DNA of 64,000 bases, taken from Armatimonadota bacterium. Its GTDB lineage: Bacteria; Armatimonadota; Fimbriimonadia; Fimbriimonadales; Fimbriimonadaceae. The translations under genes were made by a program, and so were the position numbers. Below the pieces are notes generated by a model, which was given only the letters and a program-made list of their open reading frames with translations, did not search any database and was not told where the DNA came from. The stretch spans positions 1-64,000 of the forward strand of contig JAKOXK010000060.1 of the NCBI GenBank assembly GCA_029781035.1, in the 5' to 3' direction. Below, one piece after another: positions 1 through 64,000 of the stretch. How positions within the stretch are numbered: the stretch's first letter is position 1; every line of letters starts with the position of its first letter.

Positions 1-1
1 G

Positions 2-562
2 CCATGGCCGAGCCAGGACAGTGTCCGCACAGTTCAGGTCTGGGGATGCGATGTCGCGGCGTTCGATGCCGGTCCTGAGGTCGCCCACTGGTTGACCCGC
101 TCCCTTGGGATGCAGGCGAGCCTCGTGTACATGCCAGACGCCTCAATTCGACCCGTCCATGAGCAATACGCTGAACCTGGCGACATCGTGAGCTTTGCCG
201 ACGGCTTCCCAATCCTCCTGACGTCCGAATCCTCGTTGAACTCTCTCAACCGACTCCTGGACGATCCGGTGACCATGGACCGCTTCCGACCGAACATTGT
301 GGTGAGCGGTGTCGACGCTCGGGCCGAGGACACCTGGAGCCGTATTCAGATCGGCGAGATGACGTTCCGGTGTCCAAAGCTCTGCGGACGTTGCATCGTC
401 ACGACGACTGATCAGTCGACGGGTGAGCGTCTGGGCGATGAACCACTGAAGACGCTCACTCGTGTCCACCTCATCGGGCAGTCCGCGGTGTTTGGCGTCA
501 ACCTGACTCCCTTGGGTGAAGGAACCCTCCATGTGGGTGACGAACTCAGCATCCTATCCTGA
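2..562 (+). CDS. MOSC domain protein, N-terminally partial
   Basis: The frame is open from the left edge, so the gene starts outside the window; 186 residues are visible. The first part (VRTVQVWG, then a DAG...WLTRSLG stretch) fits the MOSC N-terminal beta-barrel of mARC/YcbX proteins. The rest fits the MOSC catalytic domain: ADGFPILLTS, RFRPNIVVSG, and a CPKLCGRCIVTTTD block in which the first or second Cys would be the usual molybdenum-cofactor ligand. The family performs reductions or sulfur-carrier chemistry on the molybdenum cofactor. Family call is firm; substrate cannot be read. Confidence 0.85.
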   Translation, partial: PWPSQDSVRTVQVWGCDVAAFDAGPEVAHWLTRSLGMQASLVYMPDASIRPVHEQYAEPGDIVSFADGFPILLTSESSLNSLNRLLDDPVTMDRFRPNIVVSGVDARAEDTWSRIQIGEMTFRCPKLCGRCIVTTTDQSTGERLGDEPLKTLTRVHLIGQSAVFGVNLTPLGEGTLHVGDELSILS

Positions 563-648
563 CCGTCACGGCGATGGATCCTTGGCTACAGAAGCGGGGC
601 AGCCATTGGCATCGGAAACTTCGATCGTAGGGATGAGGAGATACTCAC

Positions 649-978
649 GTGCTTACATGGGCGATTTGTCTCGCCGTGGCAAGTTCACTGCACAGTCCTC
701 TCGTATTGGTTCCTCGATCCATCGAGATGAGATCGCCCGATCTCTTCGAGGGAATCCGGACACAGGTTCTGAACCGCCATCCCATGGCGATTGTTCCCTT
801 TTGCCCTGACTGGCCCGATTCCGCCGGTGGCCCGTTCCTCCAGCACCGCGCTGACCGAATGCCGAACTTACTTCAGGGCCAATTCCCCGACATCGCCAAC
901 CTCTCGCAGGTGGGCACAACGACGTGGACCTTGGTCAGACCCCGGTCCCGCGCCGTCGTTGCCCGGTTGGTCCGGTAG
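649..978 (+). CDS. possible small exported protein
   Basis: This 109-residue frame begins at GTG behind a GAGGAG Shine-Dalgarno sequence 8 nt upstream. The first 20 residues are hydrophobic like a signal peptide. The rest has no recognised domain and is rich in Pro and Arg, as spurious high-GC frames often are. It fills most of the 428-nt gap between the MOSC gene and nuoB, and its end overlaps the nuoB -10 box. A minus-strand frame over the same region looks less natural. It may be non-coding. Confidence 0.35.
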   Translation: MLTWAICLAVASSLHSPLVLVPRSIEMRSPDLFEGIRTQVLNRHPMAIVPFCPDWPDSAGGPFLQHRADRMPNLLQGQFPDIANLSQVGTTTWTLVRPRSRAVVARLVR

Positions 979-981
979 AAT
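976..981 (+). promoter_or_regulatory. -10 box (TAGAAT) of nuoB
   Basis: TAGAAT lies 9 nt before the nuoB ATG, so transcription should begin at or beside the start codon. Confidence 0.6.
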
Positions 982-990
982 CAGTGCGGC

Positions 991-1554
991 ATGCCGAAGC
1001 GAATCGAAACGGTCGTCTTCCATGACAGCTCGACTCCCCTGATCGGTGGGGTCGAAAAGGCTGGCGTAGTCGTTGTTGGCAACTTGGAACTGATTGGCAA
1101 TCAGCTTCGGGCTAACGCTCTTTGGCCCCTCACGTTTGGCCTGGCCTGCTGCGCGATCGAGATGATGGCGACAGCCGGAAGCCGTTTTGACCTCGCCCGG
1201 TTCGGATCCGAAGCTTTTAGGGCTACTCCGAGACAGGCGGACGTTATGATCATCGCCGGGCGCGTGAGCAAGAAGATGGCTCCTGTCTTGCGCCAAATCT
1301 ACGACCAAATGCCTGAGCCAAAGTGGGTGATCTCAATGGGCGCATGCGCTTCGAGTGGTGGCGTCTACAACAACTACGCGATCGTCCAAGGGGCAGACCA
1401 GATCGTGCCGGTTGACGTTTACGTTCCGGGATGCCCGCCGTCCCCCGACGCTCTGACTTACGCTTTCATCAAGTTGCAGCAGAAGATCAAGCACAACAAG
1501 TTTGGCAAGCTGATCGAACTGAAGCCACGGACGGTCGAGGGGGCGAGCGCGTGA
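991..1554 (+). CDS. nuoB: NADH-quinone oxidoreductase subunit B
   Basis: NuoB carries the N2 iron-sulfur cluster that passes electrons to quinone in respiratory complex I. The 187-residue protein has the four ligands: adjacent Cys53 and Cys54 ([11 protein letters not shown]), Cys119 (MGACASSGG) and Cys148 (PGCPPSP). Length is typical. The GTGA at 1551-1554 joins it to nuoI, which implies translational coupling. No other complex I subunit is nearby, so the rest of the enzyme must be encoded elsewhere. Other members of this fold (hydrogenase small subunits) are excluded by the adjacent Cys pair and the nuoI neighbour. Confidence 0.95.
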
Positions 1555-2009
1555 GCTTTGAAGTCTTCCGTGACGTCGCCAAGCCGATCATCGCCGGGTT
1601 CGGCATCACGTCCCGCCGCTTGCTGCAACAAAAGGAGAAACGGGCGACGATCCAGTATCCGGAGGATCGGCGTGAGCAGTTCACACGCACCCGGTGGCGC
1701 CATGTTCTGACACGCTACGATTCGGGGTTGGAGCGATGTATCGGTTGCTCCTTGTGCGCTGGCGCCTGTCCAGCACGCTGCATCTACGTCGAGGCGGCGG
1801 AGAATTCTGATTCGGATCGTCGATCGCCTGGCGAGCGCTACGCTGCCCGGTACGAGATCAACCTGCTGCGGTGCATCTTTTGCGGCTACTGCCAGGAGGC
1901 CTGCCCGACCGGTGCGATCGTGCTGAGAAAGGACTTTGAACTGGCGAACTATGATCGGGAGGACTTCCTCTATACCAAGGAAATGCTTCTCGAACCGATC
2001 AGGGAATGA
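1551..2009 (+). CDS. nuoI: NADH-quinone oxidoreductase subunit I
   Basis: A 152-residue ferredoxin-type subunit carrying two [4Fe-4S] clusters of complex I. Two CxxCxxCxxxCP motifs are visible: Cys63/66/69/73 and Cys108/111/114/118. I chose the GTG at 1551 because it overlaps the nuoB stop and gives a natural N-terminus (VSFEVFRDV). A longer in-frame start at 1431 would lie inside nuoB. The ~34-residue insert between the clusters is ordinary for the family. Confidence 0.93.
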
Positions 2010-2010
2010 A

Positions 2011-2031
2011 CCCCGGCGCCGGGCGCCGGGG
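2011..2031. terminator. GC hairpin between convergent genes
   Basis: CCCCGGCGC and GCGCCGGGG form a 9-bp stem with a 3-nt loop, between the nuoI stop and the stop of the minus-strand gene. There is no U-tract on either side, so intrinsic termination is plausible but not certain. Confidence 0.6.
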
Positions 2032-2045
2032 CTCGTTGCCTAACG

Positions 2046-2792
2046 TTACTCGCCTTTGATCCAGGTGAGTTTGCCAAGGGCGACGGTGTACTCCTTCTTG
2101 TCCTCGTTCCAATTGACGGAGTACTCGGTCGGATAGTAGCCCGGCTGTGCAGCGAACTTGGGCGACTTGACGGGTGCGACCACGTTCACCTTGTTCTCGA
2201 ACATCGCCCTCGTGATCATCGGTTCGATGAAGTTCACGTGGCCGTTGTAGGAACCATAGATCAGCGTCGATGTGAACGCGTGGCCGTGAAGCTCTCCGCT
2301 TGTCATGTCCACCCAGTGCACGCCCATGTTCGGGATCTCGGTGCCAGGAATCATGATGTAGTCGGAAGGTGTGTAACCACGTGGTACTGGCTTGTCGAAG
2401 ACCTTGATGTCGCTCGGTCCAGTCAGTTTGATCGCAGCCTGTTCAGCCCTTGAGATCAGATAGAAGTGGAGGTCAAAGTGAGACACACCATAGACCTCGA
2501 AAGGATCGTGCCCCATGGTGGCGTAGTCCACGGAAGCATGGTCAAAGGCCAATCCCTTGACCTTGGGAAACAGGACGTCGAACGTCGTGACGACCTTGTT
2601 GAACTCTGAGAACGGCAGGTTTTCCAGCGCAGACTCAGTGAATGTCAGTCCAAGGCGGGTGGGTTTCTTGTCCGGGCCGAGTTCGACCCAGGACTTCAGG
2701 GTCCCGTTGCCCATTGAGATCGACTGGCCTTGGAGCACCTGAGGCCCAGGGACGGCCGCAGCTACGGCCAGGGTGAGAGCAGAGAATATCAT
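2046..2792 (-). CDS. exported hypothetical protein, possibly TTHB210-like
   Basis: A 248-residue protein with an N-terminal signal peptide (MIFSALTLAVAAAVPG) and no membrane span afterwards. It is rich in aromatic residues and His, with HDPFEVYGVSHFDLHFY near residue 100 and MGVHWVDM further on, resembling a metal-binding or cupin-like beta fold. The overall pattern reminds me of TTHB210-like (DUF5602) exported proteins, but I cannot verify that. It starts 16 nt downstream of a perfect inverted repeat (2808-2826). The function is unknown. Confidence 0.75.
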   Translation of the reverse strand: MIFSALTLAVAAAVPGPQVLQGQSISMGNGTLKSWVELGPDKKPTRLGLTFTESALENLPFSEFNKVVTTFDVLFPKVKGLAFDHASVDYATMGHDPFEVYGVSHFDLHFYLISRAEQAAIKLTGPSDIKVFDKPVPRGYTPSDYIMIPGTEIPNMGVHWVDMTSGELHGHAFTSTLIYGSYNGHVNFIEPMITRAMFENKVNVVAPVKSPKFAAQPGYYPTEYSVNWNEDKKEYTVALGKLTWIKGE

Positions 2793-2807
2793 CGCTTGCG
2801 TCCTCGG

Positions 2808-2826
2808 TTCGGGCTCACAGCCCGAA
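2808..2826. promoter_or_regulatory. inverted repeat upstream of the exported protein gene
   Basis: TTCGGGCT-CAC-AGCCCGAA has 8-nt arms and a 3-nt centre, ending 16 nt before the start codon of the 2046-2792 gene. It could be an operator or a 5'-UTR hairpin. Confidence 0.5.
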
Positions 2827-2911
2827 TGAAGGCACTATGATGACTTAAGAGTCCGGCTCAAAGTCCAGGGTACGCGCAAAGCACTCCCCCACTATGACCG
2901 CTTCCAGAGCC

Positions 2912-3370
2912 TTACTGCGAACCGTCAGGAGCGTCACGCGGCGTCTGTCGGGCGTCCGATCCTTGATCAACGGGCACCTCTAAGCGGTGCGGACGACTGA
3001 ATTCAGCACACCCGCGGATGGCGGAGAAGATCATCCCCGCGACCACGATCCAAATCCATAGGGAGTATCCGCCCCGAAAGAGACCCATGAATCCTCTTTT
3101 CGCTTCATAGGCGATTGCGCTTGGCCGTAAGGGTATGTTCTGGCGAGAGCATTCCCGGCACCGAGGCCCGGCCGGACCGAGGACGACACACTTGGTGCAG
3201 ATCGGCTTTCCGCAACGGCCGCAGGAGAGTTGGGTCGGCGTCTTGGGATGAAAGGCGCAGTACAACGTGTCGGACGGCGCGCCAGCAGTCTCGCTTAGCA
3301 ACTCTTTGCCGCACCGCATACAGTACTGGGCCCCTTCAGGCTGCTCGAGTCCGCACTTTGGGCAGTTCAT
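2912..3370 (-). CDS. zinc-ribbon membrane protein
   Basis: A 152-residue protein starting with a zinc ribbon (Cys3, Cys6, Cys17, Cys20: MNCPKCGLEQ...YCMRCG). It is followed by a B-box-like Cys/His cluster (CAFHPKTP, CGRCGKPICTKC, CREC) and one membrane segment (YSLWIWIVVAGMIFSAI) near the C-terminus. The start at 3370 is preferred over an upstream in-frame one because the zinc ribbon begins there and a -10 box sits just before it. The family is common in bacteria; its role is unknown. Confidence 0.8.
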   Translation of the reverse strand: MNCPKCGLEQPEGAQYCMRCGKELLSETAGAPSDTLYCAFHPKTPTQLSCGRCGKPICTKCVVLGPAGPRCRECSRQNIPLRPSAIAYEAKRGFMGLFRGGYSLWIWIVVAGMIFSAIRGCAEFSRPHRLEVPVDQGSDARQTPRDAPDGSQ

Positions 3371-3380
3371 CCTTAGGACA

Positions 3381-3386
3381 AGAGTA
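3381..3386 (-). promoter_or_regulatory. -10 box (TACTCT) of the zinc-ribbon gene
   Basis: Read on the minus strand, TACTCT ends 10 nt before the ATG at 3370. Confidence 0.45.
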
Positions 3387-3429
3387 TGGCCGCTGCTGGG
3401 GAGGCGCACCGGACGCTTCCTTCTAGAGC

Positions 3430-3435
3430 TAGAAT
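3430..3435 (+). promoter_or_regulatory. -10 box (TAGAAT) of the BMP lipoprotein gene
   Basis: TAGAAT is followed by six bases and then the ATG, so the predicted first base of the mRNA is the start codon. Confidence 0.65.
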
Positions 3436-3441
3436 CCTGAC

Positions 3442-4440
3442 ATGAAACGCCAGCTTGGCTTCATCCTTGCCGCGGTCTTGTTCGTCGCCGGATGCGGTCC
3501 GACCTCACCGTCCTCCTCTAGCCCTGACTCGGCGAAGAAGAACGGCGACTTCAAAGTAGCGCTGCTGACGCCGGGACCCGTGAGCGATGCCGGCTGGAGC
3601 GCCCTCGCCTACCGAGGGCTGCAGGCGATCGAGAAGGAACTCGGGGCCGAGGTCAACAACCAGCAAGCTTCGGACGCACAGATTCGAGACGCGATGCGGT
3701 CATACGCCCAGAAGGGCTACAACCTGGTGATCGGTCACGGATATGAGTACAACGCGCCCGGCATCGAAGTCGCCAAGGACTTTCCAAACACAGTGTTCGT
3801 CAGCAGCTCGGGTGGCGAGACGGCCAAGAACGCCGGCGCCTTTCGATTCGCCCTGGAGCAAGGCTTCTATCTTGCTGGGTTGACCGCCGGATCCATGACG
3901 AAGAGTGGGACGGTCGCCATGATTGGCGGGCCCGATGTTCCTTCAATCGCCTCAACGTTCAAGGCGTTTCGCGCTGGCGCGACGGCTGCCAAACCCGGAA
4001 TCAAAGTCATTGAGAGTTACACAGGTTCCAATGACGACATTGCCAAGGCTAACCAGGCGACGCTTGCGGCCATAGGTCAAGGGGCCGACTTCGTCATCCA
4101 CCAAGCCAATGCAGCTGCCCAAGGCGTCTTCGACGCCTGCAAAGAGAAGGGCGTGATGGCCTTCGGCGCCAATTTCGACCAAAACAGCGCGGCCCCAGAC
4201 ACTGTCTTGGCATCTGCGGTGATCGTGGCGGATCCAGCGTTCGTCGACTTGGCGAAGCAAGTCAAAGCGGGCACCTATACGGGGCATGTGGAGACCTATG
4301 ACATGGCCAAGGGCGCCATCGACTTCGTCTGGAACCCAAAACTTGCCGACAAAGTGCCAAGCGATGTCAAAGCGAAGGTCGAAGCTGCGATGGCAGACAT
4401 CAAGTCCGGCAAGCTTGCCGTGCCGATGGACAAGTTCTGA
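3442..4440 (+). CDS. BMP family ABC transporter substrate-binding lipoprotein
   Basis: The extracytoplasmic receptor of a nucleoside importer (Med/PnrA/BmpA family). Residues 1-18 are a lipoprotein signal with lipobox VAGC and lipidated Cys18, followed by a Ser/Pro linker. The body shows the expected DAGWSALAYRGLQAIE, IGHGYEYN, TAGSMTKSGTVAMIGG and GADFVIHQAN motifs. At 332 residues the length is typical. It heads a four-gene set with an ATPase and two permeases of the matching type, which supports nucleoside uptake. The exact substrate (purine or pyrimidine nucleoside) is not readable. Confidence 0.9.
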   Translation: MKRQLGFILAAVLFVAGCGPTSPSSSSPDSAKKNGDFKVALLTPGPVSDAGWSALAYRGLQAIEKELGAEVNNQQASDAQIRDAMRSYAQKGYNLVIGHGYEYNAPGIEVAKDFPNTVFVSSSGGETAKNAGAFRFALEQGFYLAGLTAGSMTKSGTVAMIGGPDVPSIASTFKAFRAGATAAKPGIKVIESYTGSNDDIAKANQATLAAIGQGADFVIHQANAAAQGVFDACKEKGVMAFGANFDQNSAAPDTVLASAVIVADPAFVDLAKQVKAGTYTGHVETYDMAKGAIDFVWNPKLADKVPSDVKAKVEAAMADIKSGKLAVPMDKF

Positions 4441-4491
4441 ACGGAGCTAGGGTGTTCCCAGACTGGATTCCGTCCTGTCGCCAACACGCTG

Positions 4492-5913
4492 ATGCTTTCG
4501 GTTCGATCGGTCAGTAAGTCGTATGGGAGCGTCCGCGCCCTGTCGAACGTCTCGTTGGACTTCATGCCGGGCGAAGTCCATGCCGTTCTCGGTGAGAACG
4601 GTGCGGGGAAGTCGACCCTGATGGGCGTCATCGCCGGTTTCGTCCGGCCTGACGGCGGCGAAATCGTACTGGGCGATGATCGCCTCCCGGCGGATCCGGT
4701 CGCCGTGAGGCGGCGCGGAATTGAAATGGTTCACCAGCACTTCATGCTGGTGCCGAACTTCAAGGTGGAAGAGAACATAGCCCTCGCCTCCTTGAGTCCG
4801 TTGGCGCGGCGTCTCGAGCTAGGCCCGTTGACGAAACAGGCGATGGACATGGCCTCCAGTCTCGGGTGGCACATCGATCCCAAAGCGCCAACTGGCACGT
4901 TGCCAGTTGGGATTCAGCAACGAGTCGAGATCGTCAAGGCGCTCGCGGGAAGCGCAACTGTCCTCATCCTGGATGAGCCGACAGCCGTGCTGGCTCCAGA
5001 CGAGGTCGCGGATTTGATGGGTGTCCTCCGGCAACTTCGCGACCATGGCGTGACCGTCATCCTGATCGCGCACAAACTCAGCGAAGTGATGGGCATCGCA
5101 GACCGGGCTTCAGTCCTGAGGGACGGCAGACTTGTCGCGTCGACCCTGATGTCCGAAACCACAGGGGAGCAACTCGCGGGGTGGATGGTCGGTGGCCGCG
5201 AACCGCCATCGAACCTCCAACTGGGCGAAGGTGGCGTCGTCGTGTTGAGGGCTCACCAACTTGAAGTCACTGGTGACCGTGGCGAAGTGGCCGTGCGAGG
5301 ATTCGAACTGGAACTGAAGGGCGGCGAGATATTCGGTGTAGGTGGGGTCGATGGAAACGGACAAGTCGAGCTAGCCGAGGCGCTGGCTCGAGTCCGTCCA
5401 CTCCGGTCCGGCCGTCTTGAGTGGTCTGGCCGGAAGCATCCCGTCGTTGCGTACATTCCTCAAGACCGTCAAACCGACGGCTTGGCGCTCAAGATGTCGG
5501 TCGAGGACAACCTCAAGCTGGCGGCCATAGCGGATGCCAGCTTGAGGTTTGGGCCGTTCCTGCGTCCAAAGGCCGTGCGAGACTGGTCGAGAAGCTTAGT
5601 CGAGAGGTTCGAGATCAAGGCGACTTCGACACGACAGGCCGTGGGTGGACTGAGTGGAGGAAACCAACAAAAGGTCGTCGTGGCACGGGCCCTGGCTCGG
5701 CAGCCAGACTTGCTCGTTGCCGTGAACCCGACCCGGGGCTTGGACTTGAAAGCCACGGACTACGTCCATGGTCGCATCTTGGAGGCTGCGGCGAAAGGAG
5801 CAGCTGTCGTCCTGATCTCGACGGACCAAGACGAGATCGAAGCACTGTCTGACCGCTGGACGTTCCTGAGCCGCGGAAGAACTGTCGACCGACTCGTGGG
5901 GGCCGACATTTGA
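4492..5913 (+). CDS. nucleoside ABC transporter, double ATPase subunit
   Basis: The energising subunit of the BMP-type importer (YufO/NupO class), with two ABC domains in 473 residues. The first has Walker A GENGAGKST (34-42), the family-specific signature VGIQQRVE (139-146) and Walker B with DEPT (161-164). The second has a degenerate Walker A (GVDGNGQ, 285-291), a canonical signature LSGGNQQKV (387-395) and a Walker B ending VNPTRGLD, with Asn in place of the catalytic acid. This asymmetry is normal for the group. It starts 51 nt after the lipoprotein gene and overlaps the first permease. Confidence 0.92.
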   Translation: MLSVRSVSKSYGSVRALSNVSLDFMPGEVHAVLGENGAGKSTLMGVIAGFVRPDGGEIVLGDDRLPADPVAVRRRGIEMVHQHFMLVPNFKVEENIALASLSPLARRLELGPLTKQAMDMASSLGWHIDPKAPTGTLPVGIQQRVEIVKALAGSATVLILDEPTAVLAPDEVADLMGVLRQLRDHGVTVILIAHKLSEVMGIADRASVLRDGRLVASTLMSETTGEQLAGWMVGGREPPSNLQLGEGGVVVLRAHQLEVTGDRGEVAVRGFELELKGGEIFGVGGVDGNGQVELAEALARVRPLRSGRLEWSGRKHPVVAYIPQDRQTDGLALKMSVEDNLKLAAIADASLRFGPFLRPKAVRDWSRSLVERFEIKATSTRQAVGGLSGGNQQKVVVARALARQPDLLVAVNPTRGLDLKATDYVHGRILEAAAKGAAVVLISTDQDEIEALSDRWTFLSRGRTVDRLVGADI

Positions 5914-6920
5914 CCAGGATCGTCATGACCGCAGTGGGGCTGCTAGCGGTCTTGGTGATCACTCTCGTCGTGTTTGGAATCGATCCACAGCGGGGCCTTT
6001 CCTTGATTATCGAAGGCGCCTTCGGGAACCGGTTCGGTCTGGCTCGAACGTTTGTCAGGGCGACACCGTTGCTGCTCTGCGGACTCGGCATGACCTTAGC
6101 CTGGAAGAGCGGTATGTATAACATCGGAGGCGAGGGGCAATACGTAGCGGGTGGGATCGCGGGAGCAGTGGTCGCGAGATCACTGAGCGCACTGGTACCT
6201 TCGGTCTTTCAAACTGCTGTACTCGTTGGCTCGATGGCCGGTGGCATGGCCCTCGCCCTGTTTGCGGGGTGGCTACAAGTGAAGCGGGGCGTTCAGTGCG
6301 TGATCAGTACGATCCTGCTCAACTTCGTGGTACTGCAGGCGCTCGCGTGGTGTGTCCGCGGGCCCTTGCAGGAGTCGAAGCATGAGTTGCCGCTCAGCGA
6401 CAAGTTGCCAGACACACTCATGCTGGCGCGGTTCGATCACCAAACCGACTTTCATGCGGGTGTCTTTGTGGCGCTCGGCGTCGCCTTGGGGACTTGGGTC
6501 TACCTTACATTCTCTCGGGGTGGATTTCTGCTGAAGTTGGTCGGCGAGAACCCACTGGTGGCACGGGCCAACAGAATCCCTGCTGCCCGGATTCAGATGA
6601 CAGCTATGGCCCTTTCCGGGGCGTTGTGCGGCCTCGGAGGCGGAGTCGACTACTTGGGGATCACGGGCCAGATTGGTGATGGCTTCTCGCAGAACTGGGG
6701 CTTCCTGGCGATTCCAGTCGCTCTGTTGGGAGGACTGAACCCATTCGGAGTCGTCGGTTCGTCACTCTACTTCGGTGCGTTGATGGCTGGCGGCGAGGGA
6801 CTGGCCCGTTTCAACACGACGGGCTCCACGCTCGTGTCCGTGATTCAGGCTGTCGCAGTGCTCGGTTTTGTTGCCTTCAGCCAATTACGAATGCGGAGGC
6901 CGGCTGTGCCCCATGATTGA
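5910..6920 (+). CDS. nucleoside ABC transporter permease 1
   Basis: A polytopic membrane protein of 336 residues, in the YufP/NupP and RbsC-like permease family. The typical MYNIGGEGQYVAGG stretch and the GLGGGVDYLGI...WGFLAIPVALLGG block are present. It begins with TTG at 5910, overlapping the ATPase stop; an internal ATG at 5925 is also possible. The pair with the following permease forms the heterodimeric channel. Confidence 0.9.
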   Translation: MTRIVMTAVGLLAVLVITLVVFGIDPQRGLSLIIEGAFGNRFGLARTFVRATPLLLCGLGMTLAWKSGMYNIGGEGQYVAGGIAGAVVARSLSALVPSVFQTAVLVGSMAGGMALALFAGWLQVKRGVQCVISTILLNFVVLQALAWCVRGPLQESKHELPLSDKLPDTLMLARFDHQTDFHAGVFVALGVALGTWVYLTFSRGGFLLKLVGENPLVARANRIPAARIQMTAMALSGALCGLGGGVDYLGITGQIGDGFSQNWGFLAIPVALLGGLNPFGVVGSSLYFGALMAGGEGLARFNTTGSTLVSVIQAVAVLGFVAFSQLRMRRPAVPHD

Positions 6921-7782
6921 TGCTGTCGTGAACCTGCTCCGGTTCGCGGCGCCGGTGGGACTCGCGGCGACCGGAGAGACCGTTGGTCAGAAAGCAGGTG
7001 TCATCAACATCGGTCTGGAAGGCATGATGTTGGTGTCTTCCTATGCCGGGGTCGTCGCGTCTCAATCGAGCGGTTCGCCCTGGTTCGGACTTTTGGTCGC
7101 CGTCATGGCCTCGGTCGTGCTGGCCGTGGTGCAAGGCTTCTTCACGATCTCACTTCAAGCAGACCAAGTGGTGGCAGGCACGGCTATCAATCTCTTTGCC
7201 TTGGGACTGACAGGCACCCTCTACCGAGCGCGGTTCGGCGCCTCGGGCCAACTCCTCTCGGTGCCAAAAATCCCCCGGTTGGGACCTGGGTTCGACGCAC
7301 TGCCTTTGTTCTGGATCGCTTCCCTTGTCGTCGTCAGTTGGGCCCTCTATAGGACGAAGTGGGGTCTGGCCCTCAGGGCGTCGGGCGAATTCCCTCCTGC
7401 TGTCGAGGCAGCTGGATATTCACCGAACGCCCTCAGATGGCAGGCTGTTCTCATTGGTGGACTTTTTGCAGGGCTCGCGGGAGCCCACCTCGCACTGGGC
7501 ATTTCCGGTTCGTTTGCCGAGAACATGACGGTAGGAAGGGGGTTCGTCGCCCTGGCCATGGTCACGTTCGGTCGATGGAAGCCCGTGTGGGTGTTCGCAG
7601 CATCTCTGTTGATCGGCTATGCCGACTCGCTGCAATTTGAACTCCAGGCGTTGAACATCGGTCTGCCTCCGCAGTTCTTCATTGCACTGCCCTACGCCTT
7701 GGCGTTAGCCGTCCTTGTCTTTGTCGGAAAGGGCACGGCGGTGCCTGCGGCCTTGGGCCAGCCGTACCGACGTCAGCGATAA
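6913..7782 (+). CDS. nucleoside ABC transporter permease 2
   Basis: The second permease of the importer (YufQ/NupQ class), 290 residues, many membrane spans, with the AGVINIGLEGMMLVSSY motif that mirrors the partner's. I chose ATG 6913, which overlaps the preceding gene by 8 nt and gives MIDAVVNLLRFA. An upstream in-frame start at 6868 would lie deep inside permease 1. The gene ends the importer operon; the next gene starts 31 nt later and is unrelated. Confidence 0.9.
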   Translation: MIDAVVNLLRFAAPVGLAATGETVGQKAGVINIGLEGMMLVSSYAGVVASQSSGSPWFGLLVAVMASVVLAVVQGFFTISLQADQVVAGTAINLFALGLTGTLYRARFGASGQLLSVPKIPRLGPGFDALPLFWIASLVVVSWALYRTKWGLALRASGEFPPAVEAAGYSPNALRWQAVLIGGLFAGLAGAHLALGISGSFAENMTVGRGFVALAMVTFGRWKPVWVFAASLLIGYADSLQFELQALNIGLPPQFFIALPYALALAVLVFVGKGTAVPAALGQPYRRQR

Positions 7783-7813
7783 GCCCATGATGGTGTGCCA
7801 AAGTTATTGACCG

Positions 7814-8632
7814 ATGGCGTCTCCCGTCACCCTGACCCGCCGTGTGTCCTTCTCGGCGGGACACCGGTACTGGTCTCCCGACTTGTCTGCGGACGAGAAC
7901 CGGGCCCGGTTCGGGCACTGGGCGTCGCCGTTCAATCACGGGCACAACTACGTGTTGTGGGTGTCGGCCAGTGGGGAAGTCGACGACGAGAACGGCATGG
8001 TCGTCAACATCAAGTGGATTGACGATCTCCTTCAATCGACTGTCGTCGATGCCTTCGACCAGAAGAGCATCAACGACGAAGTCTCAGAGTTCACGGGAGT
8101 CCCGTGCCTCGAGAACCTCCTCCGGTATTTCGCTGAGTTGCTGGAGGAACTCCCCGGACGTGTTGAACTTGTGGGGCTGAAACTTGAAGAGAGCCCTATA
8201 CTGTTTGCAGAATGGACACGAGAGCGCGATATGGTCACTGTCACACGGATCTATGAGTTTGCCGCCGCGCACCGTCTGGCGGTTGCTACGCTGTCGGAAG
8301 AGGAAAACTGGCGACTGTTCGGAAAGTGTCACAACCCCAATGGCCACGGGCACAACTACGTCTTGGAAGTCACGGTCTCTGGGCAGCCGGATCCCGTCAC
8401 TGGCTTCATCGTGGACTTGGACGAAGTCGATAAGGTTGTCGAGAGGGAAGTTTTAGACAGGTATGACCACAAAAACTTGGATCAAGACATCCCAGAACTC
8501 GAGGGCAAGAACACGACAAGCGAGACAGTCGCCCAGGCCATCTTCGACCGGTTGAAGGACAAAGTGCCAGGCGTGCTCGAAAGGATCCGACTCTACGAAA
8601 CAGCACGAAACGTCTTCGAAGTCACGGGCTGA
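7814..8632 (+). CDS. tandem 6-carboxytetrahydropterin synthase-like fusion
   Basis: Two complete PTPS/QueD domains in one 272-residue chain. The family converts dihydroneopterin triphosphate into 6-carboxytetrahydropterin (queuosine route) or 6-pyruvoyltetrahydropterin. Domain 2 (about 142-272) keeps all key residues: zinc His153/178/180, catalytic Cys172, the Asp218-His219 pair and Glu262. Domain 1 (1-137) keeps the zinc His17/42/44 and Asp82, but the Cys position is Trp36 and the catalytic His is Gln83, so it should be inactive. No other queuosine gene is nearby. A single QueD is about 120 residues, so this is a true duplication. Confidence 0.88.
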   Translation: MASPVTLTRRVSFSAGHRYWSPDLSADENRARFGHWASPFNHGHNYVLWVSASGEVDDENGMVVNIKWIDDLLQSTVVDAFDQKSINDEVSEFTGVPCLENLLRYFAELLEELPGRVELVGLKLEESPILFAEWTRERDMVTVTRIYEFAAAHRLAVATLSEEENWRLFGKCHNPNGHGHNYVLEVTVSGQPDPVTGFIVDLDEVDKVVEREVLDRYDHKNLDQDIPELEGKNTTSETVAQAIFDRLKDKVPGVLERIRLYETARNVFEVTG

Positions 8633-8644
8633 CCCCTCTCGAAC

Positions 8645-9184
8645 TCAACTGACGGTGGGTGACGTTCCAAACTCGTCGAAGACCGGCAGATAGAACAGCC
8701 AGTCCTCCCGCTGCATGGCCCGAAGGTACTTCGGGAGCGACAGATAAGGCACGTAGTGCGGCCGTTTGGGTCGGTTCCTCAACTTCATTCCCGCTTGTTG
8801 CGGGGTCTTGTCGCCCTTCTTCAGGTTGCACTTGCGGCAACACGCGACCAGGTTGTCCCACGTGTGGGGACCGCCGCACCACCTGGGCACGACATGGTCG
8901 ATCGTGAGGTCTTTCTTGGCGCCGCAGTACTGGCACTGGTAGTTGTCCCTAGCCAGTACGGAGTGCCGAGACAGCCGCAGTTGGGGAATGGGCCGCCTGA
9001 CGTGGTATCGCATCTTGACGACGGAAGGCGCATTGAAGCCACCGCCGGAAGTGGTCAGGAAACGCTCGGACTCCTCGATCACGTCAGCCTTTCCGAGCAG
9101 TACCAGTGTGACCGCCCGCCGCATGTGACAGACGTTCAGAGGCTCGTAGTTGGCATTGAGAAGCAGGACGTCATAGGCGGACAT
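8645..9184 (-). CDS. HNH endonuclease family protein
   Basis: A 179-residue HNH nuclease. Residues 84-120 hold the finger and active site: CQYCG, DHVVPRWCGG with catalytic His97, then NLVACCRKCN, with two CxxC pairs for zinc. The N-terminal half (VLLLNANYEPLNVCHMRRAV) is the conserved leader found in a widespread stand-alone HNH group often called HNH endonuclease. A GGGAGG Shine-Dalgarno precedes the ATG. It is convergent with the QueD fusion. The biological role of this group is not settled; it need not be restriction. Confidence 0.88.
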   Translation of the reverse strand: MSAYDVLLLNANYEPLNVCHMRRAVTLVLLGKADVIEESERFLTTSGGGFNAPSVVKMRYHVRRPIPQLRLSRHSVLARDNYQCQYCGAKKDLTIDHVVPRWCGGPHTWDNLVACCRKCNLKKGDKTPQQAGMKLRNRPKRPHYVPYLSLPKYLRAMQREDWLFYLPVFDEFGTSPTVS

Positions 9185-9258
9185 TTCCGGCCTCCCGTCT
9201 CAGTGTCCAGTTGTCACAGGTGCTGTCGGCGTCGCAGAAAGTGTTCCCTCCCAAACAA

Positions 9259-9292
9259 AAAGGGCCCGCGGGCATACGCGCGCGGGCCCTTT
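9259..9292. other. strong GC hairpin in a divergent region
   Basis: AAAGGGCCCGCG and CGCGGGCCCTTT form a 12-bp perfect stem with a 10-nt loop. It has A and T runs like a bidirectional terminator, yet it lies between two divergently starting genes, where a terminator is not expected. It may insulate the two promoters or belong to an unrecognised small transcript. Confidence 0.6.
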
Positions 9293-9478
9293 GGGGCAGT
9301 GGCGGGCGCACGCGGCCTATCGTGTCGTCCCACATTGGGGGCCACACACAACAAACCCATTCTGGCCGCAGGTTCGCCACCATCAATTATTCTGAACGAA
9401 TCAGGGCACCGAAACGGAGCGCTCGACGCGAATCCTCGCAATTCTTTCGAGGGTTGTAACCTCTCTGTCGGGGCACGG

Positions 9479-9484
9479 TAGAAT
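9479..9484 (+). promoter_or_regulatory. -10 box (TAGAAT) upstream of murA
   Basis: TAGAAT is followed by 5 nt and a GTG (9490) that opens a 12-codon frame overlapping the murA start at 9516. A weak -35 (TTGTAA, 9454-9459) is 19 nt upstream. Confidence 0.5.
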
Positions 9485-9515
9485 CTGCGGTGAACCCAAG
9501 GATGGGACAAGTGTT

Positions 9516-10808
9516 ATGGACGTTTTGAGAATAAGAGGCGGCACGCCACTTCGCGGCCAGCTTTCCGTGCCGGGCAGTAAGAACGCGGCTTTAGCAATCT
9601 TGTCTTCTGTCGTGCTGTCAGACGGCCCGGTCGTGCTCCACAACGTCCCTGAAGTCAGTGACGTGGCCATCAAAGTCGGTCTGCTCCAGCAGTTTGGATG
9701 TCAGGTCGAATGGCGTGAAGGATCTCTGTTCATCGATTGCAGTGGGCTGAAGTTTTGGCGGGCAAGCGAAGAGAGCATGCGTCCGATTCGGACTGGCTTC
9801 TACTTGTTGGGCCCTATGCTGGCGCGCATCGGTCGGGCCGACATACCCATGCCGGGTGGCTGCAAGATCGGCTCTCGGCCCGTGGACTTCCACTTGAAGG
9901 GCCTCTCGATCATGGGGGCCAAGATCAAGCTTGACAGCGGGCGCTACATCGCCGAGGCTCCTAAACTACATGGCGGCGAGATCCACTTTGAAGTACCGAG
10001 CGCCGGAGCGACCCAACACCTGATGGCGACCGCGACCTTGGCGGAAGGGACGTTCACGATCAGCAACGCCGCGATGGAGCCCGAGGTCGTGGCTCTGGCC
10101 GACTTCCTCAACCGCATGGGTGCCCGCATCGAAGGAGCCGGTACCAGCACTGTCACCATCCGTGGTGTTAAGTCGCTTTCCGGATGCGAGTTCAGGATTC
10201 CCGAAGACCGGCTCCAGGCAGGGACGTACATGTTGGCCGGGGCGATCACGGGGGGCGACGTCACGGTCACCGACATCTGGCCGGAGCCCCAGACCGCATT
10301 GGTGAGCAAATTGCGGGAAGCCGGGCTCGAGGTCAACGAAGGATCCGATTGGATCCATGTGCGGGCCGAGCGGCGGCCCCGGTCGGTCACGATCAAGACG
10401 ATGCCCTATCCGGGCTTTCCGACCGACATGCAACAGCCAATGTCGGCTCTGCTTGCCTTGGCCGACGGTCAGAGTGTGATCGAGGAGACCCTCTACGAGA
10501 GCCGAATCGGCCACGTTCCTGAACTCAACCGTATGGGAGCGGACATGACGGCGCGGGGACGGATGACGATCATCAACGGTGTGGAAAGGCTCCAGGGCGC
10601 CGCGGTAGAGGCGTCGGACCTCAGAGCCGGCGCGGCCCTGTGTCTGGCAGGCTTGGCGGCACAGGGTGAGACCATCGTCAAGAACGTCCACTTCATCGAT
10701 CGTGGCTACGAGGGACTGGAGTCCCGACTGAGACATCTTGGTGCCACCATTGAGCGACTAGGCCTGGAGGAGTGGGAGGCGGCCTCGACAGGCCGTAAAC
10801 TCTCCTAG
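9516..10808 (+). CDS. murA: UDP-N-acetylglucosamine 1-carboxyvinyltransferase
   Basis: Transfers enolpyruvate from PEP to UDP-GlcNAc, the first committed step of peptidoglycan synthesis, in the cytoplasm. The 430-residue chain has the family landmarks: PGSKNA with Lys22 near the N-terminus, the catalytic loop PMPGGCKIGSRPVD with Cys116 (the fosfomycin-sensitive form), and PYPGFPTDMQQP followed by the FIDRGYEGLE-type C-terminal motif. mreB follows after 3 nt, so cell-wall synthesis and cell-shape genes are one unit. EPSP synthase is excluded by the GGC loop. Confidence 0.95.
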   Translation: MDVLRIRGGTPLRGQLSVPGSKNAALAILSSVVLSDGPVVLHNVPEVSDVAIKVGLLQQFGCQVEWREGSLFIDCSGLKFWRASEESMRPIRTGFYLLGPMLARIGRADIPMPGGCKIGSRPVDFHLKGLSIMGAKIKLDSGRYIAEAPKLHGGEIHFEVPSAGATQHLMATATLAEGTFTISNAAMEPEVVALADFLNRMGARIEGAGTSTVTIRGVKSLSGCEFRIPEDRLQAGTYMLAGAITGGDVTVTDIWPEPQTALVSKLREAGLEVNEGSDWIHVRAERRPRSVTIKTMPYPGFPTDMQQPMSALLALADGQSVIEETLYESRIGHVPELNRMGADMTARGRMTIINGVERLQGAAVEASDLRAGAALCLAGLAAQGETIVKNVHFIDRGYEGLESRLRHLGATIERLGLEEWEAASTGRKLS

Positions 10809-10811
10809 CAA

Positions 10812-11825
10812 TTGAAACTGGCCCGTGAAATCGGAATCGACCTTGGCACGGCGAACATCCTTGTCTACCGCCGTGGCAAAGGGATCGTCCTGATGGAGCC
10901 GACAGTGGTGGCCATGGACACCACGAACAAGCGAGTCTTGGCTGTCGGTAACGCTGCGCGCGACCTGATCGGCCGCACGCCAGGACACATCCAAGCGATC
11001 CGGCCCCTCAAGGACGGTGTGATCGCCGACTACACCACGACCTACAAGATGCTTGAGTTCTTGCGCAAGAAGACATGCGGCTCGAGCCAGTTCTTTCGCC
11101 CCACCGTCTTGATCTGCGTTCCTAGCGGGGTAACAAACGTCGAGCGCAGGGCCGTGGTCAAGGCTGCCCACGCGGCGGGCTTTGGCCATGCCATGACGAT
11201 CGAGGAACCGATGGCTGCGGCCATCGGTTGCGGCCTTGCCATCGCCTCACCCACCGGGAACATGGTCGTCGACATCGGAGGCGGAACAACTGACATCGCC
11301 GTCTTCTCCTTCGGAGGGATCGTGATCAGCCACAGCCTGAGGGTCGGAGGCAACAAAATGGACGAGGCCATCGTCCGACACATCCGTAACGTCTACAGCC
11401 TAGCGATCGGCGAGCAGACGGCGGAAGAAGTGAAGATTCGAATCGGATCGGCTTTTCCCCTCGAACAGGAGCTGCGCATGAACATCCGAGGCCGAGACCT
11501 CGTAGCGGGACTGCCCAAGACCATCGAAGTCACCAGCGAGGAGATTCGTGAGGCACTCACTGAGCCCGTCAGGCAGATCGCTGAGAAGCTCTGCTCCGTG
11601 CTCGAGGAGACGCCGCCTGAGCTGGCGAGCGACATCATCCAGTCAGGCATCACTCTGACAGGCGGCGGCTCCCTCTTGCGAGGGATCGATCGGTTGCTCG
11701 AAAACGTGACCGAAATTCCGGTGCGAGTGGCAGACAACGCCTTGCATTCGGTCGCGATCGGCACGGGCCGGGCTCTTGAGCAGATAGACCAAATCGTTCG
11801 AAGTGGGGCGGTTTCGAAACTATGA
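10812..11825 (+). CDS. mreB: rod shape-determining protein MreB
   Basis: A bacterial actin homologue of 337 residues that organises the elongation machinery at the inner membrane. The phosphate-1 motif (EIGIDLGTANILVY), VDIGGGTTDIAVFSFGGIV, and the C-terminal SGITLTGGGSLLRGID adenosine motif are clear. The start is TTG at 10812, giving MKLAREIGIDLGTAN; no better start exists because murA ends 3 nt earlier. The stop overlaps the next gene (ATGA). mreC and mreD do not follow, which departs from the usual mreBCD order. Confidence 0.95.
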   Translation: MKLAREIGIDLGTANILVYRRGKGIVLMEPTVVAMDTTNKRVLAVGNAARDLIGRTPGHIQAIRPLKDGVIADYTTTYKMLEFLRKKTCGSSQFFRPTVLICVPSGVTNVERRAVVKAAHAAGFGHAMTIEEPMAAAIGCGLAIASPTGNMVVDIGGGTTDIAVFSFGGIVISHSLRVGGNKMDEAIVRHIRNVYSLAIGEQTAEEVKIRIGSAFPLEQELRMNIRGRDLVAGLPKTIEVTSEEIREALTEPVRQIAEKLCSVLEETPPELASDIIQSGITLTGGGSLLRGIDRLLENVTEIPVRVADNALHSVAIGTGRALEQIDQIVRSGAVSKL

Positions 11826-12358
11826 GAAGACTGTTGCCACTTCTCGCCTTTTTAATACCGATGGTGCTCTCCGCTCAGGAAAAGCAAGTGCAGAAGCCAG
11901 TGGTAGCCAAATCGAGCGAACCAGTGACAGAAACGAGCTTCTTGTCGGCTGCATATCGGTTGTGCGCTGCAGCGGACAAGACGGTCGGACTCAAGCCGCT
12001 CGCAACACCAACGGCACAGAACCCCACCAAGCCGGTCCGTCGTTCCCAGGTCGTCGCTACGCTTCACACTCTTTTCGAGCACTTTCGGCCCAAGTTTCGC
12101 ATGGCTCCAAGGCCCTGGCCCTGCGACACGGAGGCCATCGCCAAGCACAATGCTCCAAGTGACCGCCCCGTGCTGGAATCACTTGTCAAGTGGGGCTTTG
12201 TCGCACCTGTCGGACCCATCGTCATCGGACCCGACGACAAGTTGACGCCGGCCGAAGTCGGAGACGCCCTTGGGATCTTCTTCTGCCAAGTCGCTTACCT
12301 GACCCACACGCCCGATCCAAAGTGGACGCCCGGGCTCCAACGCACCGACGGACGCTAG
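11822..12358 (+). CDS. exported protein with a possible SLH-like domain
   Basis: A 178-residue protein with an N-terminal signal peptide (residues 1-18, cleavage near VLSAQ). The C-terminal part (PVLESLVKWGFV...PDDKLTPAEVGDALGIFF) resembles one S-layer-homology repeat, which binds secondary cell-wall polymers. That reading is weak because only one repeat is apparent. The start overlaps the mreB stop (ATGA), so it is translated with murA and mreB, which hints at a role in the cell envelope. Confidence 0.75.
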   Translation: MRRLLPLLAFLIPMVLSAQEKQVQKPVVAKSSEPVTETSFLSAAYRLCAAADKTVGLKPLATPTAQNPTKPVRRSQVVATLHTLFEHFRPKFRMAPRPWPCDTEAIAKHNAPSDRPVLESLVKWGFVAPVGPIVIGPDDKLTPAEVGDALGIFFCQVAYLTHTPDPKWTPGLQRTDGR

Positions 12359-12394
12359 CCTCTTAGCCCGAACGAACCGACAATTCGAACGGGC

Positions 12395-13861
12395 ATGGAG
12401 ACTGGATATGACGCCCTCGTGGGGCTCTTTGACCTGAGCCTTCTACGTCGGCTTGGGCTTGAGGACTGGTTGGAGTCGACACTCGGCCGCTGTGCCGAGT
12501 GGTTTAGAGCTTCTGGAGCGACCGTGTTCCTCGAAGACTCGCCAGGAGTGTTCCGACTGCGGTGCGGAGTGGGCCGGCTGGACGCTGTTAAGAAGGGCAC
12601 AGCGATCCGGAACGGCGAAGGCATCGCCGGATTGGTCTTGCAGGACGGGAGCCCACACATCGTCGAGGATCCTCGGCACGATCCGCTTTTCGGACACAAG
12701 ATCGTCAGCCGACGGGCCGATGTCGCGAGCTCAATGATCGTGCCCCTAATCGGCCCGTCAGGCCGAAGGGTCGGTGTCATGAACCTCAGCCGAGCTACGG
12801 GCGAGCCAGCCTTCGAGGACCGAGACCTCAAAGAAGCGGCCTTGGTCGGCGCACAAGTGGCCCTCGCCGTCGAGAACGCCGAAGCCATGTCCAAGCTCGA
12901 AGTCTCCTTCCGAGAACAACAGGCACGGGCTGAGCAGTTGAAAGCCGTGCTGGACAGCGTGGCGGGCACTGTCGTGGTCTATCAAGGGCCGTTGGGAGAG
13001 AGTGAGCTCGAGACCTTTCCGAATTTCGTGAGAGACGAGTCTGAACGCCTCGTTCTTGAGGCAGAGAAGACCCAGGAGCGGGCGGAAGGCAAGGCGCACG
13101 ACTCAGCGACCGACCGCACATGGCTCTTGGTGGCGGTTCCACTGAGTCAGGGTGGCGGGGTGCTCACTGTCCAAGAGGTCACTCAGTATCAACGAGCTCA
13201 AGACGAGGCTGCTCGGATGCGACGCATGGCTGAAATCGGCCAGATGTCGGCCACCATCGCCCACGAGCTGAGGAACCCGCTGACCGGCATCCGAGGCGCC
13301 GCCCAACTGATCTTGGCCGATCCGAGCCTGGCTCCTGAATTCGCCAAGATGGTCAATGATGAAGCCGACAAAATGTCGAGGCTGTGCGACGACTTCTTGG
13401 ATATAGCGAAGCCGCTCCGGTTGATGCCGAAGCCGTGTCGACTGAGCGAGTCCGTTGAGCGCGTGGTCCGCATCTGGCGCCCGAAGTTTCTCGAAAGCGG
13501 AGTAACGCTGGTCTGGACTTCGCGTGGACAAGACCCGACAATCAAGGTTGACGTGGCTCGCGTCGAGCAGATCCTGCACAACCTCATCAAGAACGCGCTC
13601 GAAGCGTCGTCACTTGGAGGAAAGGTCGAAGTGTCTGCCGAAGGTGGCCGCATCACTGTCACAGACCACGGTATGGGCATGGACGAACAGACGCGTGAAC
13701 GGCTTTTTGCGCCCTTCTTCACGACGAAGGCGAGTGGAACGGGACTGGGACTGTGCAACGTGCGGCGGATCGTCAACGCTCACGGGGGCACGGTGACGGT
13801 CACCTCTGAACTGGGGAAGGGATCCACGTTTGAGATCAACTTGAGGCAGGACGCGGCATGA
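12395..13861 (+). CDS. GAF-domain sensor histidine kinase (NtrB-like)
   Basis: A soluble 488-residue kinase. Residues ~10-165 form a GAF sensor domain, a middle segment (~170-265) may be a degenerate PAS or linker, the dimerisation/phosphoacceptor helix has His290 (IAHELRNPLTG), and the C-terminal ATPase has N (HNLIKNALEA), G1 (DHGMGMDE) and G2 (GTGLGLCNVRRIV) boxes. No membrane span is seen, so it senses a cytoplasmic signal. The ATGA overlap with the response regulator gene makes them a cognate pair. Confidence 0.92.
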   Translation: METGYDALVGLFDLSLLRRLGLEDWLESTLGRCAEWFRASGATVFLEDSPGVFRLRCGVGRLDAVKKGTAIRNGEGIAGLVLQDGSPHIVEDPRHDPLFGHKIVSRRADVASSMIVPLIGPSGRRVGVMNLSRATGEPAFEDRDLKEAALVGAQVALAVENAEAMSKLEVSFREQQARAEQLKAVLDSVAGTVVVYQGPLGESELETFPNFVRDESERLVLEAEKTQERAEGKAHDSATDRTWLLVAVPLSQGGGVLTVQEVTQYQRAQDEAARMRRMAEIGQMSATIAHELRNPLTGIRGAAQLILADPSLAPEFAKMVNDEADKMSRLCDDFLDIAKPLRLMPKPCRLSESVERVVRIWRPKFLESGVTLVWTSRGQDPTIKVDVARVEQILHNLIKNALEASSLGGKVEVSAEGGRITVTDHGMGMDEQTRERLFAPFFTTKASGTGLGLCNVRRIVNAHGGTVTVTSELGKGSTFEINLRQDAA

Positions 13862-15039
13862 GTGCGAAGAAGAAGATCCTCGTCGTTGACGACGAACTCA
13901 ACATCCGAAGGATCCTTGAGGCGGCGTTCGACCGGGAAGGCTGGCACACGGTGACCGCGCCCAGCGCCACGGAAGCCTTAGAGAAGCTCAGCAACCAGAA
14001 GTTCGACTGCCTTCTGACCGACGTCACCATGCCGGTCATGAGCGGCTACGAGCTGCAACACGAGGCGAAGGCGGCGTGGCCCGAAATGCCCGTCGTCATC
14101 ATGACCGCCTTTGGGACGATCCCCCAAGCGGTTCAGGCAATCCGGGATGGAGCGTTCGAGTTCGTCACAAAGCCGTTTGACCTTGAGGCGCTCAAGAAGG
14201 TCTTGCAGGCCGCCATGGAAGACTCTGGCGAGCGCCGGGCTCCCAAAGCCAGGAGGGGCCAGGCAAACCAGCCGACCAGTTTCATCGCCGAATCGCCTGC
14301 CATGAAGGAGGTTCTGGAGACAGTCAGACAGGTCGCGGACTCGCGGGCGACGGTTCTTGTGACCGGCGAGAGCGGTACGGGCAAGGAAGTCGTAGCCAAG
14401 CTGTTGCACGAGAACTCCCCAAGGTCGTCCGGACCCTTTGTGGCGGTTTCCTGCGCGGCCCTTCCCGAAACATTGCTGGAAAGCGAGCTCTTCGGTTATG
14501 AAAAGGGAGCCTTCACCGGGGCCCAAGCGGCCAAGCCGGGCCGATTCGAGCTGGCAGACAAAGGCACCCTGTTCCTCGATGAGATCGGCGAAATCCCGAT
14601 GTCCATCCAAGTGAAGCTGCTCCGGGTCCTGCAGGAGCGCGAGTTCGAACGGCTTGGAGCAACACGAGCGACCAGGATCGATGTACGATTGGTGACGGCG
14701 ACCAACAGGGACTTGCACGAGGCCGTCGACCAGGGCCTTTTCAGACTTGACCTGCTGTACAGATTACAGGTCGTGGAACTGCGCCTTCCGGCGCTAAGGG
14801 AAAGGCCTGAGGACATCCTTCCGCTTTCCCTTCACTTCCTGGCGCGGGCGAGTGCTGAAAACGGAAGACAGCTGGTCGAGGTCGCGCCTGAGGCCTTGAA
14901 CATGATGCAGGCGTACTCCTGGCCAGGTAACGTCCGCGAACTTGAAAACGCGATGGAGAGGGCGGTAGCGCTCTCTACTCGTGACAATCGGGTCCTAACT
15001 TGTGCATTGTTGCCACGCAACCTGGTTCGAGCGGCGTAG
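13858..15039 (+). CDS. sigma-54 activator-type response regulator without HTH
   Basis: 393 residues: a receiver domain with phosphoacceptor Asp55, then an AAA+ domain with Walker A GESGTGKE (170-177), the sigma-54-contacting GAFTGA loop (217-222), Walker B LFLDEIGE (238-245) and the SWPGNVREL element. Members normally continue ~60-80 residues to a Fis-type DNA-binding domain; this one ends about 20 residues after the AAA+ helical bundle. The following 155 nt contain no remnant of the missing domain in any frame I read. It should activate sigma-54 RNA polymerase from solution, as described for Helicobacter FlgR and Chlamydia homologues. Confidence 0.92.
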   Translation: MSAKKKILVVDDELNIRRILEAAFDREGWHTVTAPSATEALEKLSNQKFDCLLTDVTMPVMSGYELQHEAKAAWPEMPVVIMTAFGTIPQAVQAIRDGAFEFVTKPFDLEALKKVLQAAMEDSGERRAPKARRGQANQPTSFIAESPAMKEVLETVRQVADSRATVLVTGESGTGKEVVAKLLHENSPRSSGPFVAVSCAALPETLLESELFGYEKGAFTGAQAAKPGRFELADKGTLFLDEIGEIPMSIQVKLLRVLQEREFERLGATRATRIDVRLVTATNRDLHEAVDQGLFRLDLLYRLQVVELRLPALRERPEDILPLSLHFLARASAENGRQLVEVAPEALNMMQAYSWPGNVRELENAMERAVALSTRDNRVLTCALLPRNLVRAA

Positions 15040-15091
15040 GTTAACGTGAGTCTCACGTCTTCTTAGGGCCACTGTGCCTGGGTGGCGGTCG

Positions 15092-15109
15092 TTATGACGA
15101 CCGTCATAA
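15092..15109. promoter_or_regulatory. 18-nt inverted repeat upstream of an ECF sigma gene
   Basis: TTATGACG-AC-CGTCATAA has 8-nt perfect arms. It lies just upstream of the likely -35 region for a -10 box at 15135-15140, a typical position for an activator or repressor operator. Confidence 0.55.
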
Positions 15110-15134
15110 AAGTTTTCCAATAATCGGGGTTTGC

Positions 15135-15140
15135 TAGATT
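15135..15140 (+). promoter_or_regulatory. candidate -10 box (TAGATT) of the sigma factor gene
   Basis: TAGATT lies 54 nt before the GTG start. The predicted leader includes a small hairpin, GGTCAG (15153-15158) with CTGACC (15166-15171). Confidence 0.4.
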
Positions 15141-15194
15141 CGCCAATAGGGGGGTCAGGGGCTTTCTGACCTTTCAGGCAAGCAGAGCAGCACC

Positions 15195-15863
15195 GTGAGC
15201 CTAGCGACTCTCGAATATGACAAATGGCTTTTTGAGCACGAGGGCGAGGCGTGCCAGGAAGATGCGGCTGACGGTTCAGCCATCGCTCCCGCTTCCAGCT
15301 TGACACCGCAAGAGCAATCCCAGTTCAATGAGCTCATGAGGCGGTCGTACAAGAAGGTGTACAACTTGGCCTACCGTCTCTCCGGGAACAAGCCCGACGC
15401 CGAGGACTTGACCCAAGAGGCCTTCTATCGGGCGTACCGCGGATTTTGCAACTTTGAAGGGGACAGACCGTTCGAGAACTGGATTTTCCGAATCGTGACG
15501 CGGCTCTACCTGGACATGAAGCGGTCTCGCCGGAGGCGAGTCCAGACCGTGTCGTACGATGCTCCGCTGCGGCACGACGGGTCGGATGAAGCCCTCTTCT
15601 TTGAGACAGCGGACGAGCATCCAACGCCGGAGGAGAACTACGTCGATCAAGGCGTCAGCGAGTCGCTCGAGTGGTCGTTGGGTCAGCTCACCCCAGACCA
15701 ACGATCCCTAGTCTGGTTGGCCGACGTCGAGAGAGTTCCCTACAAAGAGATCGCGGAAAGGATCCATGCTCCTGTCGGTACAGTGCGGTCCCGACTTCAT
15801 CGGGCGCACAAGCAGCTGAAGACGCTGCTATCGGCTGCATCTGTGCAAGCTTTCTCCAACTAG
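15195..15863 (+). CDS. ECF-type RNA polymerase sigma factor
   Basis: 222 residues. Region 2 (~45-125) has the conserved NLAYRLSGNKPDAEDLTQEAFYRAYRGF run and FENWIFRIVTRLYLDMKRSRRRR; region 4 (~160-215) has LTPDQRSLVWLADVERVPYKEIAERI and GTVRSRLHRAHKQL, the HTH that reads the -35 element. An acidic N-terminal extension of ~40 residues is unusual. No anti-sigma gene follows on the same strand. The start is GTG at 15195; the upstream IR (15092) may control it. Confidence 0.9.
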   Translation: MSLATLEYDKWLFEHEGEACQEDAADGSAIAPASSLTPQEQSQFNELMRRSYKKVYNLAYRLSGNKPDAEDLTQEAFYRAYRGFCNFEGDRPFENWIFRIVTRLYLDMKRSRRRRVQTVSYDAPLRHDGSDEALFFETADEHPTPEENYVDQGVSESLEWSLGQLTPDQRSLVWLADVERVPYKEIAERIHAPVGTVRSRLHRAHKQLKTLLSAASVQAFSN

Positions 15864-15876
15864 ACTTAAAGAAAAG

Positions 15877-15915
15877 ATCGCCGATAGGTGGAGAGGTACA
15901 AGCCCTATCGGCGAT
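15877..15915 (+). terminator. 12-bp hairpin after the sigma factor gene
   Basis: ATCGCCGATAGG (15877-15888) pairs perfectly with CCTATCGGCGAT (15904-15915) around a 15-nt loop, 13 nt after the sigma stop codon. The nearest T-run (CTTTTT) is ~20 nt further on, so this is either an atypical terminator or a regulatory RNA structure. Confidence 0.55.
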
Positions 15916-16064
15916 GAGTTCTGCGCGTTTCTTGCTTTTTGGCCTTTCGGTCCTCAGCCCTAACTTGATTCTGCGCTGCCCCTGTCGTTGCTGGGTTCGC
16001 GCGGTCGCCTTACAATTCTTGGCTTCCATTCGTATTCTTACACGGCATAACTACTGGATTTATG

Positions 16065-16079
16065 ACTAATGTCATTAGT
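16065..16079. promoter_or_regulatory. 15-nt palindrome upstream of maf
   Basis: ACTAATG-T-CATTAGT has 7-nt perfect arms in an AT-richer patch 28 nt before the maf start. It looks like a small dimeric-regulator operator. Confidence 0.45.
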
Positions 16080-16107
16080 GGGACCATCCTGCAAGAGTTC
16101 TTGACCG

Positions 16108-16731
16108 ATGTGTTCACAATCACGCATCCAAACATTTGCTTGGCCAGTCATCCTCGCTTCTGCCTCTCCAAGACGGCAGGACCTGTTGCGCGAGATCGTT
16201 CCCGAGTTCGAAATCGTGCCGGCCCACATCACAGAAGAAGATCATGTCCACGAGGATCCGTGGGAGACGGCCCAACGGACTGCGCGCGAAAAGGCGCTTG
16301 CTGTCTCGGCAGCCCACCCGAAAGCTATCGTGATCGCTGGCGATACTGTCGTAGCTTTTTCTGTCGAAGGCGAATCCGGTCGTGAGGGTCGTGTCAACTG
16401 GACACAACTGGCGAAACCACTTGATGAAAACGACGCGTTTCGTATGTTGCGCGTTTTGTCGGGGAGAACGCACACCGTCGTTACCGGCGTGTGCGTCATA
16501 TGGCCAGAAGGCTTCATGGCGTTCACCGAGGCGACAGAGGTTACGTTCAAACCGATGTCAGACCAACAGATCATGGAATACGTCGCCACCGGAGACCCCA
16601 TGGATAAAGCTGGTGCTTACGGGTTTCAGGGCGGAGCACGGCCGTTCGTTGACCGTGTCGAAGGCAGCGTGACGAACGTGATCGGCCTCCCGATGGAGAA
16701 ATTGACCGAAGCATTGAAGCGGATTTCGTAG
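16108..16731 (+). CDS. maf: Maf-family nucleotide pyrophosphatase
   Basis: Maf proteins hydrolyse non-canonical or modified nucleoside triphosphates and can restrain septum formation. The 207 residues contain ILASASPRRQDLLRE at the N-terminus, the AGDTVV motif with the catalytic Asp, LSGRTHTVVTGV, and GDPMDKAGAYGFQGG. The GTG at 16108 adds ~12 residues before the fold; a start nearer residue 12 is possible because the family usually begins at the ILAS strand. It is monocistronic. Confidence 0.9.
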   Translation: MCSQSRIQTFAWPVILASASPRRQDLLREIVPEFEIVPAHITEEDHVHEDPWETAQRTAREKALAVSAAHPKAIVIAGDTVVAFSVEGESGREGRVNWTQLAKPLDENDAFRMLRVLSGRTHTVVTGVCVIWPEGFMAFTEATEVTFKPMSDQQIMEYVATGDPMDKAGAYGFQGGARPFVDRVEGSVTNVIGLPMEKLTEALKRIS

Positions 16732-16802
16732 CGCGGTTTTCCCCCGATCGATGGCAAGGGCCCTTTTGCGGCACCACGACAATCCGTCAATAGCGGGAAC
16801 TC

Positions 16803-16823
16803 ATATATCAAAAGATGATATAT
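16803..16823. promoter_or_regulatory. palindromic operator at the PadR promoter
   Basis: ATATATC (16803-16809) and GATATAT (16817-16823) flank a 7-nt centre and overlap the -10 box. PadR-family repressors often bind such AT-rich dyads in their own promoters, so autoregulation is likely. Confidence 0.65.
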
Positions 16824-16826
16824 AAT
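16821..16826 (+). promoter_or_regulatory. -10 box (TATAAT) of the padR operon
   Basis: A consensus TATAAT overlapping the operator's right arm. The downstream leader carries GAGGT 7 nt before the ATG, so this gene uses a Shine-Dalgarno site. Confidence 0.6.
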
Positions 16827-16843
16827 GAGCGGTGAGGTAATCC

Positions 16844-17167
16844 ATGAAGTTCCGGTCAGACATGGAAGCGATGGTGTTGGCCAGTCTGGTTGACGGCCCC
16901 AAGCACGGATATGCGATCGTCAAGGCGGTCCGAACACGCTCGGACGATGTGTTCCGCCTTGGGGAGGCCCAGCTTTATCCTGTCCTCCACAGGATGGAAG
17001 AGTCGGGTTGGGTCACAGGGGTTTGGGAGCCCGTTGAAGGGAAGCCGGCCCGCAAGGTCTATCAGCTGACAGATCCCGGATCCAAGGTGCTCGATCAGAA
17101 ACGTCGGGAATGGCAAGAGTTCAGCGAAGCCGTTGGCAAGCTAATGGTGACCGGGGGAACTGCATGA
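16844..17167 (+). CDS. PadR family transcriptional regulator
   Basis: A 107-residue winged-helix repressor. The LVDGPKHGYAIVKAV start, LGEAQLYPVLHRMEESGWV and ARKVYQLTDPG are the classic PadR DNA-binding fold; it is short, with little C-terminal dimerisation helix, as in PadR subfamily 2. It overlaps the next gene by ATGA, and PadR genes paired with a small-helical-domain membrane protein are a recurrent arrangement. It probably represses its own operon through 16803-16823. Confidence 0.9.
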   Translation: MKFRSDMEAMVLASLVDGPKHGYAIVKAVRTRSDDVFRLGEAQLYPVLHRMEESGWVTGVWEPVEGKPARKVYQLTDPGSKVLDQKRREWQEFSEAVGKLMVTGGTA

Positions 17168-18168
17168 GCGACGGGATCGAGACGTTCCTGGTCAAGTTGG
17201 AACGGGACGTGCGGCGACTGGCTGGCCGACATCAAGCCGAGCAAGTGGTCGCTGAACTGCGCGCTCATTGCGATGATTCTGTGGCCGAACTCATGGCGGC
17301 GGGCCAGAGCCGCGAAGCGGCCATGGCGCAGACCTTGGCCCGTCTGGGACAGCCGTCACCCCGCGACTTCGTACCGCGAGATGGGGCTCCTTCTTGGTTG
17401 GATCGAAGCCGTAGGTCGCAGTGGGTGTTCTGGCTGTTCCTCGCGTGGGGGGTCGCGCCGATCTGGCTCATCTACGGCGACGCAGACAGAGTCGTACCGA
17501 TCGTGGTGGGCCTCGCCGTGACTGGATTGGGCGCCTTTGGCCTGTTGGGAGCCTATGGAGCGCGCTTCGTGGCATGGCCACTGGTCAGGGCGGTCATCGT
17601 TTGGTTCGCCGTCAATACGTTTCTGATGTCGGTCTTCTGGGTCGACACCAGATCCGGATCGGGCCCGTTCCCCCAGCCGAGATGGGTCGTGGAGAGGTCC
17701 GTGTCGCTGAAAGATGTGACCCTGAGGGAAGTCAAGGACATTCGGTCGCAGCAAAGAGAGGCTCAATCGCTTCTTGAGTACTACAGAGGACTGAGGCGTA
17801 CGGGGATTGACACCATGCCTTCGTACGGGAAGTTGGATCATGGGCTCTTCCGCCTTCCCTCGCCTGACGACCCAGCTTCCATACGCAGCACGCCAGACCT
17901 AAGCACTGCCCGAGTCCAGTGGCTTGAATCGGGAAGCAACCACGTGGCAAGGCTCGCGAGCTGGGCCGATAGCTCTCGCGAGTCGATCGAACGATACAAG
18001 ATCGCCCTCGACCGGCCCTATGCAGAAACTCTGAAGGCCATGGTCCAAGCCAATGGGACGATCGTGTGGCTACCCTTCCTATTCGCTCTGACGTCGGCCC
18101 TGCTGGGGGACATGGTGTGGTCGGTTTGGCTGAAATTGAGGTGGAGGTGGAGCCGGTCGAGTGCGTAA
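17164..18168 (+). CDS. membrane protein with permease-prefix/DUF1700-like N-terminus
   Basis: 334 residues. The N-terminal ~75 residues (FLVKLERDVRRL...VVAELRAHCDDSVAELMAAGQSREAA...LGQP) match the helical domain found in PadR-associated membrane proteins. Four or five membrane segments follow (WVFWLFLAWGVAPIWLIY, VVPIVVGLAVTGLGAFGLLG, LVRAVIVWFAVNTFLMSVFW, and one near the C-terminus), with a ~130-residue hydrophilic region before the last. Start 17164 overlaps the padR stop; a longer in-frame start lies inside padR. The function is unknown. Confidence 0.85.
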   Translation: MSDGIETFLVKLERDVRRLAGRHQAEQVVAELRAHCDDSVAELMAAGQSREAAMAQTLARLGQPSPRDFVPRDGAPSWLDRSRRSQWVFWLFLAWGVAPIWLIYGDADRVVPIVVGLAVTGLGAFGLLGAYGARFVAWPLVRAVIVWFAVNTFLMSVFWVDTRSGSGPFPQPRWVVERSVSLKDVTLREVKDIRSQQREAQSLLEYYRGLRRTGIDTMPSYGKLDHGLFRLPSPDDPASIRSTPDLSTARVQWLESGSNHVARLASWADSSRESIERYKIALDRPYAETLKAMVQANGTIVWLPFLFALTSALLGDMVWSVWLKLRWRWSRSSA

Positions 18169-18204
18169 TGGCTTGATCCTTCACTCCCACCCCTCAAAGT
18201 CGTA

Positions 18205-19536
18205 CTAGTCGACGATCTTGATCAGCGGCCGGACACCGCCGACTTGCTCTGACGAGACCGAGACAGCCTGACGAAGCCGCGTCGAGAGTTGACCCCAGTC
18301 GACGTCTCTCGAACTTTGCATCTCGAACAGAGGTTCTCCTGGGAGGATCTTGGAGCCGATTCCCCGCATGACGGTCACCCCCGCGGTCGGATCGATCGGG
18401 TCGTCTTTGGTGACGCGGCCCGCTCCTAGTTCCAGGGCCACTTCACCAACCGTCTTGGCACAGACTCGCGAAACGTATCCCGATTCGCCATCGAGGACGA
18501 CATCGCGCTTGGTTCGAGGTTCTTGCCAGTTGACGTCCTGGTCCAGATCGATGGAACAACCTTGCGCTTCAAACCAGACTTTGAGCTTGGTCAATGCTCG
18601 GCCCGAGCGGACCGCAGCCAGAGCGTCTTCGTGGTTTCCCTTTCCAACAGCCTCAAGGGCGTGTCCGGCCAATCCGACACAGAGGTTGAAGAACCGCCGT
18701 CTGCCGTCTGTGTCGTCCTCTTCGGTGTCATCGAGGGTGGAGGAGTAGCTGGGATCGAGGACGGCAAGGGCTTCTTTGACCTCCAAGGCATTGCCCACAG
18801 TCGAGCCCAGCGGTTGATCCATGTCGGTGATGACTGCCCGCATCTGGAGTCCACAGAGCCTTCCCGTCTCCACGAGTGAATGCGCAAGCGATTCGGCTTC
18901 GGTCAGAGACTTCATGAATGCGCCGCTACCGCACTTGACGTCGAGCACCACGGTTTCGGCACCGCCGGCGATCTTCTTGCTGAGGATGCTCGCCGTGATC
19001 AATGGGATGCTCGCCACTGTGCCCGTGACGTCGCGAAGGGCGTACAGCGCTTTGTCCGCGGGAGCAAGGCGAGGAGTCTGTCCACTGAGGGCGATGCCGA
19101 TCCGTTTCGCCTGCGCGACCATCTCTTCGGGCATAAGGTCAGTCCGAAAGCCAGGAACACTCTCAAGCTTGTCGATCGTTCCTCCGGTCGTTCCGAGGCC
19201 CCGTCCACTCATTTTCACCACCGTCACGCCGCAAGCGGCGAGGATCGGAAGCACCACCAGAGTCGTTTTATCGCCGACGCCCCCGGTACTGTGCTTGTCA
19301 AGCCACGGTCTTGGTAGCCCTGTCAAGTCCAGGCGCTCTCCACTGTGGGCCATGGCCAACGTGAGGTCTGCGGTTTCCTTGGGATCCAGTCCCTTGACGT
19401 AGGCGGCCATGAGCCATGCGCTGAGCTGGTAGTCAGGGACGGATCCGTCCGCTGCGCCTCGGGCCAACTCATCGAGCTGCTCTCGGCTGTTCACCCCGCC
19501 GTCGCGTTTGACCACGATCGAGTCGAGGAAGGTCAT
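18205..19536 (-). CDS. deoA: thymidine/pyrimidine-nucleoside phosphorylase
   Basis: Cleaves pyrimidine nucleosides with phosphate to base and (deoxy)ribose-1-phosphate. The 443 residues show the signature DKHSTGGVGDKTTLVVLPILAACG, KMSGRGLGTTGGTIDKLE, and DVKCGSGAFMKS. Length is standard for the ~440-residue bacterial enzyme. It may use nucleosides brought in by the BMP importer at 3.4-7.8 kb, but that link is inference. Whether it is DeoA or Pdp by specificity is not readable. Confidence 0.92.
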   Translation of the reverse strand: MTFLDSIVVKRDGGVNSREQLDELARGAADGSVPDYQLSAWLMAAYVKGLDPKETADLTLAMAHSGERLDLTGLPRPWLDKHSTGGVGDKTTLVVLPILAACGVTVVKMSGRGLGTTGGTIDKLESVPGFRTDLMPEEMVAQAKRIGIALSGQTPRLAPADKALYALRDVTGTVASIPLITASILSKKIAGGAETVVLDVKCGSGAFMKSLTEAESLAHSLVETGRLCGLQMRAVITDMDQPLGSTVGNALEVKEALAVLDPSYSSTLDDTEEDDTDGRRRFFNLCVGLAGHALEAVGKGNHEDALAAVRSGRALTKLKVWFEAQGCSIDLDQDVNWQEPRTKRDVVLDGESGYVSRVCAKTVGEVALELGAGRVTKDDPIDPTAGVTVMRGIGSKILPGEPLFEMQSSRDVDWGQLSTRLRQAVSVSSEQVGGVRPLIKIVD

Positions 19537-19542
19537 GCGACG

Positions 19543-19548
19543 ATTATG
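19543..19548 (-). promoter_or_regulatory. -10 box (CATAAT) of deoA
   Basis: On the minus strand CATAAT ends exactly 6 nt before the ATG. Confidence 0.6.
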
Positions 19549-19600
19549 GGTGAAGGAGCACAGAGTGCGGACGTCGCGGCCCGCACCCCATGACCTTGGC

Positions 19601-20299
19601 TCAGTCGGGCAACGATTGCGCCCGCTTCGTCAATCCCTTCAACTGGTCGATGAGAGTCCTCCTTCGCTCAGGGGTCAGGTCGTCTCTCAGCAGTTCGTCA
19701 GTGACGAGGTCGATGAGGTCTTGGTCGCCTTGTACGGCCTCGGCACGGCTTACGGTTTCGGGTGGAGCCGGCGGAGTGCCGGGAGTTGGGGGCGTTCCTG
19801 GGCTCGAACGCTCGGCCTTTCGAGCATCCACCACGACCACGCCGGCGGCTTTGCCGATGTGGTGCCTGACTAGGTCGCTCAAGATCCCCTGTTCGAGGAA
19901 CGGAGCCAAGTGAGTCAGCGTTCGCGTGTCGATCGAGCAGCCTTCGGCCAGGCAGGCCCTCACCATCTCGGTCAGGTCGGCCGACTTGACGAATGGTGCG
20001 AGGCGGACGACGACTCCAAGATCTCCGTGTTTGCCGCCGTTGTTGTCGTTGCCACTGTCCTTGAGGTACGCGTACAGAAGCCTAGCCTCGACGCCGATCT
20101 GGCCAAAGTCAGCCGACTCGGGTAGTTTGCCGAAGAGGCCGTGAGGCACATCGCTTTCGTCTTCGAGGGAATCGAGCAGCGAGTTGTAGCGCTGGATCAT
20201 GGCGGGCTTGCCTGAATCGAGGCTCCCGGTCAGTGAAGCATGCTCGGCCATGTCGGCGATTTCCTTGACCAAGCGATGGATCTTGTGATCTTGTTTCAT
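19601..20299 (-). CDS. hypothetical protein co-encoded with an ECF sigma factor
   Basis: 232 residues, soluble, mostly helical with acidic stretches, a GNDNNGGKHGD loop and a Pro/Thr-rich linker (PGTPPTPGTPPAPP) near residue 180. No membrane span, zinc motif or known domain is seen. The start overlaps the ECF sigma stop (ATGA), the usual place for an anti-sigma factor. It has no transmembrane anchor, so if it regulates the sigma it would do so in the cytoplasm. That role is inferred from position only. Confidence 0.8.
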   Translation of the reverse strand: MKQDHKIHRLVKEIADMAEHASLTGSLDSGKPAMIQRYNSLLDSLEDESDVPHGLFGKLPESADFGQIGVEARLLYAYLKDSGNDNNGGKHGDLGVVVRLAPFVKSADLTEMVRACLAEGCSIDTRTLTHLAPFLEQGILSDLVRHHIGKAAGVVVVDARKAERSSPGTPPTPGTPPAPPETVSRAEAVQGDQDLIDLVTDELLRDDLTPERRRTLIDQLKGLTKRAQSLPD

Positions 20300-20874
20300 G
20301 GTGTCACCTGGGGGTCAAGGCACCGACGCAGCCTTTCGCGGGCGGCGTGAAGGCGCCATTTGACGGTCGTTTCTGGGAGGGAGAAGAAGGAAGCGATGCG
20401 GACCACAGGCCATTCCTGCAAGTAGTACAGCCTCACGATGTCGCGCTGATCGTCGGGGAGCTTTTCGAACTCCGCGAGCATCCTCGTGACTTCGTCCCGG
20501 TTGTCCACCTCGTCGTGCGGCCGGTGAGACAACTCTTCGCTGTTGGCCAGGATCAGGCGGTCCACCGGACTTTCCCTGAGCCTCGCTCCAAGACGCTTGG
20601 CCCGGTTACGGACGATCGCGTGGATCCATGCCGGGAACTTTTGGCCGTCACTCAACTGGGGCAACATCTTGTACGCGGAGAGGAAGGCGTCTTGGACGGC
20701 GTCCTCAGCCAGTTCGCGGTCACCCAGGGCGCCGCGCGCGACCATCGTCACGGCCGGCCGATAGCGTCGGACAAGTTCGTCGAAGGCGCCGAGGTCACCG
20801 ACTTGGGCAGCAAAGACGAGAGACTCGTCGGTGGCTTGCTTCCAGTCGTGGGCCCCGGGCCGCATTCTTCTCAA
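20296..20874 (-). CDS. ECF-type RNA polymerase sigma factor
   Basis: 192 residues. Region 2: ELVRRYRPAVTMVARGALGDRELAEDAVQDAFLSAYK and FPAWIHAIVRNRAKR. Region 4: LPDDQRDIVRLYYLQEWPVVRIASFFSLPETTVKWRLHAARERLR. A GGAGGAG Shine-Dalgarno precedes the ATG. It is shorter than and unlike the sigma at 15195, with no N-terminal extension. It is the first gene of a two-gene operon with the hypothetical protein downstream. Confidence 0.9.
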   Translation of the reverse strand: MRRMRPGAHDWKQATDESLVFAAQVGDLGAFDELVRRYRPAVTMVARGALGDRELAEDAVQDAFLSAYKMLPQLSDGQKFPAWIHAIVRNRAKRLGARLRESPVDRLILANSEELSHRPHDEVDNRDEVTRMLAEFEKLPDDQRDIVRLYYLQEWPVVRIASFFSLPETTVKWRLHAARERLRRCLDPQVTP

Positions 20875-20950
20875 CTCCTCCTCCGCAATGAGTCACAGTG
20901 AAGACCGTTGGATAGTCAGCATGGGTCTAAAAGGACACAACTGGTGCTTG

Positions 20951-21919
20951 TCACGAGAAGTTGTATGGCGCATGGTGGATGCCTCGCTCGGTCACGATGG
21001 CAGTGACCAGTTCGCCAGGAGTCACGTCGAAACCAGGGTTGTAGACCGGACAACCCTCAGGGGCGACCCGGACCCCTTCGATGTCCGTGAGTTCGCTGGC
21101 ATCGCGCTCCTCAATAGGGATCGCAGAACCGTCGGTCAGTGCTGGATCGAGCGTGGAACTCGGGGCGGCAATGACAAACGGGATGCCGTGGTGCTTGGCC
21201 AACACCGCCAGGCTGTATGTCCCGATCTTGTTCGCGCTGTCTCCGTTCGCCGCGATCCGGTCAGCCCCGGCGACGACGAAGTCCACCTTCCCAGCCCTCA
21301 TGAGGGATGCGGCGGCGGAATCGGCGATGCTGTGAAACGGGATCCCGTCTTGCAGAAGCTCCCAGGCCGTGAGACGGAGCCCCTGTAGCCGGGGCCGAGT
21401 CTCGCACGACCAAACGTGCTTGAGGCGGCCCTGAGAATATGCTGTTCTTACAATCCCCAAGGCGGTGCCATGCCCTGACGTGGCCAGAGAGCCGGTGTTG
21501 CACACGGTCAGGACCTGTGCTTGATCCGGAACCAGTGGGGCACCGTTGAGCCCGATCTGGTGGTTCATGGCGAGGTCTTCCTGCTCAATGGCACGGGCTT
21601 CTGCGAGCACGGCGTCGAAAGTCAGTTCATGAATCGCCATGATTCGGTCGAGTGCCCAAACTAAGTTGACGGCCGTTGGCCGAGCGGATGCGAGACCGTT
21701 CCGCGCGTTGGTCAGGTCATGATCCCCCTGCTGGGCGGCAAGGGCAAGGCCATAGGCTGCCGACACGCCGATCGCTGGCGCGCCCCGCACGGCCATGTCG
21801 CGGATGGCGTCTCGCACTTGTTCCCATTGGGAGAGTTCCAGCCAGACCTCCTTCCGGGGAAGGACCCGTTGGTCAAGCATGAAGAGGCGCCCATCGCGCC
21901 ATTCGAGGGGTCGGATCAC
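20951..21919 (-). CDS. mtnA: S-methyl-5-thioribose-1-phosphate isomerase
   Basis: Isomerises methylthioribose-1-phosphate to methylthioribulose-1-phosphate in methionine salvage. The 322 residues contain RGAPAIGVSAAYG, LTVCNTGSLATSGHGTALG with the catalytic Cys, CETRPRLQGLRLTAWEL, and VAGADRIAANGDSANKIGTY with the catalytic Asp; this excludes eIF2B-like relatives. I place the start at GTG 21919 (MIRPLEWRDGRLFML). A long in-frame extension to 22561 runs through a promoter and an opposing gene and is rejected. Confidence 0.92.
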   Translation of the reverse strand: MIRPLEWRDGRLFMLDQRVLPRKEVWLELSQWEQVRDAIRDMAVRGAPAIGVSAAYGLALAAQQGDHDLTNARNGLASARPTAVNLVWALDRIMAIHELTFDAVLAEARAIEQEDLAMNHQIGLNGAPLVPDQAQVLTVCNTGSLATSGHGTALGIVRTAYSQGRLKHVWSCETRPRLQGLRLTAWELLQDGIPFHSIADSAAASLMRAGKVDFVVAGADRIAANGDSANKIGTYSLAVLAKHHGIPFVIAAPSSTLDPALTDGSAIPIEERDASELTDIEGVRVAPEGCPVYNPGFDVTPGELVTAIVTERGIHHAPYNFS

Positions 21920-21925
21920 GAGTGA

Positions 21926-21931
21926 AGTATG
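21926..21931 (-). promoter_or_regulatory. -10 box (CATACT) of mtnA
   Basis: On the minus strand CATACT is followed by six bases and the GTG start of mtnA. Confidence 0.55.
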
Positions 21932-21944
21932 GGGAGTTGGGCTG

Positions 21945-21979
21945 CGGGACTCGGGACTCGGGGCTCGAGGCTCGGAAGT
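21945..21979. repeat. heptanucleotide tandem repeat between divergent promoters
   Basis: Five adjacent 7-mers (CGGGACT, CGGGACT, CGGGGCT, CGAGGCT, CGGAAGT). They occupy the -35 regions of both mtnA and the divergent gene at 21995. A change in copy number would alter both promoters. Confidence 0.7.
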
Positions 21980-21982
21980 CGG

Positions 21983-21988
21983 TACTCT
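21983..21988 (+). promoter_or_regulatory. -10 box (TACTCT) of the 21995 gene
   Basis: TACTCT ends 6 nt before the GTG start at 21995. Confidence 0.55.
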
Positions 21989-21994
21989 GGATGG

Positions 21995-22327
21995 GTGACA
22001 GTGTGGATCTTTGACGAGAACTTGTTGTGGAGTTCGCGTCTCAAGTCGGGCGTGACAGGGCTGGGGCACGAGGCCGTTTTGGCCGACCGCTTGCCCGAAG
22101 GCGAGATCACGGGCGATATAGCCATTGTGAACCTGGGCTCTCAGGCAATGCCACCGGCTGTGCTGGTTCCGTACTTGCGGGTCCGGGGATTCAAAGTCCT
22201 CGCCCATGCCGGCCACAAAGAGCAGTCCTTGCTCGAACTCGGCCGAGATTCGGGTGCCGATCTCGTCGTCACGAACGGTGAACTCACCCACAAGCTGGGC
22301 GACGTCCTGACGAGACTGTTGTCCTAG
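21995..22327 (+). CDS. small alpha/beta hypothetical protein
   Basis: 110 residues. The alternation of strands and helices ([60 protein letters not shown]) suggests a receiver-like or flavodoxin-like fold. There is no phosphoacceptor pattern I can defend. The GTG start is favoured by the -10 box; a longer in-frame start at 21929 runs through the heptamer repeat. It is divergent from mtnA and 49 nt upstream of the CoA-transferase A gene. The function is unknown. Confidence 0.75.
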
Positions 22328-22363
22328 ATTCGGGCACCAGTCCGTTGTCATCACCGGCGAAGG

Positions 22364-22369
22364 TAACCT
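22364..22369 (+). promoter_or_regulatory. -10 box (TAACCT) of the CoA-transferase A gene
   Basis: TAACCT is 7 nt before the ATG at 22377. Confidence 0.55.
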
Positions 22370-22376
22370 TGGGCTC

Positions 22377-23075
22377 ATGGACAAGGTGCGGAGCAGCGCG
22401 GCGGAAGCCCTTGATGGTTTGCTCTTCGACGGCATGACGGTCATGGCAGGTGGGTTTGGACTTTGTGGCATTCCCGAGAACCTCATTCTCGCCTTGCGCG
22501 AATCGGGCGTCAAGGAGATCACTGTCATCAGTAACAACTGCGGAGTGGACGACTTCGGCATGGGGCTTCTGCTCCAGACCCGACAGATCAGAAAGATGAT
22601 CAGCAGTTACGTCGGAGAGAACGCCGAGTTCGAGAGGCAGTTCCTGTCCGGCGAACTCGAACTGGAGTTCAATCCCCAAGGCACGCTGGCTGAACGCATC
22701 CGTGCCGGCGGAGCCGGCATCCCCGCTTTCTACACCAAGACCGGCTATGGGACACTGATCGCAGAAGGAAAGGAGACCCGCCAGTTCGACGGTGACTGGT
22801 ATGTCATGGAGTCTGGGCTTCGCGCTGACCTCAGCATAGTCAAAGCTTGGAAAGGCGATCGGCTGGGCAACCTTGTGTACCGGAGAACCGCGCGCAACTT
22901 CAATCCGATGATGGCGACCGCTGGCAAAACATGCGTCGCTGAGGTCGAAGAGCTGGTTGAGAACGGTGAACTCGACGCCAACGAGATCCATACGGCCAGC
23001 ATCTTCGTCGACCGAATCGTCCAGGGCTCCGCCTACGAGAAACGGATTGAGCGTTTAACGACCCGGTCCCGCTGA
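22377..23075 (+). CDS. 3-oxoacid CoA-transferase subunit A
   Basis: Alpha subunit of a succinyl-CoA:3-oxoacid or acetate CoA-transferase (ScoA/AtoD type), which moves CoA between carboxylic acids. 232 residues, with the [14 protein letters not shown]-type glycine loop near the N-terminus, [35 protein letters not shown] and the [17 protein letters not shown] stretch. It is the partner of the subunit B gene at 24184, but the two are separated by an opposing gene and have their own promoters. Acceptor specificity cannot be told. Confidence 0.92.
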
Positions 23076-23085
23076 GGGACTGGGT

Positions 23086-24111
23086 TCACGCACTGGACCT
23101 CAGGAGAATCCAGAACGACACAGCGTTGTTCACCATATGGAGCGTCACGGTGGCGTACAGAGACCGGGTCCTCAAGTAAACGGTTCCCAGGACCAACCCC
23201 ATACAAGTGATCGTTAGGATCGTTGCGATGTCCTGCATGTGGGCGACGCCGAAAAGGACCGACGAGACGCAGACCCCCAGGCCCGCCCGGTCGATCCGTT
23301 GGAACTGGCCAATCAGGATCCCGCGGAAGAACACCTCCTCAAGGATCGGGGCGCCGACGACTGCCATCGAAATGGCGAGGATCTTGACCGCCGGTGAGCC
23401 CGCGATGGTGGACTCCCAGGCACCTGTCGTTGACACGTGAAAGAGAAGGCGGAAGGCATCGTCCAGCCAATTGGCCCCAAATGCTACGAAGACGCCCGCG
23501 ACGGCTCCAATCAAGACAGCACGTACCACAGATCCCTGGTGAAAGGGCGGCAGGTCGCTTCCTTCTGGGCGTCCCTTCCGACGCAGGTAAAGCCAGATCG
23601 CCACAATGGAAACTTGGGTTGAGAAGGCTCCGATCACGATGATCATCGGATCGGACATTATCTCGGTGAAGACGTCCCGGCGACGGGGATGCTTCACCCG
23701 GATCTTCGGCGCCTTAACGGTGGTTGCACTGAGCGCCGTACGGACGCCTTCCTCATATCCGGCGGTCGATGATCCGAGGGTCTTGGGGCGTATCGAGAGT
23801 TCCACGCCGCTTGGGCGACGGGCGCTTACTGAAACGACCGCATCGGGAAACCGGTGCTCTACGGATTCGCCGAGCTGCGACAAGGCACGACCGTCGAACT
23901 TCCCGTCTATCTCGATGGTGGTCGTTCGCGAATTCAAAACGTTGGAGACGGTCTTATCGACGGACACAAGCAAGAGGAAGGGGACTGAGACCAAGTTCGC
24001 CAACAGGAGTAGGGTTGCGAACAAGGCGCAGGAGACGCCGAGAGCCTTCCAGACAGACGGGGTCGGAACTGGCGCCTGAGCTCCATCAATGATCGGAGGG
24101 GGCTCAACCAC
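23086..24111 (-). CDS. CPBP family intramembrane metalloprotease
   Basis: 341 residues with several membrane segments and the Abi/CPBP (CAAX protease-like) signature: GAPILEEVFFRG with the Glu-Glu pair, FGVAHM, and HMVNNAVSF. A ~150-residue extracytoplasmic domain lies between the first and second membrane segments. I start it at GTG 24111 because a -10 box lies 7 nt upstream; the in-frame extension to 24852 runs antisense through the subunit B gene. It is inserted between the two CoA-transferase subunit genes on the opposite strand. Confidence 0.85.
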   Translation of the reverse strand: MVEPPPIIDGAQAPVPTPSVWKALGVSCALFATLLLLANLVSVPFLLLVSVDKTVSNVLNSRTTTIEIDGKFDGRALSQLGESVEHRFPDAVVSVSARRPSGVELSIRPKTLGSSTAGYEEGVRTALSATTVKAPKIRVKHPRRRDVFTEIMSDPMIIVIGAFSTQVSIVAIWLYLRRKGRPEGSDLPPFHQGSVVRAVLIGAVAGVFVAFGANWLDDAFRLLFHVSTTGAWESTIAGSPAVKILAISMAVVGAPILEEVFFRGILIGQFQRIDRAGLGVCVSSVLFGVAHMQDIATILTITCMGLVLGTVYLRTRSLYATVTLHMVNNAVSFWILLRSSA

Positions 24112-24118
24112 GGTCGAG

Positions 24119-24124
24119 ACTATA
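24119..24124 (-). promoter_or_regulatory. -10 box (TATAGT) of the CPBP protease gene
   Basis: On the minus strand TATAGT is 7 nt before the GTG start at 24111. Confidence 0.6.
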
Positions 24125-24171
24125 CGCCATTTCCCACGATCTCCGGCTCGGAAACACCGGACTGCCCGGTG

Positions 24172-24177
24172 TAAACT
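24172..24177 (+). promoter_or_regulatory. -10 box (TAAACT) of the CoA-transferase B gene
   Basis: TAAACT is followed by six bases and the ATG at 24184. Confidence 0.6.
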
Positions 24178-24183
24178 CCCTGC

Positions 24184-24849
24184 ATGCCCTGGACACGAGA
24201 CGAACTGGCCATGCGCGCTGCGAAGGAGTTGCGTGACGGATACTACGTCAACTTGGGGATCGGGATCCCCACGCTGGTGGCGAACTATATCCCAGAGGGG
24301 ATCGAGGTCGTATTCCAAAGTGAGAATGGGATGTTGGGCATGGGGCCGTTCCCTTATGAGGGCGAAGCCGACCCTGATCTGATCAACGCCGGCAAACAGA
24401 CGATCACGGAGTTGCCCGGATCGGCCTACTTCTCCAGTGCAGACTCGTTCGGAATGATCCGTGGAGGCCACATCGACCTCAGCATCTTGGGCGCGATGGA
24501 AGTGAGTGAAAGGGGAGACCTGGCCAATTGGATGATCCCCGGCAAGATGGTAAAAGGAATGGGTGGAGCGATGGATCTGGTCGCAGGCGTGCGAAGAGTC
24601 GTCGTGGTGATGGAGCACACGAACAAGGCGGGGGAGAGCAAGATCCTCAAGGAATGCACGCTGCCGCTCACGGGCAAGGAGTGTCTCGACCTGATCATCA
24701 CTGACCTCTGCGTTTTCGAAGTCGAGCGGGGCCAAAGTTTGACTTTGATCGAACTTGCGCCTGGCGTCACCGTCGACGAGGTGAAGGCCAAGACCGCGGC
24801 GTCGTTCGCCGTTTCCAGCGCGCTGCAGCAAGCCGCGGCGGGCCGCTGA
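24184..24849 (+). CDS. 3-oxoacid CoA-transferase subunit B
   Basis: Beta subunit (ScoB/AtoA type), 221 residues. It carries the active-site [10 protein letters not shown] motif, whose Glu forms the covalent acyl-CoA intermediate, and [18 protein letters not shown] and [25 protein letters not shown]. It is the natural partner of the gene at 22377-23075; an adjacent scoA-scoB operon is usual, so the intervening CPBP gene is an oddity. Confidence 0.93.
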
Positions 24850-24896
24850 CACGGCTGCCCACTAAGTGAGGCGATGCCCGAAGGAACGAGACCTCT

Positions 24897-25142
24897 ATGT
24901 CCAAGCCAACTGCCCTTGTTGTCCTGATTGGGGCGCTCGTCTTCCTTGCCGGAATCACGCTCCAAGTCAACGCCTTCTCCCTTGCCGGTGGCAAGACGAA
25001 CAACGGCGGGCCGTTCGAAAGAGCCATGGCAATCGCTGACGTCGACACACCGAAGTACGAATCGTACCGAGAGGTCTCCTGGTTCGTCATGGCGTTGGGC
25101 GCGGGGCTCGTCTGTGTCGGTGCTTCCAAGATCGTCCGCTGA
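24897..25142 (+). CDS. small two-span membrane protein
   Basis: 81 residues with two hydrophobic segments (ALVVLIGALVFLAGITL and SWFVMALGAGLVCVGAS) joined by a short polar loop. No known family. It starts at ATG 24897, 47 nt after the CoA-transferase B stop, so it may be cotranscribed. Codon use and the paired membrane segments suggest a real gene. Confidence 0.65.
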   Translation: MSKPTALVVLIGALVFLAGITLQVNAFSLAGGKTNNGGPFERAMAIADVDTPKYESYREVSWFVMALGAGLVCVGASKIVR

Positions 25143-25177
25143 CCTGTCAGGCTCAGTGGCTGCCTGACGGGCCCCGG

Positions 25178-25183
25178 TACCCT
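25178..25183 (+). promoter_or_regulatory. -10 box (TACCCT) of hisC
   Basis: TACCCT lies 9 nt before the ATG at 25193. Confidence 0.45.
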
Positions 25184-25192
25184 TGAGGGCAT

Positions 25193-26302
25193 ATGAAACC
25201 CCTCATCCGCCCCAACATCTTGCGGATGCAGCCCTATCCCGCTGGCAAGCCGATTGAGGAAGTCCAGCGAGAACTGGGGCTCACGGAAGTCGTCAAGATC
25301 GCGAGCAATGAAAACCCGCTCGGCCCGTCGCCGATGGCCGTTGAAGCAATGAAACGGGCTGTCTCGGGAGTCAACTTCTACCCCGACGCTTCGGGGTACT
25401 TGCTCAAGCAGAAGTTAGCCTCACGCTTTGGAGTGGATGTCTCCCAAGTCATGATCGGCAACGGCAGTGACGAGATCATCGGTGTGATCGGGCTAATGTT
25501 CCTTGAGCCCGGCACTGAGATGCTGATGGGCGAGCCATCCTTCTTGCGCTACGGCGCGGCCGCAGTCCTCGGTGACTCGGGACTTGTGCGGGTTCCGCTC
25601 GATCCACAGCTCCGGCACGACCTGCCTGCGATGGCGAAAGCCGTGACGGACCGCACTCGATTGGTCTTCATCGCTAACCCCAACAACCCGACGGGAACGA
25701 TTGTCAGTAGACAGGTGCTGCAGTCGTTCGTGCGCGACCTGCCGACAGGAGTGACCGTGGTCCTTGATGAGGCCTACCACGAGTATGCATGTCAGGATCC
25801 GGACTATCCAGACGGCCTTGACCTCCTTAGAGAGGGCCTGCCCGTCGTCGTCCTCCGGACGTTCAGCAAAGCGTACGGGTTGGCAGGAATTCGAGTCGGC
25901 TACGGGTTCGCGAGTAGCGAGGTCGTCCAGAGCTTCAACGCAGCAAGGAACCCGTTCGACGTCAATGCCGTGGCGCAAGCGGGTGCGATGGCAGCCTTGG
26001 ACGACGAGGCCCACTTGGAACGGACTCGTTCGGCAAACAAGACGGGTTTGGCACGATTAATGTCTGGGTTGACCGCCATGGGTTATCAGCCGGTTCCCAG
26101 CCACGCCAACTTCGTCTGCGTGGACCTTCATCGCGACTCTGCGGCACTCTATGGCGAACTGCTCAAGAAGGGTGTTATCGTCCGACCCGGCACACAACTC
26201 GGCCTACCCAGCTATCTAAGGATCAGCGTTGGAACGGAGCGGGAAACCGACTTGTTCCTCCAAGCGCTCGGAGAAGTGTGTGCCCAGGAGGTCGTGGCGT
26301 GA
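25193..26302 (+). CDS. hisC: histidinol-phosphate aminotransferase
   Basis: A PLP-dependent fold-type I aminotransferase (369 residues) that transaminates imidazole-acetol phosphate in histidine synthesis; some members also act on aromatic amino acids. Seen: KIASNENPLGPSP, the NPNNPTG substrate loop, DEAYHEY, and the PLP-lysine motif RTFSKAYGLAGIRVGY. DAHP synthase follows after 37 nt, so an aromatic-amino-acid role is as likely as histidine synthesis from context. Confidence 0.88.
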   Translation: MKPLIRPNILRMQPYPAGKPIEEVQRELGLTEVVKIASNENPLGPSPMAVEAMKRAVSGVNFYPDASGYLLKQKLASRFGVDVSQVMIGNGSDEIIGVIGLMFLEPGTEMLMGEPSFLRYGAAAVLGDSGLVRVPLDPQLRHDLPAMAKAVTDRTRLVFIANPNNPTGTIVSRQVLQSFVRDLPTGVTVVLDEAYHEYACQDPDYPDGLDLLREGLPVVVLRTFSKAYGLAGIRVGYGFASSEVVQSFNAARNPFDVNAVAQAGAMAALDDEAHLERTRSANKTGLARLMSGLTAMGYQPVPSHANFVCVDLHRDSAALYGELLKKGVIVRPGTQLGLPSYLRISVGTERETDLFLQALGEVCAQEVVA

Positions 26303-26339
26303 GCCGCATCGACCGCGCTCCTGAGCAGGTGGGCCGCCC

Positions 26340-27389
26340 ATGATCATCGTGCTCCGGCAGGGCCACCCTGTTGCGGTGGCTCAGGTCACCCAAGAGCTTG
26401 AGGAGCATGGCTACCAAGTCCTGCCCGTGTTCGGGGTCGAGAAAACGATCGTCTGTGCGGTTGGCGGAGACGAGTTCAAGAACGTCGACTTTCTCGAACA
26501 GATCAAGGCTCATGAGTTCGTCGAAGACGTTCTCCTCATTACAAAGCCCTACAAGATTGTGGCGAAGGAGACGGTCGCCGGTCGATCGGTCGTCGATGTC
26601 GGCGGCGTGAAAGTGGGTGGCGACGAAGTCGTGATGATGGCGGGACCGTGCACCGTCGAGAGTGAAGAGCAGGTCTTTGTCACCGCCGAAGCTGTCTCCA
26701 AGGCAGGAGCCAAGATCCTGCGCGGAGGCGCGTACAAGCCTTCGACCTCGCCCTACTCGTTCCAAGGTATGGGCGTTCCTGGCCTCAAGATTCTCCGGCA
26801 AGCGGCAGACAAGTACGGTATGAAGGTCGTGACGGAGGTCATGGATCTCCGGAAGATCGAGTTGGTCGCCCAGTATGCAGACGTGTTGCAGATCGGGGCC
26901 CGGAACATGCAGAACTACGACCTCCTCAAGGAAGTCGGACAGGCCAGGACTCCAGTTCTTCTTAAACGGGGAATGACTGCCAAGTACGAAGAGCTGCTTC
27001 TGGCGGCCGAGTACATTGCTACCGGCGGCAACCAGGCCATCATGCTTTGCGAGCGTGGGCTACGGACTTTCGAGTCTCACACCCGGAACATGCTCGACAT
27101 CGGTGCCGTCCCCGTCTTGCACTCACTCTCCCACCTTCCCGTTGTCATTGACCCGTCCCAAGGGACGGGTAAGCGTGACTTGGTGGCGTCCCTCTCGCGC
27201 GCGGCTGTCGCGGCGGGCGCCGACGCGCTGATCATCGAGGTTCACCCGAACCCCGATCACGCCATCAAAGACGGGCCACAAAGCATGACGATCCCTCAGT
27301 TTGTGGACATGATGCCGACGCTGTCGAAGGTCGCGGAGGCCGTGGGGCGATGGATGGCCACAGGTCGGGCCGTCTCAGTCGGCGAGTGA
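26340..27389 (+). CDS. aroF: 3-deoxy-7-phosphoheptulonate synthase (AroF/AroG-like, type I beta)
   Basis: Condenses PEP and erythrose-4-phosphate in the first step of the shikimate pathway. 349 residues: an N-terminal ferredoxin-like domain (~1-75) of the kind that gives tyrosine or phenylalanine feedback in Thermotoga-type enzymes, then the barrel with MAGPCTVESEEQ, LRGGAYKPSTSPYSFQG, QIGARNMQNYDLL, LLKRGM, IMLCERGLRTFE and VIDPSQGTGKRD. It is 37 nt downstream of hisC and presumably cotranscribed. Confidence 0.93.
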   Translation: MIIVLRQGHPVAVAQVTQELEEHGYQVLPVFGVEKTIVCAVGGDEFKNVDFLEQIKAHEFVEDVLLITKPYKIVAKETVAGRSVVDVGGVKVGGDEVVMMAGPCTVESEEQVFVTAEAVSKAGAKILRGGAYKPSTSPYSFQGMGVPGLKILRQAADKYGMKVVTEVMDLRKIELVAQYADVLQIGARNMQNYDLLKEVGQARTPVLLKRGMTAKYEELLLAAEYIATGGNQAIMLCERGLRTFESHTRNMLDIGAVPVLHSLSHLPVVIDPSQGTGKRDLVASLSRAAVAAGADALIIEVHPNPDHAIKDGPQSMTIPQFVDMMPTLSKVAEAVGRWMATGRAVSVGE

Positions 27390-27704
27390 TGCCGACTTAC
27401 CGCTCTCCTGAGCCTTAGCGGCCTTTCGGGCTGGCCCCGTCCACGTCGCGTCGTCTGGCCGGTAAGGACGGTACTTGTCAAGCAGGCACTTACGACAAGC
27501 TTCGGTCAGCTTGTCCACCTCAATGACAGGGTGGCCATCAATGGTAGCCCTTTGCGAGTTGAGGAGGTTTCTGGCCGAGAAGCACATGTCGATCAGCGTG
27601 GTCAGCCGATCGTGGGCGTGCGTCGGCTCGGTGTCGTCTGCCAAATCGAGAAGAAGCAAGACTGCCTGATCGTGTATGGCGAGGGCAAGGTGGTCAAGTT
27701 CCAT
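27375..27704 (-). CDS. hypothetical protein
   Basis: 109 residues, mainly helical, with a four-helix-like N-terminal part rich in Leu/Asp/Ala and a Lys-rich, Ala-rich C-terminus. No domain recognised. It is convergent with the DAHP synthase gene and overlaps its last 15 nt. Residues RKCLLDKY and the basic tail suggest a soluble helical-bundle protein. It could be a real short gene; evidence is limited to plausible composition and a clear gap upstream. Confidence 0.6.
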   Translation of the reverse strand: MELDHLALAIHDQAVLLLLDLADDTEPTHAHDRLTTLIDMCFSARNLLNSQRATIDGHPVIEVDKLTEACRKCLLDKYRPYRPDDATWTGPARKAAKAQESGKSASLAD

Positions 27705-27965
27705 TGTCTGATTTCGCTAGTGCCGAGCGTTCCTCCCTTGAATATCGGTGTTCTATTCGCTTATTTTAGCCCGCGCTGAGCGTTTCCCAGATTCCTACCG
27801 GCCTTTGCCTCAGAATATTAGTCTTAATTGACGGCGCGTATGACAGTCATCATGTGAGACGCGCGGTCTGAGTTCGTTCCGACAGCGGACAAAGGCCTGC
27901 AAGAAGTACACGCCTCCGATTCGAAGGCTCGTCCTGGAGTTTGGCCCTAGTCGGGCCGTCGTGGG

Positions 27966-27971
27966 TAACCT
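27966..27971 (+). promoter_or_regulatory. -10 box (TAACCT) of the M20 amidohydrolase gene
   Basis: TAACCT ends 6 nt before the GTG at 27978. Confidence 0.55.
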
Positions 27972-27977
27972 CGACCA

Positions 27978-29168
27978 GTGCCTGTCATCCGAGACCGAAT
28001 CCTATCCGACGTAGACCATCTCGTTGCCTTGCGTCACGACCTTCACCAACATCCCGAACTGATGTACAAAGAGGTCTGGACATCAGCAAGGGTGTTGCAG
28101 GAAATCAGCAACTTGGGAGCCCAAAACGTACATGGTTTGGCTGGAGGTACCGGGATCATCGCTTTTCTACCCGCCACGAAGCCCGGGGGACGGACAGTGG
28201 CCCTGAGAGCCGACATGGACGCCCTGCCGATCCACGAGGAGACCGGCTTACCGTATGCGAGCGAGACTGCGGGGCAGATGCACGCCTGTGGCCACGACGG
28301 ACACACCACGATCCTCGTTGGGGCTCTGAGAGCCCTGTTCTACGAGCCGGACCGGCAGAACGACGTGTTGTTCCTCTTCCAGCCCGCTGAGGAAGGAGGC
28401 GCCGGAGCAGACCGACTATGCAGCGAAGGAGCCCTTGACGGAACGGTCATTGGTTCGAAGGTGGACGTTATCTACGGCTTGCACGGTAATCCCTGGATCG
28501 AGCAAGGCAAGTTCTCGGTCAGAGAAGGACCGATGCTGGCAGCAACCGACGAGTTCCACGTAACGATTTCGGGGCAAGGCGGTCACGCCGCGATGCCTCA
28601 TCGTACAGTCGACCCGGTCCAAGCACTCGTCCAGACGGTGTCGGCGCTACAGAACATCGCGAGCCGCAAGGTCTCGCCCCTGGACTCGATCGTGCTCAGC
28701 GTGACCACGTTGGGGGCTGGAACGGCCCACAACGTCATCCCTGACAAGACCACCTTTGGAGGCACGATGCGAACGTTGCTCCCAGAAACGCGGAAACTCG
28801 GTAAGTCGCAATTTCACGACATCGTGCACGGCGTGTCACAGGCTCTGGGCTGCCGGGCCGAGGTCGACTGGCACACGGGCTATCCCGTAACTAAGAATGA
28901 TCCTTGGGCCACTCAGCGCTACTGGGGCATCGCGCGCCAGCTCTTTGGAGACCGGGTCTTTGAAGAGGCAGAGCCGACCATGGGAGGCGAGGACTTCAGC
29001 TTCTATGGCAAGCATGTGCCTGCCTGCTTCTACTACGCGGGCCTGAAAAGGGAAGGGGACGAGAATCCAGCTGGGCTGCACACGCCTCGATTCGACTTCA
29101 ACGACGCCGTGATCCCCGACTGTGTCGAGATGATGTGTCGCCTCGCCCTGGCGCCGGTCAACCCTTGA
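27978..29168 (+). CDS. M20 family amidohydrolase
   Basis: A zinc-dependent amidohydrolase of the HipO/IAA-amino-acid hydrolase type (396 residues), which cleaves N-acyl amino acids. Visible: RHDLHQHPELMYKE, LRADMDALPIHEETGLPYAS, HACGHDGHTTILVGA with metal ligands, FQPAEEGGAGAD, and MGGEDFSFYG near the C-terminus. The lid domain (QGGHAAMPHRTVDPV) is normal. Start is GTG 27978, decided by the -10 box. Substrate cannot be named. Confidence 0.92.
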   Translation: MPVIRDRILSDVDHLVALRHDLHQHPELMYKEVWTSARVLQEISNLGAQNVHGLAGGTGIIAFLPATKPGGRTVALRADMDALPIHEETGLPYASETAGQMHACGHDGHTTILVGALRALFYEPDRQNDVLFLFQPAEEGGAGADRLCSEGALDGTVIGSKVDVIYGLHGNPWIEQGKFSVREGPMLAATDEFHVTISGQGGHAAMPHRTVDPVQALVQTVSALQNIASRKVSPLDSIVLSVTTLGAGTAHNVIPDKTTFGGTMRTLLPETRKLGKSQFHDIVHGVSQALGCRAEVDWHTGYPVTKNDPWATQRYWGIARQLFGDRVFEEAEPTMGGEDFSFYGKHVPACFYYAGLKREGDENPAGLHTPRFDFNDAVIPDCVEMMCRLALAPVNP

Positions 29169-29189
29169 CCGGCACCGAGGCGCACGGGC

Positions 29190-31610
29190 TCAGCCTCGAA
29201 AGGCGAAGTCGCCACTTTCGATCTTCCAGTCCGGGCCGAAGAACCCGGCCGCCACGACTCCCTTCGAAGCCTGAGTCAGGGCTTCGGGCGAGAACACGGT
29301 GACGTCTGGATAGTGGACACCGGCCAGGAAGTAGGACAATCGCTCGACAGTCCGGCATCCAGAAAGGTCGGTGCCCCCGATGACGCCGACGATGCGAGCC
29401 CGCGAGTCGGGCCTCATGCAGGCCAGCACCCCGTAGCTTCCCGACTTCTTCCAGGAGCCGATCGCCAGTCCTTTGCCATCAAAGACGACGTGGCCCATCC
29501 CCAGGACCTTGAACGCCTCATTGCAGGACGGATTGCCGTAAAGGACAACGTTGACGCTCTCGCGACTGTACAGAGCGGCGAACTCCGCGTCCGAGACGAC
29601 AGTCCACGCACCATTACCGCGATAGCTCCATGTCTCAGCGTCGTAACGCGCCTTGTCATACGACCAATTCGCGAGTGCCTTGTCACCGTGCGTTCCATAG
29701 ACGAGGACGGCGTGATTGCCAAACGCGGTCTTGAACGGGCCGTTCGCCGGCGGCACTTTCATGTGGTCCAGAACCGACAGGTCGCTCAGCAGCTTCCAGT
29801 GTCCATCCACCTTCTCTAGGATCAGTGGCGCCGGGACCGAAGCATCGGCTTTGACGGTGTCGCCGTCCAACTGAATGGCGATCGACTTGGGTGAGCCGAT
29901 GGCTTTCGTGTCGAACGCAATGACCTTCACGTTCGTCGTTGTTCCGTTGATCTGTGTCCCATCGGGCCAAGCGTCAAGCAGAAGATGGCTGGGTTCGAGC
30001 GAGTGCTCTTGGGTCATCACCGTGACAAACTGGTCTTTGGCACAAACGGAGGGCGAGACGGTCGTGAAATCGATGTGTCTGGCTTCCAAGCCTTGTGGCA
30101 AGCGGTGCCGGGCCATGAACGCAAACAAGGGAGCATAGTCCTGACAGTTCGCTCCCGGTTCGGGATCGGTGTCAAACCAGTGTCCGGCGCCCGGCTCTTC
30201 GTGCCAGTCGAAGTCGTGATGAAACTCCGCTAGCCGTTTGCGCATCTCGCGAGCTTCGGTCACGGGGACTGTATCGTCGGCCGCGCCGTGCTGAATGAAG
30301 ATCCCATAACTCTTTGTATTGCCGATCATCTTCAGCGTGTCGCTCGCATTGGCGGCACGGCGCAAGAGCGTTTCGACCGGGTCTGGGTTCGTCCAGTCAG
30401 CCGCGCCAGCATAAGACCAGAAGGAAATCCACGCCGCGCAAGGGGCGATGGCAGCCCAGTGGTCCGGCGTGTTCAGTCCAATTGACCACGTGCCGTGACC
30501 CCCCATGGAGTGGCCGGTCAGATAGATCCGATCAGGGTCGGGCTTGAGGAGCTTCTCGGCGTCGCGAAGGGTGTCGAGCGCTTCGACGCGGCCCCAGTCC
30601 TCCCAGTCAAAGCCATAGGGACGGCCGTTGGTCGGACAGACGATGTTGCACCAAGCCTTCTGACCATAGGAACCCGCTTGACCCGATGCCTCAACTCCAG
30701 CTCCGTGGAGGCTGAGGACGAGGGCTTTGGCTCCAGGCTGGCTCGAAGGTTGAACGGCGTAGTACTGGACACTGCCGTCTATCGAACTTCGAAACGTCCT
30801 CTTGAACGTCTGTCCGGGACCCTTGACGTCGATCTGGAACTCCTGCTTTGAAATGGGCTTGTCTTCGGTTTGCCCAGCCAGTTCGACCGTGACGCTCACC
30901 TTGGAGCCATCGATCAACTGCGGAAGTGGAAGTTCGAACTGCCCCTTGTACACGGTGGTAGAAGTCACGTGCACAGGACTCCAGGCCCCCACGATGTCGC
31001 CGACCCGGCATCGGATCCGTCCGTTGAAAGTCTTGTCCGAACCATTCATCACAACGACCGAAGCCAGAAGGGGGGAGTCTTCTCCGACGCAGTAGTCAGG
31101 AAGGGTGGCGTCGGCCTGACGAAGGGAGACCGGACCATCCAGCTTGGCGAACGAGGCACGGAACCGCCCGCGTCCGACTGAAAAGAGAAACTCGTTCCGG
31201 CCCTTCTTCAAATGCACGGGAATCTGGACATAACCCGCGCTGTAGACGTCGCCGCCTCGGGGAACGCCGTTCACGTACACCATCGAGTGACCGCTCGCAT
31301 CGAGGACAAGGGTCTCGTCCTTGGGTGCTTCGACGACCAAAAAGGCATATCCGCCTTCCAGGGCCCGGTCGGCGAACCATCCGTCCTTGCCGGGTTCAGC
31401 CTCTTTCCAAGTACGCTCGGTTCCAGAGGGCAAGGCGACTTTGTCTCCGGCCTTCGGTGCGATCAGCGTGCCCTTTGCCAATTGGTAGCCGACAGCGTCC
31501 ACCGGACAGGGTGTCCGTCCGCCCGACGGCATCGGGCCGATCAGAAGAGCGTGATCAAAGGTCGGGAGCGACTGAGTTAACGCCAACCCGAGGGCGAAGA
31601 CTGCGAGCAT
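29190..31610 (-). CDS. secreted alpha/beta hydrolase (prolyl-oligopeptidase-like)
   Basis: 806 residues with a signal peptide (MLAVFALGLALTQS). An N-terminal beta-rich part (~1-270) is followed by an alpha/beta hydrolase domain: LSLHGAGVEASGQ, YLTGHSMGGHGTWSIG with the nucleophile Ser, QHGAADDTVPV with the likely Asp region, and EPGAGHWFDTD with the His. A further ~250-residue beta-rich domain ends the chain. The catalytic serine motif is GHSMG. Such proteins are esterases or peptidases, often on plant polymers. The start has a -10 box (31617-31622) six bases upstream. Confidence 0.85.
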   Translation of the reverse strand: MLAVFALGLALTQSLPTFDHALLIGPMPSGGRTPCPVDAVGYQLAKGTLIAPKAGDKVALPSGTERTWKEAEPGKDGWFADRALEGGYAFLVVEAPKDETLVLDASGHSMVYVNGVPRGGDVYSAGYVQIPVHLKKGRNEFLFSVGRGRFRASFAKLDGPVSLRQADATLPDYCVGEDSPLLASVVVMNGSDKTFNGRIRCRVGDIVGAWSPVHVTSTTVYKGQFELPLPQLIDGSKVSVTVELAGQTEDKPISKQEFQIDVKGPGQTFKRTFRSSIDGSVQYYAVQPSSQPGAKALVLSLHGAGVEASGQAGSYGQKAWCNIVCPTNGRPYGFDWEDWGRVEALDTLRDAEKLLKPDPDRIYLTGHSMGGHGTWSIGLNTPDHWAAIAPCAAWISFWSYAGAADWTNPDPVETLLRRAANASDTLKMIGNTKSYGIFIQHGAADDTVPVTEAREMRKRLAEFHHDFDWHEEPGAGHWFDTDPEPGANCQDYAPLFAFMARHRLPQGLEARHIDFTTVSPSVCAKDQFVTVMTQEHSLEPSHLLLDAWPDGTQINGTTTNVKVIAFDTKAIGSPKSIAIQLDGDTVKADASVPAPLILEKVDGHWKLLSDLSVLDHMKVPPANGPFKTAFGNHAVLVYGTHGDKALANWSYDKARYDAETWSYRGNGAWTVVSDAEFAALYSRESVNVVLYGNPSCNEAFKVLGMGHVVFDGKGLAIGSWKKSGSYGVLACMRPDSRARIVGVIGGTDLSGCRTVERLSYFLAGVHYPDVTVFSPEALTQASKGVVAAGFFGPDWKIESGDFAFRG

Positions 31611-31616
31611 GGAGGA

Positions 31617-31622
31617 GTGTTA
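31617..31622 (-). promoter_or_regulatory. -10 box (TAACAC) of the secreted hydrolase gene
   Basis: On the minus strand TAACAC ends 6 nt before the ATG at 31610. It is a poorer match than the others (final T is shifted by one). Confidence 0.4.
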
Positions 31623-31631
31623 CCCGCGATT

Positions 31632-31644
31632 GCGCCTTTGGCGC
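31632..31644. promoter_or_regulatory. dyad between divergent promoters
   Basis: GCGCC-TTT-GGCGC (5-nt arms) lies between the minus-strand -10 (31617-31622) and the plus-strand -10 (31645-31650). A regulator bound here could control both genes. Confidence 0.4.
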
Positions 31645-31650
31645 TAAACT
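31645..31650 (+). promoter_or_regulatory. -10 box (TAAACT) of the 31660 gene
   Basis: TAAACT is 9 nt before the ATG at 31660. Confidence 0.55.
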
Positions 31651-31659
31651 GATCCAGGA

Positions 31660-32766
31660 ATGGGGACTGAAACGGTTTCGGGACAGGAATCGTGGCACTT
31701 CGCCTCTCCATCCGTCGAGGCTTGGGTCACCCGCACCGGTGGGATGCTCGGGCCCGTCAGGTTCGATCTGGGGGGGATAGTGGTCGAACCGTTTTCCGTG
31801 GCTCCGTGGTGCGAGGAATCGGTGCAACCCGAGGTGCCCCTCTTGAGCGCGTTGCGGGGCGACTTCTTTTGCATGCCGTTCGGCGGGTCCGAGGAACCGT
31901 ACTTAGGTGAGGTCCATCCCCTCCATGGGGAGCCAGCCAACGGCGCCTGGTCTCTTGATGCTCTCAGACAGGACTCGATTGATCTGATTTATGAGTGCAA
32001 GATCAGGCCGGGAAGAGTGTTCAAATCGATCAGGTTAGGCGACGGTGTCGTCTACCAGCGCCACACGGTCATTGGCGCGAAAGGGCCCATGTCGTTTGGC
32101 CACCACGCGATGGTGAAGTTCAGGTCAAACGGACTTGTCGGCATGAGCCCGCAAGTGTGGGGACAGGTCTTTCCGGGTCAGTTTGAGGATCCCGCGGAAG
32201 GGGGCTATACGTCGCTCGAGGCCGGCGCCGAATTCGGGACGCTCTCGCGAGTCCCGCTCGCGAACGGAGGTACGTCGGATCTGACCGAGTACCCAGCACG
32301 AGAGGGCTTTGAGGACTTGGTCCAGGTGGCGGCGGATCCCAAAGAGAGGCTTGCCTGGGCAGCCGTGACGTTTCCTGACGAATCGTACGTGTACTTCCAA
32401 TTCAAAGATCCCCGAGCTCTGACGGGCACAGTCTTGTGGTTCTCGAACGGAGGGCGACACTATAAACCCTGGTCAGGACGGCACAGAGCCGTCTTGGGGA
32501 TCGAAGAGGTCACCTCGTACTTCCACTTCGGTCTCCGTGGAAGTGTCGCACCCAACCCGCTGAGCCGGACTGGCATTTCGACATACCGTGACTTGGATCC
32601 CTCGGATCCTCTCGAAATCCGAGTCATTCAGGGTGTTGCGCGAACTCCAGAGGGCTTTGATCGAGTCAAGAAGGTGGTCGAAACGGGTTCCGGCGTGGTA
32701 CTGGTCTCTGAGTCTGGATCGAGACTCGATGTCAAGGTCGACCTTCTTCACCTCGGACTTCCGTAG
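31660..32766 (+). CDS. hypothetical protein, possibly mutarotase-like
   Basis: 368 residues, no signal peptide, predicted beta-rich. Motifs such as AWVTRTGGMLGPVRF, PFGGSEEPYLGEVHPLHGEPANGAW, and FGHHAMVKF, with several exposed His and Trp, recall the aldose-epimerase/galactose-mutarotase superfold (DUF4432-like). Confidence in the family is low. It is divergent from the secreted hydrolase and shares its promoter region. If the fold is right it acts on a sugar in the cytoplasm. Confidence 0.75.
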   Translation: MGTETVSGQESWHFASPSVEAWVTRTGGMLGPVRFDLGGIVVEPFSVAPWCEESVQPEVPLLSALRGDFFCMPFGGSEEPYLGEVHPLHGEPANGAWSLDALRQDSIDLIYECKIRPGRVFKSIRLGDGVVYQRHTVIGAKGPMSFGHHAMVKFRSNGLVGMSPQVWGQVFPGQFEDPAEGGYTSLEAGAEFGTLSRVPLANGGTSDLTEYPAREGFEDLVQVAADPKERLAWAAVTFPDESYVYFQFKDPRALTGTVLWFSNGGRHYKPWSGRHRAVLGIEEVTSYFHFGLRGSVAPNPLSRTGISTYRDLDPSDPLEIRVIQGVARTPEGFDRVKKVVETGSGVVLVSESGSRLDVKVDLLHLGLP

Positions 32767-32838
32767 ATTTACTTGTGTCCTGCGTCGAAAACCGTGGCAG
32801 AAACGGGAACCTTAGGTTCATAATCGTCGTTGAATAAT

Positions 32839-32854
32839 AGGGACTTAAGTCCCT
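32839..32854. promoter_or_regulatory. 16-nt perfect palindrome upstream of a kinase gene
   Basis: AGGGACTTAAGTCCCT is fully self-complementary and ends 15 nt before the ATG at 32870. A perfect 16-mer dyad in a promoter is most easily read as an operator. Confidence 0.6.
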
Positions 32855-32869
32855 GAGTTGTTACCGGGA

Positions 32870-34177
32870 ATGCTCACAGTCGCAGAGACTTCGCGCCTGC
32901 TCGAGGCGGTTCACCTGGCGACGCGAAAGCTCGCCAGCACGGCTGACTTGCGCCTCGTGCTGCGCGATGTGCTGGAGATCTGCGTGCAGGCTGTCGGAGC
33001 AGAGGGCGGCACGATCTACATCCACGAGCCGAACACGAACCGGCTCCGTTTCGCCTATGTCTACCCCGAGGTTGTGGCTGAGCGTCTCGAACGACTCGAC
33101 ATTCCCGACGACTATGGAGTGGCGGGCGAAGCGTTCCAGGGCCGCAAGACGTTGATCAGTTCCTTCCCCCAAGACGGGCAGCCAGGCCGACTGAGGATCC
33201 GGGAGAAGACCGGCATTGCGGTGCGGAACATGATCACTATGCCGCTCGCCATCGCGGACATGGATCCGATCGGGATCGTTCAGGTCGTCAACAAACGCAA
33301 CGGAAACTTCAACGAAACCGACGAAGTCGTGCTCGACACGGTTTCCGACGTCTCGACCTTGGCGATCTTGAATTCGCGGCTCCTCAGGCAGCAAACCCGG
33401 GTCGCGTCCCTTGAGGGTATGGGGCGAGCCGCCCATGACCTTGCCAACAAGGCTGGGGTCCTCCTGACCTTTGTCGAGGACTTTCGGCGGAACCTCCTAG
33501 GTCTGAAAGATGCACTCGACAAGGGACCGACCAACTCAGAAGCTTGCTTCCACCTCGACATGCTCGAAGGGTCTTTCGAGGACGTCTTCGCTCCATACAG
33601 CGAGCGCGTTTACCGATACGCTCGCCTGATCAACGATCTTGCGGCAGGCAAGAAACTGACGCCGAAGTTGAGGACGCAATCCATGGCATCGGTCGTGCTC
33701 GACGCGGCTCAATACCTCGAGGCGCCCGCGAGGAGGTCTCACGTCAGCATTGAATATGACCTGCAACAGGACGCTCCCGAATTCGAGTTCGACGACCTCT
33801 ACGTCATCCGCATTGTCGAGAACCTCGTCGGGAACGCGATAAAGGCCGTGTCCGAGATGGTCACAGACGAATGGCTTGATGAGCACCGGGAGCAGGAGGA
33901 CGCCTATTTTGGCTCGGTCACTGTCCGGTATCGGTATGGCGATGGCCGGCACCGCTTGGAAGTCTCGGACCAGGGCCCGGGCATGTCCCCTGCCACTATC
34001 CGGCAGGTTCTGGCAGGAACCGCGGCTTCGGCGTGGCAACGCAACACCGGAACAGGCCTCGGTACCAAGGTTGTCATGGAACTCTCCGCTGCCCTTGGCG
34101 CCGAAGTCTCAGTGCAGTCGAAACTCGGCGAGGGAACTACGTTCGCCGTTGAATTCCCCAACTCGATCGCAGGCTAG
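32870..34177 (+). CDS. GAF-domain sensor histidine kinase
   Basis: 435 residues. GAF domain ~20-180 (GAEGGTIYIHEPN, YGVAGEAFQGRKTLIS, MPLAIADMDPIGIVQVVNKRNG). Then a helical segment with a non-standard H-box (RAAHDLANKAGVLL) in place of the usual HELR/HEI, and a C-terminal ATPase with NLVGNAIKAV, DQGPGMSP and GTGLGTKVVMELS. There is no adjacent response regulator, so it is an orphan. ATG 32870 is chosen; a TTG 12 nt upstream is possible. It meets the PP2C gene tail to tail, overlapping by 4 nt. Confidence 0.85.
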   Translation: MLTVAETSRLLEAVHLATRKLASTADLRLVLRDVLEICVQAVGAEGGTIYIHEPNTNRLRFAYVYPEVVAERLERLDIPDDYGVAGEAFQGRKTLISSFPQDGQPGRLRIREKTGIAVRNMITMPLAIADMDPIGIVQVVNKRNGNFNETDEVVLDTVSDVSTLAILNSRLLRQQTRVASLEGMGRAAHDLANKAGVLLTFVEDFRRNLLGLKDALDKGPTNSEACFHLDMLEGSFEDVFAPYSERVYRYARLINDLAAGKKLTPKLRTQSMASVVLDAAQYLEAPARRSHVSIEYDLQQDAPEFEFDDLYVIRIVENLVGNAIKAVSEMVTDEWLDEHREQEDAYFGSVTVRYRYGDGRHRLEVSDQGPGMSPATIRQVLAGTAASAWQRNTGTGLGTKVVMELSAALGAEVSVQSKLGEGTTFAVEFPNSIAG

Positions 34178-34995
34178 ACCGACTCCATCGAGTCGATCCG
34201 CGTGACGATGCACGTGGCGTTGTCACTGCCCCCACCGACCAGGGCTGCTCCAACGAGCTTCCATGCCGCCTCGCTCGGACCCCCTTCGCCGAGAATGCGC
34301 CCCAGATCCTCGTCGGAAACATGGTTGGTGACACCGTCGGAACAAAGCATGTAGACGTCGCCCTCACGGAGTGAAAACGTGAAGATGTCGGGCTCGGCGT
34401 CGTTCTCAGTTCCAATGGCTCGCGTCAACATGTGGCGGTTAGGGTGGGTCTCAGCTTGTTCACGGGCCATCACGCCGCCGCGGACCATGTCTTCAACCCA
34501 GGTGTGGTCCACCGTCAGCTGTTCGATGGCTTGCTCCCGTAGCCGGTAAATCCGTGAGTCGCCGACTTGGGCGATGTAGCCCTGGTCCTGCAGGAGGATC
34601 AGGGCGCTCAGGGTGGTCCCCATGCCACGACGGCTCGGCACGGCCCGAGCCACGTCGAGGACGAAGCGGTTCGCAGCCGCGACCGACGCGCGAAGCGCTG
34701 CCTCGGGCTCAATGCTCGGGTGGTTCAAGTAGACGTCAATAAAGGTCTTGGTCGCCAGTTCGCTCGCGATCTGGCCAGCCTCGTGTCCGCCCATGCCGTC
34801 GCATACGATGAATACAAGGCCCTTTGAAGCCAGTTGAGTCTCAGACTCGGTCAAGTAGTACTCGAATTTGTCTTCGTTGTTCTCTCGCACCCGCCCCAAG
34901 TCTGACTTGGCGCCCACCGTGATCCGCGGTCTGGTTTTGAGTTCGACCGTGGGCAGTAGTTGTGCGACTTCGTATTCGGCTGTGGTCTCTTCCAT
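34174..34995 (-). CDS. PP2C-type serine/threonine protein phosphatase
   Basis: 273 residues, PPM family. Metal-binding and core motifs: SDLGRVRENNEDKF, FIVCDGMGGHEAGQIAS, GMGTTLSALIL, AQVGDSRIYRLR, LTRAIGTE, YMLCSDGVTNHV, and GGGSDNATCIVTRI. It removes phosphate from Ser/Thr on kinase targets. The ATG at 34995 (MEETTAEYEV) is preferred; an upstream in-frame start would overlap the FHA gene. It lies directly downstream of the FHA-protein gene, a common Ser/Thr-kinase signalling neighbourhood, but no kinase gene is in the window. Confidence 0.92.
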   Translation of the reverse strand: MEETTAEYEVAQLLPTVELKTRPRITVGAKSDLGRVRENNEDKFEYYLTESETQLASKGLVFIVCDGMGGHEAGQIASELATKTFIDVYLNHPSIEPEAALRASVAAANRFVLDVARAVPSRRGMGTTLSALILLQDQGYIAQVGDSRIYRLREQAIEQLTVDHTWVEDMVRGGVMAREQAETHPNRHMLTRAIGTENDAEPDIFTFSLREGDVYMLCSDGVTNHVSDEDLGRILGEGGPSEAAWKLVGAALVGGGSDNATCIVTRIDSMESV

Positions 34996-35053
34996 GGGAT
35001 GCTTCAGCGTGTCGATGCAGGCGTCTCGCCCTTTGATTGGGGACGGACGGACA

Positions 35054-35956
35054 TTACCCTTTGAACCGGACTGTTGCGGTGATGCTCCCCAGCCGGATGA
35101 CATCGTCTTTGCCCAGTTTGGTCCGCATGTTCGCAGCGAGCTTGGCCTCGTTCAAGAGCGTTCCGTTCGTAGAACCTGTGTCCGTCAAGAAGACCCCTTC
35201 TTCCGTCACTTCGATCAGACCATGGGTACCGCTCACGTAAGGATCCTTGATGACAATGGCGTTGTCGTCACGTCGGCCGAACTTATGTTGGCCGATGGCG
35301 AGTGGGATCTCCCTGTCGGGCAGCACCAGTGTCGCGACGGACTCGTCAACAGTGGGCGCGACTGTGATTGCCGCCGTCCGACCAGACATGGCTTGCATCG
35401 TCTTCGACGACTCTCCGGGCAGAGACAAGGTCAGCTCAAAGCCGCCCAGCGAAATCCTGTCGCCGTTGTTGAGGGTTGACTTCTGGCCTTGGGCCAACGG
35501 TGAACCACCCACCTTGGTCCCGTTCGTCGAACCCACGTCTTCCACCGTGACCGTTCCACTTTCCAAAGTCAGCTGGCAGTGCCTTCGGCTGACCCGGGTG
35601 TCGTCGATCAAGATGTCACCGGCCCGGCCGATCACATTGAGGCCCGGCCTGAGCTGGTGCTCGCGACCGGTGGACTCCACGAGGACAGGGAGTTGGACGG
35701 CCGGAGCGCCGAACGCGTCTCCGTCCAGGGCCCTTTCGAAAATCAGGCCACAGTCGTTGCAGAACATGACGCCGGGCGGATTGAACGACTTGCAGACTGG
35801 GCACTGTACGGGCTTGATCGTTACCGTCGTGTTCAACGATGGGGCCGCACCCATAATCGTCTTGTTGGGGTCGGCTGCCGGTGCACCGGTCATGACTGTA
35901 CGGTTCGGATCGGCCACCGGCGGTGCGCCGAGCTGGGTGCGGTTCGGATCGGTCAT
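35054..35956 (-). CDS. zinc-ribbon protein with two FHA domains
   Basis: 300 residues. Residues 1-45 contain three spaced DPN[RK]T units with Thr7, Thr20 and Thr33, 13 apart. A zinc ribbon follows (Cys52/55/66/69). FHA 1 (~95-180) has VIGRAGDI, RVSRRHCQL, DVGSTNGTKV; FHA 2 (~215-300) has KFGRRDDNAI, YVSGTHGLIEV, DTGSTNGTLL. FHA domains bind phosphothreonine. The repeated Thr motif next to FHA domains resembles the logic of GarA/OdhI, where an N-terminal phosphothreonine docks on the protein's own FHA. An AGGA Shine-Dalgarno precedes the ATG. Confidence 0.9.
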   Translation of the reverse strand: MTDPNRTQLGAPPVADPNRTVMTGAPAADPNKTIMGAAPSLNTTVTIKPVQCPVCKSFNPPGVMFCNDCGLIFERALDGDAFGAPAVQLPVLVESTGREHQLRPGLNVIGRAGDILIDDTRVSRRHCQLTLESGTVTVEDVGSTNGTKVGGSPLAQGQKSTLNNGDRISLGGFELTLSLPGESSKTMQAMSGRTAAITVAPTVDESVATLVLPDREIPLAIGQHKFGRRDDNAIVIKDPYVSGTHGLIEVTEEGVFLTDTGSTNGTLLNEAKLAANMRTKLGKDDVIRLGSITATVRFKG

Positions 35957-36212
35957 CGTTATTCCTATTTTGGACGGAAGTGCAGCCAGGTATAGCTCAG
36001 TCGGACTTTATTGAACCGTCAATCTCCACCAAATGTCTGTCCTTTGGCGTATTTACAGTGACCAATTGCCAGGACCGGGCAAGTGCCGTGGCATAATGGG
36101 CACGTTACGCTTCGAGTCAGTCTGTCCTCGTCGCCAGGATTACCGTTCCCGGCTTGCCAGACCACGAACCGCAACGGCACCGCGGAGTCCGAATCCGCGA
36201 TCAGGAACAGAC

Positions 36213-36569
36213 ATGGCTATCAAGTCACTCTATGTCGGCAACCTGCCGTACTCCGTCACCGAGTCGGCACTGACCGAGCTATTCGCAGCCTATGGCGGGT
36301 CGAACGCCCGAATCGTCGAGGGCCGAGGCTTTGGCTTCATCGACGTTGACGAAGATCAAATGGAGGCTGCGATCGAAGCCACCAATGCCAAGCCCTTTGG
36401 AGGGCGGACCCTGACGGTCAACGAGGCACGACCGCGCGAGCCACGACAAGGTGGTGGCGGTGGCGGCGGTGGCCGGTTTGGCGGCGGTGGTGGCGGCGGC
36501 GGTCGCTACGGCGGCGGCGGCGGCGGTGGCCGCGACCGCGACCGCGGTGGACGCGGCGGCCGCTGGTAA
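36213..36569 (+). CDS. RRM-type RNA-binding protein with glycine-rich tail
   Basis: 118 residues. One RRM fold (1-78) with RNP2 LYVGNL and RNP1 RGFGFIDV, then a Gly/Arg tail (GGGG runs, RGG-like) of ~40 residues. The family binds single-stranded RNA, often in cold response. ATG 36213 is decided by AGGA 7 nt upstream and by the RRM start; a longer in-frame start at 36033 is rejected because it adds a non-homologous Arg/Pro run. The ~250-nt upstream region is gene-free and may be a regulated leader. It is followed by a good terminator. Confidence 0.9.
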   Translation: MAIKSLYVGNLPYSVTESALTELFAAYGGSNARIVEGRGFGFIDVDEDQMEAAIEATNAKPFGGRTLTVNEARPREPRQGGGGGGGGRFGGGGGGGGRYGGGGGGGRDRDRGGRGGRW

Positions 36570-36589
36570 GCAACAACGGCTCCGAAACG

Positions 36590-36630
36590 AATGGCCCTCT
36601 CGCTTGATGCAGAGGGCCATTTCTCTTTGT
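36590..36630 (+). terminator. Rho-independent-like terminator after the RRM gene
   Basis: AATGGCCCTCT (36590-36600) pairs with AGAGGGCCATT (36611-36621) around a 10-nt loop, followed by a T-rich run (TTCTCTTTGT). It is the most convincing terminator in the window. Confidence 0.8.
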
Positions 36631-36635
36631 CTGGG

Positions 36636-36641
36636 TAAAGT
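36636..36641 (+). promoter_or_regulatory. -10 box (TAAAGT) of dps
   Basis: TAAAGT is followed by six bases and the ATG at 36648. Confidence 0.55.
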
Positions 36642-36647
36642 GGCGCC

Positions 36648-37280
36648 ATGAGCGTCAAACAAGTCACTGAGGGCCTTTCCGGAGTCTTGGCCGACACTTA
36701 CGTACTCTTCGCAAAGACACAAAACTATCACTGGAACGTCGTAGGGCCGCAGTTTCATGCTCTTCATGTCATGTTCGAAGAGCAGTACAACGAACTGTTC
36801 TTGGCGATCGACGAAGTGGCTGAGCGCATCCGTCAGCTTGGCTCCAAAACCCCAGGGACTTTGGCGGACTTCCTCAAGCTGAGCGTCGTTTCCGAGGTCT
36901 CTGCTACCTCGGCCGCCAACATGGTCGCCGATCTTGCCTCTTGTAACCAGAAGGTCGCGGAGCGCGCTGGCACTTGCCTCAAATACGCCGTTGAAGCGGG
37001 AGACGATGGCACGCAGGACCTGATGATCCGTCGCATGGCGGCTCACGAGAAAGCGTCCTGGATGTTGCGCGCGACTCTTGGCGATGAACCCCGGGAGGCG
37101 AGCTCGCCCGTCGCGGCGCCTGCCCGTCCGAGCAAAATCGCCAAAACCAAGAAGCCCAAGGGCGCCAAGAGTGCCAAATCCACAGCCATGCCGGTTGCGG
37201 TAGCTTCCACCCCGACGAAGGGCGCATCGACGAAACCACCCAAGTCGGCAAAGAAGAAAGGCCGCGTCGCGATGGGCTAG
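36648..37280 (+). CDS. dps: Dps ferritin with basic C-terminal tail
   Basis: DNA protection during starvation: iron oxidation and DNA compaction. The ferritin-like core (1-150) has the inter-subunit ferroxidase residues His28, Asp55 and Glu59 with the expected spacing of 27 and 4 (NYHWNVVG and IDEVAER). It is followed by a ~60-residue tail rich in Lys, Ala, Pro and Ser (KTKKPKGAKSAK, KPPKSAKKKG). Standard Dps is ~160-170 residues, so the tail is an extension likely to bind DNA, as the C-terminal tail of mycobacterial Dps does. Confidence 0.92.
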   Translation: MSVKQVTEGLSGVLADTYVLFAKTQNYHWNVVGPQFHALHVMFEEQYNELFLAIDEVAERIRQLGSKTPGTLADFLKLSVVSEVSATSAANMVADLASCNQKVAERAGTCLKYAVEAGDDGTQDLMIRRMAAHEKASWMLRATLGDEPREASSPVAAPARPSKIAKTKKPKGAKSAKSTAMPVAVASTPTKGASTKPPKSAKKKGRVAMG

Positions 37281-37300
37281 TACCCCGTCCGGGCCAGTGG

Positions 37301-37306
37301 TAACGT
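37301..37306 (+). promoter_or_regulatory. -10 box (TAACGT) of the M14 peptidase gene
   Basis: TAACGT is 7 nt before the ATG at 37314. The box overlaps a GTG at 37305, which argues against that earlier start. Confidence 0.55.
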
Positions 37307-37313
37307 GGATTCA

Positions 37314-39017
37314 ATGGCCGCAGTCCAATTTGACCGCTACTATCGGTACAACGAGCTAACGGCGCTGTTGCGGGCGTATGCCGAGGAGAACCCCGGGATT
37401 GTTGCCCTTGAGAGCATTGGCAAGAGTCATGAAGGACGCGACATTTGGCTCGTGACCGTCACTAACTTGTCGTCCGGCCCGGCTTGCGACAAACCGGCGT
37501 TCTGGTGCGACGGCAACATACACGCCAGTGAAGTGAGTGCCAGTACCGCCGTGATCATGGTCCTTCACAAACTCGTCGAAGGACACAGGGCAGGAGACGA
37601 CGAGACAAAGCGGTTGCTGCATGAGCGCGCGTTCTACCTTGTGCCTCGGTTCAACCCGGATGGGGCTGAGTGGGCTCTCGCCGACACTCCCAGGATCATC
37701 CGGAGTTCGACGCGTCCCTATCCCTACGATGAAGACGACTTCTATGGCCTCGAGCGCCAAGACATCGATGGAGACGGACGCATCCTCAGCATCCGCGTGA
37801 AAGACCCTAACGGGCCATGGAAGGTCGCCGAAGAGGAACCGCGGCTCCTCAAGAAACGGGAGCCCGGGGAAAACGGTGGCACTTACTACCGCGTCGTGCC
37901 TGAAGGTCTGTTCCACAACTTCGACGAGATGACCATCCGGTCACGAAAGATGAAACAGGGCCTGGACTTGAACCGAAACTTCCCAAGCGCCTGGAGGCTC
38001 GAGAACGAGCAATACGGCGCTGGCCCCTATCCCACAAGCGAGCCAGAGGTTCGGGCCGTCGTGCAAGCGATCGTGGATCGACCCAACATCTGTGGCGGGA
38101 TCAGCTTCCACACGTTTGCCGGAGTCCTCCTGCGGCCGCCGAGCCGGATGCCCGACGACGACATCCCACCCGAGGATCTCTGGGCGTACAAGACACTGGG
38201 CGACGCCGGCCACAGGATGACGGGCTATCCTGCCATCAGCAACTTCCATGAGTTCAAGTACCACCCCAAAGAGGTCATCACGGGAGTGTTCGACGATTGG
38301 ATGTACGAGCACCGAGGGATTCATGCTTGGACGGTCGAGATCTGGTCGCCTCAACGACAGGCCGGTATCACCGATTACAAGTACATCGATTGGTTCCGTG
38401 AGCATCCGTTCGAGGACGACCTCAAACTACTGAAGTGGTCCGACGAAAAGCTGGCCGGCAAAGGCTACGAAGACTGGAGGCCCTATCAGCATCCCCAATT
38501 GGGCGAAGTCGAAATCGGTGGATGGGATCCGCACTTCGCTTTCCGCAATCCACCTCCGGACTTCCTGGAGGCCGAGGTCGGCCCATTGGCGGACTGGGCG
38601 ATCTGGCACGCAGGCACTGGGCCACGGCTTGAGTTGCGCGAGACCAAGGTCGAGTTGCATGGGGACACAGCCAGAATCCGAGTCGCCGTCCACAATACGG
38701 GTTGGTTGCCGACGAGCGTGACGAAGATGGCCGAGGACAAGAAACTGTGCCGAGGAGTCGTGGGTGAGATCGTCAAGACCGGAGAGGCGCCCGATACCGT
38801 AGGCCCGGCACCGGCCTGGCTCGTTTCAGGATCGTTGCGCGACGTGCAAGGCCAACTGACGGGATGGAGCCACGTTCCCACGAGTGGGTTTGGCTGGCAC
38901 ATGGACGCGACCGAAGATGTCGCAGTCTTCGACTGGGTCGTCGCCGCACCGGGTGAATACGAGATCACGGTCAAGCACGAACGGGCCGGCACGGTCCGGA
39001 CGACACTCCGGGTCTAG
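37314..39017 (+). CDS. M14 family zinc carboxypeptidase
   Basis: 567 residues. Zinc ligands His70 and Glu73 (NIHASEVS) and His266 (ISFHTFAG), and catalytic Glu342 (HAWTVEIWSP) are present. An Asp-rich loop (YDEDDF...DIDGDGR) may bind calcium. Residues ~430-567 form a separate beta-rich domain (RIRVAVHNTGWLPTSVTK, EYEITVKHERAG). No signal peptide is seen, so it looks cytoplasmic or exported by another route. Start is ATG 37314, supported by its -10 box; substrate unknown. Confidence 0.9.
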   Translation: MAAVQFDRYYRYNELTALLRAYAEENPGIVALESIGKSHEGRDIWLVTVTNLSSGPACDKPAFWCDGNIHASEVSASTAVIMVLHKLVEGHRAGDDETKRLLHERAFYLVPRFNPDGAEWALADTPRIIRSSTRPYPYDEDDFYGLERQDIDGDGRILSIRVKDPNGPWKVAEEEPRLLKKREPGENGGTYYRVVPEGLFHNFDEMTIRSRKMKQGLDLNRNFPSAWRLENEQYGAGPYPTSEPEVRAVVQAIVDRPNICGGISFHTFAGVLLRPPSRMPDDDIPPEDLWAYKTLGDAGHRMTGYPAISNFHEFKYHPKEVITGVFDDWMYEHRGIHAWTVEIWSPQRQAGITDYKYIDWFREHPFEDDLKLLKWSDEKLAGKGYEDWRPYQHPQLGEVEIGGWDPHFAFRNPPPDFLEAEVGPLADWAIWHAGTGPRLELRETKVELHGDTARIRVAVHNTGWLPTSVTKMAEDKKLCRGVVGEIVKTGEAPDTVGPAPAWLVSGSLRDVQGQLTGWSHVPTSGFGWHMDATEDVAVFDWVVAAPGEYEITVKHERAGTVRTTLRV

Positions 39018-39023
39018 CCGCCC

Positions 39024-39029
39024 TGTAAT
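39024..39029 (+). promoter_or_regulatory. -10 box (TGTAAT) of the 39036 gene
   Basis: TGTAAT is followed by six bases and the ATG at 39036. Confidence 0.45.
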
Positions 39030-39035
39030 GGTCGA

Positions 39036-39512
39036 ATGTCCCGCCTTTGGATGAGCGTCATCGCGGTACAGGGATCGACTGTTTTGTCGATGGTGGTGTG
39101 GATCCTTGCACCCTTCCTGATGTGGAAGGCACTAGGCGTGACTTGGGTGGTCTTCTGGCTCGTTCCTTCGGCACTCTTCGTGTTCTTCGCCGCCCAAAGA
39201 GGCATGAGTTTGCCTGCAGGGTCGCATCGAATCCGCACCAAGGCGACTCCCATTGTTGGGAAACATGACCCCCTTCCCGGCGTGCCTCAGGCAGACCAAC
39301 CCTCGGGTTGGACGGTCGTGGCCCTTTCAGCCATGAGTTGGATCGTCGCCCTTGAGTTCGCCATCATCGTGATGGTGCAGTGTGCCATGTGGATCGCGCT
39401 CGGCGCAGTCCTCCTGGGTCCATGGGGAGTCGTACCTGGAGGCATCCTGAGTGCCGTTCAGATGTTGATGCTCTTCGACAGTCGGCGAGACAGACCAGGC
39501 GTCCCGAACTAG
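39036..39512 (+). CDS. integral membrane protein
   Basis: 158 residues with about four hydrophobic segments (VLSMVVWILAPFLMW, VVFWLVPSALFVFFAA, TVVALSAMSWIVALEFAIIVMVQCAMWI, VVPGGILSAVQMLM) and a ~35-residue polar loop with basic residues. No family is recognised. It starts directly after the M14 peptidase gene (18 nt) and is convergent with the HNH gene at 39517. Confidence 0.7.
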   Translation: MSRLWMSVIAVQGSTVLSMVVWILAPFLMWKALGVTWVVFWLVPSALFVFFAAQRGMSLPAGSHRIRTKATPIVGKHDPLPGVPQADQPSGWTVVALSAMSWIVALEFAIIVMVQCAMWIALGAVLLGPWGVVPGGILSAVQMLMLFDSRRDRPGVPN

Positions 39513-39516
39513 ACGC

Positions 39517-39915
39517 TCATGAACTGAAATGGTCGACGCCGACGTTGGCGTGGCATGCTTGGCAGACGACCTCGCAGTTGGAGACTTTGTCTGGGTCACC
39601 GAAAGTCGACGCCTTCTTGCGATGGAAGACGGCGGACGACATGGATACTCGCGACGGACACCGGGTCAGGTAGTGGGTCGCGCACGCGTCCCTTTTGCAC
39701 TCACACCGGCCGCCACTCCGGGCGAACGCCTCAGCCTTAGTTTCTTCAGAGAAAGCCACGATGTCAATTGACGGGAGCTTGTTGCTTGAAGGTTCACCGC
39801 ACACATGACAGTTTTCCACCCGTTTTTCACGCACTCTATTGGCCAGATTCGAAGTGTCGTCAGGCTCGCCTCGGAGGCAACTCAGCCGCTCTTGGATCAG
39901 ACCCAGTGGTTCCAC
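39517..39915 (-). CDS. HNH nuclease-like protein
   Basis: 132 residues. A CHVCGEP pair near residue 35 is followed by an HNH core: FARSGGRCECKRDAC, SAVFHRKKAS, and NCEVVCQACHANVG. The spacing of CxC/C, FHRK and CxxCH matches stand-alone HNH nucleases. The GTG start at 39915 lacks a clear ribosome site, so the true start may be further in. It is convergent with the 39036 membrane protein and divergent from 39960. Confidence 0.75.
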   Translation of the reverse strand: MEPLGLIQERLSCLRGEPDDTSNLANRVREKRVENCHVCGEPSSNKLPSIDIVAFSEETKAEAFARSGGRCECKRDACATHYLTRCPSRVSMSSAVFHRKKASTFGDPDKVSNCEVVCQACHANVGVDHFSS

Positions 39916-39959
39916 CTGAACTCACGTTGGGACAGCCGACGTCAAAAGAAATGGTAGCC

Positions 39960-40199
39960 ATGAGAAACTCCGCGTTCCGGCGCCGGCAACAAGCCAAGAG
40001 AAAAAGATGGGCGCGCGAAATCGTCTCACGATGGCAGGATGTAGACAGTTCCCGGGGCCGACGCGAGGTCGGGCGTGTGGCGCGCTCCCACACGTTCTGT
40101 GGCTGTCTGTCTTGCCGCTGGCCAAAGCTTGCAAGCATCCCGACTCTCCAGCGTCGCCGTAGTGACGACGCCGATTGGGATCAGGTCTTTGACGGCTGA
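39960..40199 (+). CDS. small basic Cys-containing conserved protein
   Basis: 79 residues. A strongly basic start (FRRRQQAKRKRWAREIV), an R-rich centre, and a C-terminal HTFCGCLSC motif followed by LQRRR. This general layout, Arg/Lys-rich helix then H...CxCxxC, matches short conserved proteins of unknown function seen in many bacterial groups, usually ending CSCWMCGNPR-like. Here the last element is altered (CLSCRWPK). I prefer the ATG at 39960; 39951 and 39768 are in frame too. Confidence 0.6.
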   Translation: MRNSAFRRRQQAKRKRWAREIVSRWQDVDSSRGRREVGRVARSHTFCGCLSCRWPKLASIPTLQRRRSDDADWDQVFDG

Positions 40200-40409
40200 T
40201 CGATCGGGAGCGACAGAAGGCGGCGGTACACCGCAGCCCGCGTCCTGAGTACCGTGCCGGGCCCCGAATCAGCCTGTCGTGTCAGACCTCGGTCGTTCGC
40301 GGACTGCGACGGTCGTGGACGGCGATGCGTCGACCCGAAGTCGAAGCGAGCCCCCTCGGTCGGCCCGAGTTCACTCAACTTTCGAAGTCTGAATCCGCAA
40401 TCTCTATTC

Positions 40410-40415
40410 CATAAT
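40410..40415 (+). promoter_or_regulatory. candidate -10 box (CATAAT) of the PEP-CTERM gene
   Basis: CATAAT lies 29 nt before the ATG at 40445, in a locally AT-rich patch. A purine-rich AGAGGAAA lies directly before the start. Confidence 0.4.
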
Positions 40416-40444
40416 GGAGTATCGCTTTGGAGCATGAGAGGAAA

Positions 40445-41230
40445 ATGAACATCAACAAGATTGGTTTGGCGGTAATTGCCTCAGTATTGACCGTCGTGGC
40501 CCACGGACAGGGATTTGCCTACGGTATCGACAGCGGCAACGGGCTCTACAAGGTCGACCTGTCCACCGCGAGCTCGACCTTTATCGGTACCGTCAACGGG
40601 AACGGTGCAGTCTACGAGTCACTCGGTCTCGACTCGGCCGGCGTCCTTTATGGCGCCACCGTCGCCGGCGACCTGTTCTCGATCAACACAACAAGCGGGG
40701 TCGGCACCTACATCGGTACGACCGGACTCGGCGACATCGAGGGAATGGACTGGGACGCAGCATCGGGCCGGATGCTCGTTAGCGACTTCAGCGGGACGCC
40801 CTCTGTCTACTCGGTCAACCTTTCCAACGCGACCGTTCAACTCTTGCAGACGGCGACCTCCTCGGGTTCCGTGATCCGTTCATTGGCGACGCGCTCGTCC
40901 GGGTCACTGCTAGACGTCCGATTGGACACCGGCAACCAAGGTGACATCCATGGCTCGTATGACCTGGCGTCCGGCGCTTTCGGCACGGTCGGCACAGTGA
41001 CGACAAGCATCTTGGCGATGGACTACGGCACCAACGGCGGCCTCTACGGCCTCACGTCCACGGGCGACCTCGTCTCGATCAACCCTGGGAACGGGGCTGT
41101 CCAAACGATCGGCACGGCCAACGCCGGCAGCTTTTTCCTCGGCATGGCGACCGTGCCCGAACCAGCCTCGCTTTGGATACTGGGAGGCGGAGTAGCGGCT
41201 CTCGTTCGCAGAAAGAAGCGTCTCTCCTAG
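40445..41230 (+). CDS. PEP-CTERM sorted exported protein
   Basis: 261 residues. N-terminal signal peptide (MNINKIGLAVIASVLTVVAHG), then a beta-propeller-like body with regular repeats (GNGLYKVDLSTASSTFIGTV, GDLFSINTTSGVGTYIG, GDLVSINPGNGAVQTIG), about 40 residues apart. The C-terminus is a PEP-CTERM signal: VPEPASLWILGGG, a hydrophobic segment and the RRKKR tail, which an exosortase would cleave for surface anchoring. No exosortase is in the window. The repeats suggest a small surface or secreted propeller of unknown ligand. Confidence 0.9.
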   Translation: MNINKIGLAVIASVLTVVAHGQGFAYGIDSGNGLYKVDLSTASSTFIGTVNGNGAVYESLGLDSAGVLYGATVAGDLFSINTTSGVGTYIGTTGLGDIEGMDWDAASGRMLVSDFSGTPSVYSVNLSNATVQLLQTATSSGSVIRSLATRSSGSLLDVRLDTGNQGDIHGSYDLASGAFGTVGTVTTSILAMDYGTNGGLYGLTSTGDLVSINPGNGAVQTIGTANAGSFFLGMATVPEPASLWILGGGVAALVRRKKRLS

Positions 41231-41242
41231 TCCTCAGACTGT

Positions 41243-41274
41243 GTGCAGGACAGCTCCGACAAAGCGTCCTGCAC
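41243..41274 (+). terminator. hairpin after the PEP-CTERM gene
   Basis: GTGCAGGAC (41243-41251) and GTCCTGCAC (41266-41274) form a perfect 9-bp stem with a 14-nt loop, just after the stop. No U-tract follows. Confidence 0.55.
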
Positions 41275-41315
41275 CCTTGATCCCGGCCAGCCCGGTCGAC
41301 GCTCTTGAGCCACGG

Positions 41316-41321
41316 TAACCT
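41316..41321 (+). promoter_or_regulatory. -10 box (TAACCT) of the 41331 gene
   Basis: TAACCT is 9 nt before the ATG at 41331. Confidence 0.5.
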
Positions 41322-41330
41322 GCGGCCACC

Positions 41331-41816
41331 ATGCGTAAGGAGAAGCTTATTCTGCTGATCCTCCTCGTGGGGATCCTGCTGGTCTTCGTCGAAGCTCGGT
41401 ACTTGCACTCAGGGATCCTATCGAAGAAACCCTTCGCGTGGGGGTCCACGATCACACTGCCGCTGATGGCCCTGGCGTGTCTGTTCGGGTTTGGCAAGTC
41501 CCGTCCCTTGCGGACAGCCGCCATAGTCCTGTTCGTTGTCGGGGGCCTGAGCGGCTTGGTGGGCACGTACTTCCACACCGACGGACTGAAGCTGAGCCGC
41601 ATCACCATGCTCGCGGGAACGAAGCCGGAAAAGGAAGAGAACAAGGAGGGCCGGGTCGAGCGGAGGGAGGAGAGCGAGGAACGAGAAAACGCCTCCGGCG
41701 AGAAGAAGGAGGAGGAGGAGCCGCCCCCGCCACTGGTCGCGCTGAGTGTGACCGGCCTGGCGCTGCTCGGCCTCGTCCTGCTCTGGCCGGAGAAGCCGGG
41801 CGCGAACGAAGCGTGA
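41331..41816 (+). CDS. membrane protein with an acidic linker
   Basis: 161 residues. Three hydrophobic segments in the first ~85 residues (LILLILLVGILLVFV, ITLPLMALACLFGF, TAAIVLFVVGGLSGLVGTYF), then a charged linker of ~35 residues dominated by Glu, Lys and Arg (EKEENKEGRVERREESEERE), and a final hydrophobic segment (LVALSVTGLALLGLVLLW). No domain recognised. The linker probably lies in one aqueous compartment and may bind a partner. Confidence 0.75.
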   Translation: MRKEKLILLILLVGILLVFVEARYLHSGILSKKPFAWGSTITLPLMALACLFGFGKSRPLRTAAIVLFVVGGLSGLVGTYFHTDGLKLSRITMLAGTKPEKEENKEGRVERREESEERENASGEKKEEEEPPPPLVALSVTGLALLGLVLLWPEKPGANEA

Positions 41817-41877
41817 CGGCGTCGTTGGCTCTGCGCACTACACCGTGTGAAGAGCAACGTAGTGGATGGCGCGGTTC

Positions 41878-41901
41878 TGGGCCAAGCACACGTTTGGCCC
41901 A
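41878..41901. terminator. hairpin after the 41331 gene
   Basis: TGGGCCAA (41878-41885) and TTGGCCCA (41894-41901) form an 8-bp stem with an 8-nt loop, 62 nt after the stop. No U-tract. Confidence 0.4.
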
Positions 41902-42010
41902 TCCCTGTCTGAGTCTCAGGCCTGCCTTCGCCAGCTTCTCGGGGGCACAAATTCCTTATCTTTTGTCCAAAACGGAACGGGCCCCTGGGCTCGTGTCTTC
42001 AAGGGTTGTC

Positions 42011-42034
42011 GGTCAGGAGGTCGACCTCTTGACC
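42011..42034. promoter_or_regulatory. 24-nt near-perfect palindrome upstream of the propeller gene
   Basis: GGTCAGGAGGTCGACCTCTTGACC is self-complementary except for one G-T position on each side of the centre, and ends 15 nt before the ATG at 42050. It could be an operator or, in RNA, a hairpin with a G-U pair that would cover the ribosome entry region. Confidence 0.55.
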
Positions 42035-42049
42035 GCACAGGACACTCCC

Positions 42050-43120
42050 ATGAACAAGATCCTCACTCTCGTGTTTGCTGTCACGATGCCAGGTCTGGCC
42101 CTCGCCCATTCCGGCCAGTTCGTCTTCACCCTGACCAACCAAGCCTCGGGCAACAACGTTCAAACCTATCGAGTCAGGCCGGACGGATCGCTTGCGATGC
42201 TCGGCATGGTTGCTACCGGCGGGAATGGCAACGGGGCGAGCCTTAACAGCCAAGGCGCCGTCGCTCTCAGCGCCAGCGGCGGCTATGTTTTCGCTGTCAA
42301 CGCCGGCTCCAACTCCGTGTCGCTCCTGCGCCGAAGGAACGGTCAACTCGCGCTCGTCGACGTCGAACCGTCTGGTGGCCTTAACCCCGTGAGCGTCACC
42401 GAGTGCGACGGACTTGTCTACGTCCTCAATCAGGGCAACACGAGCACCGTCGGCAACATTCAGGGCTACGCACTGTTCCGAAACCAACTGGTTCCGATCC
42501 CCGGCGCCACTTGGCAACTCAGTGGGCTCAGCGCCGCCGCGACGGAAATCCGCTTCACCGAGGACGGTGACGGCCTCGTCGTCGTCGAGAAGGGCACCAA
42601 CTCCATCGACACCTTCAAACTGGACTTTCAAGGCAAGCCCACCGGCACTCAAGTCCAGGCATCGAACGGGGCTGCGCCGTTTGGGTTCGACATTGACCGC
42701 CGGGGCCACCTCCTCGTCACTGAGGCCGCCGCGAGCAGCGTCTCCAGCTACTCCCTCGACGACAACTTGCTGTTGCACACCGTCAGCAACCAGTCTCACG
42801 ACGGCCAAGCCGCCGCCTGCTGGGGCACCGTCACCCCCGACGGCCGGTATTTCTATGCCTCGAACGCCGGAACCGGCAACGTCAGCGGCTACCGCGTCAG
42901 TCACGATGGCGCGCTCTCGCTCTTAGGCAACGGCGTGACCGGCGTCACCGGCGGCCACACGCTTGATTCAGCCATCGGTCGCGACGGCGACTTCCTGTTC
43001 GTTCTCGCCACCGGCACCCAGCAGATCACGTCGTTCCGCATCATGGGAGATGGATCCCTGAGAAAGGTCGGTGTCGTCGGCGACTTGCCGGTCGGCACCG
43101 CTGGCCTCGCCGCGAACTGA
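42050..43120 (+). CDS. exported beta-propeller protein (lactonase-like)
   Basis: 356 residues with signal peptide MNKILTLVFAVTMPGLALA. The body shows about seven blades of the YVTN/6-phosphogluconolactonase kind (SGGYVFAVNAGSNSVSLLRR, VYVLNQGN, VVVEKGTNSIDTFKLD, HLLVTEAAASSVSSYSLD, RYFYASNAGTGNVSGYRV, DFLFVLATGTQQITSFRI). Secreted members exist whose function is unclear. ATG 42050 is decided by the signal peptide; the frame is open upstream to 41438 but overlaps the preceding gene. Confidence 0.85.
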   Translation: MNKILTLVFAVTMPGLALAHSGQFVFTLTNQASGNNVQTYRVRPDGSLAMLGMVATGGNGNGASLNSQGAVALSASGGYVFAVNAGSNSVSLLRRRNGQLALVDVEPSGGLNPVSVTECDGLVYVLNQGNTSTVGNIQGYALFRNQLVPIPGATWQLSGLSAAATEIRFTEDGDGLVVVEKGTNSIDTFKLDFQGKPTGTQVQASNGAAPFGFDIDRRGHLLVTEAAASSVSSYSLDDNLLLHTVSNQSHDGQAAACWGTVTPDGRYFYASNAGTGNVSGYRVSHDGALSLLGNGVTGVTGGHTLDSAIGRDGDFLFVLATGTQQITSFRIMGDGSLRKVGVVGDLPVGTAGLAAN

Positions 43121-43152
43121 CGAACCCCTCTTCCGTTGTTCCACCACTGAAG

Positions 43153-43182
43153 CCCCCGGCCCGTCCTACCGACCGCCGGGGG
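43153..43182 (+). terminator. hairpin after the propeller gene
   Basis: CCCCCGGC (43153-43160) pairs with GCCGGGGG (43175-43182) around a 14-nt loop, ~30 nt after the stop, without a U-tract. Confidence 0.55.
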
Positions 43183-43236
43183 ATCCGGTCGTGAGCGAAA
43201 AGCTCTCTGATCAACCGGCGACCGAGTGCGACGTGC

Positions 43237-43242
43237 CAGAAT
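43237..43242 (+). promoter_or_regulatory. -10 box (CAGAAT) of the cupin gene
   Basis: CAGAAT is 7 nt before the ATG at 43250. Confidence 0.45.
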
Positions 43243-43249
43243 CGGGCCC

Positions 43250-43705
43250 ATGGGTTCTCTCAAGCCATTGATCGTCGCGCCGGACGGAGGGACAGACATC
43301 AACGCGTTCGGCAACACGATCCAGTTCAAACTGCGCGATGAAGACACGGGTGGGGCGCTGACCCTTGGCTTCGCCGTCGTCCCCCCCGGCCACGGGCCAC
43401 CGCCGCACGTACACCACAAGGACGACGAAATCTTTGTCGTGATGAAAGGCCGCTTCGAGTACTACCTCGACGGGGAGACCCACGTGTGCGGCCCGGGGAC
43501 GGTTGTCTTTCTGCCCAAGGAGTGCCCCCACACCTTCAAGTGCGTGAGCGAGGAGGCTGGCGAAAAAATCGTCATCACGATACCGGCCGGGTTCGACCGC
43601 TTCTACGAGCGCTGCTCGGAAGAGTTCGCGACGGGTCAGCCCGACTTCGGGCGGCTGTCTTCCATCGCCAGGGAGCATGGCTACGAGTTCCTGACCGGCA
43701 AGTAG
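43250..43705 (+). CDS. cupin domain protein
   Basis: 151 residues, single cupin. Motif 1 (GHGPPPHVHHKDDEIFVVMKGRFEYYLDG) has His/His/Glu metal ligands, and motif 2 is PGTVVFLPKECPHTFKCVS. Such small cupins may be dioxygenases, isomerases or sugar-binding proteins; the reaction is not readable. ATG 43250 is chosen over an earlier in-frame start because it matches the usual first strand and its -10 box. Confidence 0.85.
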   Translation: MGSLKPLIVAPDGGTDINAFGNTIQFKLRDEDTGGALTLGFAVVPPGHGPPPHVHHKDDEIFVVMKGRFEYYLDGETHVCGPGTVVFLPKECPHTFKCVSEEAGEKIVITIPAGFDRFYERCSEEFATGQPDFGRLSSIAREHGYEFLTGK

Positions 43706-43710
43706 GCCGC

Positions 43711-43790
43711 GGACAAGAAGCGGAGGGACTTGAGTTGTGGCCATCTTCCAGGTCCCTCGGCTCGCGGCTTCACCGCTCGCTCAGGATGAC
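43711..43790 (+). repeat. palindromic repeat copy 1 (left end missing)
   Basis: This copy lacks the left end and runs from the GCGGAGGGAC core to the right end TCAGGATGAC at 43790. The next ~60 nt resemble the spacers that follow copies 4 and 5. Confidence 0.75.
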
Positions 43791-43851
43791 GTGCGGGCAC
43801 AAGCGGTTCCCGGTCCGCACCAGTGATCAGTGGTTACCACTTGCCCGGTCC

Positions 43852-43893
43852 GTCATCCCGACCGAGCGCCGTAGGCAAGGAGCGGAGGGATGT
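43852..43893 (+). repeat. palindromic repeat copy 2 (left half)
   Basis: Begins GTCATCCCGACCGAGCGCCG and ends just after the GAGCGGAGGGA core. The right half is absent. Confidence 0.75.
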
Positions 43894-43921
43894 TGAAGTT
43901 GTTTTTGCTTTGCCGCGGTCC

Positions 43922-43975
43922 GTCATCCCGACCGGATTTGAGCCGCACGGCGAGAGAAGCGGAGGGACCTCGAAG
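43922..43975 (+). repeat. palindromic repeat copy 3 (left half, variant)
   Basis: Begins GTCATCCCGACCGG and has the variant middle GAGCCGCACGGCGAGAG, shared only with copy 7, before AGCGGAGGGACCT. The GIY-YIG stop codon falls at its right edge. Confidence 0.8.
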
Positions 43976-44284
43976 TCAGTCGTCCTTTCTGCCGTACCAA
44001 TCCGCCGCGAGGTCGCGGTAGTCCGGATTGATCGCTTGGATCAACCAGTTCTTCTTCTCCCTTCGCCATCGTTTGATCTGCTTTTCTCGGTCGATCGCCT
44101 CGCGGACATCCGTGAACTCCTCGTACCAGACCAGCGCATGGCAGCGGTACTTCTTGCTGAATCCTTCGAACTCACCGTTCTTGTGTTGCCAGACACGGCC
44201 CTGAAGGTCGGTCGTGACGCCCACATACAGCGCGCCGTTGCGGCTGATCATCATGTAAACGTAACTGAGTTTCATTCCCCTCAC
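43976..44284 (-). CDS. GIY-YIG nuclease family protein
   Basis: 102 residues of the YhbQ/UPF0213 type. The catalytic pair reads YVYMM then LYVGVT ten residues later, followed by RVWQHKNGEFEGFSKKY and WYEEFTDVREAIDREKQIKRW with the conserved Glu. It ends NPDYRDLAADW. The GTG start has a -10 box (TAGAGT) 7 nt upstream; an ATG at 44275 is also possible. Both sides are bounded by palindromic repeats: a half copy at its stop and a full copy 29 nt beyond its start. No other gene shares the island up to 45022. GIY-YIG proteins nick or cut DNA. Confidence 0.92.
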   Translation of the reverse strand: MRGMKLSYVYMMISRNGALYVGVTTDLQGRVWQHKNGEFEGFSKKYRCHALVWYEEFTDVREAIDREKQIKRWRREKKNWLIQAINPDYRDLAADWYGRKDD

Positions 44285-44291
44285 GGTCTTG

Positions 44292-44297
44292 ACTCTA
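44292..44297 (-). promoter_or_regulatory. -10 box (TAGAGT) of the GIY-YIG gene
   Basis: On the minus strand TAGAGT is 7 nt before the GTG at 44284. It lies between the gene and repeat copy 4. Confidence 0.5.
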
Positions 44298-44313
44298 CAT
44301 CTTGCCCTGGAAC

Positions 44314-44417
44314 GTCATCCCGACCGAGCGCCGTAGGCGGCGACCGGAGGGACCTGTAAGAAGTGGACGTCTTGGAGGTCCCTCGACTCACGGCTGGCGC
44401 CGTTCGCTCGGGATGAC
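44314..44417 (+). repeat. palindromic repeat copy 4 (complete)
   Basis: A full element of 104 nt. The left half runs from GTCATCCCGACCGAGCG to CGGAGGGACCT, and the right half is its imperfect inverse, from GGAGGTCCCTCGACTCACGG to CGTTCGCTCGGGATGAC. It would fold as one long stem. Confidence 0.85.
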
Positions 44418-44479
44418 GTGCGTCCACAGGTGGTTTCCATCCACCACCTGCTCGGGCCAATCACCTCTTGCCCCGGAAC

Positions 44480-44602
44480 GTCATCCCGACCGAGCGCCGT
44501 AGGCAACGAGTGGAGGAACCTGTAAGAAAGGGCAGTATTGGAGGTCCCTCGTCCTTCGACTTCGCTCAGGATGACGGGGCTCCGCCGCTCTCTCGGGATG
44601 AC
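44480..44602 (+). repeat. palindromic repeat copy 5 (complete, doubled right end)
   Basis: A full element, 44480-44575, with left GTCATCCCGACCGAGCGCCG and right CTTCGCTCAGGATGAC. A second right end (CTCTCTCGGGATGAC) follows at 44588-44602. The spacer between copies 4 and 5 (44418-44479) recurs after copy 5 (44603-44664), so the repeating unit is ~165-185 nt. Confidence 0.8.
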
Positions 44603-44664
44603 GTTCGCCCACAAGCGGCCTCCATCCATAACCTGCTCCCGCCAACAACCCCTTGTCCCGGTCC

Positions 44665-44710
44665 GTCATCCCGACCGACTGCCGAAGACAAGGAGCGGAG
44701 GGACCTTGAA
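44665..44710 (+). repeat. palindromic repeat copy 6 (left half)
   Basis: Begins GTCATCCCGACCGACTGCCG and keeps the AGGAGCGGAGGGACCTTGAA core, then breaks off. Confidence 0.75.
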
Positions 44711-44724
44711 ATCAAGCTGCGGAT

Positions 44725-44784
44725 CCTGGTCTGCAGCGACGGGAGGTAGGCATGAGGCCGCGGTAACCGCGCTGCCAGACCAGG
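44725..44784. repeat. TIR element, copy A
   Basis: A 60-nt stretch bounded by CCTGGTCTGCAGC (44725-44737) and GCTGCCAGACCAGG (44771-44784), which are inverted copies of each other with one extra base. The interior includes CGCGGT-A-ACCGCG, itself a dyad. A second copy lies at 46049-46109. Confidence 0.75.
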
Positions 44785-44793
44785 CCACGGCAC

Positions 44794-44830
44794 CCTCCCT
44801 CTCCGACGCTGCCGGCGACGGAGAGGGAGG
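44794..44830. other. 12-bp perfect hairpin
   Basis: CCTCCCTCTCCG (44794-44805) and CGGAGAGGGAGG (44819-44830), with a 13-nt loop, inside the repeat-filled stretch. No gene is adjacent, and its function is unknown. Confidence 0.5.
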
Positions 44831-44907
44831 ATGTATTGCACCTCTCCGCCCGGCCCTGCGTCCTCGACCGCCGGGCCATCTTCTCAAACCCCTTCGGAGT
44901 GGACGGC

Positions 44908-44960
44908 GTCATCCCGACCGTATTCGAGCCGCACGGCGAGAGGAGCGGAGGGACCTTGAA
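44908..44960 (+). repeat. palindromic repeat copy 7 (left half, variant)
   Basis: Begins GTCATCCCGACCGTATTCG and has the same GAGCCGCACGGCGAGAG middle as copy 3, then AGCGGAGGGACCTTGAAGG. It is the last copy of the island. Confidence 0.75.
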
Positions 44961-44973
44961 GGAGTTCTTCGAT

Positions 44974-45011
44974 CCGGGGTGAAGGGGCACGATCCCTCCC
45001 CATCACCCCGG
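44974..45011 (-). terminator. hairpin beyond the PD-(D/E)XK gene
   Basis: CCGGGGTGA (44974-44982) and TCACCCCGG (45003-45011) form a 9-bp stem just downstream of the minus-strand gene ending at 45022. No U-tract is seen. Confidence 0.5.
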
Positions 45012-45021
45012 CCACCCGCCT

Positions 45022-46008
45022 TCAAGCCGATGGCATTACCAGATCGCCGACGAACTCGTTGACCGAGAGGAACTTCTCTATGAAACACGCCACCTCGCGC
45101 TTGCGGGGAAAGTTGAAGAACGGCACGAACCAGCGAGGCTCCCTGAAGAAACGCTCCGACTTGCGTTCAAGATACATTCCCAGGTGGACGTCTGAGAATA
45201 GGACACATTCGGGCCGCTTTATTCTCGAATCGTATTTCGAGGCTGTACCATCTGGCGAGATGTGCCACATTCCAAACACTCTCTTCCAGAACCTGTCCTG
45301 CTCGTGCCTGGGCTTCTCTTCGATTCTGGTAGTGAGCTCCTCTGGAAGATCCAAGAGAACCATATGCTCGGCTGTGCCTTCCGGGTCATGGGTGGCGTGC
45401 TGATCCTCAGCGTCGGCGACAAGGTCTTGTAGCTTGCGTATCGCGTCATCGTCCGTTCCTCCGAAGGCCAGGGCGCTGAGCGAGTCCTTGCACTCGATGA
45501 GGATTCTTGGACTGTGCACCTCGATGTCTGGAGCCCGACCCAAACCCTCGCCGACAAATGTCGCTGAAAACCCAGCCAATTGAATTCGTGCGAAGACCGT
45601 CAGTTCATAGAGCGCCGACAGCAGATTCTCGGGGTTCATTGGCCTCGGCACACGCTCACCTGAAAGAATCTCCTCTGTGGATGGGGCGTTGCCTACCTTT
45701 GGCAACCTTTTGCGGAGCCGACCGATGCACAGACCCTTGGCGTCGCTCGGAAGCCTTCGCCATGCTCGGGCCGCGTAGTAAATGGCCATGTACACTGGAA
45801 TCATCGAGTCTGGGATTCTTACGTACACGGGGTGGTCGTCTGGGGCGTCCTGTGGGATCGAAGACGGGTTATCGACCATCCAACTGGCGTCAGGGTACAC
45901 ACTTGATATTGCGTGCGAAAAGCCCAGAAGTAACCGCACTGCTGCCGCTGGGCAGCAGAACTCAGTCAGGTCGTCCCGAGGAATCGCAGGCATCGAGGGA
46001 CTCGGCAT
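45022..46008 (-). CDS. hypothetical protein with a PD-(D/E)XK-like motif
   Basis: 328 residues, soluble. Residues 129-180 carry Glu135 in a helix (LLSALYELTVFARIQ), then RAPDIEVHSPRILIECKDS with Asp161 and Glu172-x-Lys174: the layout of a PD-(D/E)XK nuclease core. A long N-terminal part (PVYMAIYYAARAWRRL) and a C-terminal region with Trp/Phe-rich segments are not recognised. ATG 46008 overlaps the stop of the truncated HEPN frame (TGATG). Whether it is an active nuclease depends on the fold, which I cannot confirm. Confidence 0.7.
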   Translation of the reverse strand: MPSPSMPAIPRDDLTEFCCPAAAVRLLLGFSHAISSVYPDASWMVDNPSSIPQDAPDDHPVYVRIPDSMIPVYMAIYYAARAWRRLPSDAKGLCIGRLRKRLPKVGNAPSTEEILSGERVPRPMNPENLLSALYELTVFARIQLAGFSATFVGEGLGRAPDIEVHSPRILIECKDSLSALAFGGTDDDAIRKLQDLVADAEDQHATHDPEGTAEHMVLLDLPEELTTRIEEKPRHEQDRFWKRVFGMWHISPDGTASKYDSRIKRPECVLFSDVHLGMYLERKSERFFREPRWFVPFFNFPRKREVACFIEKFLSVNEFVGDLVMPSA

Positions 46009-46145
46009 CAGTTTTCCGCCCAAGCTAGGCGCGCTCCTAGCCGGGTGCCCTGGTCTGGCAGCCCGTCGAAGTATCTCTCCCGCAAACCGCTGCCCGGCTG
46101 CAGACCAGGCGTCACATGCTCCAGATAGAAACGGTCGTCTTTCAG
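46008..46145 (-). pseudogene. truncated HEPN-toxin-like remnant
   Basis: After the nucleotidyltransferase stop a frame reads LKDDRFYLEHVT, starting at CTG in the place of the ATG that normally begins the HEPN partner (MKDDRLYLxH...). After 12 codons the sequence enters TIR element B (46049-46109) and no HEPN helix follows; it runs 33 codons more to a stop that overlaps the ATG at 46008. The HEPN identity rests on this short match and on the position next to the nucleotidyltransferase gene. Confidence 0.5.
46049..46109. repeat. TIR element, copy B
   Basis: 61 nt bounded by CCTGGTCTGGCAGC (46049-46062) and GCTGCAGACCAGG (46097-46109), the same ends as copy A at 44725. Its interior is related but diverged. 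It lies inside the HEPN remnant, immediately after codon 12. Confidence 0.75.
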
Positions 46146-46438
46146 AGCGGGCGTGCCTCCCGGAGGATCTGGTCTCGCAGCTTGGGGTTAAGGGCCCGCT
46201 CCGTGACGACGTCAATGTGGCGGCCGAGCAACGCCTCGAGGTCAGCGATAAGGCCGCCAGGAAACCAGGGGGTGGTGACGGGGCCCGTTTCGATCAGGAG
46301 GTCGAGGTCGCTCGTGCTCCCCGCGTCTCCTCGCGCGAAAGAGCCGAACAGTCGGACGTTGAGTGCCCCATGCTTGGCGCTCAGCCGCTTGATCTCGTCC
46401 CGTTGCTCTTGTGTCAGCTTCTCGGATCTCGTGCTCAT
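46142..46438 (-). CDS. MntA-type nucleotidyltransferase
   Basis: 98 residues of the minimal nucleotidyltransferase fold: RLFGSFARGDAGSTSDLDLLIE with the GS and DxD active-site residues, then a short helix and HIDVVTERAL with the third acidic position. MntA antitoxins neutralise a HEPN toxin by AMPylation and sit directly before it in an operon. Here the expected partner is only a 12-codon remnant. The start is ATG 46438 with a -10 box (46445-46450) 6 nt upstream. Confidence 0.88.
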   Translation of the reverse strand: MSTRSEKLTQEQRDEIKRLSAKHGALNVRLFGSFARGDAGSTSDLDLLIETGPVTTPWFPGGLIADLEALLGRHIDVVTERALNPKLRDQILREARPL

Positions 46439-46444
46439 TTCTTG

Positions 46445-46450
46445 AGTTTA
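46445..46450 (-). promoter_or_regulatory. -10 box (TAAACT) of the nucleotidyltransferase gene
   Basis: On the minus strand TAAACT is followed by six bases and the ATG at 46438. Confidence 0.6.
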
Positions 46451-46521
46451 TCTCCACCCCCAAGCCCCTCCTCATGTGTCCGGCATGAACCATCCGGTTC
46501 ACACGAGGAGGGGGCTCCGGA

Positions 46522-49500
46522 CTAACTACACCCACTCGTCGCGCCGCAGGTGTTGCATTTGAGGCAGACCCCGTTCCGCACCAGCGTGAACGCGCCGCAC
46601 TCGGTGCAGGGGTCGCCTTCGTAGCCCTTCATCCTGGCTTCTCTGACCTTGTCAGAGAGCCGTAAGGATGGTGAGGGTTGTGAGGGTTGTGAGGGTTGTA
46701 GGGGTTGTAAGGGTTGTGAGGTTGGTGAAGTTGGAGCGGCGACGGTGGCGGTGGAGCGAGAACCGTCGAGGGTCGCGTACGACTTCCCGTTCGATGTCCG
46801 GCCACCCTGACCATCCTGACTATCCTGACCTTCCCTCACTTCCACCGATCGAAACCCGTGGCTGCCATGATCCTCCCGCGTGGCACCGGGAGCTTTGTCC
46901 ACCTCGCCGCGCTCCTCTTCCTCGTCAAACTCGAGACCAGGCTGGGCGGTGCGGCCGACGAAGTCGTGGCGCGTATCCTCGGGCTTCACCTGCACCAGGT
47001 CGTGGCGGTCCAGGTAGGAGAAGGCGAGCTCGCGGAAGATGTAGTCAATGACCGAGGTCGACATCTTGATGTTCTCGTGTCCGAAGACGACGCCGTTGGG
47101 CTCGAACCGGGTGAAAACGAACGCTTCGACGAACTCTTCGAGCGGGACGCCGTATTGCAGCCCGAGCGAGATGGCGATGGCGAAGCAGTTCATGAGGGAC
47201 CGGAAGGCCGCGCCCTCACGGTGCATGTCGATGAAGATCTCGCCGAGCGCGCCGTCGTCGTACTCGCCTGTGCGCAGATAGACCTTGTGCCCGCCGACGA
47301 GCGCCTTTTGGGTGTAGCCCTTGCGGCGTTGGGGCATGGGCCGGCGCCGGGAGATGTAACGGTAGACCAGTTTTTGTGCAGCGGCGAGGGGCGTCATGTT
47401 TTCGGCAAGCGGTTCAGCCGATGACCATTTGTCGTCCACTTGCTGACCACCCGACGACGCGTCCAGGGTGGCTTCCAGGATCGCCGCCGCGGCGTCGTCC
47501 GAGGACGAGTTGAGCGGCTGGCTCAGCTTGCTGCCGTCCCGGTACAAGGCGTTGGCCTTGAGGCCGAGCTTCCACGAAAGCATATAGGCGTCGTTGACGT
47601 CGCCGACCGTGGCGTTGGCGGGGAGGTTGATCGTCTTGCTGATGGCTCCGGAAAGGAAAGGCTGGGCGGCGGCCATCATGCGGATGTGGCCCTGGGCACT
47701 GATGAAGCGCTGGCCGATCTTGCCGCATTTGTTGGCACAGTCGAAGACGGCGTAGTGGGCGGGCGCCAGGTGGGGTGCGCCTTCGATGGTCATCGTTCCG
47801 CACACATAGTCGTTGGCTTGGTTGATCTCTTGCTTGGTAAAGCCGAGCGCGGTGAGCATCTCAAAGCCCCAGTCGTTGAGTTGGTCGGTGGTGAAGCCAA
47901 GTTGCTGAGTGCAGAAATCTTCGCCCAAGTTGTACTTATTGAAGGCGAACCGCAGCTCGAAAGCGTCTTTGAGCGATGCCTCGAGTTTGGCAAGGGCCTC
48001 GTCGGTGAAGCCTTTGGCTTTCAGGGTTTCGTGATTGACTCCTGGGGCGCCGACGAGTGTGCCGTGGCCGACGGTGTACGCGACGACGTCCTCGATCTGC
48101 TCTTGGCTGTAGCCGAGTTGGCGCAGGGCCGCCGGAACGGACTGGTTGACGATCTTGAAGTAGCCGCCCCCAGCGAGCTTCTTGAACTTGACCAAGGCGA
48201 AGTCAGGTTCAATGCCGGTCGTGTCGCAGTCCATGATCAGACCGATCGTGCCGGTAGGGGCGAGGACGGTCACTTGCGCGTTGCGGAAGCCGCTCTCAGT
48301 TCCGAGGTCCAGGGCGTCGTCCCAAGCCCGTCGGGCTGCGTCGAGGAGGTTCTGCGGGCAAAACTCAGGATCGATGCCGACAGGCTTGATGCCGAGGCCT
48401 TCGTATTCGTGCTCTTGCGCGTTGTAGGCAGCGCGACGGTGGTTGCGGATGACGCGCAGCATGGGCTCGCGGTTCTCGTCGTAGCGCGGGAAGGGACCGA
48501 GCGCACGCGCCATCTCGGCGCTGGTGGCGTAGCTCTCGCCTCCAAGGATGCTGGTGAGGGCACCAGCGATGGCGAAGCCTTCCGCCGAATCGTAGGGGAT
48601 GGCCATCTGCATGAGGAGGGCGCCGAGGTTGGCGTAGCCGAGCCCGAGAGTGCGGAAGTCGTAGCTGAGCTGGGCGATCTCTTTGCTCGGGAACTGGGCC
48701 ATGAGCACGCTGATCTCAAGCACGATCGTCCAGAGGCGGATGGCGTGGCGATAGCCCTCGATGTCAAAGACGCCCGTCTTCGGATCGTACAGTGTGCATA
48801 AGTTGATGCTCGCTAAGTTGCACGCAGTGTCGTCGAGGAACATGTACTCGGAGCACGGGTTGCTGGCATTGATGCGGCCGCTGTTGGGACAGGTGTGCCA
48901 GTCGTTGATGGTGGTGTCGTACTGTGTGCCGGGGTCGGCGCTGTGCCACGCGCTGGTGCAAATGTCGTCCCAAAGCTCGCGGGCGCGCAGGGTCTGGGTC
49001 ACGCGGCCATCGGTGCGCGCCTTGAGGCTCCAGTCTTGGTCTTGTTCGACTGCTTCTAGGAACTCATTGCTGATGCGGACAGAATTGTTGGAGTTTTGAC
49101 CGGATACTGTCACATAAGCGTCGCTCTCATAGCCCGTGTCGAACACGGGGAACTCGATCCCGGTAAAGCCTTGCTGGGCGAGTTGGATAGCGCGCTGGAT
49201 GTAGTTGGGGCTGATCCCGGCGGCTTTGGCTTCGGCGACCGCCTGGCGCAGCTCGGGTGAGAAGACCGTTTCGGCACCGCCGTTCCCCTCCTCGCCAGCG
49301 CGAGCGACGGACGGGGAGGACGCACCGGAATGGAAGGCCCTCATGACGGCGTTGAGGTGAAGGTTGTTGAGTTGGCTGCCGGTGACGAGGGCAGCGACCT
49401 TCTGCTCTTCGTAGACCTTCCATTGGACGAACTGCTCGATGTCGGGGTGGTCAACGTCGAGGCAGACCATTTTGGCGGCGCGGCGGGTCGTGCCACCGCT

Positions 49501-50259
49501 CTTGATGGCGCCTGCGCTCCGGTCGCCGACTTTGAGGAAGCTCATGAGGCCGCTGCTCCGCCCGCCCCCTGACAGCCGCTCGTTCTCGCCGCGGATGCGG
49601 GAGAAGTTGGTGCCAACGCCGCTTCCGTACTTGAAAATACGGGCCTCGCGCGTCCACAGGTCCATGATCCCTCCCTCGTTGACGAGGTCGTCCTTGACGC
49701 TGAGGATGAAGCAGGCGTGGGGCTGGGGCCGCTCGTAAGCGTTCTGGCTCTTTTCGAGGTTCCCTGTCTTGGGGTCGACGTAGTAGTGGCCTTGTGGGAC
49801 ACCCTCGATGCCGTAGGCGAAGTGGAGCCCCGTGTTGAACCACTGCGGGCTGTTGGGAGCTGCGATCTGCCGGGCGAGCATGTTGCACAACTCGTCGTAG
49901 AAGGCGTCGGCGTCGTCGATACTGTCGAAGTAGCCGTGGCGCTCGCCCCAACTGCGCCAGCAGCCGGCTAGTCGGTGGAAGACTTGGCGAGAGTCGTACT
50001 CGTGGTCAGGGCCCGTCGCCTCTGGGGAGCGGTCGCCCGTGGCCGCAGTCCCGGCTGTCGATGCCAGTCCAGCCTTGCGGAAGTACTTCTGTGCGAGGAT
50101 GTCGGTGGCCACCTGCGACCATTGAGCGGGCACCATCACCCCCTCCATCTTGAACACGGTGGAGCCGTCTTGATTGCGGATCTCGCTGGTCCTGGCCTCG
50201 AACTCAATGCCCTCGTACCGGTCTCGGCCTGCCTTGGTGAAGTACCTGTCGATCTTCAT
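46522..50259 (-). CDS. nrdJ: adenosylcobalamin-dependent (class II) ribonucleotide reductase
   Basis: Reduces ribonucleotides to deoxyribonucleotides with B12 and so supplies DNA precursors. 1245 residues. Visible: NSPQWFNTG and [23 protein letters not shown], the [21 protein letters not shown] active-site Cys block, [40 protein letters not shown], and a C-terminal zinc ribbon (CTECGAF...[13 protein letters not shown]). Before that ribbon lies a long disordered linker with Gln-Pro-Ser/Leu repeats from 9-nt tandem repeats. The start ATG 50259 follows GGAAG. Gap to nrdR is 34 nt. No intein is present. Confidence 0.95.
46671..46734. repeat. 9-bp tandem repeat inside nrdJ
   Basis: About seven imperfect copies of GTTGTGAGG. 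On the minus strand they encode the Gln-Pro-Ser/Leu linker of NrdJ. The frame is kept because the unit is 9 nt. A second 9-bp run (TCCTGACTA-like, three copies) lies at 46804-46830. The same GTTGTGAGG family recurs at 62291-62350. Confidence 0.75.
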
Positions 50260-50293
50260 GATGTCTTCCTTGATGGTGTATGTATGTCTACTA

Positions 50294-50794
50294 TTATACC
50301 TTAGCCCTGTCCGCCCCGATTGCGGCGAGCCGTTTGTCGGGCGAGTTGTTGCGCATGCTCCGGACGGTCCGGGAGAATTCCTCAGGATTCTCGAACTCGC
50401 GGTAAACACTGGCAAATCGGACGTAGGCGACCTGGTCCAGGCCATAGAGTTCGCGCATGACGCGGTCGCCGACCTCGTTGCTGGGGACGTCGTCCTCCCA
50501 TTTGTCGAACAGGTCGCGCTCGACACGGGCCGCAGCCTCACGGAGTTGGTCGAGCGAGACTGGCCGCTTGCGGCAGGCAGTCACCATGCCGTTCAACACT
50601 TTCTCGCGGTCGAACTCCTCGCGGACACCACTCCTCTTGACGACGAACAGCCGCGGCCTTTCCGGCGCCTCAAAGGTTGTGAAGCGCCGGTTGCAGGACT
50701 CGCATTCGCGACGTCGGCGGATCGCCTCACCGTCGCGGGCAGGCCTCGAATCGAGGACACGCTGCTCATCATGGCCACAATAGGGGCACTTCAT
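50294..50794 (-). CDS. nrdR: transcriptional repressor NrdR
   Basis: 166 residues. A zinc ribbon ([40 protein letters not shown]) binds DNA, and an ATP-cone (~49-139; [29 protein letters not shown]) senses ATP/dATP. NrdR represses ribonucleotide reductase genes when dATP is high. It is the first gene of an operon with nrdJ, and two NrdR-box-like sites lie upstream. Confidence 0.95.
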
Positions 50795-50864
50795 TTCGTT
50801 ACTCGTCGTACGTAGGAACGTCCGCGGGCCGGCAAGAGAACGAACTCCGTTCGTCTTCCGGTAA

Positions 50865-50879
50865 CCCCAATATATGGGG
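50865..50879. promoter_or_regulatory. NrdR box 1
   Basis: CCCCAATATATGGGG, a dyad with the AATATAT core of NrdR boxes. Its centre is 31 bp from the next site, the usual three-turn spacing for NrdR. Confidence 0.65.
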
Positions 50880-50895
50880 GCGCAGGGGTAGGGAC

Positions 50896-50910
50896 GCCAC
50901 TAAATAGAGG
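50896..50910. promoter_or_regulatory. NrdR box 2 (weaker)
   Basis: GCCACTAAATAGAGG, a degenerate match to the box, its centre 31 bp from box 1. The match alone is poor; the spacing is the support. Confidence 0.5.
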
Positions 50911-51031
50911 AAAGTCGCATCTTTTTTCTCAACGGGTTTTGCACGCGGTTTTCCCGATGTCGCTTGGACTCAGCCCTTTGATGAAATGTCGATTGGTCAC
51001 ATCGATCCGAGCGAGATGGCCCGTTGGGAGG

Positions 51032-51307
51032 CTACTTCCTGAACCGAACGCGGATGTGGTCACTCAGCCAGCCGGTGGCATAGGCCAAGAGGATGATCGG
51101 TGCCAAGAGGCATCCCACCTCCGGAAGGATCGAGCAGCCCTCAATGGTCCATACCTCTGCCTTGTTGAGGTTGACCCTGTGCTGCCACCAATGAGCCCCG
51201 CGAACGAACCTCACGACACTTTCTACGGTGCCTCGGTACGCGCCGCTCCATGGCCAGTCAGGCGCTGGACTGGGGCCGGCCAGGCAACATATGCGCCCGC
51301 CAATCAT
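51032..51307 (-). CDS. possible small membrane protein
   Basis: 91 residues with one hydrophobic segment near the C-terminus (GCLLAPIILLAYATGWL) and a Cys/Trp-rich N-terminal half. No family, no Shine-Dalgarno and no -10 box that I can identify before the ATG. It fills part of a gap between nrdR and aspS. It could be a chance frame. Confidence 0.35.
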   Translation of the reverse strand: MIGGRICCLAGPSPAPDWPWSGAYRGTVESVVRFVRGAHWWQHRVNLNKAEVWTIEGCSILPEVGCLLAPIILLAYATGWLSDHIRVRFRK

Positions 51308-51361
51308 CGGTTCCAGCCGCTGGAGATGAGGTGATCGTTGCGTGGTTTGGCCGGTTCGAAC

Positions 51362-53182
51362 CTACTTCGCGGGTGGCCGCACTTGCAGGCCCATCTCTTC
51401 CCACTGCTGCTTGCTGATGTCGCTCGGAGCGTCCATCATCGGATCGTATCCTCCGCCGAGCTTGGGGAAAGCGATGACCTCTCGGATGTTCTCGTCGTCG
51501 GTGAGGAACATGATCATCCGGTCGATGCCGGGAGCAATGCCCCCGTGTGGTGGGGCACCGTAGGTGAAAGCCTCAAGGATATGGCCGAAACGTGACTGCT
51601 GCTCTTCGTCGGTGACTCCGATCAGTTTGAATATTCGCGCCTGGACGTCCGGTCGGTGGATACGGATGGATCCACTCGCCCACTCGACACCGTTGCAAAC
51701 CACGTCATAGCAGTCGGCACGAATCCGGGCGGGATCCGTGTCGAGGTAGACGAGGTCGTCAACTTTCGGCGACGTGAAGGGGTGATGGGTAGGATCCCAT
51801 CGTTGCTCGTCCTCGTTCCACTCGACGAGAGGGAAGTCGAGCACAAAAGCGAACTTGAACTTTCGGCGGTCACGGAGGCCACACCGGTCGCCGATCAGAA
51901 GGCGCAGGCGGGACAAGGCTTCGCACGTCACCGGCCACTTGTCGGCGACGAAGCAAAGAAGGTCGCCCACAACGGCGTCGCCGGCGGTGATCAAGGCATT
52001 GATTTCCTCCGCGCTGAGGAACTTCGACATCGCACCGCGGACGAAGCGGCCGTCGCCAAGCGGGTGCGATCCCTCGTGTTCCGTGTCCTCGACATAGAGG
52101 GATGCCATCCCCTTGGCCCCGAAGCCTTTGCAGAAGTCTTCGAGTTCGGTGACCTCTTTGCGGCTGAGTTTGGCGCCGCCCGGGAAACGGACACCTCGGA
52201 CGCAACCTCCCGACTCGACCGTCGATTTGAAAACGCCAAACCCACTGTCCTTGACCGAGTCGCTGACGTCGAAGATCTCAAGGCCAAAGCGAAGGTCTGG
52301 CTTGTCGTTGCCGTAGAGCCTCATCGACTCGTCATACGTGATTCGCTGGAAGGCCTCGACGGGGTCTTTCTCAAGTCCGAACTCCTGGATGAGTTCGTTG
52401 AATACCGACAGGGTCAGCCCTTCGATCAAGGTCAGGACGTCCTCCTGACTCACATACGACATCTCTAGGTCGAGCTGGGTGAACTCAGGCTGGCGGTCTG
52501 CCCGTTGGGCTTCGTCGCGGAAGCACTTCGCGATCTGATAGTAGCGCTCTACCCCTGCGACCATGAGAAGCTGCTTGTACTGCTGCGGCGACTGGGGCAA
52601 GGCGTAGAAGTGGCCGGGCTCGAGGCGGTAAGGCACGAGATAGTCACGGGCGCCCTCGGGCGTCGACTTCGTGAAAAGAGGTGTCTCGACTTCGACAAAC
52701 CCGCGGTCGTCAAGATAAGCGCGGAGCTTGCGTACTGCGGCTGCGCGGATCGCGATCTTCTTGTACATCGAAGGACGCCGGATGTCGAGGTACCGGTACT
52801 TGACCCGGAGTTCCTCGTTTACTTTGATCATTTGGTCTTCGTCACTGACCGGGAACGGCAGGACGGCGCACTCATTGAGGACGGTCAAGCCCGTGACGGT
52901 CACTTCGACTTCACCCGTTGGCAGTTTGGAGTTGACGTTCTGAGGGTCTCGGCGCTCGACTCGACCCGTTACACTGAGGCTGGACTCAGTCCGGAGATCG
53001 GGTTTGCCGAGCGTCTCAGGATCGATCATCAGCTGCACGAGCCCGGTCCGATCGCGAAGGTCGACGAAGAGCAGTCCGCCAAGGTCGCGCACGCGGTGTG
53101 CCCAACCGTTTAGGGTGATCTCTTGGCCGACGTGTGAAGGTCGGACTTCGCCGCACCAAGACGTGCGCTGAGGGAAGTTCAT
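51362..53182 (-). CDS. aspS: aspartyl-tRNA synthetase
   Basis: Charges tRNA-Asp. 606 residues: an OB-fold anticodon-binding domain (~1-110), class II catalytic core with FRDE (KCFRDEAQRADRQPEF), the bacterial GAD insertion, and motif 3 GIAPGIDRMIM. The anticodon domain reads RVRDLGGLLFVDLRD, with Leu where tRNA-Asn-tolerant enzymes often carry His, so this is probably a discriminating enzyme (inference). A -10 box (TATCCT, 53093-53098 region: see 53193) lies 10 nt before the ATG. Confidence 0.95.
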   Translation of the reverse strand: MNFPQRTSWCGEVRPSHVGQEITLNGWAHRVRDLGGLLFVDLRDRTGLVQLMIDPETLGKPDLRTESSLSVTGRVERRDPQNVNSKLPTGEVEVTVTGLTVLNECAVLPFPVSDEDQMIKVNEELRVKYRYLDIRRPSMYKKIAIRAAAVRKLRAYLDDRGFVEVETPLFTKSTPEGARDYLVPYRLEPGHFYALPQSPQQYKQLLMVAGVERYYQIAKCFRDEAQRADRQPEFTQLDLEMSYVSQEDVLTLIEGLTLSVFNELIQEFGLEKDPVEAFQRITYDESMRLYGNDKPDLRFGLEIFDVSDSVKDSGFGVFKSTVESGGCVRGVRFPGGAKLSRKEVTELEDFCKGFGAKGMASLYVEDTEHEGSHPLGDGRFVRGAMSKFLSAEEINALITAGDAVVGDLLCFVADKWPVTCEALSRLRLLIGDRCGLRDRRKFKFAFVLDFPLVEWNEDEQRWDPTHHPFTSPKVDDLVYLDTDPARIRADCYDVVCNGVEWASGSIRIHRPDVQARIFKLIGVTDEEQQSRFGHILEAFTYGAPPHGGIAPGIDRMIMFLTDDENIREVIAFPKLGGGYDPMMDAPSDISKQQWEEMGLQVRPPAK

Positions 53183-53192
53183 GGAGGTGACA

Positions 53193-53198
53193 AGGATA
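53193..53198 (-). promoter_or_regulatory. -10 box (TATCCT) of aspS
   Basis: On the minus strand TATCCT ends 10 nt before the ATG at 53182. Confidence 0.5.
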
Positions 53199-53231
53199 CC
53201 GCTTGGGGCTAAAGGCGACCCAAACGGTCCG

Positions 53232-54491
53232 TCACCGGCTGGCCTTGACCTGCTTAATGAGTAGCGTGCTCGCGACGAAGATCACTCCGGCAGTCCAGAT
53301 CAGACCGAGGTATCCGAATCCCATGTGAATCCGGTTCCCCATGTCCACCAGTCTGCCGACTGAGCCGACGACCAGTTGCACCGATGTCACACTCATGGAC
53401 CAGACTCCCATCTGGGTTCCCGCTTCCTGCTTGTCCGGCAGAACGTCCGCCGCGAGTGCCCAGTCCGCCGACAGGTAGATCCCAAAACCGATCCCGAACG
53501 GCACGGTCAGCAGGAACAGCGTCGTCACGTCACGGGTCAGGGCGAAGGGGATGAGGATCGCGAAAATCAGCACTCCAGAGAAGTAGATCAGTTTCTTTCG
53601 GCCGATCCTGTCGATCAAGGGCGTCGCTATAAGGGCCCCTATGATGCCCAGGAGGAACATGGACATCGCGATCACCACCGCCGTGGCCTTGGCCGTTTTC
53701 AAGTCCCAACTGAACAAGTGATATCTGGGGAACATGTCGGTCAGGTAGTACAGGAAATAGTTCGTCACCATTCCGAAAGCCAGGGTGCTCAGGAAACGGG
53801 TGAACCACACCCAGCGAAAGTCGAGGCTCTCCCATGGCGCCCACCACCGCTTCCAGAACGGATCACGCGGCATCTGCGAGACCGGCATTGCCCGCCGCAC
53901 GTCGCGGATCGTGTAGAGGGTGGTGCCCGCGCCCAAAACCTGCACCACGGCGACTCCAAGGTAGGTGTTTTGCACCGTCTTCAGCACGATATACATGAGC
54001 CCGGAGACCAGCCGACCGGCTGACTGGAGCAAGTTCATGATCGCACTGGCCCGGCCCGCGTGCTCCTCTGGGACGATCTCCGGGATCATCGCGGCGTAGG
54101 GACCTTGGCCGATGTCCTCCCCGAGCTGGAGAAGGAAGTAGCCTGCGATCAGGAGTGGAATGGTGTTCGCTCCCATCAGGAACAAGAGCGCGACTACTGT
54201 CACGAGGGCCCCGACAGCGATAAAAGGCTGCCGGTGCCCCCACTTCGAATCAAACCTGTCGCTCCAGCCTCCGAACAGGGCGGGCCCGATGATTCCCCAT
54301 ACTGCGCCGATGGCGTAGACGGCGCCCCACATCGTGTTCTTCTCCCCACCGGGAACGATGTCCTGAACCTGACCGGGAATGATGACGAAGAGGAGGATGA
54401 ACCACTTGTACTGGGTGGCGAACCAATATGCAGAGAAGCCGAAATTCCACGGCCACGTGTTCTGGTACTGGGAAGCGCGTGGCCGTGCCAT
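53232..54491 (-). CDS. MFS transporter
   Basis: 419 residues, ~12 membrane segments. The GGWSDRFDSKWGHRQPFIAVGAL loop fits the conserved D-R/K-G-RR loop between helices 2 and 3, and IDRIGRKKLI repeats it in the second half. The overall look (GHRQPFIAVGA, GEDIGQGPYAAMIPEIVPEEHAGRASA) is close to the glycoside-pentoside-hexuronide or SLC45-like sugar transporters. Substrate unknown. On the minus strand TAATGC lies 6 nt before the ATG, a weak -10 match. Confidence 0.88.
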   Translation of the reverse strand: MARPRASQYQNTWPWNFGFSAYWFATQYKWFILLFVIIPGQVQDIVPGGEKNTMWGAVYAIGAVWGIIGPALFGGWSDRFDSKWGHRQPFIAVGALVTVVALLFLMGANTIPLLIAGYFLLQLGEDIGQGPYAAMIPEIVPEEHAGRASAIMNLLQSAGRLVSGLMYIVLKTVQNTYLGVAVVQVLGAGTTLYTIRDVRRAMPVSQMPRDPFWKRWWAPWESLDFRWVWFTRFLSTLAFGMVTNYFLYYLTDMFPRYHLFSWDLKTAKATAVVIAMSMFLLGIIGALIATPLIDRIGRKKLIYFSGVLIFAILIPFALTRDVTTLFLLTVPFGIGFGIYLSADWALAADVLPDKQEAGTQMGVWSMSVTSVQLVVGSVGRLVDMGNRIHMGFGYLGLIWTAGVIFVASTLLIKQVKASR

Positions 54492-54523
54492 TTCAGCGCA
54501 TTATTGTCGAAACCGCCGTTCGG

Positions 54524-55144
54524 TTACCGGCGATGGCTTTCTGCGGGAAAACGGAAGTGCCCTGCAATCCGCCATGCGGTCAAGACGTCCTCTTCACTCA
54601 CGACCCCGACGTTGTGAATGACATAAGGCACACCATCGGGCCCTTTCGTGTCGCTGACGACCCCCACGTGAGGGCGGTCATAGAAGAGCCGCCAGCTCAC
54701 GATGTCGCCAGGCTTCCACTGGTCGAGCGTCTTTGCGCTGACAACGGTGGACAGGACCTGTCCATGCCTTCTCAAGAAGACTTCTTGGTTGAGGACGCGG
54801 CGGTGGTCGATGCATGGATCCGTGGTCTTGATGTGTGGATAGGCACCCGATTTCGCATCTTCATGGATCAGCTTCTGTAGGTCGAAGCCCGCATGTCGCA
54901 GAGCGCGGACGACGACGTCGGCGCACGCACCTGTTTCCTGAGGCACGTCGCCTCCAGGATACGTGATGCGGACGTATCTGTCGTCGTACCGGGCAGGGTG
55001 CTCCAACTGAAGCAAAGCGCCCTGAAAGACGGGATTGTCAGAACGATGTATCCGCGTGGCGAGCCGGGCCGGATCGGGGCCGCGCGTCGCGCCGTGGGTA
55101 CATCCGGCCACAACCACGAGTGGGATCACCCACGGACGACGCAT
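54524..55144 (-). CDS. DUF1287 family lipoprotein
   Basis: 206 residues with a lipoprotein signal (lipobox VAGC, Cys15). The DUF1287 domain has ITYPGGDVP and TGACADVVVRALRHAGFDL with the catalytic Cys, PHIKTTDPCIDHRRVLNQ, WKPGDIVSWRL and PHVGVVSD with the His, giving an NlpC/P60-like layout. The family is thought to contain peptidoglycan- or peptide-cleaving cysteine peptidases, but no activity is established for this protein. Upstream lies an inverted repeat (55154-55177). Confidence 0.85.
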   Translation of the reverse strand: MRRPWVIPLVVVAGCTHGATRGPDPARLATRIHRSDNPVFQGALLQLEHPARYDDRYVRITYPGGDVPQETGACADVVVRALRHAGFDLQKLIHEDAKSGAYPHIKTTDPCIDHRRVLNQEVFLRRHGQVLSTVVSAKTLDQWKPGDIVSWRLFYDRPHVGVVSDTKGPDGVPYVIHNVGVVSEEDVLTAWRIAGHFRFPAESHRR

Positions 55145-55153
55145 GGGTACTTC

Positions 55154-55177
55154 AACGGCCCTTCAATACGGGCCGTT
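55154..55177. promoter_or_regulatory. inverted repeat in a divergent promoter region
   Basis: AACGGCCC (55154-55161) and GGGCCGTT (55170-55177), 8-bp arms and an 8-nt loop, 9 nt from the DUF1287 start. It could be an operator or leader hairpin. Confidence 0.5.
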
Positions 55178-55251
55178 CCACCACCGGGCCGGTCGCCGAA
55201 CTTCTCCGGCACCTTTCTTCCCGGAGGGCTGGGCCGTCGCCGGCCCTTAGG

Positions 55252-55257
55252 TACGCT
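55252..55257 (+). promoter_or_regulatory. -10 box (TACGCT) of the 55267 gene
   Basis: TACGCT is 9 nt before the ATG at 55267. Confidence 0.45.
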
Positions 55258-55266
55258 CAAAACGCC

Positions 55267-56160
55267 ATGAGCCGCGTCGAACACCAAGACATTCGCGTCG
55301 GGACACTTGCCTCCCTCCAAGGCGCGCCCGACTACCTGCGCCAAATCCTGCCGCACGGCTTCGAGAGCTTTGAGCTGACGATGTGGCAGTACGTCCCAGA
55401 CGGTCTTAACCTAGCCGAAACGGCGAAACAGGTCAGTGACGTGCTTGGTGACAAGGCCGTGATCAGTTCGTTGGGCATCTATGGGAACCCGCTCCAAGAC
55501 GAGAAGTGCGCGCAACACTGGGAGACCGTCATCGCTCACGCCAAGGACTTCGGCGCGACGTGTGTCTGTGGATTCGCCGGTGCACTCGAGGACCGACCGG
55601 TTGACGAGTCAATGCCTCAGTTCAAGAAGGTATTTGGAAAGCTGGCAAAGCTGGCTGCAGACCAGGGCCTCAAAATCGCCTTCGAAAACTGCGACATGGG
55701 AGGCACTTGGGAGAGCCCCCGCTGGAACATCGCCCATGCTCCGAGGGCCTGGGAGATGATGTTCAACGAGGTGCCAGGCGACACGCTGGGTCTCGAGTGG
55801 GAGCCCTGTCACCAGATGGTGAGCCTGATCGAACCGATTCCTCAGCTTCGACAATGGGTCGGCCGCATCTATCACATACACGGCAAGGACGCAACGATCG
55901 AATGGGACCGCATCAAGGGTGAGGGCCTCAGAAGCGGCAGGGGCTTCGTCCGTCACCGGACGCCCGGTTTCGGGGACAGCAATTGGACCGACATCATCAG
56001 CATCCTCCGTGAAGCAGGCTGGCGCGGAACGATCGACATAGAAGGGTGGCACGACCACGTGTACCGCGATGACCTTGAGATGACCGGTCAAGTGTATGGG
56101 CTCAACTACTTGAAGGCCTGCCGCGGCGGGGCGTACGTGCCCAATCCCGTCACGAAGTGA
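55267..56160 (+). CDS. sugar phosphate isomerase/epimerase-like TIM barrel
   Basis: 297 residues of the AP-endonuclease-2/xylose-isomerase-like family. Metal-ligand candidates are ENCDMGG, LGLEWEPCHQM, IYHIHGKDA and DIEGWHDH, the usual Glu/Asp/His set around the barrel mouth. The family acts on sugars, inositols or hydroxypyruvate. No sugar pathway gene is adjacent, so the substrate is unknown. ATG 55267 is chosen; a longer frame to 55120 lacks homology-like sequence. Confidence 0.85.
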   Translation: MSRVEHQDIRVGTLASLQGAPDYLRQILPHGFESFELTMWQYVPDGLNLAETAKQVSDVLGDKAVISSLGIYGNPLQDEKCAQHWETVIAHAKDFGATCVCGFAGALEDRPVDESMPQFKKVFGKLAKLAADQGLKIAFENCDMGGTWESPRWNIAHAPRAWEMMFNEVPGDTLGLEWEPCHQMVSLIEPIPQLRQWVGRIYHIHGKDATIEWDRIKGEGLRSGRGFVRHRTPGFGDSNWTDIISILREAGWRGTIDIEGWHDHVYRDDLEMTGQVYGLNYLKACRGGAYVPNPVTK

Positions 56161-56177
56161 CGCGCGATCAAGCGACT

Positions 56178-56201
56178 GGGCCGGACTCAATGTCCCGGCC
56201 C
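56178..56201. terminator. hairpin between convergent genes
   Basis: GGGCCGG (56178-56184) and CCGGCCC (56195-56201) form a 7-bp stem with a 10-nt loop, between the plus gene ending 56160 and the minus gene ending 56274. No U-tract on either side. Confidence 0.5.
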
Positions 56202-56273
56202 GGTCTGCGGACTTCCGAGATCTGAACCATCTTCCGTCGGCACGCGCGAGGGCAACATGCGAAGGATCCGAGT

Positions 56274-56981
56274 CTATTGGCCGCCAGTGGTTTCCGAGGT
56301 GCGAGGAACCTCGCTATCACTTTGGATTCGCGTGGATCGACCGAGAACGACGTCGCGGTAGGCGAGCGCGATGATCGTGGCACCGAGGGGCAGCGTAAAG
56401 AACAGCCCGACATAGCAAGCCACCATGCCGACCGAACACACGACTCCCGCGACTAAAGCGAGCATAGTTGCCGACACCCATTGGGATTTGAGCGCTTCGA
56501 GGCTAGCCTTGAACGCGTCAAAGGGGGCGAGCTTCTGGTCGGCCATGAACAACAGTGTGAACATCGAGAGGCCAGCGATCACAAACCCCGGCAAGACGAA
56601 ACACGCGAACCCCAAGGCTGTCGCCAGGCTGACCACCAGACCGCCCACAAGGAACGGCGTGGGATTGGAGAGGAATCGAAAGGCGTGTGCGGCTTTGACG
56701 GGCTCGCCTTGGGCGGCCCGCAGTCCCATGTGCATGAGTCCGGCGAACACAGGAGACAACAGGCTCATCAAGGCCACATCGGACAAGACGGCCGCTCCTG
56801 GTAGAAGGAGTGGCGTCAAAGGGTTGTGCCCGACGGCGCGGATCAGGAGCGAACAGAGCCAACCCAAGACGCTTGACAAGAGCGCTGTCGCCATGCCCGC
56901 GACGAGAAACGACACGAGCTTGCCCTTCACGATGTCTACGGATTGGCTGACTACGTTGAAGTCGAGTTTCTTTGGTTCCAT
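56274..56981 (-). CDS. integral membrane protein
   Basis: 235 residues, five or six membrane segments (VSFLVAGMATALLSSVLGWL, LLLPGAAVLSDVALMSLLSPVFAGLM, FLVGGLVVSLATALGFACFVLPGFVIAGLSMFTLLF, ATMLALVAGVVCSVGMVACYVGLFFTLPLGATIIAL). It resembles DUF975-like membrane proteins with a GL...AF...PTPFLVG arrangement, but the match is not diagnostic. The function is unknown. Confidence 0.75.
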   Translation of the reverse strand: MEPKKLDFNVVSQSVDIVKGKLVSFLVAGMATALLSSVLGWLCSLLIRAVGHNPLTPLLLPGAAVLSDVALMSLLSPVFAGLMHMGLRAAQGEPVKAAHAFRFLSNPTPFLVGGLVVSLATALGFACFVLPGFVIAGLSMFTLLFMADQKLAPFDAFKASLEALKSQWVSATMLALVAGVVCSVGMVACYVGLFFTLPLGATIIALAYRDVVLGRSTRIQSDSEVPRTSETTGGQ

Positions 56982-57192
56982 GCTACACGGTCGGACGGGC
57001 CGCAGGCTGCTAGTGGCGTTAAGTTACTGTCCGCTCGCGAGTTGAGACGGCCCAGCCGACCTTCTTGATTCGTCGGCCCATGGCGCAGCACCGTTGAGAA
57101 GGTCCCACGCAGTTCAAGCGAGCCGGCCCTGTGGGTCCTCACAGTTCACGGAATCAATCCACTTCGACTGAAAAGCCCTCATCCGAGGGAGA

Positions 57193-57198
57193 TAGAAT
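57193..57198 (+). promoter_or_regulatory. -10 box (TAGAAT) of the sulfatase gene
   Basis: TAGAAT is 8 nt before the ATG at 57207. Confidence 0.55.
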
Positions 57199-57206
57199 CA
57201 AGACTC

Positions 57207-58652
57207 ATGTTCACTGCCGTTGTCGCGCTCGCTGCGGTCCAACAGATCGTCAGACCGAACATCGTGTACATCATGGCGGACGACCTTGGCTACGGTGAGC
57301 TCGGATGCTACGGTCAGCAGAAGATTCCAACTCCGAACATAGATCGACTGGCAAGTGAAGGAGTCCGGTTCACACAGTTCTATGCTGCGAGTCCGGTCTG
57401 CGCTCCAACGCGTTGCTCGCTGTTGACGGGAAAGCACCAGGGACACGCCGCAGTGAGGGGAAACAAGGAGCAAGGTGGATTTGGCCCCAACGACAAGGAG
57501 GGTCAATTCCCCTTGCCATTGGGCGAGACGACGATTGCGTCTGTGTTGAAGAAGGCGGGATATCGGACAGGCTTAGTCGGCAAATGGGGGCTCGGTGGAC
57601 CGGCTCCGGACGAGACTCCGTTGACACATGGCTTTGACACCTTCTACGGACAGCTCTGCCAACGACGGGCGCACAACCACTATCCTCCCTACCTTTGGAA
57701 TGACTTCGGCATCGACCTGTTGATGGGGAACCACCCTTTCGACGCTCACCAGAGAATTGCCGCGCCGCTTGAGTCTCCCGAGGACTACGACGCACGGTTC
57801 AGCGGAAAGGATTACGAGCCGGCCAAACTAACCAACGCGTGCGTCCGCTTCATTGAATCGTCGAAGAGGCGCCCCTTCTTTCTCTACTATGCCCCGACGT
57901 TGCCGCACTTGGCCCTCCAAGCTCCGCGTGACTGGATCAATAGATTTCCGAAAGAATGGGATACCAAACCTTATCTTGGGCAGAACGGATATCTGCCGAC
58001 CGACCGGCCGCGAGCGACGTACGCTGCCATGATCGCATTCCTCGACGACTCCGTCGGCGAAGTGTTGAAGGCGGTCGAAGCCGCAGGTCAGACCCAGAAC
58101 ACCCTGGTCGTATTCACGTCGGACAACGGAGCGTCCAATACGGGTGGAGTCGATACGCACTTCTTCCTCTCCAATGGAGTCTTGCGTGCCGGAAAAATGA
58201 GCCTCTATGAAGGCGGGATCCGCGAGCCGTTCATCGCGTCGTGGCCCGGGAAGATCCCCAAGGGAAGCGTGAGCGACCACGTCGCTGCCTGCTTTGACAG
58301 CTTCGCCACACTGGCTGAAGTCGCCGGCGTCAAGTCACCGAAATCGGACGGGATCAGCTACCTGGGAGCTTTGCTCGGAAGGCCCAACAGAGACCACGAT
58401 TACCTGTACTTTGAGTATCCCGAAGCCGCGTCTCAACAGGCGATCGTCATGGGGCAGTTCAAGGTGGTCAAACCTGACCTGACTAGTCACCCAGAGAAGC
58501 TTGAGGTCTATGACCTGGCGTCGGATCCGTCGGAGGCTCACGACATCGCTGAAGACAGGCCAGACCTCGTGGCCCGGGCAGTCGCGATCCTGAAAAAGGA
58601 GCATGTCCCGAACACCGACTTCCCGCTCCCCGGTGTGGACAAGACTCCCTGA
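57207..58652 (+). CDS. sulfatase
   Basis: 481 residues, type I sulfatase (arylsulfatase family), hydrolysing sulfate esters. The formylglycine site is Cys65 in VCAPTRCSLLTG (CxPxR). Metal-ligand Asp25-Asp26 lie in YIMADDLGYG; HLALQAP and VFTSDNGASNTGG hold further catalytic and calcium-binding residues. The N-terminus has a short hydrophobic lead (MFTAVVALAAVQQ), which may be a signal peptide. Activation needs a formylglycine-generating or anSME enzyme, not found in this window. Confidence 0.92.
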   Translation: MFTAVVALAAVQQIVRPNIVYIMADDLGYGELGCYGQQKIPTPNIDRLASEGVRFTQFYAASPVCAPTRCSLLTGKHQGHAAVRGNKEQGGFGPNDKEGQFPLPLGETTIASVLKKAGYRTGLVGKWGLGGPAPDETPLTHGFDTFYGQLCQRRAHNHYPPYLWNDFGIDLLMGNHPFDAHQRIAAPLESPEDYDARFSGKDYEPAKLTNACVRFIESSKRRPFFLYYAPTLPHLALQAPRDWINRFPKEWDTKPYLGQNGYLPTDRPRATYAAMIAFLDDSVGEVLKAVEAAGQTQNTLVVFTSDNGASNTGGVDTHFFLSNGVLRAGKMSLYEGGIREPFIASWPGKIPKGSVSDHVAACFDSFATLAEVAGVKSPKSDGISYLGALLGRPNRDHDYLYFEYPEAASQQAIVMGQFKVVKPDLTSHPEKLEVYDLASDPSEAHDIAEDRPDLVARAVAILKKEHVPNTDFPLPGVDKTP

Positions 58653-58701
58653 ACCCGGCCTTCGCTCCAGTCGCAGAACGTGATCGAGTAATCTCGCCGC
58701 C

Positions 58702-58758
58702 GGGTATGGAGTTCGCCCACGACGCAACCGCCGCAGACCGCGGATGATGACTCCTGCG
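58702..58758 (+). ncRNA. fluoride riboswitch (crcB motif)
   Basis: The leader has the whole fluoride-riboswitch plan: GGGTATGGAGTTCGCCC (58702-58718), then AACCGCC, and GCGGATGATGACTCCTGC. Stem GGG/CCC (58702-58704 with 58716-58718), stem CCGC/GCGG (58728-58731 with 58740-58743) and the pairing GGAGT (58708-58712) with ACTCC (58750-58754) are all visible. It controls crcB, so the gene is turned on by fluoride. Confidence 0.9.
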
Positions 58759-58767
58759 AAAACTGGG

Positions 58768-59163
58768 ATGGAAACCGTAACAAAAGTGTTGTTGGTCGGC
58801 GGCGGCGGCTTCATAGGTGCGAATGCCCGGTACTGGCTGGGCGGTCTGATCCAGCCGAAGTTCGGATCGACCTTCCCCTGGGGCACCATGGCCATCAATG
58901 TATCGGGCTCGCTGGTCATCGGACTCTTCCTTGGGCTCATGGCTGGCCTCGACTGGAGCCCGAACTGGCGCCTGTTCGTGGCCATCGGCATCCTCGGCGG
59001 TTATACGACCTATTCGAGCTTCGCCTACGAAGCCGTCAATTTGCTTGGTCAGAAGGAGTATTTGAGGGCGCTCTTCTACGTCGAAGGGACTGCGCTCTTC
59101 ACGGTCTTCGCAGCTTGGCTCGGGCTTGTCGGGGCTAGAATGGTCATGGGAGGCAAGGTATGA
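58768..59163 (+). CDS. crcB: fluoride ion channel CrcB
   Basis: 131 residues, four membrane spans. Signatures: GGGGFIGANARYWLGG, TMAINVSGSLVIGLFLG and GILGGYTTYSSFAYE with the sodium-binding and Phe-box residues. Fluc/CrcB exports fluoride as a dual-topology dimer. The start is ATG 58768; two upstream ATGs (58744, 58747) lie inside the riboswitch and are rejected. It overlaps the DUF190 gene (ATGA). Confidence 0.95.
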   Translation: METVTKVLLVGGGGFIGANARYWLGGLIQPKFGSTFPWGTMAINVSGSLVIGLFLGLMAGLDWSPNWRLFVAIGILGGYTTYSSFAYEAVNLLGQKEYLRALFYVEGTALFTVFAAWLGLVGARMVMGGKV

Positions 59164-59504
59164 AGATCGAAGGCACGGCAAAGGTGGTCGCGGTCTACAT
59201 TGGCGAGTCCGATCATTGGCACGGAAAGCCCCTCTACGCAGCGATCGTCGAAAAGGCCCGCGAACTTGGGATGGCGGGTGCGACTGTGACGCGGGGAATC
59301 ATGGGCTTTGGCGCGAACAGCCGTATCCACACCACCGCCATCCTTCGCCTTTCCGAAGATCTTCCTGTGGTCGTCCAGGTCGTCGATCGTGCTGACCGAG
59401 TGGATGAACTGTTGAAGCACTTGGACGAGATGGTCACCGAAGGACTCGTGACGACATGGGACGTGACGGTCGAACGCTACGTCCACTCGCAGCAATCGCC
59501 TTAG
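59160..59504 (+). CDS. DUF190 family protein
   Basis: 114 residues of the small PII-like DUF190 family: VAVYIGESDHWHGKPLYAAIVEKARELGMAGATVTRGIMGFG. These proteins are regularly encoded next to crcB and are thought to modulate fluoride handling or signal nucleotides, but no biochemical role is settled. The start overlaps the crcB stop, so both are under the fluoride riboswitch. Confidence 0.92.
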   Translation: MKIEGTAKVVAVYIGESDHWHGKPLYAAIVEKARELGMAGATVTRGIMGFGANSRIHTTAILRLSEDLPVVVQVVDRADRVDELLKHLDEMVTEGLVTTWDVTVERYVHSQQSP

Positions 59505-59510
59505 GCCGCT

Positions 59511-61664
59511 CTAGCCGTCAAACCGGATCCGCCAACCGCCGCGACCGTGGGTACCGACCGTCACCATGCCTGTTTTCGCGTTCGCCACGATTGAGAAGAC
59601 CGGAACATTGGGCAGGCCCTGGCCTAGCCGCTGCCACCGTTGGCCACCGTTGGTTGAGACGAACACGCCCACGTCGGAGCCGAGGAACAGAGTGTCTGGG
59701 TCTTGGGGGTCGAGGGTCATAGTCCTGATAGGAACTTCGGGGAGACCCTCGCCGATCGGCTCCCAGTCCGCTCCAGCGTCCCAGCTCTCCCAGACCCGGT
59801 TCCCACCCCAGGCGATCTGGGACACGAACACATGTCGGGCGTTCCGCGGATCGATGCAAACGTCACCGATCGAGCCACCCGTGAGGCCCTTCGAGACCGG
59901 ATACCAGCTCTTTCCGGTGTCCGCCGTGACCCATAGGCGGCCCGTGCTTGTCCCTGCGTAGATCACTTGGCTGTTGTTTGGCGCGATCGTGAGCGCGGAA
60001 ACAAAGCCGCCCAAAGGGGGGCTGATGACCGACCAGTTCTCGGCTCCATCCACGGTCCTCCAGACACGCGTCGTCCCCGCCACAAGCACGTCAGGGTTCT
60101 CGGGGTCCAAGTTGAACGGAGCATAGAAGAGGGCTCCGTCCCTCAGTTCGATGCCGTTCGTCGCACGACGCCAGTGTCGGCCAGCATCGGTGGACTTACT
60201 GATGGCGAGGCGCACGTACTCGGTGTAGACCGTGTCCGGGTTGATCGGGTTGACCCGGGTCACGCCACCGTCACCTGTGAACACGTGTTGCCAAGCCAGA
60301 GTCCCAACGTACTTGTTCGACCCATTGTCTTGCGTTCCCCCATAGGCGATGTTGGGATCGGACGGGTGAACGTCGAGGAATTGAAACTGGACCGTGCCTA
60401 GCCCGTTGCAGACGGATTCCCACGATTCCCCAAGGTCGTCGGTGCGGAACACCCCGCCATCCGTGCACAAGTAGGCGCGACTGGCGTCGGTGGGATCAAA
60501 GGTCAGAAAGTGGTGGTCGGGGTGGATCCTGCCTCCGGCATACGACCGGGTGTTGTCCTGCCATGTCTCGCCGCCGTCCGTCGTTCGAAAGGACGACGTG
60601 CCGCCCAGAAACACGACGTTGGGGTTGTTGGGATTGACGGCCAGGTAATTGTCGTACCAAGACTGGCCCCCAGCGTACTCAGGAGCGTTGGGGAGCCGAA
60701 GCCAGGAAGTGCCGAAGTCGGTGCTCTTATAGACTCCCTCCAAGCGGCCGTGACTGCCATACATCGAGGCGTAAACGACGTTGGGAAAGCTTCGACAGAG
60801 GTCGATTTGGAGACGGCCAAGGTCGCGACTGTCCCTGGGCAAGTCCCTCCGGAGGGGCTCCCAGTGATCGCCACTGTCCGTTGATCGGTAAAGCCCGTTG
60901 ATCGGACTGCCCGATGGAAGCCCAATGGCCGCAATCAAGCAGGCTGGCTTGGCAGGATCCATCACGAGGTCACTGGCTGGCCCGCGAAGCAACTGAACCC
61001 ACGTTCCGCCACCATCGGTGCTCCGATAGACGCCACCGGTGGCTGCCGCGTAGAGGAACCCTGGATATCGCGGGTCCGGAACGATCCTCGAGAACTTCTG
61101 GCCGATGAAGACATCGCTTCCGAGCAACATCCACGAGCGACCTCCGTCTTGGGAACGCAACAGCCCGACTCCGGCGAAGCTGTCGAGGCTGTAGTGCGCC
61201 TCACCTGTTCCCGCGTAGACCGTATTGTGGTTGAAAGGGTCGAGGGCGAGGGCGCCGAAGCACAGGGAAGCCTGGTAGTCCGCGATCGGGGCCCAGGTGG
61301 CGCAGCCGTCCGTGCTCTTCCAAAGTCCGCCGCTGGCTGCCGCTGCGTAGACCGTCCGTGGGTCTGTCGGGTCGACGGCTACGGACGAGGTCCGCCCAGC
61401 ATTGTCCATCCCGCCCCATCCGCGCTTGAGGACTCGGGGGCCGATTTCCTCCCATTTCGCGATCGTTCCAGCCGAGTCGTGGAAGAACGGCACCCTGGCA
61501 AGTTTCACCCAGGCGCTCAGGGCGGCTTCCGCCGGTTCGACTGTGGACGCGCTCGCTGGACCCGTCTCGAAAAGATCCCGGTCCAACACGTCGTCTCTGT
61601 CCTGGGCCCGTGCCAAGGCAGTCGACGACAAGAGGGCGAGGGCAAGCCAGCGGAGCCAGGGCAT
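59511..61664 (-). CDS. exported sortilin/BNR-type beta-propeller protein
   Basis: 717 residues with a signal peptide (MPWLRWLALALLSSTALARA). Repeated Asp-box units (STDGCATWAPI, SQDGGRSWMLL, STDGGGTWVQLL, STDSGDHWEPL, STDFGTSWLRL, TTDGGETWQDN, TDDLGESWES, STDAGRHWRRAT, SWDAGADWEPI, STNGGQRWQRL) number at least ten. The family is the VPS10/sortilin-like glycosyl hydrolases, often in polysaccharide breakdown or adhesion. TAGACT lies 6 nt before the start. Confidence 0.88.
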   Translation of the reverse strand: MPWLRWLALALLSSTALARAQDRDDVLDRDLFETGPASASTVEPAEAALSAWVKLARVPFFHDSAGTIAKWEEIGPRVLKRGWGGMDNAGRTSSVAVDPTDPRTVYAAAASGGLWKSTDGCATWAPIADYQASLCFGALALDPFNHNTVYAGTGEAHYSLDSFAGVGLLRSQDGGRSWMLLGSDVFIGQKFSRIVPDPRYPGFLYAAATGGVYRSTDGGGTWVQLLRGPASDLVMDPAKPACLIAAIGLPSGSPINGLYRSTDSGDHWEPLRRDLPRDSRDLGRLQIDLCRSFPNVVYASMYGSHGRLEGVYKSTDFGTSWLRLPNAPEYAGGQSWYDNYLAVNPNNPNVVFLGGTSSFRTTDGGETWQDNTRSYAGGRIHPDHHFLTFDPTDASRAYLCTDGGVFRTDDLGESWESVCNGLGTVQFQFLDVHPSDPNIAYGGTQDNGSNKYVGTLAWQHVFTGDGGVTRVNPINPDTVYTEYVRLAISKSTDAGRHWRRATNGIELRDGALFYAPFNLDPENPDVLVAGTTRVWRTVDGAENWSVISPPLGGFVSALTIAPNNSQVIYAGTSTGRLWVTADTGKSWYPVSKGLTGGSIGDVCIDPRNARHVFVSQIAWGGNRVWESWDAGADWEPIGEGLPEVPIRTMTLDPQDPDTLFLGSDVGVFVSTNGGQRWQRLGQGLPNVPVFSIVANAKTGMVTVGTHGRGGWRIRFDG

Positions 61665-61670
61665 GTCGCC

Positions 61671-61676
61671 AGTCTA
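61671..61676 (-). promoter_or_regulatory. -10 box (TAGACT) of the sortilin-like gene
   Basis: On the minus strand TAGACT ends 6 nt before the ATG at 61664. Confidence 0.55.
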
Positions 61677-61741
61677 CTGGCTCTGGAGTACATCGGCTCG
61701 ACGATGCCGTGGATTGCAGCGGCTCGACGCTGCGAAACACC

Positions 61742-62227
61742 TTACTTCTTGCGCGGGTTCAGCGACTTGCGAAACGCAGCCACCTGGTTTGTGTTGGTGT
61801 CCTTCTGCAACCGAGTGAAGACCGCGCGCACATCCTTCGGCAACTCAGCCCGGAGCTCGCGCGCGTAGAACGGGCCCAGGTCCTGCTCCACGCTCAGCCC
61901 CGCCTGCTTGGCCAGGCGCAAGGTCTTTGGAACGCCGAGGCGCTCGGCAAACTGCGGCACGGGCTCGCGGCTCTGCCGCAGGAATGTGTCCTCGGGAACT
62001 TTGAAGTGGTACTTGTTGATCAGCCGGGCGAGGGCACGGGCGTGCTGGCGCTCAGCCTTCACGACCTCGGTGAACGGGGCCACCTGGCCATACTTCGCCA
62101 TGGCAGCCTGGCAATAGGCGGCGGCGTGGTATTCGTTGCGGATCGCCGCGGTCAGAGATTGGTCGAGGTCCGCATTCGCGGTACCGCTGCTCGCCGCTGT
62201 GGCGATAAGTAAAAGAATAGGGCTCAA
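61742..62227 (-). CDS. ferritin-like DUF2202 family protein
   Basis: 161 residues. After a hydrophobic lead (LSPILLLIATAASSGTA, likely a signal peptide) come ferritin-like helices with Glu residues of an iron site: AIRNEYHAAAYCQAAMAKYG and FTEVVKAERQHARALARLINKY, then LYARELRAELPKDVRAVFTRL-type helices. I place the start at TTG 62227 because GGAGGT lies 7 nt upstream; the in-frame extension to 62389 is coded by the 9-bp tandem repeat. DUF2202 function is unknown but iron binding is likely. Confidence 0.8.
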   Translation of the reverse strand: MSPILLLIATAASSGTANADLDQSLTAAIRNEYHAAAYCQAAMAKYGQVAPFTEVVKAERQHARALARLINKYHFKVPEDTFLRQSREPVPQFAERLGVPKTLRLAKQAGLSVEQDLGPFYARELRAELPKDVRAVFTRLQKDTNTNQVAAFRKSLNPRKK

Positions 62228-62290
62228 TTCATTGACCTCCGAACAGGGAAGACGTTGGGTCCGTTCGGTGGTTCGGTTTCGTTCGGGACT

Positions 62291-62350
62291 GGTGAGGGTG
62301 GTGAGGGTCGTGAAGGTGGTGAGGTTTGTGAAGGGTTGTGAAGGGTCTCG
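62291..62350. repeat. 9-bp tandem repeat near 62.3 kb
   Basis: About six imperfect copies of GGTGAGGGT / TTGTGAAGG. It belongs to the same family as the repeat inside nrdJ (46671-46734). On the reverse strand CCTTACAACCCTCAC (62376-62390) repeats the motif, so the two runs form an inverted pair. Confidence 0.7.
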
Positions 62351-62404
62351 GGTCGTCCTTTCCACGTTGACAATCCTTACAACCCTCACGACTCGTGAAG
62401 GTCC

Positions 62405-62450
62405 GTCATCCCGACCGAATGCCGTAGGCCATGAGCGGAGGAACCTTCAA
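62405..62450 (+). repeat. palindromic repeat copy 8 (left half)
   Basis: GTCATCCCGACCGAATGCCG through GAGCGGAGGAACCT, a left-half copy 17 kb away from the others, so the family is not confined to the GIY-YIG island. Confidence 0.75.
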
Positions 62451-62627
62451 GGAACTGGGCGTCCTGCCGTTCCCGGCTTGCGGCCTAGTCAGGAACGCAC
62501 GTCAGGCCGCGATGGAACCCGCCGCCAAGCCGGGCCACGGCTCCCTGGGAGATGTACCATCTTATAGCGAGGGACGCTTTGCACGGACACTCGAGCGTGG
62601 TAACGTACCTTGCCCGGTGCCACGGCC

Positions 62628-63986
62628 ATGCTTGGTGACCTACGCTCCCCCAGTCTGTCGCGCATTGTGACGGCTGTAGCCGTCGCGGGCGTCCTGCCGG
62701 CGATCGGACTTGCGGGTGCGCCGAGGTTTGCCAGGACTACGACAAGGGTGTCGGTCGATGCCACGGGCGGGCAAGGCAACCGCGAAAGCGGGACACAAGG
62801 GATCTCGGTCAGCGCGAACGCTGACATCGTAGCGTTCGCGTCCAATGCGTCGAACCTCGTCGCGGGCGACCTGAACAATTCCTGGGACGTGTTCGTGCGA
62901 AATCGCCGGAGCGACAAGACCCTTCTCGTTTCGGCCTCGCTGCTCGGCGCAGCAGGCAACGGGTCCAGCGCTTGGCCGTCCATCAGCGCCGACGGCCGGC
63001 TCGTCACCTTCCAATCGAGCGCCACCGACCTGGTCTTGGCGCAAACCTACGGACCCCAAGTCTTCGTCCGCGACTTGCAGTCCGGCGTGACCATCTGCGC
63101 GTCTGTCTCCTCAACCGGCGAAGCCGCGAACCAACCGAGCTTCTATCCGAAAATCAGCGCAGACGGCCGATATGTCGCGTTCCAGTCGAGAGCGTCGAAC
63201 CTTGTGGCCGGAGACACGAACGGAGTCCAAGACGTGTTCGTGCACGATCTCGAGACCGGCGAGACGGAGCGCGTGTCCGTCTCCAGTGCGGGCGGCGAAG
63301 GCGACAAGGACAGCGGCTTCGACTCCTTGTCGATCAGCGAGGACGGCCGGTTCGTCGCCTTCCCATCGTTTGCCACGAACTTGGTTCCTGGCGACACCAA
63401 CCGCGTCCATGACATCTTTGTGCGCGACCGTTCGGCCGGAACGACGACTTTGGCGTCAGTGGCATCGGACGGCGTACAAGGCAACGCAGGAAGCTACTTC
63501 GCGTCGATCAGCGCGAACGGTGAGGCGGTCGCCTTCACGTCGATGGCGTCCAACTTGGTGCAGGGCGACACGAACGGCGTCTATGACGTCTTTGTGCACG
63601 ACATGGCGACGGGCGAGACATCGCGGTGTTCGGTCTCGAACTCGGGCAGCCAAGGGTTGCTTCTTTCTGACTATCCCGACATCAGCGGCGACGGACGTTT
63701 CGTTTCCTTTGCTTCTCCGGCGTCGACTCTTGTGGCTGGCGACACGAACAGCACGTTCGACGTCTTCGTCCACGACCGGCTGATCGGTACCACCTGGCGG
63801 GTTTCCCTGACCTCGGCAGGCGAACAGTCAAACGGCTCCTCGACGGGATCGGTGATCAGCGGCGATGGTCGCTGCGTGGCTTTCACTTCAGACGCCACGA
63901 ATCTGGTAGCGGGCGACACGAACGGGGTCGCCGACGTCTTCGTCGTAGGGCCGCCTCTTCTCAAGCTCGTCGGTCCCCATCGATGA
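62628..63986 (+). CDS. exported TolB-like propeller with seven repeats
   Basis: 452 residues with a signal peptide (RIVTAVAVAGVLPAIGLAGA). Seven repeats of ~58 residues read ISxDGRxVAFxSxASNLVxGDTNxxxDVFVxD, each followed by a TGET...VSV stretch, at ~62, 120, 175, 230, 285, 340 and 395. This TolB/WD40-like propeller is a common exported protein in several phyla, with unknown ligand. ATG 62628 is chosen; a TTG at 62610 is in frame. Confidence 0.85.
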   Translation: MLGDLRSPSLSRIVTAVAVAGVLPAIGLAGAPRFARTTTRVSVDATGGQGNRESGTQGISVSANADIVAFASNASNLVAGDLNNSWDVFVRNRRSDKTLLVSASLLGAAGNGSSAWPSISADGRLVTFQSSATDLVLAQTYGPQVFVRDLQSGVTICASVSSTGEAANQPSFYPKISADGRYVAFQSRASNLVAGDTNGVQDVFVHDLETGETERVSVSSAGGEGDKDSGFDSLSISEDGRFVAFPSFATNLVPGDTNRVHDIFVRDRSAGTTTLASVASDGVQGNAGSYFASISANGEAVAFTSMASNLVQGDTNGVYDVFVHDMATGETSRCSVSNSGSQGLLLSDYPDISGDGRFVSFASPASTLVAGDTNSTFDVFVHDRLIGTTWRVSLTSAGEQSNGSSTGSVISGDGRCVAFTSDATNLVAGDTNGVADVFVVGPPLLKLVGPHR

Positions 63987-64000
63987 CGCGATCGGGCGCT

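Follow-up and report, generated by a model that had tools for sequence, protein, structure and literature searches.

A candidate ArnAB-like phospho-signalling module with threonine arrays on an FHA/zinc-ribbon protein and a VWA protein in Armatimonadota

The window analysed here, a 64,000-nucleotide stretch on contig C21 of an Armatimonadota draft genome of 3.42 Mb (96% complete), encodes a protein with DPN[KR]T units in its N-terminal tail, a zinc ribbon and two FHA domains, which we propose, with a probability of about 0.6, to be the reader half of a phospho-dependent FHA-VWA assembly resembling archaeal ArnA-ArnB. We consider the reversible joining of two proteins more likely than a switch in which one protein simply locks itself. 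The parts of such a module and its logic are already known; a bacterial ArnAB-like module in which threonine arrays are carried by both partners would be new as far as the literature searched shows. The parts, their motifs and conservation, the linkage of their genes and the homology of the VWA protein to ArnB are evident from sequence comparison. The relevant features of the window are as follows.

35054..35956, minus strand: gene for the FHA/zinc-ribbon protein, candidate ArnA-like reader (ORF, translation, two Pfam FHA domains)
35816..35956, minus strand: N-terminal tail, residues 1-47, predicted disordered (AlphaFold2 pLDDT <50, 5-sequence alignment)
35936..35950, minus strand: unit 1, DPNRT, Thr7 (translation and motif scan)
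35897..35911, minus strand: unit 2, DPNRT, Thr20 (translation and motif scan)
35858..35872, minus strand: unit 3, DPNKT, Thr33 (translation and motif scan)
35825..35827, minus strand: Thr44 codon, the best-conserved tail threonine, 8 residues before Cys52 (56/57 homologues; invariant column of alignment A1)
35750..35803, minus strand: zinc ribbon C52-C55-C66-C69, CxxC-x10-CxxC (cysteines invariant in A1)
35423..35686, minus strand: FHA domain 1, about residues 91-178 (invariant A1 residues; profile matches)
35063..35335, minus strand: FHA domain 2, about residues 208-298 (invariant A1 residues; profile matches)
34174..34995, minus strand: PP2C phosphatase gene, 273 aa, 58 nt past the FHA stop codon (ORF; Pfam PF00481; NCBIfam Stp1/IreP)

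The open reading frame list and its translation place the FHA/zinc-ribbon gene on the minus strand from 35956 to 35054, with an ATG start and a product of 300 aa. An earlier note on this DNA had described T7, T20 and T33 in DPN[RK]T units spaced 13 residues apart, in front of the ribbon and two FHA domains, and this layout is borne out by the translation and by Pfam, which detects both FHA domains (119.8 bits against a cut-off of 20.7). The PP2C gene that it placed directly downstream is also there, its ORF starting 58 nt after the FHA stop and its product passing the NCBIfam Stp1/IreP model (238.2 bits against a cut-off of 230). The PP2C gene (minus strand) and a GAF-HATPase gene (plus strand, 32858-34177) are convergent, and their ends overlap by 4 nt (window 34174-34177). 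A homologue of the FHA/ribbon protein (E<=1e-10) was found in 132 of 151 searched genomes, with 57-59% identity in named Fimbriimonadaceae relatives (L192-L194).

In alignment A1, which has 26 distinct sequences once a duplicate row (P0001 = L030) is discounted, the invariant residues include G110, R111, S123, R124, H126, S143 and N145 in FHA1 and G227, R228, S242, H245, S262, N264 and G265 in FHA2. We take these to be the residues that contact phosphate, a putative assignment. The phosphate contacts of DgcB serve as the comparison (PMC6733907). Used as a profile, A1 matches FhaA, GarA, DgcB and OdhI chains over FHA1 and the ArnA chains 5a8i and 8s05_C over FHA2. AlphaFold2, run with five sequences, gives confident FHA domains (10-residue blocks of 81-91) at an overall pTM of 0.36, and the domain arrangement and any docking of the tail are therefore unreadable from this model. 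Residues 1-47 fall below 50 pLDDT, a result that is neutral on tail docking because the model cannot include phosphate. Among the top Foldseek matches of the model are chains of FhaA, GarA, DgcB and OdhI, with the matching FHA domain unspecified.

To compare the tail across the group, 57 distinct FHA/ribbon homologues were assembled, proteins failing the expression for ribbon and two FHA domains (e.g. L032, L164) being excluded. At the position of T44, exactly 8 residues ahead of the first cysteine of the ribbon, 56 of the 57 have a threonine, the one exception being L170. At least one DPN[KR]T is present in 32/57 and at least two in 25/57; a further 25/57 contain none, and all of these DPN-free homologues lie outside the window's family. 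L160 and L161 (MSEETVALQP[VI]EC) have one N-terminal threonine left before the ribbon. Since T44 is so widely kept and 25/57 homologues are without DPN, T44 would seem to be the original site and the DPN units an expansion that arose afterwards in the lineage. The earlier note had regarded the three DPN threonines as the switch sites, and had considered that homologues keeping function without the repeats would speak against it; the units prove to be neither ancestral nor universal, and outgroup homologues do keep the domains and the operon without DPN, which goes part of the way towards that objection. The number of units in the sequences examined varies from 0 to 3 in FHA tails and from 0 to 4 in VWA tails.

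Within the window's family, the D, P, N and T codons of the units differ within a gene at 84 of 176 positions for FHA genes (44 unit pairs) and at 110 of 252 for VWA genes (63 unit pairs), and these silent differences imply that selection keeps the protein identity of the units, as opposed to their being recent tandem copies. The proline, asparagine and lysine or arginine around the threonine are also conserved in this family, and in the outgroup loci examined DPN is mostly lost and the threonine retained. The fifth residue is threonine in 156/156 DPN[KR]x stretches from FHA and VWA tails, and serine in 0/156. Summed over four groups, [KR]T and [KR]S number 249 versus 5 in the tails and 503 versus 215 in the remainder of the same proteins, counts given without a probability for related sequences whose tails were trimmed by a Thr-motif rule that biases per-tail site counts. 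FHA domains recognise pThr and not pSer, so this preference for threonine over serine fits an FHA ligand. Glycine at pT+3 counts against the assembly proposed here, as it is not known to be favoured by the FHA domains studied so far.

The second carrier of the array is a VWA protein. When the window's genome was scanned for the single motif, 21 sites came up and the reversed control gave 3. Clusters, of three sites each, are confined to the window FHA gene and to one VWA gene, which lies on contig C64 (MQQDPNKTVLTGFDPNKTVIGG...). The remaining 15 matches are single and scattered, and a spread of the motif to other proteins was rejected. Across 85 related genomes, the back-translated motif doublet is present in 44 and its reversed control in 0. 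The ORFs with at least two DPN[KR]T that were examined (n=31) comprise 15 FHA/ribbon and 16 VWA proteins, a set that excludes doublets listed without a locus and in which L067 and L068 were assigned to FHA/ribbon by eye. Lacking an FHA domain of its own, the VWA protein must use its array in trans. A candidate phosphosite, EKTL[MIV]G, occurs within the last 45 aa of 53/54 VWA proteins. The VWA gene in the window's genome sits behind two genes for other FHA proteins, which are apparently membrane-bound. Membrane-type FHA partners were considered as a general third array carrier and rejected, few of the relatives' proteins being similar. In the window's genome, one membrane-type FHA protein, encoded beside the VWA gene (L060:10686-12146, minus strand), does have three NQTxAY repeats between its two FHA domains.

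The best PDB match of the VWA family, searched as a profile of alignment A3 (24 rows), is 8s05_A (E 1.1e-16), with profile positions 84-429 aligning to chain positions 44-368, a sequence-level match that is weak in the final helical part; 5a8j, another ArnB-like chain, matches A3 over 41-250 only. Some VWA N-termini (MEQTRII, MESTRII, MEETRII) resemble VEQTRKI of ArnB, a suggestive likeness over a short stretch. The same kind of VWA protein is encoded in a MAG labelled Planctomycetales (E 7.3e-103; L272:1345-2739, plus strand), with an N-terminal array spelt DATIVS, DATIVS, DATVVA and DATVIG (four DAT[IV][IV][SAG] units) and ADKTLGAT near the C-terminus, and the genome carrying it also encodes a ribbon-FHA-FHA protein. 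Thus, the array recurs with changed letters, threonine excepted.

Chain 8s05_A is ArnB; structure 8S05 shows it in complex with ArnA, both from Sulfolobus acidocaldarius (PMC12852372), a pair that regulates the archaellum together with the kinases ArnC and ArnD and PP2A (PMC6509490, PMC12852372). ArnB consists of a vWA domain, a beta-sandwich and a C-terminal helical bundle and ArnA of a CxxC-x10-CxxC ribbon (C21, C24, C35, C38) followed by an FHA domain, and the two genes, Saci_1210 and Saci_1211, are neighbours (PMC12852372). The ArnA ribbon alone holds unphosphorylated ArnB loosely; ArnC phosphorylates several threonines of the ArnB bundle, T353, T363 and T375 within 5 min, T353 lying in a duplicated ETT motif; and after phosphorylation the ArnA FHA domain binds tightly, with no single ArnB site essential (PMC12852372). 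The module described here shares the ribbon of the same spacing followed by FHA, a VWA family whose profile aligns over the vWA and beta-sandwich parts, a Hanks-type kinase and a Ser/Thr phosphatase, and neighbouring FHA and VWA genes in 24/28 'same phylum' genomes, an arrangement from which the window's genome differs. The redundancy of threonines on ArnB, of which one belongs to a short motif that is duplicated, has its parallel in the several threonines of the VWA protein here. Unlike ArnAB, the module is bacterial, has two FHA domains and carries threonine arrays at the N-termini of both partners; the kinase and phosphatase share the operon in many members, and the phosphatase is PP2C, not PP2A, for which reason we file the module as ArnAB-like and not as a member of ArnAB. 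By these matches its closest solved counterpart is ArnA-ArnB, in which binding is in trans, and not GarA/OdhI.

Other systems share parts of this toolkit. The window protein scores 86.8 bits with the FhaB equivalog model and 85.9 bits with the T6SS TagH model, below the respective cut-offs of 125 and 120.25. The PpkA-PppA-Fha1 threonine phosphorylation pathway of the T6SS combines the same types of Hanks kinase, PP2C and FHA protein. PpkA of the T6SS also has a vWA part. In Actinobacteria, the operon running from fhaA-fhaB-pstP to pknB resembles the module in joining FHA, PP2C and kinase genes, along with cell-wall genes, but differs in having no VWA protein and no ribbon. The TerY-P triad comprises a TerY-type VWA protein with PP2C and a kinase in the Ter locus. 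As to a named anti-phage function, the FHA and VWA proteins of the module gave no PADLOC match, and the kinase and PP2C match the kinase and phosphatase models of several PADLOC systems.

In more distant members of the phylum, 14 loci (L152-L165) have the order VWA, FHA/ribbon, PP2C, Hanks kinase; in six more (L166-L171) VWA accompanies FHA, and the stretch taken contains no kinase. Among the 28 'same phylum' genomes with an FHA match, tallied by hand, which include the weak matches G122, G136, G148 and G149 (the place of G122 not being listed), FHA and VWA are adjacent in 24 and a kinase lies in the cluster in 14. FHA, VWA and kinase are all-or-none in 36/38 'same phylum' genomes (22 with all, 14 with none), with cut-offs set in E-value gaps after the values had been seen, the FHA matches of the same four genomes counted as absent, and the genomes being related, so that a Fisher test here does not rest on independent events. 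The two mixed genomes are 85% and 80% complete. PP2C adjoins the FHA gene in at least 40/57 cases, a lower bound because the regular expression used is crude. The window's genome itself departs from this linkage, which counts against the reading: its VWA and kinase genes lie apart from the FHA-PP2C pair, the kinase on another contig. Further exceptions that count against it come from family and order genomes of at least 90% completeness: an FHA match is missing from G028 and G101, where VWA and kinase are present, G043 has no VWA match, G104 has a weak VWA match only (7.4e-11) and G041 a weak kinase match only (4.0e-14). G031 and G049, two members of the family from a genus with 1.5 Mb genomes (97% complete), are without FHA/ribbon and VWA matches and have a weak kinase match only.

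We also observed a neighbouring arrangement in MAGs reached via Anaerolineae/Anaerolineales loci (L274:503-3434 and L275:581-3574, minus strand), where a PP2C-like ORF, a J-domain-VWA fusion and a small FHA protein adjoin. The J domain of L274 is supported by NCBIfam, and by its composition this neighbourhood is a related module with a DnaJ-type domain. Four FHA/ribbon proteins of the phylum (L154:3333-4574, L158:2896-4068, L162:2762-4018 and L170:3424-4353) appear by eye to start with a J-like domain.

The window's genome has one Pkinase (PF00069) match and one PP2C (PF00481) match, the latter being the window's PP2C, and with this phosphatase gene adjoining the FHA gene, a phospho-cycle is plausible. 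A hydrophobic stretch is seen in the Hanks kinase, which is apparently membrane-anchored. All 30 kinase activation loops examined from the window's family fit [EQ][PQ]N[LI]T[MILQ]DG. These loops (L092-L121) have one threonine before the GTP motif, e.g. LTMDGQVFGTPSYMSPE, and an aspartate at the usual place of the second threonine that many Hanks kinases carry.

These data bear on three other explanations. The first is a switch of the GarA/OdhI type, which the earlier note had proposed for the three DPN threonines, with a graded or two-site response: once phosphorylated, a tail threonine would fold onto FHA1 or FHA2 of the same protein and block it, and three or four sites with two FHA domains would grade the response. 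We regard this as unlikely yet a real rival, with some points in its favour. A disordered threonine tail is predicted before a canonical FHA domain, as in GarA/OdhI, T44 keeps its fixed distance from the ribbon, the FHA1 profile is nearest to FhaA, GarA, DgcB and OdhI chains, and the tails of DgcB and OdhI bind their own FHA domains (PMC6733907). The threonine tail, the two FHA domains and the adjacent PP2C of that proposal stand. However, the same units are present on the VWA partner, and self-inhibition, possible as it is for the FHA protein, cannot explain arrays on a protein that has no FHA domain. The window protein also lies far under the OdhI and FhaB equivalog cut-offs (60.9 bits against 200 for OdhI). 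GarA and OdhI have one FHA domain, an ETT motif and no ribbon, whereas the window protein has two FHA domains and a ribbon. Moreover, the window's genome encodes at another locus a protein whose shape comes nearer to GarA: L006:1321-1749 (plus strand; G000:C10 near 52448), a single-FHA protein of 143 aa as taken, carries LEETSTVED at its N-terminal end, covers positions 15-126 of the OdhI model, which has 130 (47.4 bits against the cut-off of 200), and is, by its sequence, the most GarA-shaped protein seen in this genome.

The kinase loops themselves suggest another role for DPN[KR]T, namely a docking or substrate motif that imitates the activation loop and so recruits or competes with the kinase, since the loop pattern of the window's family is similar to the tail unit. 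Loops and tails do not covary across families, however: EPS/EPT loops accompany DPN tails in one family (L177-L184) and EPN loops occur without DPN tails in another (L154, L162, L163), which reduces this to a weak rival that we consider very improbable. It is also improbable, if slightly less so, that the arrays act as a linear motif independent of phosphorylation that binds a fixed partner such as the ribbon, the VWA metal site or another protein. Conservation of the residues around the threonine in the window's family would agree with such a motif, but outgroup loci mostly lose DPN and keep the threonine, as at T44 and in the DATIVS array of L272, and this threonine is never serine.

For the favoured reading, a reversible FHA-VWA assembly, we infer which protein is phosphorylated, which binds which and in what direction the switch runs. 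By analogy with ArnAB, the zinc ribbon would keep the FHA protein in loose contact with a VWA protein whose layout resembles ArnB. One Hanks kinase would then phosphorylate T7, T20, T33 and T44 as well as the N-terminal DPN[KR]T units of the VWA protein and, probably, the conserved EKTLxG at its C-terminus. Recognition of these phosphothreonines by FHA1 and FHA2, for the most part in trans, would tighten and crosslink the FHA-VWA complex, which the membrane-bound-looking FHA proteins encoded beside the VWA gene could join; the FHA protein may also bind its own tail in cis, in competition with this. Phosphorylation would be reversed by the PP2C, whose gene adjoins that of the reader. Several redundant sites would give a graded response, and with the sites equal this response should be robust as well, as reported for ArnB. 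More speculatively, and we hold this to be unlikely, the two FHA domains per reader, the three or four phosphothreonines per tail of reader and VWA protein and the membrane-type FHA proteins as further readers might form a valence-tuned network, in which one kinase drives a reversible assembly of higher order, acting as a counting device or as a cluster anchored to the membrane; its threshold would depend on how many tandem units there are, a number that evolves by gain and loss in separate lineages.

A bacterial ArnAB-like module with dual threonine arrays was not described in the literature searched, most subscription journals lying outside it, so that a prior description is possible; the pairing of Armatimonad and forkhead-associated returned nothing there either. 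Papers containing DPNKT or DPNRT appear unrelated, judged by their titles and the beginnings of their abstracts. The discussion of the ArnA-ArnB structure mentions bacterial structural relatives of vWA and not a VWA/FHA/PP2C/kinase operon (PMC12852372).

The analysis takes a motif in one protein to a defined bacterial phospho-signalling module of VWA, ribbon-FHA, PP2C and Hanks kinase, which is nearly all-or-none in the deeper branches of a little-studied phylum (36/38) and has a core in common with ArnAB, the regulator known from archaea. Since the window's genome has a single kinase match and a single PP2C match, it could be possible to resolve in vitro all relations of kinase, substrate, reader and eraser, and the natural variation in unit number would provide a direct test of whether multisite phosphorylation gives a graded or a threshold response.

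Follow-up and report, generated by a model that had tools for sequence, protein, structure and literature searches.

The window, as we term the 64,000 nucleotides of Armatimonadota DNA analysed here, carries a small gene whose product is predicted to be an endonuclease of the GIY-YIG superfamily, of the COG2827/UPF0213-like kind. The protein matches PF01541 with 63.1 bits against a Pfam cut-off of 22.6, and the catalytic Tyr, Tyr-x-Gly, Arg and Glu of this domain are present. Across the aligned members of its subfamily (67 loci) Tyr20, Gly22, Arg30 and Glu67 are invariant, Tyr10 is kept in all members except one, and His34 and Asn86 are nearly invariant. An AlphaFold2 model of the protein (pLDDT 87) has as its nearest fold the UPF0213 structure 1zg2, followed by Slx1, a branched-DNA nuclease. 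Only one other PF01541 match exists in the same genome, inside a 732-codon open frame on another contig, and no GTCATCC tag was found around that frame.

Seven copies of a repeat surround the gene, namely two complete inverted doublets, one truncated doublet and four left halves (Table 1). A complete copy, or doublet, joins two halves in inverted orientation that differ slightly from each other, the left of GACCG type and the right of GAGCG type. Halves in the window start CGTCATCCCGACCG (left type) or, inverted, CGTCATCC[C/T]GAGCG (right type), and the copies read CGTC-ATCCC.... Exact CGTCATCCYGASCG tags lie on the plus strand at 43851, 43921, 44313, 44479, 44664 and 44907, with one alone at 62404, and on the minus strand at 43791, 44418 and 44576; a further right half ends at 44603.

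Table 1. Positions in the window of the predicted nuclease gene and of the repeat copies
Feature	Position	Strand	Details
Truncated doublet, tagged in its right half (CGTCATCCTGAGCG on minus strand) but not in its left	43706..43791	+	
Left half copy	43850..43897	+	Family D2
Left half copy abutting the GIY-YIG stop codon	43920..43975	+	Family D7
Predicted GIY-YIG endonuclease gene	43976..44284	-	102 aa; GTG start at 44284, ATG at 44275; COG2827/UPF0213-like
Complete doublet: CGTC-tagged left half (GACCG type) and inverted right half (GAGCG type)	44312..44419	+	29 nt beyond gene start
Second complete doublet, degenerate	44478..44577	+	DNA fold and repeat comparison
Extra solitary right half (TCTCTCGGGATGACG)	44578..44603	-	Repeat family D8
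Left half copy	44663..44710	+	Family D2; 89% identical to reference half
Left half copy, other sub-type	44906..44961	+	Family D7; 93% identical to 43921-43975
Solitary left half copy, 18 kb away	62403..62452	+	Pattern and repeat comparison

An earlier note on this DNA had described a GIY-YIG gene embedded in a seven-copy palindromic array, with a half copy against its stop codon and a complete copy 29 nt past its start. This layout holds: the gene occupies 43976-44284 among copies spanning 43706-44961, the half copy ends at 43975 and the doublet begins at 44313. That all copies point the same way is correct for the polarity of the doublets but not for the tags, which are present on both strands. 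Of the complete copies, for which self-folding was claimed, the doublet at 44313-44418 alone is clearly better than its shuffles in a DNA fold (-37.9 kcal/mol, z -6.0); the doublet at 44479-44576 is degenerate (z -0.8). The lone eighth copy proved to be a solitary site at 62404, to which we add further copies away from the gene on contigs C75 (three sites), C85 and C95. Over the whole genome (3.42 Mb) there are 15 exact CGTCATCCYGASCG sites and 0 for the reversed control pattern, so the sites are not due to chance. A comparison with Rfam yielded only one microRNA match, judged spurious and scoring well under the cut-off for that family.

Relatives of the gene were gathered from 61 related genomes, 251 genomes of the phylum, named genomes (Nitrospirales, Pedobacter) and plasmid or chromosome records (Sinorhizobium, Shinella, Rhizobium, Azospirillum, Novosphingobium, Sphingobium, Neisseria, Aeromonas, Photobacterium, Planktothrix and Spirosoma), other phyla being sampled via a plasmid collection and six named loci. 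The homologue from Azospirillum lipoferum is WP_014249537.1. The repeats at these loci differ in sequence and follow one common plan. A [C/T]GTC tag is joined to a stem of at least 5 bp whose first bases are AT or AC; a GA/GA mismatch pair is frequent, and an inner stem with its loop and a tail rich in TC complete the unit. Among such repeats are CGTCATCCCGACCGA... (genus of the window), TGTCACCCTGAGCGAAGCGAAGGGTCTC, TGTCATTCCGAGCGGAGCGAGGAATCTC, CGTCATTGCGAGGNACGAAGCAATC (Pedobacter), CGTCATCCTCGGGCTTGACCCGAGGATCCA (Rhizobiales), CGTCATCCCCGCGAAGGCGGGGATCCAG (Azospirillum) and CGTCATTCCCGCGCAGGCGGGAATCTAG (dRS3 of Neisseria). The GA/GA pair lies directly inside the stem in 113 of 274 units, where about one would be expected.

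The repeats belong to, or extend, the CGTC-tagged REP superfamily of Di Nocera et al. (2013), which includes dRS3 in Neisseria and is described as 'apparently' without a dedicated transposase (PMC3733652). Its describers sought an adjoining transposase, found none and left open mobilisation by another enzyme. The superfamily feature of an unpaired [C/T]GTC tag at one end of a stem starting AT or AC is present in our repeats, as are many dispersed copies, often as inverted dimers (15 sites in the window's own genome, and the doublets). Hairpins of 20-40 bp with a stem of 8-9 bp and a loop of 4-5 nt were found for the Neisseria, Azospirillum and Rhizobiales copies, whereas the halves in the window have an outer stem of 4-6 bp, mismatches and a longer loop. 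The gene is flanked by CGTC repeats in species on the published list, namely Sinorhizobium, Azospirillum and Neisseria (dRS3); Caulobacter is also on this list. In the open-access papers searched, we found no earlier report that connects GIY-YIG with palindromic repeats, REP, REPIN or dRS3.

Among distinct relatives, 63 offered 300 bp of flank on either side of the gene, and these flanks were scanned strictly for [C/T]GTC-A hairpins. The hairpins occur in the flanks of 52 (178 units), on both sides in 34 of the 63. Farther out, 1.0-1.3 kb from these genes, 4 of 53 loci have them (5 units) and 0 of 53 have them on both sides (p = 3e-17); beside GIY-YIG genes of other subfamilies they occur at 2 of 22 (p = 1e-9) and 1 of 12, i.e. 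3/34. Around one in six subfamily loci has no detectable tagged hairpin. We also scanned, with no preset tag, the 300-bp flanks around 67 distinct members of the subfamily for the trinucleotide that stands before hairpin stems of 5 bp; GTC ranked first of 64, at 6.07 per kb against 1.47 for the median tag and 1.32 for GTC distally.

The association recurs in Bacteroidota, Nitrospirota, Cyanobacteriota and Pseudomonadota as well as in the window's own phylum. It is the rule in at least five phyla, not a local accident, and it is specific to the GIY-YIG subfamily of the window protein. The least probable of the explanations considered is that repeats simply gather in intergenic DNA, where any gene would look alike. 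REPs are indeed intergenic and often clustered, according to the 2013 survey (PMC3733652), but the pattern is absent from the distal flanks of the same loci and from other GIY-YIG subfamilies, and the rule spans at least five phyla. This reading was rejected statistically, being contradicted at p below 1e-8.

The distribution of repeats over whole genomes points in the same direction, with exceptions. Among the 61 related genomes, near relatives bearing the gene hold 15, 48, 5, 55, 9, 0, 0 and 1 CGTCATCCYGASCG sites (48 and 55 in genomes G001 and G007), those with 0 or 1 using other repeat classes; near relatives without the gene have a mean of 0.8 sites and a maximum of 5. Over the phylum, GTCAYNCYGAGCGNAGCGA is found in 21 of 39 gene-bearing genomes versus 31 of 212 others (Fisher p = 4e-7). 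Repeats in relatives that lack the gene had earlier been named as grounds for abandoning the partnership, and this is in part what we see: one repeat type, the GAGCGNAGCGA type, is carried by these 31 of 212 gene-less genomes, with 102 copies in G051 and 63 in G064. Several phylum genomes with no detected gene hold 40-200 repeat copies, and such exceptions are real; many of the gene-less, repeat-bearing genomes are fragmented assemblies.

GIY-YIG enzymes are classical homing nucleases, and the repeats of gene-less genomes could suggest that the gene alone is mobile, with older, independent CGTC repeats serving as a landing site that the nuclease cuts and into which repair copies the gene. The position of the gene between whole repeat pairs would also suit such a process. 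Against this, the gene of Azospirillum lipoferum 4B separates sufB from sufC and is bordered on either side by a full repeat pair. In four other Azospirillum, 90-97% identical to it in the matching DNA, sufB and sufC are 56-130 nt apart and neither gene nor repeats are present. Gene and flanking repeat pairs are therefore present or absent at sufB-sufC as one block, and this place gives no sign of a repeat that predates the gene. At this one locus the gene does not interrupt a recognition site that is intact in the empty alleles; a palindrome cleanly split by the gene was seen at no locus, and the repeats are commoner in gene-bearing genomes. We consider homing to be fairly unlikely.

The gene occupies non-homologous places in three species of the genus to which the window belongs, with no common neighbouring gene within 9 kb; the ribonucleotide reductase that adjoins it in the window is on a different contig from the gene in both other species. 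No clean insertion junction or target duplication was readable at three A. lipoferum loci compared with relatives, the spacers being too divergent. A Sinorhizobium meliloti locus holds, upstream of the intact gene, a remnant of a GIY-YIG gene 3' end (..LNPDWRDLYFQLW*) together with its downstream repeat, a sign of tandem duplication. On plasmid p1 of Planktothrix agardhii (17347-20622) the gene and its array have the DISARM gene drmA on one side and a gene for an MmeI-type restriction enzyme on the other.

We next consider how repeat class maps onto a protein tree of 67 members and 97 columns, in which many forks are open. Repeat class changes 22 times on this tree, compared with 39.2 when labels are shuffled (0/200 as low), and follows the protein clade across phyla; species relatedness accounts for some of this clustering. 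The dRS3-type class is common to Neisseria, Azospirillum, Aeromonas and Photobacterium, and two proteins of the window's phylum that lie amid dRS3-type repeats group with these genera, away from their own phylum. One genome (G038) encodes two members (L031, L041), and the repeats around them belong to different classes.

These observations also bear on a housekeeping role, in which a structure-selective repair or cruciform nuclease, a Cho/UvrC- or Slx1-like back-up, would restrain palindromes without mobilising them. Caulobacter COG2827 proteins, one of them with an SOS box, have been proposed as back-up excision-repair nucleases (PMC1839093), and Slx1 is among the nearest folds of the window protein. 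Such a nuclease, however, would have no need to be embedded in its substrate, nor to match repeat classes across phyla; a profile match to the protein was obtained in only 62 of 251 phylum genomes, and the position of the gene varies within a genus. A purely housekeeping function is, in our estimation, distinctly unlikely. Recurrence in five phyla, block absence in relatives and the tracking of protein phylogeny by repeat type support the earlier proposal that nuclease and repeats are partners in a RAYT-like position. A functional partnership, with the nuclease probably standing in the place of the RAYT, is strongly supported by these comparisons.

The genome of the window also encodes two HUH (Y1_Tnp) proteins, L157 (C6:4627) and L158 (C85:36698), and around both genes lie inverted repeats unrelated to those of the window (CCTCGGCACG...CGTGCCGAGG with a 29-nt tandem array, and CCCGCCGGGTGCCCCGGTCTGGCCAC). 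Both are RAYT/TIRYT-like elements. No GTCATYC tag was found in the 3.3 kb around either gene; given this and their own inverted repeats, a RAYT is not the evident partner of the window repeats. Mobilisation by these transposases, with the GIY-YIG gene as a passenger, is very improbable even though contig C85 has a solitary CGTC repeat at a distance of 2.9 kb from one of them, and it was rejected by the flank analysis of both genes. Nor did the 2013 survey find any RAYT gene flanked by CGTC repeats (PMC3733652).

Other GIY-YIG subfamilies showed arrangements of their own. Eight genes in the window's phylum (L034, L042, L123, L033, L036, L121, L120 and L122) immediately follow the 3' end of a tRNA gene (tRNA-Val, Ala or Thr). 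At L042 about 10 nt separate the tRNA CCA end from the start codon, and the 3' end of the frame is followed by a short GC hairpin and then a second copy of the tRNA 3' half, a layout resembling a tRNA with its anticodon arm replaced. This looks like a separate GIY-YIG element targeting tRNA ends. The genes at L110, L111 and L114 adjoin a tmRNA gene and have CCTGAGC...GTCGAAGG-like palindromes without a GTC tag. A more distant subfamily (L105, L107, L108, L109, L112 and L137) is flanked by CCTGAGCTTGTCGAAGG-type palindromes without a [C/T]GTC tag, which suggests that other GIY-YIG subfamilies have their own repeats.

Together these data favour, with a probability of roughly 0.6, a model in which gene and repeats form one selfish or semi-domesticated REPtron-like unit, made up of a single-domain GIY-YIG endonuclease and its cognate CGTC-tagged palindromes. 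The best reading is a partnership of the RAYT/REPIN kind with a GIY-YIG nuclease replacing the HUH transposase, from which we infer cleavage and spread of the repeats. From the anatomy of the repeats, the enzyme would recognise the [C/T]GTC tag and hairpin of its cognate repeat, presented either by a repeat pair extruded as a cruciform or by single-stranded DNA at replication, and would nick or cut beside them. GIY-YIG enzymes hydrolyse DNA without a lasting covalent link. Given this chemistry, strand transfer as performed by RAYTs is not expected and copying would be left to the host: repair may copy repeat pairs, or the block of pair, gene and pair, into or beside the broken site, building arrays around the gene and, rarely, dispersed copies. 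Copying by host repair fits the growth of tandem arrays around the gene.

For the missing enzyme behind the spread of the CGTC repeat family, no better candidate than the lineage of the window protein has so far come forward. The chances are about even that it is a dedicated mobiliser of the whole CGTC-tagged REP superfamily, Neisseria dRS3 included, unrelated to HUH enzymes and of different chemistry. CGTC-tagged palindromes are widespread in bacteria and have since 2013 been described as without a dedicated enzyme, and a consistent gene family inside them makes the question testable at the bench. If the model is right, a large family of small proteins, whose sole annotation is 'GIY-YIG nuclease family' or 'excinuclease ABC subunit C', would gain a function, and REP-like systems would have arisen at least twice, from unrelated nucleases, as a second solution to the spread of REPs.

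With the published superfamily (PMC3733652) the repeats share the CGTC/TGTC tag, a stem starting AT, a CCA-like tail, inverted dimers and, in the Neisseria, Azospirillum and Rhizobiales copies, a short loop, and the species overlap in Sinorhizobium, Azospirillum, Novosphingobium, Neisseria and Sphingobium. They differ in that the search of the 2013 paper turned up no dedicated enzyme, whereas here a GIY-YIG gene is the consistent neighbour. The repeats of the window's phylum depart further, with longer loops and often the GA/GA pair, a class not named in the accessible part of that survey.

GIY-YIG homing endonucleases of the I-TevI type have the catalytic domain and gene mobility in common with the window family, which unlike them has no separate DNA-binding domain or intron and is flanked by multi-copy palindromes rather than directed to one unique target. 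The small COG2827/UPF0213 proteins (1zg2, 1ywl) share the fold and catalytic residues (53.9 bits to 1zg2). These are structural-genomics entries; UPF0213 proteins are not known to be linked to repeats, and no such link was found in the open-access papers searched.

The closest parallel is the RAYT (TnpA-REP)/REPIN system. In both, a small gene for a dedicated nuclease has on its flanks palindromic repeats that bear a tag at one end and often form inverted pairs, with cognate repeat types and dispersed orphan copies, orphan REPs being known for RAYTs also (PMC3733652). Cleavage by RAYTs requires the tag and, for E. coli REPs, also a mismatch bulge within the stem (PMC8266576), and the [C/T]GTC tag and GA/GA mismatch look like counterparts of these. 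The enzyme here, however, is a GIY-YIG hydrolase from which no strand transfer is expected, where RAYTs are HUH/Y1 transposases; the arrays around its gene can exceed ten copies. Of the features that define a REPtron, the repeats flank a GIY-YIG gene and not an HUH/Y1 transposase gene, and they bear a [C/T]GTC tag in place of GTAG. Since the unit would work like a REPtron but departs from it in both respects, we regard it as a variant of the REPtron kind with a distinct enzyme.
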